A stretch of 11,316 nucleotides of DNA. Origin: Gallionellaceae bacterium. GTDB lineage: Bacteria > Pseudomonadota > Gammaproteobacteria > Burkholderiales > Gallionellaceae. The stretch is from contig CANFCA010000012.1 of assembly GCA_947445045.1 (NCBI GenBank), positions 1-11,316 of the forward strand, given 5' to 3'. Shown here in pieces: positions 1 to 11,316 of this stretch. The notes beneath the pieces are model-generated. The model was not told the origin of the DNA, searched no databases, and saw only the letters and a list, made by a program, of their open reading frames with translations. The position numbers and the translations under genes are program-made. How positions within the stretch are numbered: the first letter of the stretch is position 1; the number at the start of each line of letters is the position of its first letter.

Positions 1-2
1 AA

Positions 3-821
3 TATCAAAACGATGCGACGCAACTCCTGCATGATTTAAGCGGCATCACCGCGATGGTGGCGGACAAATTCACCAATGACCGTACTGCCGAAGGTATTCA
101 AGAAGCGTTACGCTTAACGGTAGGTTGTATATCACTAGGATTGAGCCAAGCGCAGTTACAGGATGACGATGAGGCAGCGATCAATCTACTCATTGAGCAC
201 GGCGCAGAGCGTGTATTTCAACAAGGGTTTCGTCTAGTGCGCGACCTCGCCAAGCTGCCCGAAGTGGCGATGCTTAGCCCGTTTGATAACACCCCACATG
301 AGCAAGAGCGTCAGCTAAAAAGTGTGTTCTTAAAATTTTGCAATGCAGACCCCAATACTTTTTGGGGCGGGCATAAAAACTTCCAACGTGAATTGGAAAA
401 TCGCAAGAAAACTTTAAGCGTCATTCAATGCGCGCAATGGTTACGTAAACACCATCACGATGGTGCGATTAAAGAAGAAGATATGGATGCCGATGGCGTG
501 TTAGCTGTTGCGGTTATTTTCGCCGTTCAAGGCAATGGAGAAATTGTCGCCAGAGCGGGACAGAAAAAATTTGAAGCCTTGATTGATTTTGTTCGTCTGA
601 CTCAGCCAGACTTTGAAAACAGCTGGGCGGCGTTTCTGAAAAAATTTCCTGCTGAACATCAACCCGTCATACAAGAACGCATCAACACTATAAAATCCAC
701 CTCGATAATTGCGCTTATCAAAAAAACTATCGAAACAAAACCCACTAAATCCAAGCTGGCAACCTTGCTCAAAGAATTACAAAATCATGGTGGTAGCGAA
801 GTGGATATTGATTATCCGTAA
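3..821 (+). CDS. Hypothetical protein, C-terminal part (5' end outside window)
   Basis: The frame is open from the first bases of the window and ends at TAA 819-821, so about 272 C-terminal residues are visible. The first ATG in the window (54) is internal: the upstream codons read on in frame (YQNDATQLLHDLSG) and no convincing ribosome-binding site precedes it. The protein looks soluble, mostly helical and acidic. It has no signal peptide or membrane segment in the visible part, and its tail is Lys-rich before an acidic end (SEVDIDYP). A segment with a pattern like ERVFQQGFRLVRDL faintly recalls DUF6178-type proteins, but that is a guess from memory and not an assignment. I do not recognise the gene. 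Its stop is only three bases from the stop of the convergent J-domain gene. Confidence 0.75.
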   Translation, partial: YQNDATQLLHDLSGITAMVADKFTNDRTAEGIQEALRLTVGCISLGLSQAQLQDDDEAAINLLIEHGAERVFQQGFRLVRDLAKLPEVAMLSPFDNTPHEQERQLKSVFLKFCNADPNTFWGGHKNFQRELENRKKTLSVIQCAQWLRKHHHDGAIKEEDMDADGVLAVAVIFAVQGNGEIVARAGQKKFEALIDFVRLTQPDFENSWAAFLKKFPAEHQPVIQERINTIKSTSIIALIKKTIETKPTKSKLATLLKELQNHGGSEVDIDYP

Positions 822-824
822 CGA

Positions 825-1124
825 TTACTTAGTCTCCGAAGTAATTACTACACCATTTGCATTAAACAACGACTGCCAAAGTTTGTAAGCTTCGTCTTCT
901 GGGTCAAGCACGATACGTTCGTTAAATTTCTGGTTGTACTCATCGCGCAACTTGGCATCTGACAACACTTCATACGCTTTTTGAATCGCATTAAAACGCG
1001 CTTCTGCGCCTGACTCAGTATTTCTATCCGGGTGGTAACGCATCGCCATTGCACGATAACGTTTTTTAATCTCATCAGTCGATGCATTGGGTGCAATGCC
1101 CAGTATGTCGTATAGATTTTCCAT
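825..1124 (-). CDS. Short J-domain (DnaJ-like) co-chaperone
   Basis: A 99-residue protein whose first ~70 residues form a complete J domain. It opens with the typical LYDILGIAPNAS helix I start. Helix II follows (EIKKRYRAMAMRYHPDRN) with the catalytic HPD tripeptide at residues 31-33. Helix III carries the AYEVLSDAKLRDEYN signature. J domains stimulate ATP hydrolysis by Hsp70 (DnaK) and deliver clients to it. The G/F-rich linker, zinc-finger and C-terminal substrate domains of true DnaJ are absent, so this is a class C (type III) J protein. Its tail of about 30 residues (ending VVITSETK) would set its specificity. It is cytoplasmic, with no signal or membrane segment. It lies 47 bases downstream of the small membrane-protein gene on the same strand and may be co-transcribed with it. 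The ribosome-binding site is weak. The client is unknown. Confidence 0.93.
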   Translation of the reverse strand: MENLYDILGIAPNASTDEIKKRYRAMAMRYHPDRNTESGAEARFNAIQKAYEVLSDAKLRDEYNQKFNERIVLDPEDEAYKLWQSLFNANGVVITSETK

Positions 1125-1171
1125 TTTACTTGTCTAGTACTTTAGTGACCATGAGTTACAAGGCACTTGGT

Positions 1172-1675
1172 TTATTGGGGAATAATTTTCACAGCTATTT
1201 GCAATTGGTTCGCAACCGCTTGGGTTGCATCATATAAAACCTTTACCGCATGCTCGTCCGATAAGCCCTTAAGTGGGTGATGTGCCATGACAGCTTCTGA
1301 AAATTCGCGCACTGTCTTTAAATGACTATCCGCATCATGAAGCAAAGGCTGAGGGTTAATCGCTTGAAAATATAAAACGCCTCCCCTAACAGTAATTGCT
1401 AACAAATAGAAATTTTCTCCTTGAGCAAATACCTTTGGGTCTGTCACTTCAAAAAACTGCGTCGTGATCTCGCTTTGCTGGGTAATGGAAGGGGCACATT
1501 GCTTGACGATTTGTTCAATGAAATTTTGCGCGCGATTAAGCTGGGGCGCGAGCGTAATATGGTATTGCCCAGCACGCTCAATAATGACAGGATTATCAAG
1601 TATGACCGGCTTGCCTCTGCGTATTGTCAGAATCACTAATGTAACAATAGTGATGAGTAGAAGTGATTCACCCAT
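1172..1675 (-). CDS. Small N-terminally membrane-anchored protein, function unknown
   Basis: I take the start at ATG 1675, giving 167 residues beginning MGESLLLITIVTLVIL. The open frame extends upstream to 1840, but the extra 55 codons run antisense-free through the 3' end of pbpG and its terminator and have the look of an overlapping-frame artefact. The chosen start gives a sensible single membrane helix (about residues 3-18), followed by basic RRGK, which predicts a cytoplasmic C-terminal domain (positive-inside rule). The rest is a mixed alpha/beta domain without motifs I recognise: there is a beta-rich stretch (FYLLAITVRGGVLYF) and a helical C-terminus ending KIIPQ. No catalytic pattern is visible. 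The ribosome-binding site is poor (GGGTAAGAAT before the ATG). It sits between the pbpG terminator and the J-domain gene, so it could be the membrane partner or client of that co-chaperone, which is speculation. Confidence 0.68.
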   Translation of the reverse strand: MGESLLLITIVTLVILTIRRGKPVILDNPVIIERAGQYHITLAPQLNRAQNFIEQIVKQCAPSITQQSEITTQFFEVTDPKVFAQGENFYLLAITVRGGVLYFQAINPQPLLHDADSHLKTVREFSEAVMAHHPLKGLSDEHAVKVLYDATQAVANQLQIAVKIIPQ

Positions 1676-1686
1676 ATTCTTACCCA

Positions 1687-1712
1687 ATAAAAACAGGGGG
1701 CACGGCCCCTGT
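1687..1712 (-). terminator. Intrinsic terminator downstream of pbpG
   Basis: On the minus strand the RNA would read ACAGGGG, a six-base loop, then CCCCTGT, directly followed by TTTT-A-TT. The seven-pair GC-rich stem with a T-tract is a classic Rho-independent terminator. It starts 18 bases after the pbpG stop codon and lies just before the next minus-strand start at 1675, so it should separate pbpG from the two genes below it. Confidence 0.8.
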
Positions 1713-1730
1713 CTAAATGCAAGTGATTTC

Positions 1731-2651
1731 TTACCCTCGTCTTGTTGTACGAATATAAGTGTTGCTACTTTCCATCCACTTCTTAATGCGGTTAGCATCA
1801 CCGATGCGGGTACGTTTTCCGACAGAATCGAGCAGTACAATAATTACTGGGCGCTGATTGATAGTTGCCTCCATCACCAAACAACGTCCGGCCTCATTAA
1901 TGAAACCTGTCTTGCTTACACCGATATCCCACGATGCATTTCTCACTAAAGGATTGGTGTTATTAAAGCGTAACTCGCGCCCGCCCCAACCATCGACAGA
2001 ATGCGTTCCCGTTGTGGTGTATTGATGTATCAAAGAATAATTTCGTGCTGCTGCGACCATCTTCACTAAGTCTTGTGCTGTCGAAACATTATCGCTATTC
2101 AATCCGGTCGGATCAAAAAACTTTGTGCTGGTCATACCCAATGCTTGCGCTTTTGCATTCATCGCAGCCACTGCTGCAACCATGCCACCCGGATAGTTCC
2201 GCGCCAAAGCCGAGGCCGCACGATTTTCTGAAGCCATGAGCGCCAGTTTGAGCATCTCACTCCGTGTAAAAGCCATGCCTATTCGCAATCTTGAGCGAGT
2301 GCCTTTTAGGGTATCCAAATCGGCCACATCTACACTCACTTGTTCTTCTAATGGCGACATCGAATCCAGCACCACCATCGCAGTCATTAGCTTGGTTATG
2401 GAAGCGATCGGTGCAATCATTTCAGCATTTTTGTTATACAGGGGAAGTTGGGTTTGCTCGTCAAAAATCAGCGCGATGTTAGAGGATAGTTGTGGTGACA
2501 AACCATCGCTGGTGTATACAGCTCGAGACACTTTTGAAACTTTATGCGTCTTGTGATGAGCCTTATGATTTGAACTATGAGACTTCGCAAAAGCAACGTG
2601 TGTTGGCAGTGCGTAGCTCAACAACATCAACAATATTATTCTTTTTTTCAT
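1731..2651 (-). CDS. pbpG: D-alanyl-D-alanine endopeptidase (PbpG/PBP7-type, peptidase S11)
   Basis: A periplasmic low-molecular-mass penicillin-binding protein. By family it cleaves D-Ala-meso-DAP cross-links between peptidoglycan strands during wall remodelling. Start chosen at ATG 2651 (306 residues): it gives a signal peptide (MKKRIILLMLLSYALPTHVAFA) and has GAGAGA seven bases upstream. The ATG at 2705 would add 18 residues ahead of the signal peptide and has no ribosome-binding site. All three active-site motifs are present: SITK (84-87, nucleophile Ser84), SEN (141-143) and KTG (247-249). The context SENRAASALARNYPGG is typical of PbpG rather than DacA-type carboxypeptidases, and there is no long C-terminal amphipathic-anchor domain. 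Residues 24-40 after the signal are unusually rich in His, Lys and Ser (five His). The gene lies 60 bases downstream of the Atm1-like exporter gene and ends at an intrinsic terminator. Confidence 0.92.
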   Translation of the reverse strand: MKKRIILLMLLSYALPTHVAFAKSHSSNHKAHHKTHKVSKVSRAVYTSDGLSPQLSSNIALIFDEQTQLPLYNKNAEMIAPIASITKLMTAMVVLDSMSPLEEQVSVDVADLDTLKGTRSRLRIGMAFTRSEMLKLALMASENRAASALARNYPGGMVAAVAAMNAKAQALGMTSTKFFDPTGLNSDNVSTAQDLVKMVAAARNYSLIHQYTTTGTHSVDGWGGRELRFNNTNPLVRNASWDIGVSKTGFINEAGRCLVMEATINQRPVIIVLLDSVGKRTRIGDANRIKKWMESSNTYIRTTRRG

Positions 2652-2711
2652 TTGGGTATCTCTCGCCAGCATGACTGAATGTGAATAAGCATACCTAAAT
2701 TTCAATATAAA

Positions 2712-4508
2712 TCAAGTATTAGTATGCAACTCCTCTTCTTGTTTCTGAAGGTTCCACATTTGTGCATACACAGCGTTGAGACTCAACAATTCGCGATGCG
2801 TTCCGCGCTCGACAATTTTTCCACCATCCATTACCAAGATTTGATCGGCCTCGATCACCGTGGATAGACGATGTGCAATGATTAAGGTAGTGCGATTTTG
2901 TGCGATGGCACGCAGTTCGGCTTGAATTGCTTTTTCGGATTTTGAGTCGAGCGCAGACGTGGCTTCATCAAAAATTAATATCTCAGGATTCTTCAAAATT
3001 GCACGCGCAATCGCAACACGCTGCTTCTCGCCACCCGAGAGTTTTAAGCCGCGCTCTCCCACCATGCTGTCATAACCTTGCGGCAAGGTCTCGATGAAAT
3101 CGTGGATGTGTGCGGTTTGTGCGGCGGCAATTACTTCTTCGCGGGAAGCGTTCGGGCGACCATAGGCGATGTTGTAATAGATCGTGTCGTTAAACAGCAC
3201 CGTGTCTTGCGGCACGATGCCTATCGCAGCACGTAAGCTGCTTTGCGTCACGCCACGTATGTCTTGCCCGTTGATAGAAATGCTGCCTTGCTGCATATCG
3301 TAGAAACGAAACAGCAAACGCGACAACGTCGATTTACCCGCGCCGCTCGACCCGACCACGGCTACCGTGTGTCCTGCCGGAATATCAAAACTCACACCAA
3401 ATAAAATTTGCCGATCAGGCGCGTAAGAAAATTCCACTTGATGAAATTTCACTGATGCTTTTCCAATCACCAATGTCTCGGCATTTGGCGCATCGGCAAT
3501 TTCGCGATGCTCAGTCAACAAACTGAACATTTTTTCCATGTCAGCTAACGAATTGCGGATTTCGCGATACACAAAACCGAGAAAATGGAGCGGCATGTAC
3601 AGTTGAATCATGAACACGTTGACCAGCACCAAATCGCCAACGGTCATCTTGCCCCTCACCACTTCGTCCGCCGCCAACACCATTAACGCGGTGATACCAA
3701 TAGCGATGATGACGCTTTGCACCGAGTTAAGCAGCGCAAGCGAAACTTGATTACGCACCGCCGCCGTTTCCCAATGCTCCATATTGTGATCGTAGCGCTG
3801 CGCTTCATATTTTTCATTGCCGAAATATTTTACGGTTTCGTAATTCAGCAGACTGTCTATCGCACGCGTATTCGCCTTTGAGTCCAGATCGTTCATGGTG
3901 CGACGCACCACCATGCGCCATTCGGTGATGAATAACGTAAACGCGATATAAATCACCAGTGTGACAAACGTAATCACCGCAAACCACACGCTATATTTCT
4001 TCAACAAAATCGCTGCAACTAAAACAATTTCCAACAAAGTGGGCACGATGTTGAACAGCGTAAAGTTCAGCAAGAATCCAATCCCGCGAGTACCGCGTTC
4101 AATGTCCCGCGATACCCCACCAGTTTGCCTATCCAAGTGAAAACGCAAACTCAAACTGTGCAGATGTTCGAACACTTGCAGTGCCACACGACGAATCGCC
4201 CGCTGCGTCACATTCGCAAATACCGCATCGCGCAATTCACCAAACAGCGTACTAAACAAACGCAACAAACCATAGCCAACAATCAACGCAACAGGGATAG
4301 CCAGTGCCGCCTGCGTGCTACTCATCGCATCAATAATTTCTTTAAGCACCAACGGCACAGACACGTTAGCCAGCTTAGACAACACCAACAGACTCATCGC
4401 AATTGTCACTCGCCACTTAAACTCCCCCATGTAAGGAAGTAGCGCGCGTATGGTTTGCCAATCAGAAGAATTTTTAGAAACAGGCTTTGAAGATGTTGAA
4501 GGTCGCAT
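2712..4508 (-). CDS. ABC exporter half-transporter, Atm1/ABCB7 type
   Basis: A 598-residue fused permease-ATPase that should work as a homodimer in the inner membrane. The N-terminal ~330 residues hold six predicted membrane helices (for example around 34-58, 72-92, 150-170, 175-196, 262-282 and 288-312). The segment SLLNYETVKYFGNEKYE (219-235) is a hallmark of the Atm1/ABCB7 family. Members export glutathione-linked sulphur or metal species, supporting Fe-S assembly in mitochondria and heavy-metal detoxification in bacteria. The nucleotide-binding domain is intact: Walker A GSSGAGKST (386-394), Q-loop Gln434, signature LSGGEKQ (490-496), Walker B ILIFDE (510-515, catalytic Glu515) and switch His546. 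The polar N-terminus precedes WQTIRALLPYMGEFKWRV, the usual family opening. No clear Shine-Dalgarno precedes the ATG, but a TATAAT box lies 29-34 bases upstream. The exact substrate cannot be read from sequence. Confidence 0.93.
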   Translation of the reverse strand: MRPSTSSKPVSKNSSDWQTIRALLPYMGEFKWRVTIAMSLLVLSKLANVSVPLVLKEIIDAMSSTQAALAIPVALIVGYGLLRLFSTLFGELRDAVFANVTQRAIRRVALQVFEHLHSLSLRFHLDRQTGGVSRDIERGTRGIGFLLNFTLFNIVPTLLEIVLVAAILLKKYSVWFAVITFVTLVIYIAFTLFITEWRMVVRRTMNDLDSKANTRAIDSLLNYETVKYFGNEKYEAQRYDHNMEHWETAAVRNQVSLALLNSVQSVIIAIGITALMVLAADEVVRGKMTVGDLVLVNVFMIQLYMPLHFLGFVYREIRNSLADMEKMFSLLTEHREIADAPNAETLVIGKASVKFHQVEFSYAPDRQILFGVSFDIPAGHTVAVVGSSGAGKSTLSRLLFRFYDMQQGSISINGQDIRGVTQSSLRAAIGIVPQDTVLFNDTIYYNIAYGRPNASREEVIAAAQTAHIHDFIETLPQGYDSMVGERGLKLSGGEKQRVAIARAILKNPEILIFDEATSALDSKSEKAIQAELRAIAQNRTTLIIAHRLSTVIEADQILVMDGGKIVERGTHRELLSLNAVYAQMWNLQKQEEELHTNT

Positions 4509-4536
4509 GATTGTTACTGATAAATTTCAGGTGATG

Positions 4537-4542
4537 ATTATA
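4537..4542 (-). promoter_or_regulatory. Candidate -10 box for the Atm1-like exporter/pbpG unit
   Basis: The minus strand reads TATAAT here, a perfect sigma-70 -10 hexamer, 28 bases before the exporter start codon. No good -35 hexamer is seen at 16-18 bases upstream, so the promoter may be weak or need an activator. The predicted transcript leader would be about 20 bases. Confidence 0.4.
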
Positions 4543-4609
4543 GCCTGCGCCGTGGCTTAACACCTTGAATGATGACAAACAAATCTTACGTCATTCCATG
4601 CAATAAGTA

Positions 4610-4619
4610 GCAATATTGC
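4610..4619. repeat. 10-bp palindrome, possible regulator half-site pair
   Basis: GCAATATTGC is perfectly self-complementary. The hexamer GCAATA also occurs at 4600-4605, ten bases (about one helical turn) before its copy at 4610-4615, so it would face the same side of the DNA. It is either a transcription-factor site or chance in AT-rich DNA. Confidence 0.3.
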
Positions 4620-4708
4620 CAAAACACCCCTTGCCTTTCATCCTGAAATTCATACCGCTCATGCTCTGTTTTGCATGTTAAAAATCCAATTTACGCCACT
4701 TAGCACTT

Positions 4709-4736
4709 TGACCTTTCCATTTATCGGAAATGGTCA
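4709..4736. promoter_or_regulatory. Long inverted repeat / stem-loop upstream of the barrel operon
   Basis: TGACCTTTCC (4709-4718) pairs with GGAAA-T-GGTCA (4726-4736) through a seven-base loop ATTTATC: ten base pairs with a single bulged T at 4731. No T-tract follows on either strand, so it does not look like a terminator. It overlaps a TTGACC hexamer (4708-4713) and lies just before AT-rich -10 candidates, a natural place for a dimeric repressor or activator to bind. The regulator is unknown. Confidence 0.45.
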
Positions 4737-4847
4737 TGGCATTCAACTTTTAATATGCTAACTTTTAAATCAAATGTCATCAGCACAGGTTATCAATGCG
4801 TAAAGTTTAAGTGGGATGTGGTTTTATCATTTCACACGAGGAATAAC

Positions 4848-5348
4848 ATGAAAAGAATTTTAGCTGCGGTACTTTTAACGACTGTTACATTCGCCCAGTG
4901 CATGGCAGCCCCTCTCTATACAGGCATACAAATCGGCGATAAATCAGTAGGGGCATTAATCGGGTTTCAAATTGATAAACGATATGCAATAGAAGGCCAT
5001 TACTCGCGATCCGACTCCAATATTTCGCATGCAGGTGTAACTGTTGATACAGCAACAACGGGTTTAGGCGTAACGGGAAATGCGAGATTCCCAATGAAGC
5101 TTAATGATGTTCTACCGTATTTCCTGTTTGCAAAAGCTGGCTGGGAACGCACCACAAACAATGAGACTTACACTGTGCCCAACACCTCAGCTCTTCTGAG
5201 CAGTGGCCGTATTACCAGCCACAAAAATCAATTTATTTTCGGTGGCGGTGCTGAATACGAGTTTACAAAAAATATTTCAGGCCGCATGGGTGTGGATTTA
5301 CTTGGTAAAGATAAATCAATCAACTTAGCTGTTTTGTACAAATTTTGA
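4848..5348 (+). CDS. Small outer-membrane beta-barrel protein (OmpA/OmpW-like size)
   Basis: A 166-residue exported protein. The ATG at 4848 is preceded by GAGGA (4838-4842) at good spacing; an in-frame ATG at 4755 would add 31 residues ahead of the signal peptide and lacks such a site. The signal peptide is MKRILAAVLLTTVTFAQCMA with cleavage near residue 20; Cys18 is not in a lipobox. The mature part alternates polar and hydrophobic residues in strand-length runs separated by Gly/Asp/Asn turns (YTGIQIGDKSVGALIGFQI, then YAIEGHYSR, and near the end INLAVLYKF). It ends in Phe, the usual C-terminal signal for Bam-mediated insertion. Its length fits an eight-stranded barrel. It is the first gene of a five-gene run and a paralogue of the next gene. 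Its ligand or role cannot be told from sequence. Confidence 0.85.
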   Translation: MKRILAAVLLTTVTFAQCMAAPLYTGIQIGDKSVGALIGFQIDKRYAIEGHYSRSDSNISHAGVTVDTATTGLGVTGNARFPMKLNDVLPYFLFAKAGWERTTNNETYTVPNTSALLSSGRITSHKNQFIFGGGAEYEFTKNISGRMGVDLLGKDKSINLAVLYKF

Positions 5349-5368
5349 ATGTAGCCACAAGGGAAAAT

Positions 5369-6130
5369 ATGAAACGACTCACTTCACTCTTGCTATCGCT
5401 TGCGCTTACTGTACCAAGTGTATTCGCGGGAACCATTGCAGCTGTCCCCTCACCGAAAATGGATGCGCTGACTCGTGGACGAGCAACCACTGCGGCTCCC
5501 GATACCACTATCGTCGCTGCCCCCGTTGTTCGCAAGTCATCCACTCGCTCTGCACCTACCACTGCTGCCACACCAACTACTCCAGCGCCAACTACTCCAG
5601 CGCCAACTTCCAGCCCCAGCGCAGCACCTATTGAAACAACCGCCGCAACAAACTCCACTGTCGAACCGAAATTTTCGCGGATATATCTAGGCGCACAATT
5701 AGGTGACTCAATTGTTGGCGGATTAGTGGGTTTGCAAATCAGCAAAATGTATTCCGTGGAAGCGCGTTATGACTATGTGGATACGGTCTACATACCCAAT
5801 AGCAATACCAAATCTTCCAATTTCGGCCTCTCAGGTGTCGCACTATTTCCGCTAAAGTTAAGCGAGCTAAAACTGAGCGATATGGAACCGTTTTATGTGT
5901 TTGCTAAAGCGGGATACGAACGCAGCACCGTTAAAACCACTGTTACCGATCCTGGTTTAGGAACACCAGGACTCACAGGATCAAGCAACACTACTACTAT
6001 CGTCAAAGGTCGCTTGTTGATAGGCGGGGGGACGCAATATGACTTCACCAAAAAGTTCAGTGGACGTGTCGGTGTGAATTTTATTGGCAGTGACAATTCG
6101 GTCTATCTCACCGTTCTTTACAAACTTTGA
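5369..6130 (+). CDS. Outer-membrane beta-barrel paralogue with Pro/Thr/Ala-rich N-terminal extension
   Basis: A 253-residue protein starting at ATG 5369 with AAGGGAAA just upstream. A TTG at 5345 is in frame but would overlap the previous stop and has no ribosome-binding site. The signal peptide is MKRLTSLLLSLALTVPSVFA, cleaved near residue 20. Residues 21-103 form a low-complexity linker rich in Ala, Thr, Pro and Ser, with two PTTPA repeats and no predicted structure. From about residue 104 the protein matches the preceding barrel segment by segment: YLGAQLGDSIVGGLVGLQI against YTGIQIGDKSVGALIGFQI, VFAKAGYERST against LFAKAGWERTT, and a C-terminal VYLTVLYKL against INLAVLYKF. It ends in Leu rather than Phe. 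The tandem arrangement, 20 bases apart, points to local duplication followed by gain of the linker. The linker could reach peptidoglycan or a periplasmic partner. Confidence 0.85.
   Translation: MKRLTSLLLSLALTVPSVFAGTIAAVPSPKMDALTRGRATTAAPDTTIVAAPVVRKSSTRSAPTTAATPTTPAPTTPAPTSSPSAAPIETTAATNSTVEPKFSRIYLGAQLGDSIVGGLVGLQISKMYSVEARYDYVDTVYIPNSNTKSSNFGLSGVALFPLKLSELKLSDMEPFYVFAKAGYERSTVKTTVTDPGLGTPGLTGSSNTTTIVKGRLLIGGGTQYDFTKKFSGRVGVNFIGSDNSVYLTVLYKL
5573..5608 (+). repeat. Short tandem repeat coding the Pro/Thr linker
   Basis: CCAACTACTCCAGCG occurs twice head to tail (5573-5587 and 5588-5602) followed by a partial third copy CCAACT. It encodes two PTTPA units in the linker of the second barrel. 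Perfect identity at the DNA level suggests recent slippage, so the copy number may vary between strains. Confidence 0.75.
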
Positions 6131-6153
6131 GCACTTCAACAAATGGGGTTGCC

Positions 6154-7812
6154 ATGATGAACTTCTTGAATAATCGAACGGTTCGAATCTTCACTCAAGC
6201 CGCCCTACTCAGCGCGCTACTCTCAGCGTGTGGCGGCAATGGAACGACTAGCACCACCTCGGATGTTGTTCACCCAACACCAACAGAAGCTTCGCGCATA
6301 CTTTCCCAAGGAACATTTGGACCCACCGCCGCAGAAATCAACAGGCTCAGCAACATGGGTACGTCTGCTTGGTTTAACGATCAATTCTCCAAACCTCAGC
6401 CAACAAAATCACTGCATTTCACTTATATGAACCAAGCTCAAGCAGCATTGCCAGCCGGTCAAAATTTAAGTGAAGCTCAATTCCTTGAGTCGTTTTGGCA
6501 AAAAGCCGTGAAGGGTGATGACCAGCTACGTCAACGCGTGGCATTTGCGCTATCAGAAATTTTTGTTATCTCTTTTCAAAACACTACGCTTGCTAATAAT
6601 CCGCGTGGCGTGGCTGAATATTACGACATGCTGGGCGCATTCGCTTTTGGTAATTTTAGAGACCTATTAGAACAAGTCACTCTGCACCCCATGATGGGTA
6701 ACTATCTCAGCTCATTGCGAAATCAAAAAACAGTTGGCGCTCGACTGCCTGATGAAAATTATGCGCGTGAAGTGATGCAATTATTCACTATTGGACTCAG
6801 GGAGCTCAACGAAGATGGCACTGAAACTAACCCACCTAAAGCCACTTACACGAGCGACGATATCAAAGGATTGGCGAAGGTTTTTACGGGGTGGAGTTGG
6901 TACGGAACAGATAAAACAGATACACGATTTTTTGGCGGCACCCCTGACCCCAACCGCGATTGGAGGCCGATGCAAAACTATCCAAATTTCCATGAAACCT
7001 TACCAAAAACCTTTCTCGGCGTAACAATCCCAGCCAACACTTCTGGTGAAGAAAGCCTAAAAATCGCATTGGATACCCTATTCAATCATCCAAACGTCGG
7101 TCCTTTCATTGCTCGTCGACTCATACAACGCTTGGTCACCAGCAACCCTAGCCCCACTTATATTGGCAACGTTGCGAAAGTGTTCGCCAACAATGGACAA
7201 GGCGTGCGTGGTGATATGAAAGCGGTGATTAAAGCTGTGTTGTTAGACCCTGAAGCGATGACATTTTCAACTGCTCCTAGCGCGGGAAAATTACGTGAAC
7301 CTGTGGTTCGCCTCGCCAATTGGATGCGTGCATTTAACCCCCAATCAACCCTTGCCACTGGGCAATTTCCCGTTGGCAACCTTGACGATCCCTTGCGGGA
7401 AATCGGTCAAACGCCGATGAGTTCGCCTACGGTATTTAATTTTTTCCGTCCTGACTATATCCCTCCCAACTCCAGTATCGCCGCTGCTAACTTGGTTGCC
7501 CCTGAAATGCAGATCACTGAAGAAACTTCTGTAGTGGGTTATTTGAACTATATGCACAATGCCATTCCTAGAGGGATTGGAACTTCGAATGTCATTCAAC
7601 CTGATTACGCTACCGAACTGGCGTTGGCTAGCACGCCAGATCTTTTGGTTGATCGCATCAATCTATTACTAATGCAAAATAATATGTCGGCAGGATTACG
7701 TACACAAATCCTCGCGACCATTAACTCCAACCCGAACAACACCGCCCTAAATAAAGTTTACTTGGCGATATTCCTCACCATGGCATCGCCCGAATATCTC
7801 GTGCAGAAATAA
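6154..7812 (+). CDS. DUF1800-family lipoprotein
   Basis: About 552 residues from ATG 6154 (ATG 6157 is equally possible; GGGG at 6145-6148 serves both). A lipoprotein signal ends in the lipobox LSAC, with lipidation expected on Cys26 and GGN after it, so the protein should be membrane-anchored and face the periplasm or surface. The remainder is the DUF1800 domain, with familiar landmarks: EASRILSQGTFGPT near residue 45, ENYAREVMQLFTIGL (201-215), GLAKVFTGWSW (239-249), FIARRLIQRLV (318-328), KLREPVVRLANWMRAF (379-394) and SPTVFNFFRPDYIPP (424-438). The length fits the family. The molecular function of DUF1800 is not established to my knowledge. It is commonly encoded next to a DUF1501 gene, as here (16-base gap), which implies that the two act together. 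Confidence 0.93.
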   Translation: MMNFLNNRTVRIFTQAALLSALLSACGGNGTTSTTSDVVHPTPTEASRILSQGTFGPTAAEINRLSNMGTSAWFNDQFSKPQPTKSLHFTYMNQAQAALPAGQNLSEAQFLESFWQKAVKGDDQLRQRVAFALSEIFVISFQNTTLANNPRGVAEYYDMLGAFAFGNFRDLLEQVTLHPMMGNYLSSLRNQKTVGARLPDENYAREVMQLFTIGLRELNEDGTETNPPKATYTSDDIKGLAKVFTGWSWYGTDKTDTRFFGGTPDPNRDWRPMQNYPNFHETLPKTFLGVTIPANTSGEESLKIALDTLFNHPNVGPFIARRLIQRLVTSNPSPTYIGNVAKVFANNGQGVRGDMKAVIKAVLLDPEAMTFSTAPSAGKLREPVVRLANWMRAFNPQSTLATGQFPVGNLDDPLREIGQTPMSSPTVFNFFRPDYIPPNSSIAAANLVAPEMQITEETSVVGYLNYMHNAIPRGIGTSNVIQPDYATELALASTPDLLVDRINLLLMQNNMSAGLRTQILATINSNPNNTALNKVYLAIFLTMASPEYLVQK

Positions 7813-7828
7813 TGTAAGGACAGACATC

Positions 7829-9295
7829 ATGACTAACCCTATCAATATGTCGCGACGTGAATTCTTACGCAGAGGCACACTGCTGTCTGTAGCAGGCTCT
7901 TTCAGCGCGCCCTTTGCGCTCAATTTATTTTCCATGAACGTGGCGGCGGCTTCAACTTTCACCTCAGATTACAAAGCGATTGTGTGCCTCTACTTTGGCG
8001 GGGGAAACGATAGCGCCAATATGGTGTTAGCGACGGACACCTCATCATGGGCCGGCTATCAGTCTGCACGCAGCATCGGCGGGGCAGCATCTATTGCTTT
8101 ACCCATTGCGAGGGTACTGCCCATCGTACCGAACACTCCTCATATAGATGCCGTAGGAACGCGCGCCTTCGCCTTGCACCCCAATCTCACCCAACTTAAA
8201 ACCTTGTTTGATGCGGGACGTGCCGCCGTAATTGCTAACGTAGGAACTTTGATTGAGCCGATTGCAGACAAAGTTGCATATCGCAGTAGTGCGATCCAAA
8301 AACCGGCCAACCTATTTTCACATAGCGATCAAACCACGCAATGGCATTCGGCTGATCCTAGCAAGCCGATTTATGGCTGGGGCGGACGCATGGGGGATGT
8401 GTTAAAGACCAGCAACGGCAAACAAAATTTCACCAACATGTCTTCGTCTGGGAATAGCGTTTTTTTAGCGGGCGAAACGATCAATCAGTATCAGATCAAC
8501 TCCAATGGATCTGCCGTACCCATTGATGGCATGGCGAACTTATTTGGTATCAACACAGCCAATAACCCGCTGAAATCCATCATCACTAACACTGGCGCGA
8601 GCAATCTTCTGGAAAAAGAACATGCAGCAATCGTAGAGCGATCCATTGCAGCACAAACTGATTTGAATAACGTCATGCTGGCAACCGCCACCTCTGTTAC
8701 CGCACCGACTCAATATACCAACCCAAACAACAATCAACCCGGCAACAATTCACTGGCGACACAATTGCGAACGGTGGCACGCATCATCGCTGGCCAAACC
8801 ACCTTGGGCGCACACCGACAAGTATTCTTCGTCAGCATCGGTGGATTCGACACGCATGACAATCAACTCACGGGACAAGCTGATTTGATGGCTCGAATCG
8901 ACCACGCTGTGTCCTATTTTTATAACACGCTAGCAACACTGTCTGGCGTAGGCGATATGAGCAGCAACGTAACGCTATTCACTGCTTCTGATTTTGGTCG
9001 AACTTTTACCAGCAATGGCGATGGTACCGATCACGGTTGGGGCGCACATCATTTTGTCGTAGGTGGCGCAGTGAAAGGCAAAGATATTTATGGCAACTTC
9101 CCGCAAACCGCTGTTTCTGGCGGCAGCATCGACAACCCACTGGATGTCGGATCAGGCAGCCTGATCCCCACCATCTCCGTCGATCAATATGCAGGCACAT
9201 TGGCGAAATGGTTTGGATTAAGCCCAGCGGAAATTGCATCCGTATTCCCTAACCTTAATAAATTTCCAATTCAGGATTTAGGCTTCATGGTTTAA
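7829..9295 (+). CDS. DUF1501-family protein, Tat-exported
   Basis: A 488-residue protein starting at ATG 7829, eight bases after TAAGGA. The N-terminus carries a twin-arginine signal (SRREFLRR, 8-15), a hydrophobic stretch and a small-residue cleavage region near VAAAS (38-42), so it should be exported folded, possibly with a bound metal. The mature domain shows DUF1501 landmarks: LYFGGGNDSANM (54-65), FSHSDQTTQWHS (163-174), VSIGGFDTHDNQ (335-346), TASDFGRT (385-392) and DHGWGAHHFVVGG (401-413). The Asp/His-rich motifs resemble metal ligands of the alkaline phosphatase/sulphatase superfamily, to which DUF1501 is related. Hydrolase activity is plausible but not shown by the sequence alone. 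It is the partner of the DUF1800 gene directly upstream and precedes the cytochrome-like lipoprotein by 17 bases. Confidence 0.93.
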   Translation: MTNPINMSRREFLRRGTLLSVAGSFSAPFALNLFSMNVAAASTFTSDYKAIVCLYFGGGNDSANMVLATDTSSWAGYQSARSIGGAASIALPIARVLPIVPNTPHIDAVGTRAFALHPNLTQLKTLFDAGRAAVIANVGTLIEPIADKVAYRSSAIQKPANLFSHSDQTTQWHSADPSKPIYGWGGRMGDVLKTSNGKQNFTNMSSSGNSVFLAGETINQYQINSNGSAVPIDGMANLFGINTANNPLKSIITNTGASNLLEKEHAAIVERSIAAQTDLNNVMLATATSVTAPTQYTNPNNNQPGNNSLATQLRTVARIIAGQTTLGAHRQVFFVSIGGFDTHDNQLTGQADLMARIDHAVSYFYNTLATLSGVGDMSSNVTLFTASDFGRTFTSNGDGTDHGWGAHHFVVGGAVKGKDIYGNFPQTAVSGGSIDNPLDVGSGSLIPTISVDQYAGTLAKWFGLSPAEIASVFPNLNKFPIQDLGFMV

Positions 9296-9312
9296 ACGAA
9301 GGAAAATATCGC

Positions 9313-10008
9313 ATGCTAAATGATCTGATTAAATCCCTGAGCCTTACCCTGCTGTCTTTAACACTTGTCTCCTGCGGTGGTGGAGGTAATTCAAGCTCAT
9401 CCAGCAACACACCCCAACCTGCAACAGTTAAATCTATCGTTCCGTACGGGGTGATGGCACCAGTAAGCAATCAACCATTATCAATAGTTGGGACTAACTT
9501 TGTGAGCGGTATGTCCATCAGTGTTGATGGCATCAACTATCCAGCAGTAGTCATCTCGCCGACGGTCATCAACGCCAATGTGGCTATTAATACTGTGCCA
9601 GCCAATAACATCGCCAACGTCAGCGTCAAATCTTCATCAGGCACAACACTCGGCACGGTTACTTTAGGCGTGGCTAGCGCAGACAGAACACTTGCCATAG
9701 ATGTGTGGCCAATCTTTGATGCCAACTGCCGATCCTGTCACACAGGAAACGCCAATGGCAATCTGGATCTGAGCAGCCCTGCTGCTATCGCTGCAAACCT
9801 TACTACGGGGTTAATCGGCATTCCAAGTTCTGGCTGCTCACCAAATTTTCGTGTGGTAGTGGGTGATCCACGCCCTACTAGCAGTGTACTCATAGACAAA
9901 ATTAAATCAGCTATCCCTTGCAGTGGCAACCCTATGCCTCCAACGGGTAGCCTAACTCCAACCGAAGTTCAAACGATAGTCGATTGGGTGGCCGGTGGTG
10001 CGAATTAA
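9313..10008 (+). CDS. Lipoprotein with IPT/TIG-like domain and mono-haem cytochrome c motif
   Basis: A 231-residue protein from ATG 9313, with AAGGA at 9299-9303. The lipoprotein signal ends LVSC (lipidated Cys21), followed by a Gly/Ser spacer. Residues 38-120 look like an IPT/TIG immunoglobulin-like domain (VKSIVPYGVMAPVSNQPLSI, then VGTNFVSGMSISVDG). Residues 126-231 resemble the small cytochrome c domains found beside DUF1501/DUF1800 proteins in planctomycetes. They include WPIFDANCRSCHTG with a CXXCH haem site at 139-143, NGNLDLSS, and NPMPPTGSLTPTEVQTIVDWV, where Met208 is the likely sixth ligand. Two further cysteines (175 and 203) could form a disulphide. Haem would be attached in the periplasm by the cytochrome c maturation machinery. 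The protein is probably an electron-transfer or redox-sensing member of the five-gene system. Confidence 0.88.
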   Translation: MLNDLIKSLSLTLLSLTLVSCGGGGNSSSSSNTPQPATVKSIVPYGVMAPVSNQPLSIVGTNFVSGMSISVDGINYPAVVISPTVINANVAINTVPANNIANVSVKSSSGTTLGTVTLGVASADRTLAIDVWPIFDANCRSCHTGNANGNLDLSSPAAIAANLTTGLIGIPSSGCSPNFRVVVGDPRPTSSVLIDKIKSAIPCSGNPMPPTGSLTPTEVQTIVDWVAGGAN

Positions 10009-10024
10009 ACTCAGGGAGTGTAAT

Positions 10025-11185
10025 TCAATGCCACTTGGAGAAGCCCATGATACCTACCAGAAAGCGAATCACAGCATAGCTAATACGTGACAAAAAAGGG
10101 GCGAAATAATCACCTTTAACAGACTCAATTCGTTTTACATCCTTCGCAATAATCTCAAGCAAACTCGAACACAATGCTTGTGCAAAGCTCGCATCGTTCA
10201 CCACTAAATTGGCTTCACGTGACAGCAATAAACTAAACGGATCAATATTCGAAGAACCTACCGTTGACCATTTCCCATCAATAACAGCCACTTTCGCGTG
10301 TAAATAGCTTGCTTGATATTCATAAATCTCAACACCCACGGCGAGCAACTCTTCGTACAACGAACGAGTCGCATAATGTTGAATGACATACTCTACACGA
10401 CCCTGTAACAATAGTACGACACGTACCCCTCGATGTGCTGCTTGCTTTAACGCACGACGAAAAATTCGACCTGGTAAAAAATAAGCATTAGCAATAATAA
10501 CTTCACTTTGTGCGTTGGCTATCGCAGTTAAATAGGCACGCTCAATATCACGACGATGGCGTACATTGTCACGCACCACAAAAGTGAGGGAGGGCGAAGC
10601 AACGTCATGCGGCCTATCAACGACACTGGCAAAAAATTGTTTCCCCCTTCTGCGGAAATTTGCCCATGACACGACACCCCATAGATGCCGCATGGTCTGA
10701 TGAATTTCGCCAACCACGGTACCTTGTACCCGCACCGCATAATCCAGTTGCGGCATCGTTAATTCAGTATGTGCTGGCACGTCATTCATGATGTTGATGC
10801 CACCGATATAAGCCACCCCGCCATCGATTACAACTAACTTGCGATGCAAGCGACGTAAACGATAGCGACGTATGCGAAATTGTGAACGCTCGCGGCGAAA
10901 CCACTGCATTTCAATCCCTGCCATACGCCATTCGTTCAGCCAATCTGGCGACAATTCAGCCGAGCCAAATCCATCTAACAGCACCCTCACCACCAAACCT
11001 CGCGTGGCCGCATGTTGCAATGCCTCAGCAACCAACCGGCCAATTACATCATCAACGAAGCGGTAGGTTTCCAGATAAATCGAATGCTGTGCTGCGGCAA
11101 TATCTTTGCAAAGCTGGGGGAAAAATTCCGCCCCGTTTTGCATTAACGTGAGTTGATTCTCCGCGACATGGTGAATGCTACTCAT
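10025..11185 (-). CDS. clsB: Cardiolipin synthase B-type phospholipase D family enzyme
   Basis: A 386-residue protein with two phospholipase D (HKD) motifs: H114, K116, D121 (LHRKLVVIDGGVAYIGGINI) and H296, K298, D303 (LHAKVAVIDGKWSTVGSSNID). There is no N-terminal double membrane helix of the ClsA type, and the length and motif spacing fit ClsB (YbhO). Bacterial Cls enzymes make cardiolipin at the inner membrane; E. coli ClsB also has phosphatidylglycerol synthesis activity. The C-terminus is hydrophobic (YAVIRFLVGIMGFSKWH) and may be a membrane contact. A basic patch, RRERSQFRIRRYRLRRLHRK (97-116), precedes the first motif. The start codon overlaps the end of the EEP-family gene upstream, which favours translational coupling. 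Its stop lies 16 bases from the stop of the convergent cytochrome-like gene, with no visible terminator between them. Confidence 0.92.
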   Translation of the reverse strand: MSSIHHVAENQLTLMQNGAEFFPQLCKDIAAAQHSIYLETYRFVDDVIGRLVAEALQHAATRGLVVRVLLDGFGSAELSPDWLNEWRMAGIEMQWFRRERSQFRIRRYRLRRLHRKLVVIDGGVAYIGGINIMNDVPAHTELTMPQLDYAVRVQGTVVGEIHQTMRHLWGVVSWANFRRRGKQFFASVVDRPHDVASPSLTFVVRDNVRHRRDIERAYLTAIANAQSEVIIANAYFLPGRIFRRALKQAAHRGVRVVLLLQGRVEYVIQHYATRSLYEELLAVGVEIYEYQASYLHAKVAVIDGKWSTVGSSNIDPFSLLLSREANLVVNDASFAQALCSSLLEIIAKDVKRIESVKGDYFAPFLSRISYAVIRFLVGIMGFSKWH

Positions 11186-11316
11186 TGCGCTTCAGCTTGG
11201 TAGATAGTGCGGCATGGTCAGACAGTCTCTGCCAAGCTCCTCCCACATGCACTTTGCTGTGTATGACACTAAAACCACGCACATAGATTCGATCCAATCG
11301 AAACAACGGAAACCGA
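11178..11316 (-). CDS. Endonuclease/exonuclease/phosphatase (EEP) family protein, C-terminal fragment (YbhP-like)
   Basis: The last 45 codons of a gene whose 5' part lies beyond the window; stop TAG at 11178-11180. The visible end reads FRLDRIYVRGFSVIHSKVHV, a linker, then RLSDHAAL and a basic tail KLKRNE. LDRI(Y/F)V followed by the SDH motif is the C-terminal signature of the EEP superfamily, where the His acts in catalysis on phosphodiesters or phosphomonoesters. The stop overlaps the clsB start by eight bases. The same gene pair (ybhP-clsB) is found in E. coli, which supports the YbhP-like call. The substrate is unknown. Confidence 0.85.
   Translation of the reverse strand, partial: RFPLFRLDRIYVRGFSVIHSKVHVGGAWQRLSDHAALSTKLKRNE

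Follow-up and report, generated by a model that had tools for sequence, protein, structure and literature searches.

The closest described relatives of the locus analyzed here are adjacent genes encoding DUF1800 (PF08811) and DUF1501 (PF07394) proteins, both of which belong to widespread families. In the literature searched – most subscription journals lying outside it, and some papers being accessible only in part – no function is assigned to the pair, and no paper contains both DUF1800 and DUF1553/DUF1549. Planctomycete and verrucomicrobial PSCyt1-PSCyt2-PSD1 proteins with a neighboring DUF1501 are reportedly the subject of work by Kamneva in 2012. This PVC arrangement (PMC5615132) shares with our locus the DUF1501 neighbor and a mono-heme domain belonging broadly to the same class. 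In the Rhodopirellula paper (PMC2754498), 41 PSD1 are given for R. baltica, and PSD1 and PSCyt2 are read as redox proteins and suggested for redox reactions. A subset of DUF1800-DUF1501 pairs is linked to chitin synthase (PMC5122149), and Cyc2, MtoAB, PCC3 and Uet (PMC10734462) have in common with our locus an outer-membrane barrel and a c-type cytochrome, which in Cyc2 is likewise mono-heme.

The window – the whole 11,316-nucleotide stretch of DNA under analysis – comes from a Gallionella-like host, a relative of iron-oxidizing bacteria. Its ORF map places five genes consecutively on the plus strand between positions 4848 and 10008:

4509..4847, no strand: intergenic region before barrel 1 and after a divergent ABC-transporter gene (ORF map)
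4848..5348, plus strand: barrel 1 (OMP1), 166 aa, Sec signal, C-terminal Phe, OmpA-like small barrel (PF13505)
5369..6130, plus strand: barrel 2 (OMP2), 253 aa, Sec signal, a Pro/Thr/Ala-rich spacer of ~80 residues, then a paralog of barrel 1
6154..7812, plus strand: DUF1800 lipoprotein (PF08811; lipobox from sequence), ATG at 6154 or 6157, lipobox Cys codon 6229-6231
7829..9295, plus strand: DUF1501 protein (PF07394), Tat-type signal, RR codons 7853-7858
9313..10008, plus strand: lipoprotein with choice-of-anchor Z/TIG-like and mono-heme cytochrome c domains (PF13442, NF058597), Cys codon 9373-9375

The original prediction described five closely spaced genes carrying Sec, lipoprotein and Tat signals, and gaps (20, 23, 16 and 17 bp in gene order), ORFs and signals all bear this out. 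Export signals were called by eye using general rules for lipoproteins, Tat substrates and barrels: both barrels have predicted Sec signals, the two lipoproteins predicted lipoboxes (LLSAC and LVSC), and DUF1501 a predicted Tat motif (SRREFLRR). If the five genes form one transcript, then the region 4509..4847 is the putative site of the operon promoter; a consensus scan of 4400-10200 found seven sites compared to 8.9 in shuffled sequence and is thus uninformative on this point. Relative to the nearest relative (L032), dN/dS is 0.064-0.219 for four of the five genes, showing that these are under purifying selection; dS for barrel 1 is saturated.

As in known pairs, DUF1800 and DUF1501 exceed the curated Pfam cut-offs (326.8 and 119.2 bits, respectively), are adjacent, lie on the same strand and have a Tat signal on DUF1501; what the window adds is the twin barrels upstream and the cytochrome lipoprotein downstream. 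The DUF1800 protein is 83% and 75% identical to proteins of two genomes of the same genus. Unlike the chitin synthase-linked subset, the 11.3-kb window has no chitin synthase among its ORFs. Whereas Cyc2 is a mono-heme cytochrome fused to a porin, here cytochrome and barrels are separate ORFs; and in contrast to MtoAB, PCC3 and Uet, the cytochrome is not multiheme (one CXXCH), the barrels are small and the core is DUF1800-DUF1501.

Barrel 1, barrel 2, DUF1800 and DUF1501 occur in the same order in eight of 158 Gallionellaceae genomes, including that of the window (some of the 158 are incomplete). All five genes are found together in four of the eight, the cytochrome being missing in one lineage of four. 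Because four genes recur in order in eight genomes and all five in four, the five genes are confirmed as a unit inherited beyond chance. Across 78 related loci, DUF1800 precedes DUF1501 on the same strand in 77, and the remaining locus (L062) stops at a contig edge. The linkage expected from the original prediction is stable for the pair and its twin barrels within Gallionellaceae, where barrels lie upstream in 8/8 judgeable loci of the window's clade, but it does not extend to the related loci overall: only 6/78 have homologous barrels and only 3/78 a homologous cytochrome, and outside the window's clade neither was found with the pair in the loci surveyed. The observation that the original prediction named as refuting it, barrels or cytochrome unlinked from the pair in relatives, is thus made in part, and that interpretation is supported only partly. 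The pair – present in 77 of 78 loci – is therefore the core, to which the barrels (seen with it in the window's clade) were added at the level of the family; the cytochrome (four of eight genomes) is optional. No further partner common to several lineages was recognized among the neighbor clusters of the related loci. Many of these clusters are shadow ORFs on the strand opposite the pair, and others resemble host synteny. Alignments A1 (51 sequences) and A2 (60 sequences) were drawn from 67 and 74 candidates plus the window.

The two barrels are paralogs with 42% identity over 153 columns. Barrel 1 matches OMP_b-brl (PF13505) at 31.9 bits (cut-off 28.7), and barrel 2 falls under the cut-off at 25.6 bits. 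Orthologs of barrel 1, present in eight Gallionellaceae genomes including the window's, form one clade (support 97/96), as do the eight barrel 2 sequences (support 100/99); the trees show that both barrels go back to a single old duplication, retained in all eight genomes. Relatives of barrel 1 also occur away from the pair in four genomes (G076, G450, G104 and G109). The barrel domains, of OMP_b-brl/OmpA type, comprise ~145 residues, and OmpA-like barrels of this size are not expected to serve as pores for solutes or cytochromes. Of the "platform or pore" originally proposed, platform is thus the better fit on account of this small size, and pore the poorer.

The cytochrome lipoprotein contains one CXXCH (CRSCH, codons 9727-9741) with a likely axial Met at codon 9934-9936, and matches Cytochrome_CBB3 (PF13442) at 29.0 bits (cut-off 27). 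Residues 37-118 match the choice-of-anchor Z repeating domain (NCBIfam NF058597, 31.9 bits, cut-off 30), the NCBIfam name for what had been noted earlier as "TIG". Both the lipobox Cys and the CXXCH are invariant in 53 aligned sequences including the window's (alignment A4: 52 of 73 matches plus the window, with fragments, near-copies and two unrelated matches excluded). The gene adjoins the 3' end of DUF1501 in all four of the 158 Gallionellaceae genomes with a full-length match. A planctomycete origin of the cytochrome was considered and finds no support: its heme domain scores 88.6 against PSCyt1 and 88.7 against small cytochromes from other Gallionellaceae, which themselves score 111.8 against PSCyt1, stronger than the window cytochrome (three comparisons without shuffles; the small-cytochrome set comprises eight proteins from six loci, two of another type).

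Comparisons of profiles connect the DUF1501 family to the sulfatase/alkaline phosphatase superfamily (PF00884). Alignment by hhalign of 29 DUF1501 sequences of the Verrucomicrobia group with 29 sulfatases gave a score of 56.2 (probability 88), the maximum of 60 column-shuffled nulls being 17.2. The register places SEFGR against SDHG with the C-terminal metal-site region in register, while the N-terminal half of DUF1501 is unaligned. A mixed set of 80 DUF1501 proteins scored 43.1 (a score without a null run), and the profile of the window's own clade matched weakly (21.8 vs. a null maximum of 18.9); PF01676 was matched by none of the three DUF1501 profiles. Within the 80 proteins H165, D341, H343, R391 and H402 are invariant, D401 is present in 99% and the twin Arg of the Tat signal in 97%. 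At the level of the family, profiles thus show DUF1501 as a probable relative of this superfamily. The type I formylglycine motif of sulfatases ([CS]xPxR) is absent from the window protein, which is therefore not classed as a sulfatase proper. The superfamily match and the invariant His/Asp residues fit the "metal-dependent hydrolase" first suggested for DUF1501; the alternative of an oxidoreductase finds no support among the results here. Sequence searches of the PDB with DUF1800 and DUF1501 returned no meaningful relative.

A link between DUF1800 and PSD1 (DUF1553) comes from the Pfam model, from hhalign and from one weak match (E 2e-4). With hhalign, a short DUF1800 subfamily (26) scores 57.4 against PSD1 compared to a maximum of 25.4 in 100 shuffles, whereas the profile of the window's clade (26.8 vs. 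27.9) and a 147-sequence profile (30.4 vs. 31.8) fall under their shuffle maxima. In the PSD1 region of L201 the Pfam DUF1800 model scores 27.2 bits, above its cut-off of 26.1, and in the corresponding region of L202 it scores 19.0 bits (E 9e-4); a Pfam scan of 16 PSCyt-PSD1 proteins produced a single DUF1800 match (E 0.021). Neither PSCyt2 nor PSD1 was among the 11 families matched by 60 DUF1800 proteins at E up to 10, and hmmsearch with the DUF1800 profiles built here gave no match in the first PVC stretches. These comparisons show, for part of the DUF1800 family, a C-terminal half that is probably related to PSD1. A relation to PSCyt2 was dropped, the matches being weak (27.7 or less).

The PVC proteins would therefore be homologous, via PSD1, to part of the DUF1800 family. 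A relative of DUF1501 adjoins 13 of 20 PSCyt1-PSCyt2-PSD1-type genes (11 at E 1e-3 or better; the 20 stretches were picked from ~92 places, and two of their proteins share 98% identity), and three verrucomicrobial and planctomycete genomes have 48, 36 and 8 PSD1 matches. By comparison the window proteins are unfused, its DUF1800 lacks CXXCH and any PSCyt2 or PSD1 match, and its cytochrome stays below the Pfam PSCyt1 cut-off (13.2 vs. 22 bits). It is possible, if not quite probable, that one ancient envelope system exists unfused as DUF1800-DUF1501 and fused as PSCyt1-PSCyt2-PSD1 with DUF1501: a sulfatase-like metalloenzyme, a PSD1-type partner and a mono-heme domain, the last fused in PVC bacteria or encoded as a separate lipoprotein gene in Gallionellaceae.

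What the unit does may be read in several ways. We rank a metallo-hydrolase that is held at the outer membrane, targets a polymer on the surface or outside the cell and has the cytochrome as an accessory ahead of an electron conduit; that this holds, and that the five genes are an ancestral operon of Gallionellaceae encoding an envelope-held DUF1501-DUF1800 module, has as a joint proposition a little less than an even chance. DUF1501 would take up its metal(s) as it folds in the cytoplasm, leave by Tat and act as a hydrolase (or transferase) on a polymer bearing sulfate or phosphate esters. Its constant partner would be lipid-anchored DUF1800, the pair would be anchored to the outer membrane or displayed there by the two small barrels, and the cytochrome would, in some members only, tie the module to periplasmic redox. 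Against this stand the rarity of the unit (8/158 genomes, some incomplete), the failing or weak matches of the window clade's own profiles to PSD1 and sulfatases, and, for the hydrolase in particular, the reading of PSD1/PSCyt2 as redox proteins instead of hydrolase partners (PMC2754498). That same suggestion favors a redox complex, with a DUF1501/DUF1800 oxidoreductase whose electron partner is the cytochrome and with the barrels as an outer-membrane conduit, perhaps in iron oxidation; so do the iron-oxidizing host family, the position of the cytochrome next to DUF1501 in 4/4 genomes with a full-length relative, and an 11-heme cytochrome gene convergent to the operon in one genome (G035). We nevertheless consider such a complex improbable: the cytochrome is absent from four of the eight barrel-bearing genomes and so cannot be essential there as an electron partner, its gene and those of the small barrels are separate, unlike Cyc2, and the unit is found in only 8/158 Gallionellaceae genomes compared to cyc2 or mtoA in 89% of the iron-oxidizer genomes of PMC10734462. 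With a cytochrome that is optional, unfused and of one heme, and with small barrels, a conduit like MtoAB, PCC3 or Cyc2 was rejected as the best explanation.

Assembly of an exopolymer – the pair making, modifying or attaching a secreted polysaccharide such as stalk or capsule, with barrels and lipoproteins as tethers – is unlikely, though it deserves weight. The sulfatase superfamily includes transferases that decorate envelope polymers; but no glycosyltransferase gene over cut-off lies in the window, the unit is rare within Gallionellaceae, and the genes upstream in Undibacterium-type loci (L035 and L044) resemble unrelated housekeeping genes, judging from their proteins. What suggests such a role is that chitin synthase accompanies the pair in Dickeya, Pectobacterium, Brenneria and Agrobacterium vitis (PMC5122149). 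Least probable of all is that separate envelope genes lie together by chance and without joint function: the pair is seen in other lineages without homologous barrels or cytochrome, and barrel-1 relatives sit apart from it in a few genomes, but the same order in eight genomes, the short gaps, purifying selection and an old barrel duplication retained in all eight argue against it.

If the relation between unfused and fused forms is true, it implies that redox coupling of the hydrolase has been chosen repeatedly. The ties of DUF1501 to sulfatases and of DUF1800 to PSD1 would merge two unexplained bodies of genes – the pairs of Proteobacteria and the PSCyt genes, of which a verrucomicrobial or planctomycete genome can have dozens – into one question, and the former tie comes with specific residues as candidates for the metal site. 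The Gallionellaceae operon would offer a compact natural version of the system, one whose heme part is removable while the core is left untouched.

An ORF map confirmed the original prediction of a five-gene cassette at 4848-10008: the coordinates are exact, all five genes lie on the + strand, and the intergenic gaps are 20, 23, 16 and 17 bp. The first two products are barrels, paralogs of one another (42% identical), the third is a DUF1800 lipoprotein, the fourth a DUF1501 protein bearing a Tat motif, and the fifth a lipoprotein that combines a choice-of-anchor Z/TIG-like domain with a mono-heme cytochrome c domain. The 1.54-Mb draft genome from which the window comes has a completeness of about 61%. 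Two genes flank the cassette:

2712-4508, - strand, MsbA-like ABC transporter gene, divergent; the best NCBIfam models score under their cut-offs
10025-11185, - strand, cardiolipin synthase gene clsB, convergent; 356.8 bits (cut-off 281)

Between signal and barrel, barrel 2 carries a Pro/Thr/Ala-rich spacer of ~80 residues (5432-5680), which seems variable since barrel 2 orthologs range from 175 to 253 aa (lengths taken from ORF lists). Elsewhere, at 54-1124, an AtcC-like gene (NF047890, 35.2 bits, cut-off 370) adjoins a short gene with a DnaJ domain (NF050028, 71.9 bits, cut-off 150), an arrangement reminiscent of a cold-adaptation gene set.

The families DUF1501 and DUF1800 correspond to COG4102 and COG5267. 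A scan of species genomes for DUF1800 relatives, of which the best 80 of 232 were kept, gave 78 loci; among these best 80 the closest named relative of the window's protein is from Gallionella sp. P-RSF-IL-16 (83%). At 77 of the 78, DUF1501 lies downstream of DUF1800 and on its strand; the sole exception (L062) stops at a contig edge. The barrels and cytochrome, which the original prediction placed in the same envelope complex, accompany the pair at few loci: homologs of the window barrels occur at six of the 78 loci (L032, L033, L034, L061, L067, L081), a count that unrelated barrels would escape, and of its cytochrome at three (L032, L061, L083). Because L083 begins within DUF1800, its upstream side is unseen.

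Among 158 Gallionellaceae genomes, many incomplete, 12 contain a full-length DUF1800 gene (E below 1e-80). The order barrel 1, barrel 2, DUF1800, DUF1501 is found in eight of them (the six barrel-bearing loci, the window and genome G035); of the other four, three are truncated at a contig end (G448, G102, G107) and one (G077) has a remote DUF1800 type in a different gene setting. Full-length cytochrome relatives occur in four of the 158 genomes (the window's, G072, which is listed under the same genus, G035 and G098), each immediately 3' of DUF1501; a further 37 gave weak partial matches only. The five-gene cassette is real yet confined to one family, and its core, DUF1800-DUF1501, is already known and widespread. 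G468, a relative that lacks the cytochrome, has a DUF481 gene (L279:7982-8812, 86.6 bits) after DUF1501. A short DUF1800-like stretch with one in-frame TGA (G113:C1:108833-109015, E 4.3e-6) is perhaps what is left of a lost pair.

A tree of 16 DUF1501 proteins groups the nine from the window's clade together (support 100/99). Cytochrome carriers form two groups, window with G072 (97/98) and G035 with G098 and L083 (99/96), and the four cytochrome-less loci form a single group (98/98) that branches with window and G072 (87/90). A single loss or two gains can explain this distribution; the homology of the cytochromes and their shared position favour the single loss. All eight copies of barrel 1 fall into one clade (97/96) and all eight of barrel 2 into another (100/99), and so the barrel duplication is older than the split. 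The G035-G098 grouping (with L083 beside G098 in the DUF1501 tree) and that of the four cytochrome-less loci recur in the DUF1501 tree and both barrel groups; window with G072 is recovered in the DUF1501 tree and for barrel 2, though not for barrel 1. Deeper branching differs, with moderate support. Between window and L032, dN/dS is 0.095 for barrel 2, 0.085 for DUF1800, 0.064 for DUF1501 and 0.219 for the cytochrome; for barrel 1 dN is 0.252, with dS saturated.

Profile alignment of DUF1501 (29 proteins encoded in 28 Verrucomicrobia-group genome stretches) against 29 sulfatases (PF00884) scored 56.2 (probability 88), compared to a maximum of 17.2 in 60 column-shuffled nulls. A mixed set of 80 DUF1501 proteins scored 43.1 (given without a null) and the window clade's own profile 21.8 (null maximum 18.9); DUF1501 profiles gave no match to PF01676. 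In register, the SEFGR/SDFGR region of DUF1501 falls on the sulfatase SDHG region. Residues invariant over the 80 proteins include H165, D341, H343, R391 and H402, with 99% retaining D401 and 97% the twin Arg: such conservation would be expected of a Tat-exported metalloenzyme, and suggests metal binding. The type I sulfatase motif [CS]xPxR is absent from the window protein, which is therefore not filed as a sulfatase.

Part of the DUF1800 family, in turn, appears related to PSD1 (DUF1553), the domain of planctomycete-type PSCyt1-PSCyt2-PSD1 fusions. Verrucomicrobia-group genome G199 has 48 PSD1 matches, and the Pfam DUF1800 model matches it twice, inside places with PSD1 near E 1e-77:

L201: PSD1 674-910 (256 bits); DUF1800 671-785 (27.2 bits, cut-off 26.1)
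L202: PSD1 674-915; DUF1800 721-941 (19.0 bits, E 9e-4)

One of 16 other PSCyt-PSD1 proteins has a DUF1800 match (E 0.021). Positions 258-487 of a short DUF1800 subfamily (26 sequences) scored 57.4 against the PSD1 region in 20 PSCyt-PSD1 proteins (100 shuffles: mean 16.9, maximum 25.4). The 147-sequence DUF1800 profile (30.4, shuffle 31.8) and the window clade's (26.8, shuffle 27.9) do not beat shuffles, and homology is accordingly demonstrated for part of the family, extending to the window's protein, presumably, through family membership only. Literature searches found no published sequence link between DUF1800 and PSD1. On contig C94 of G199 (L203), two DUF1501-DUF1800 pairs stand in tandem; their DUF1800 proteins are very long, one of 2079 aa and the other an open frame that runs to 2519 aa where the end of the fetched stretch truncates it.

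With the window-clade DUF1501 profile, a DUF1501 relative neighbours PSCyt1-PSCyt2-PSD1 genes in 13 of 20 fetched stretches (11 of the 13 at E 1e-3 or better). The association is foreshadowed in three papers: PSCyt2 and PSCyt3 genes adjoin families of unknown genes (PMC5615132), genomic clusters of DUF1501 in PVC bacteria are cited (PMC4452313), and a likely redox role is ascribed to PSD1/PSCyt2 (PMC2754498). The window cytochrome shares a broad heme class with PSCyt1, the mono-heme part, but is as close to other Gallionellaceae cytochromes. Alignment of 53 sequences from its family shows an additional invariant Cys (C175); C203 and M208, the likely axial Met, are conserved in 90% or more.

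Multiheme genes neighbour the cassette, or a relative of its barrel 1, in two genomes:

L276:686-1735 (G035), 11-heme cytochrome gene, convergent to the operon's cytochrome end
L276:1848-4016 (G035), 722-aa gene, likewise convergent; weak TPR matches only
L286:1168-1581 (G060), + strand, barrel-1 relative with two in-frame stops
L286:1752-3965 (G060), - strand, 737-aa gene like the 722-aa gene
L286:3999-4499 (G060), - strand, multiheme cytochrome gene, cut by the stretch end

The G035 pair recalls, by resemblance only, the undecaheme Uet complex described for Gallionella in PMC10734462. A DUF1800 search of G060 (64% complete) gave no match.

What has been observed is the gene order, its conservation, the selection on the genes and the homologies at family level; we infer where the module sits, its assembly into a complex, its metal and substrate, and any electron transfer. 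On the favoured reading, DUF1501-DUF1800 would be an envelope metallo-hydrolase held by lipid and barrels, to which the heme partner would be optional. PMC5122149 ties the pair to chitin synthase in other bacteria, and PMC6946804 reports correlated COG4102 and COG5267 abundances in SAR202; both agree with a polymer-related role, without proving one. In the eukaryotic alga Emiliania huxleyi, DUF1800 is counted among calcium-raised genes (10 genes in the set's background), according to PMC7563939. The DUF1800 and DUF1501 homologies offer a useful lead on the nature of the core.
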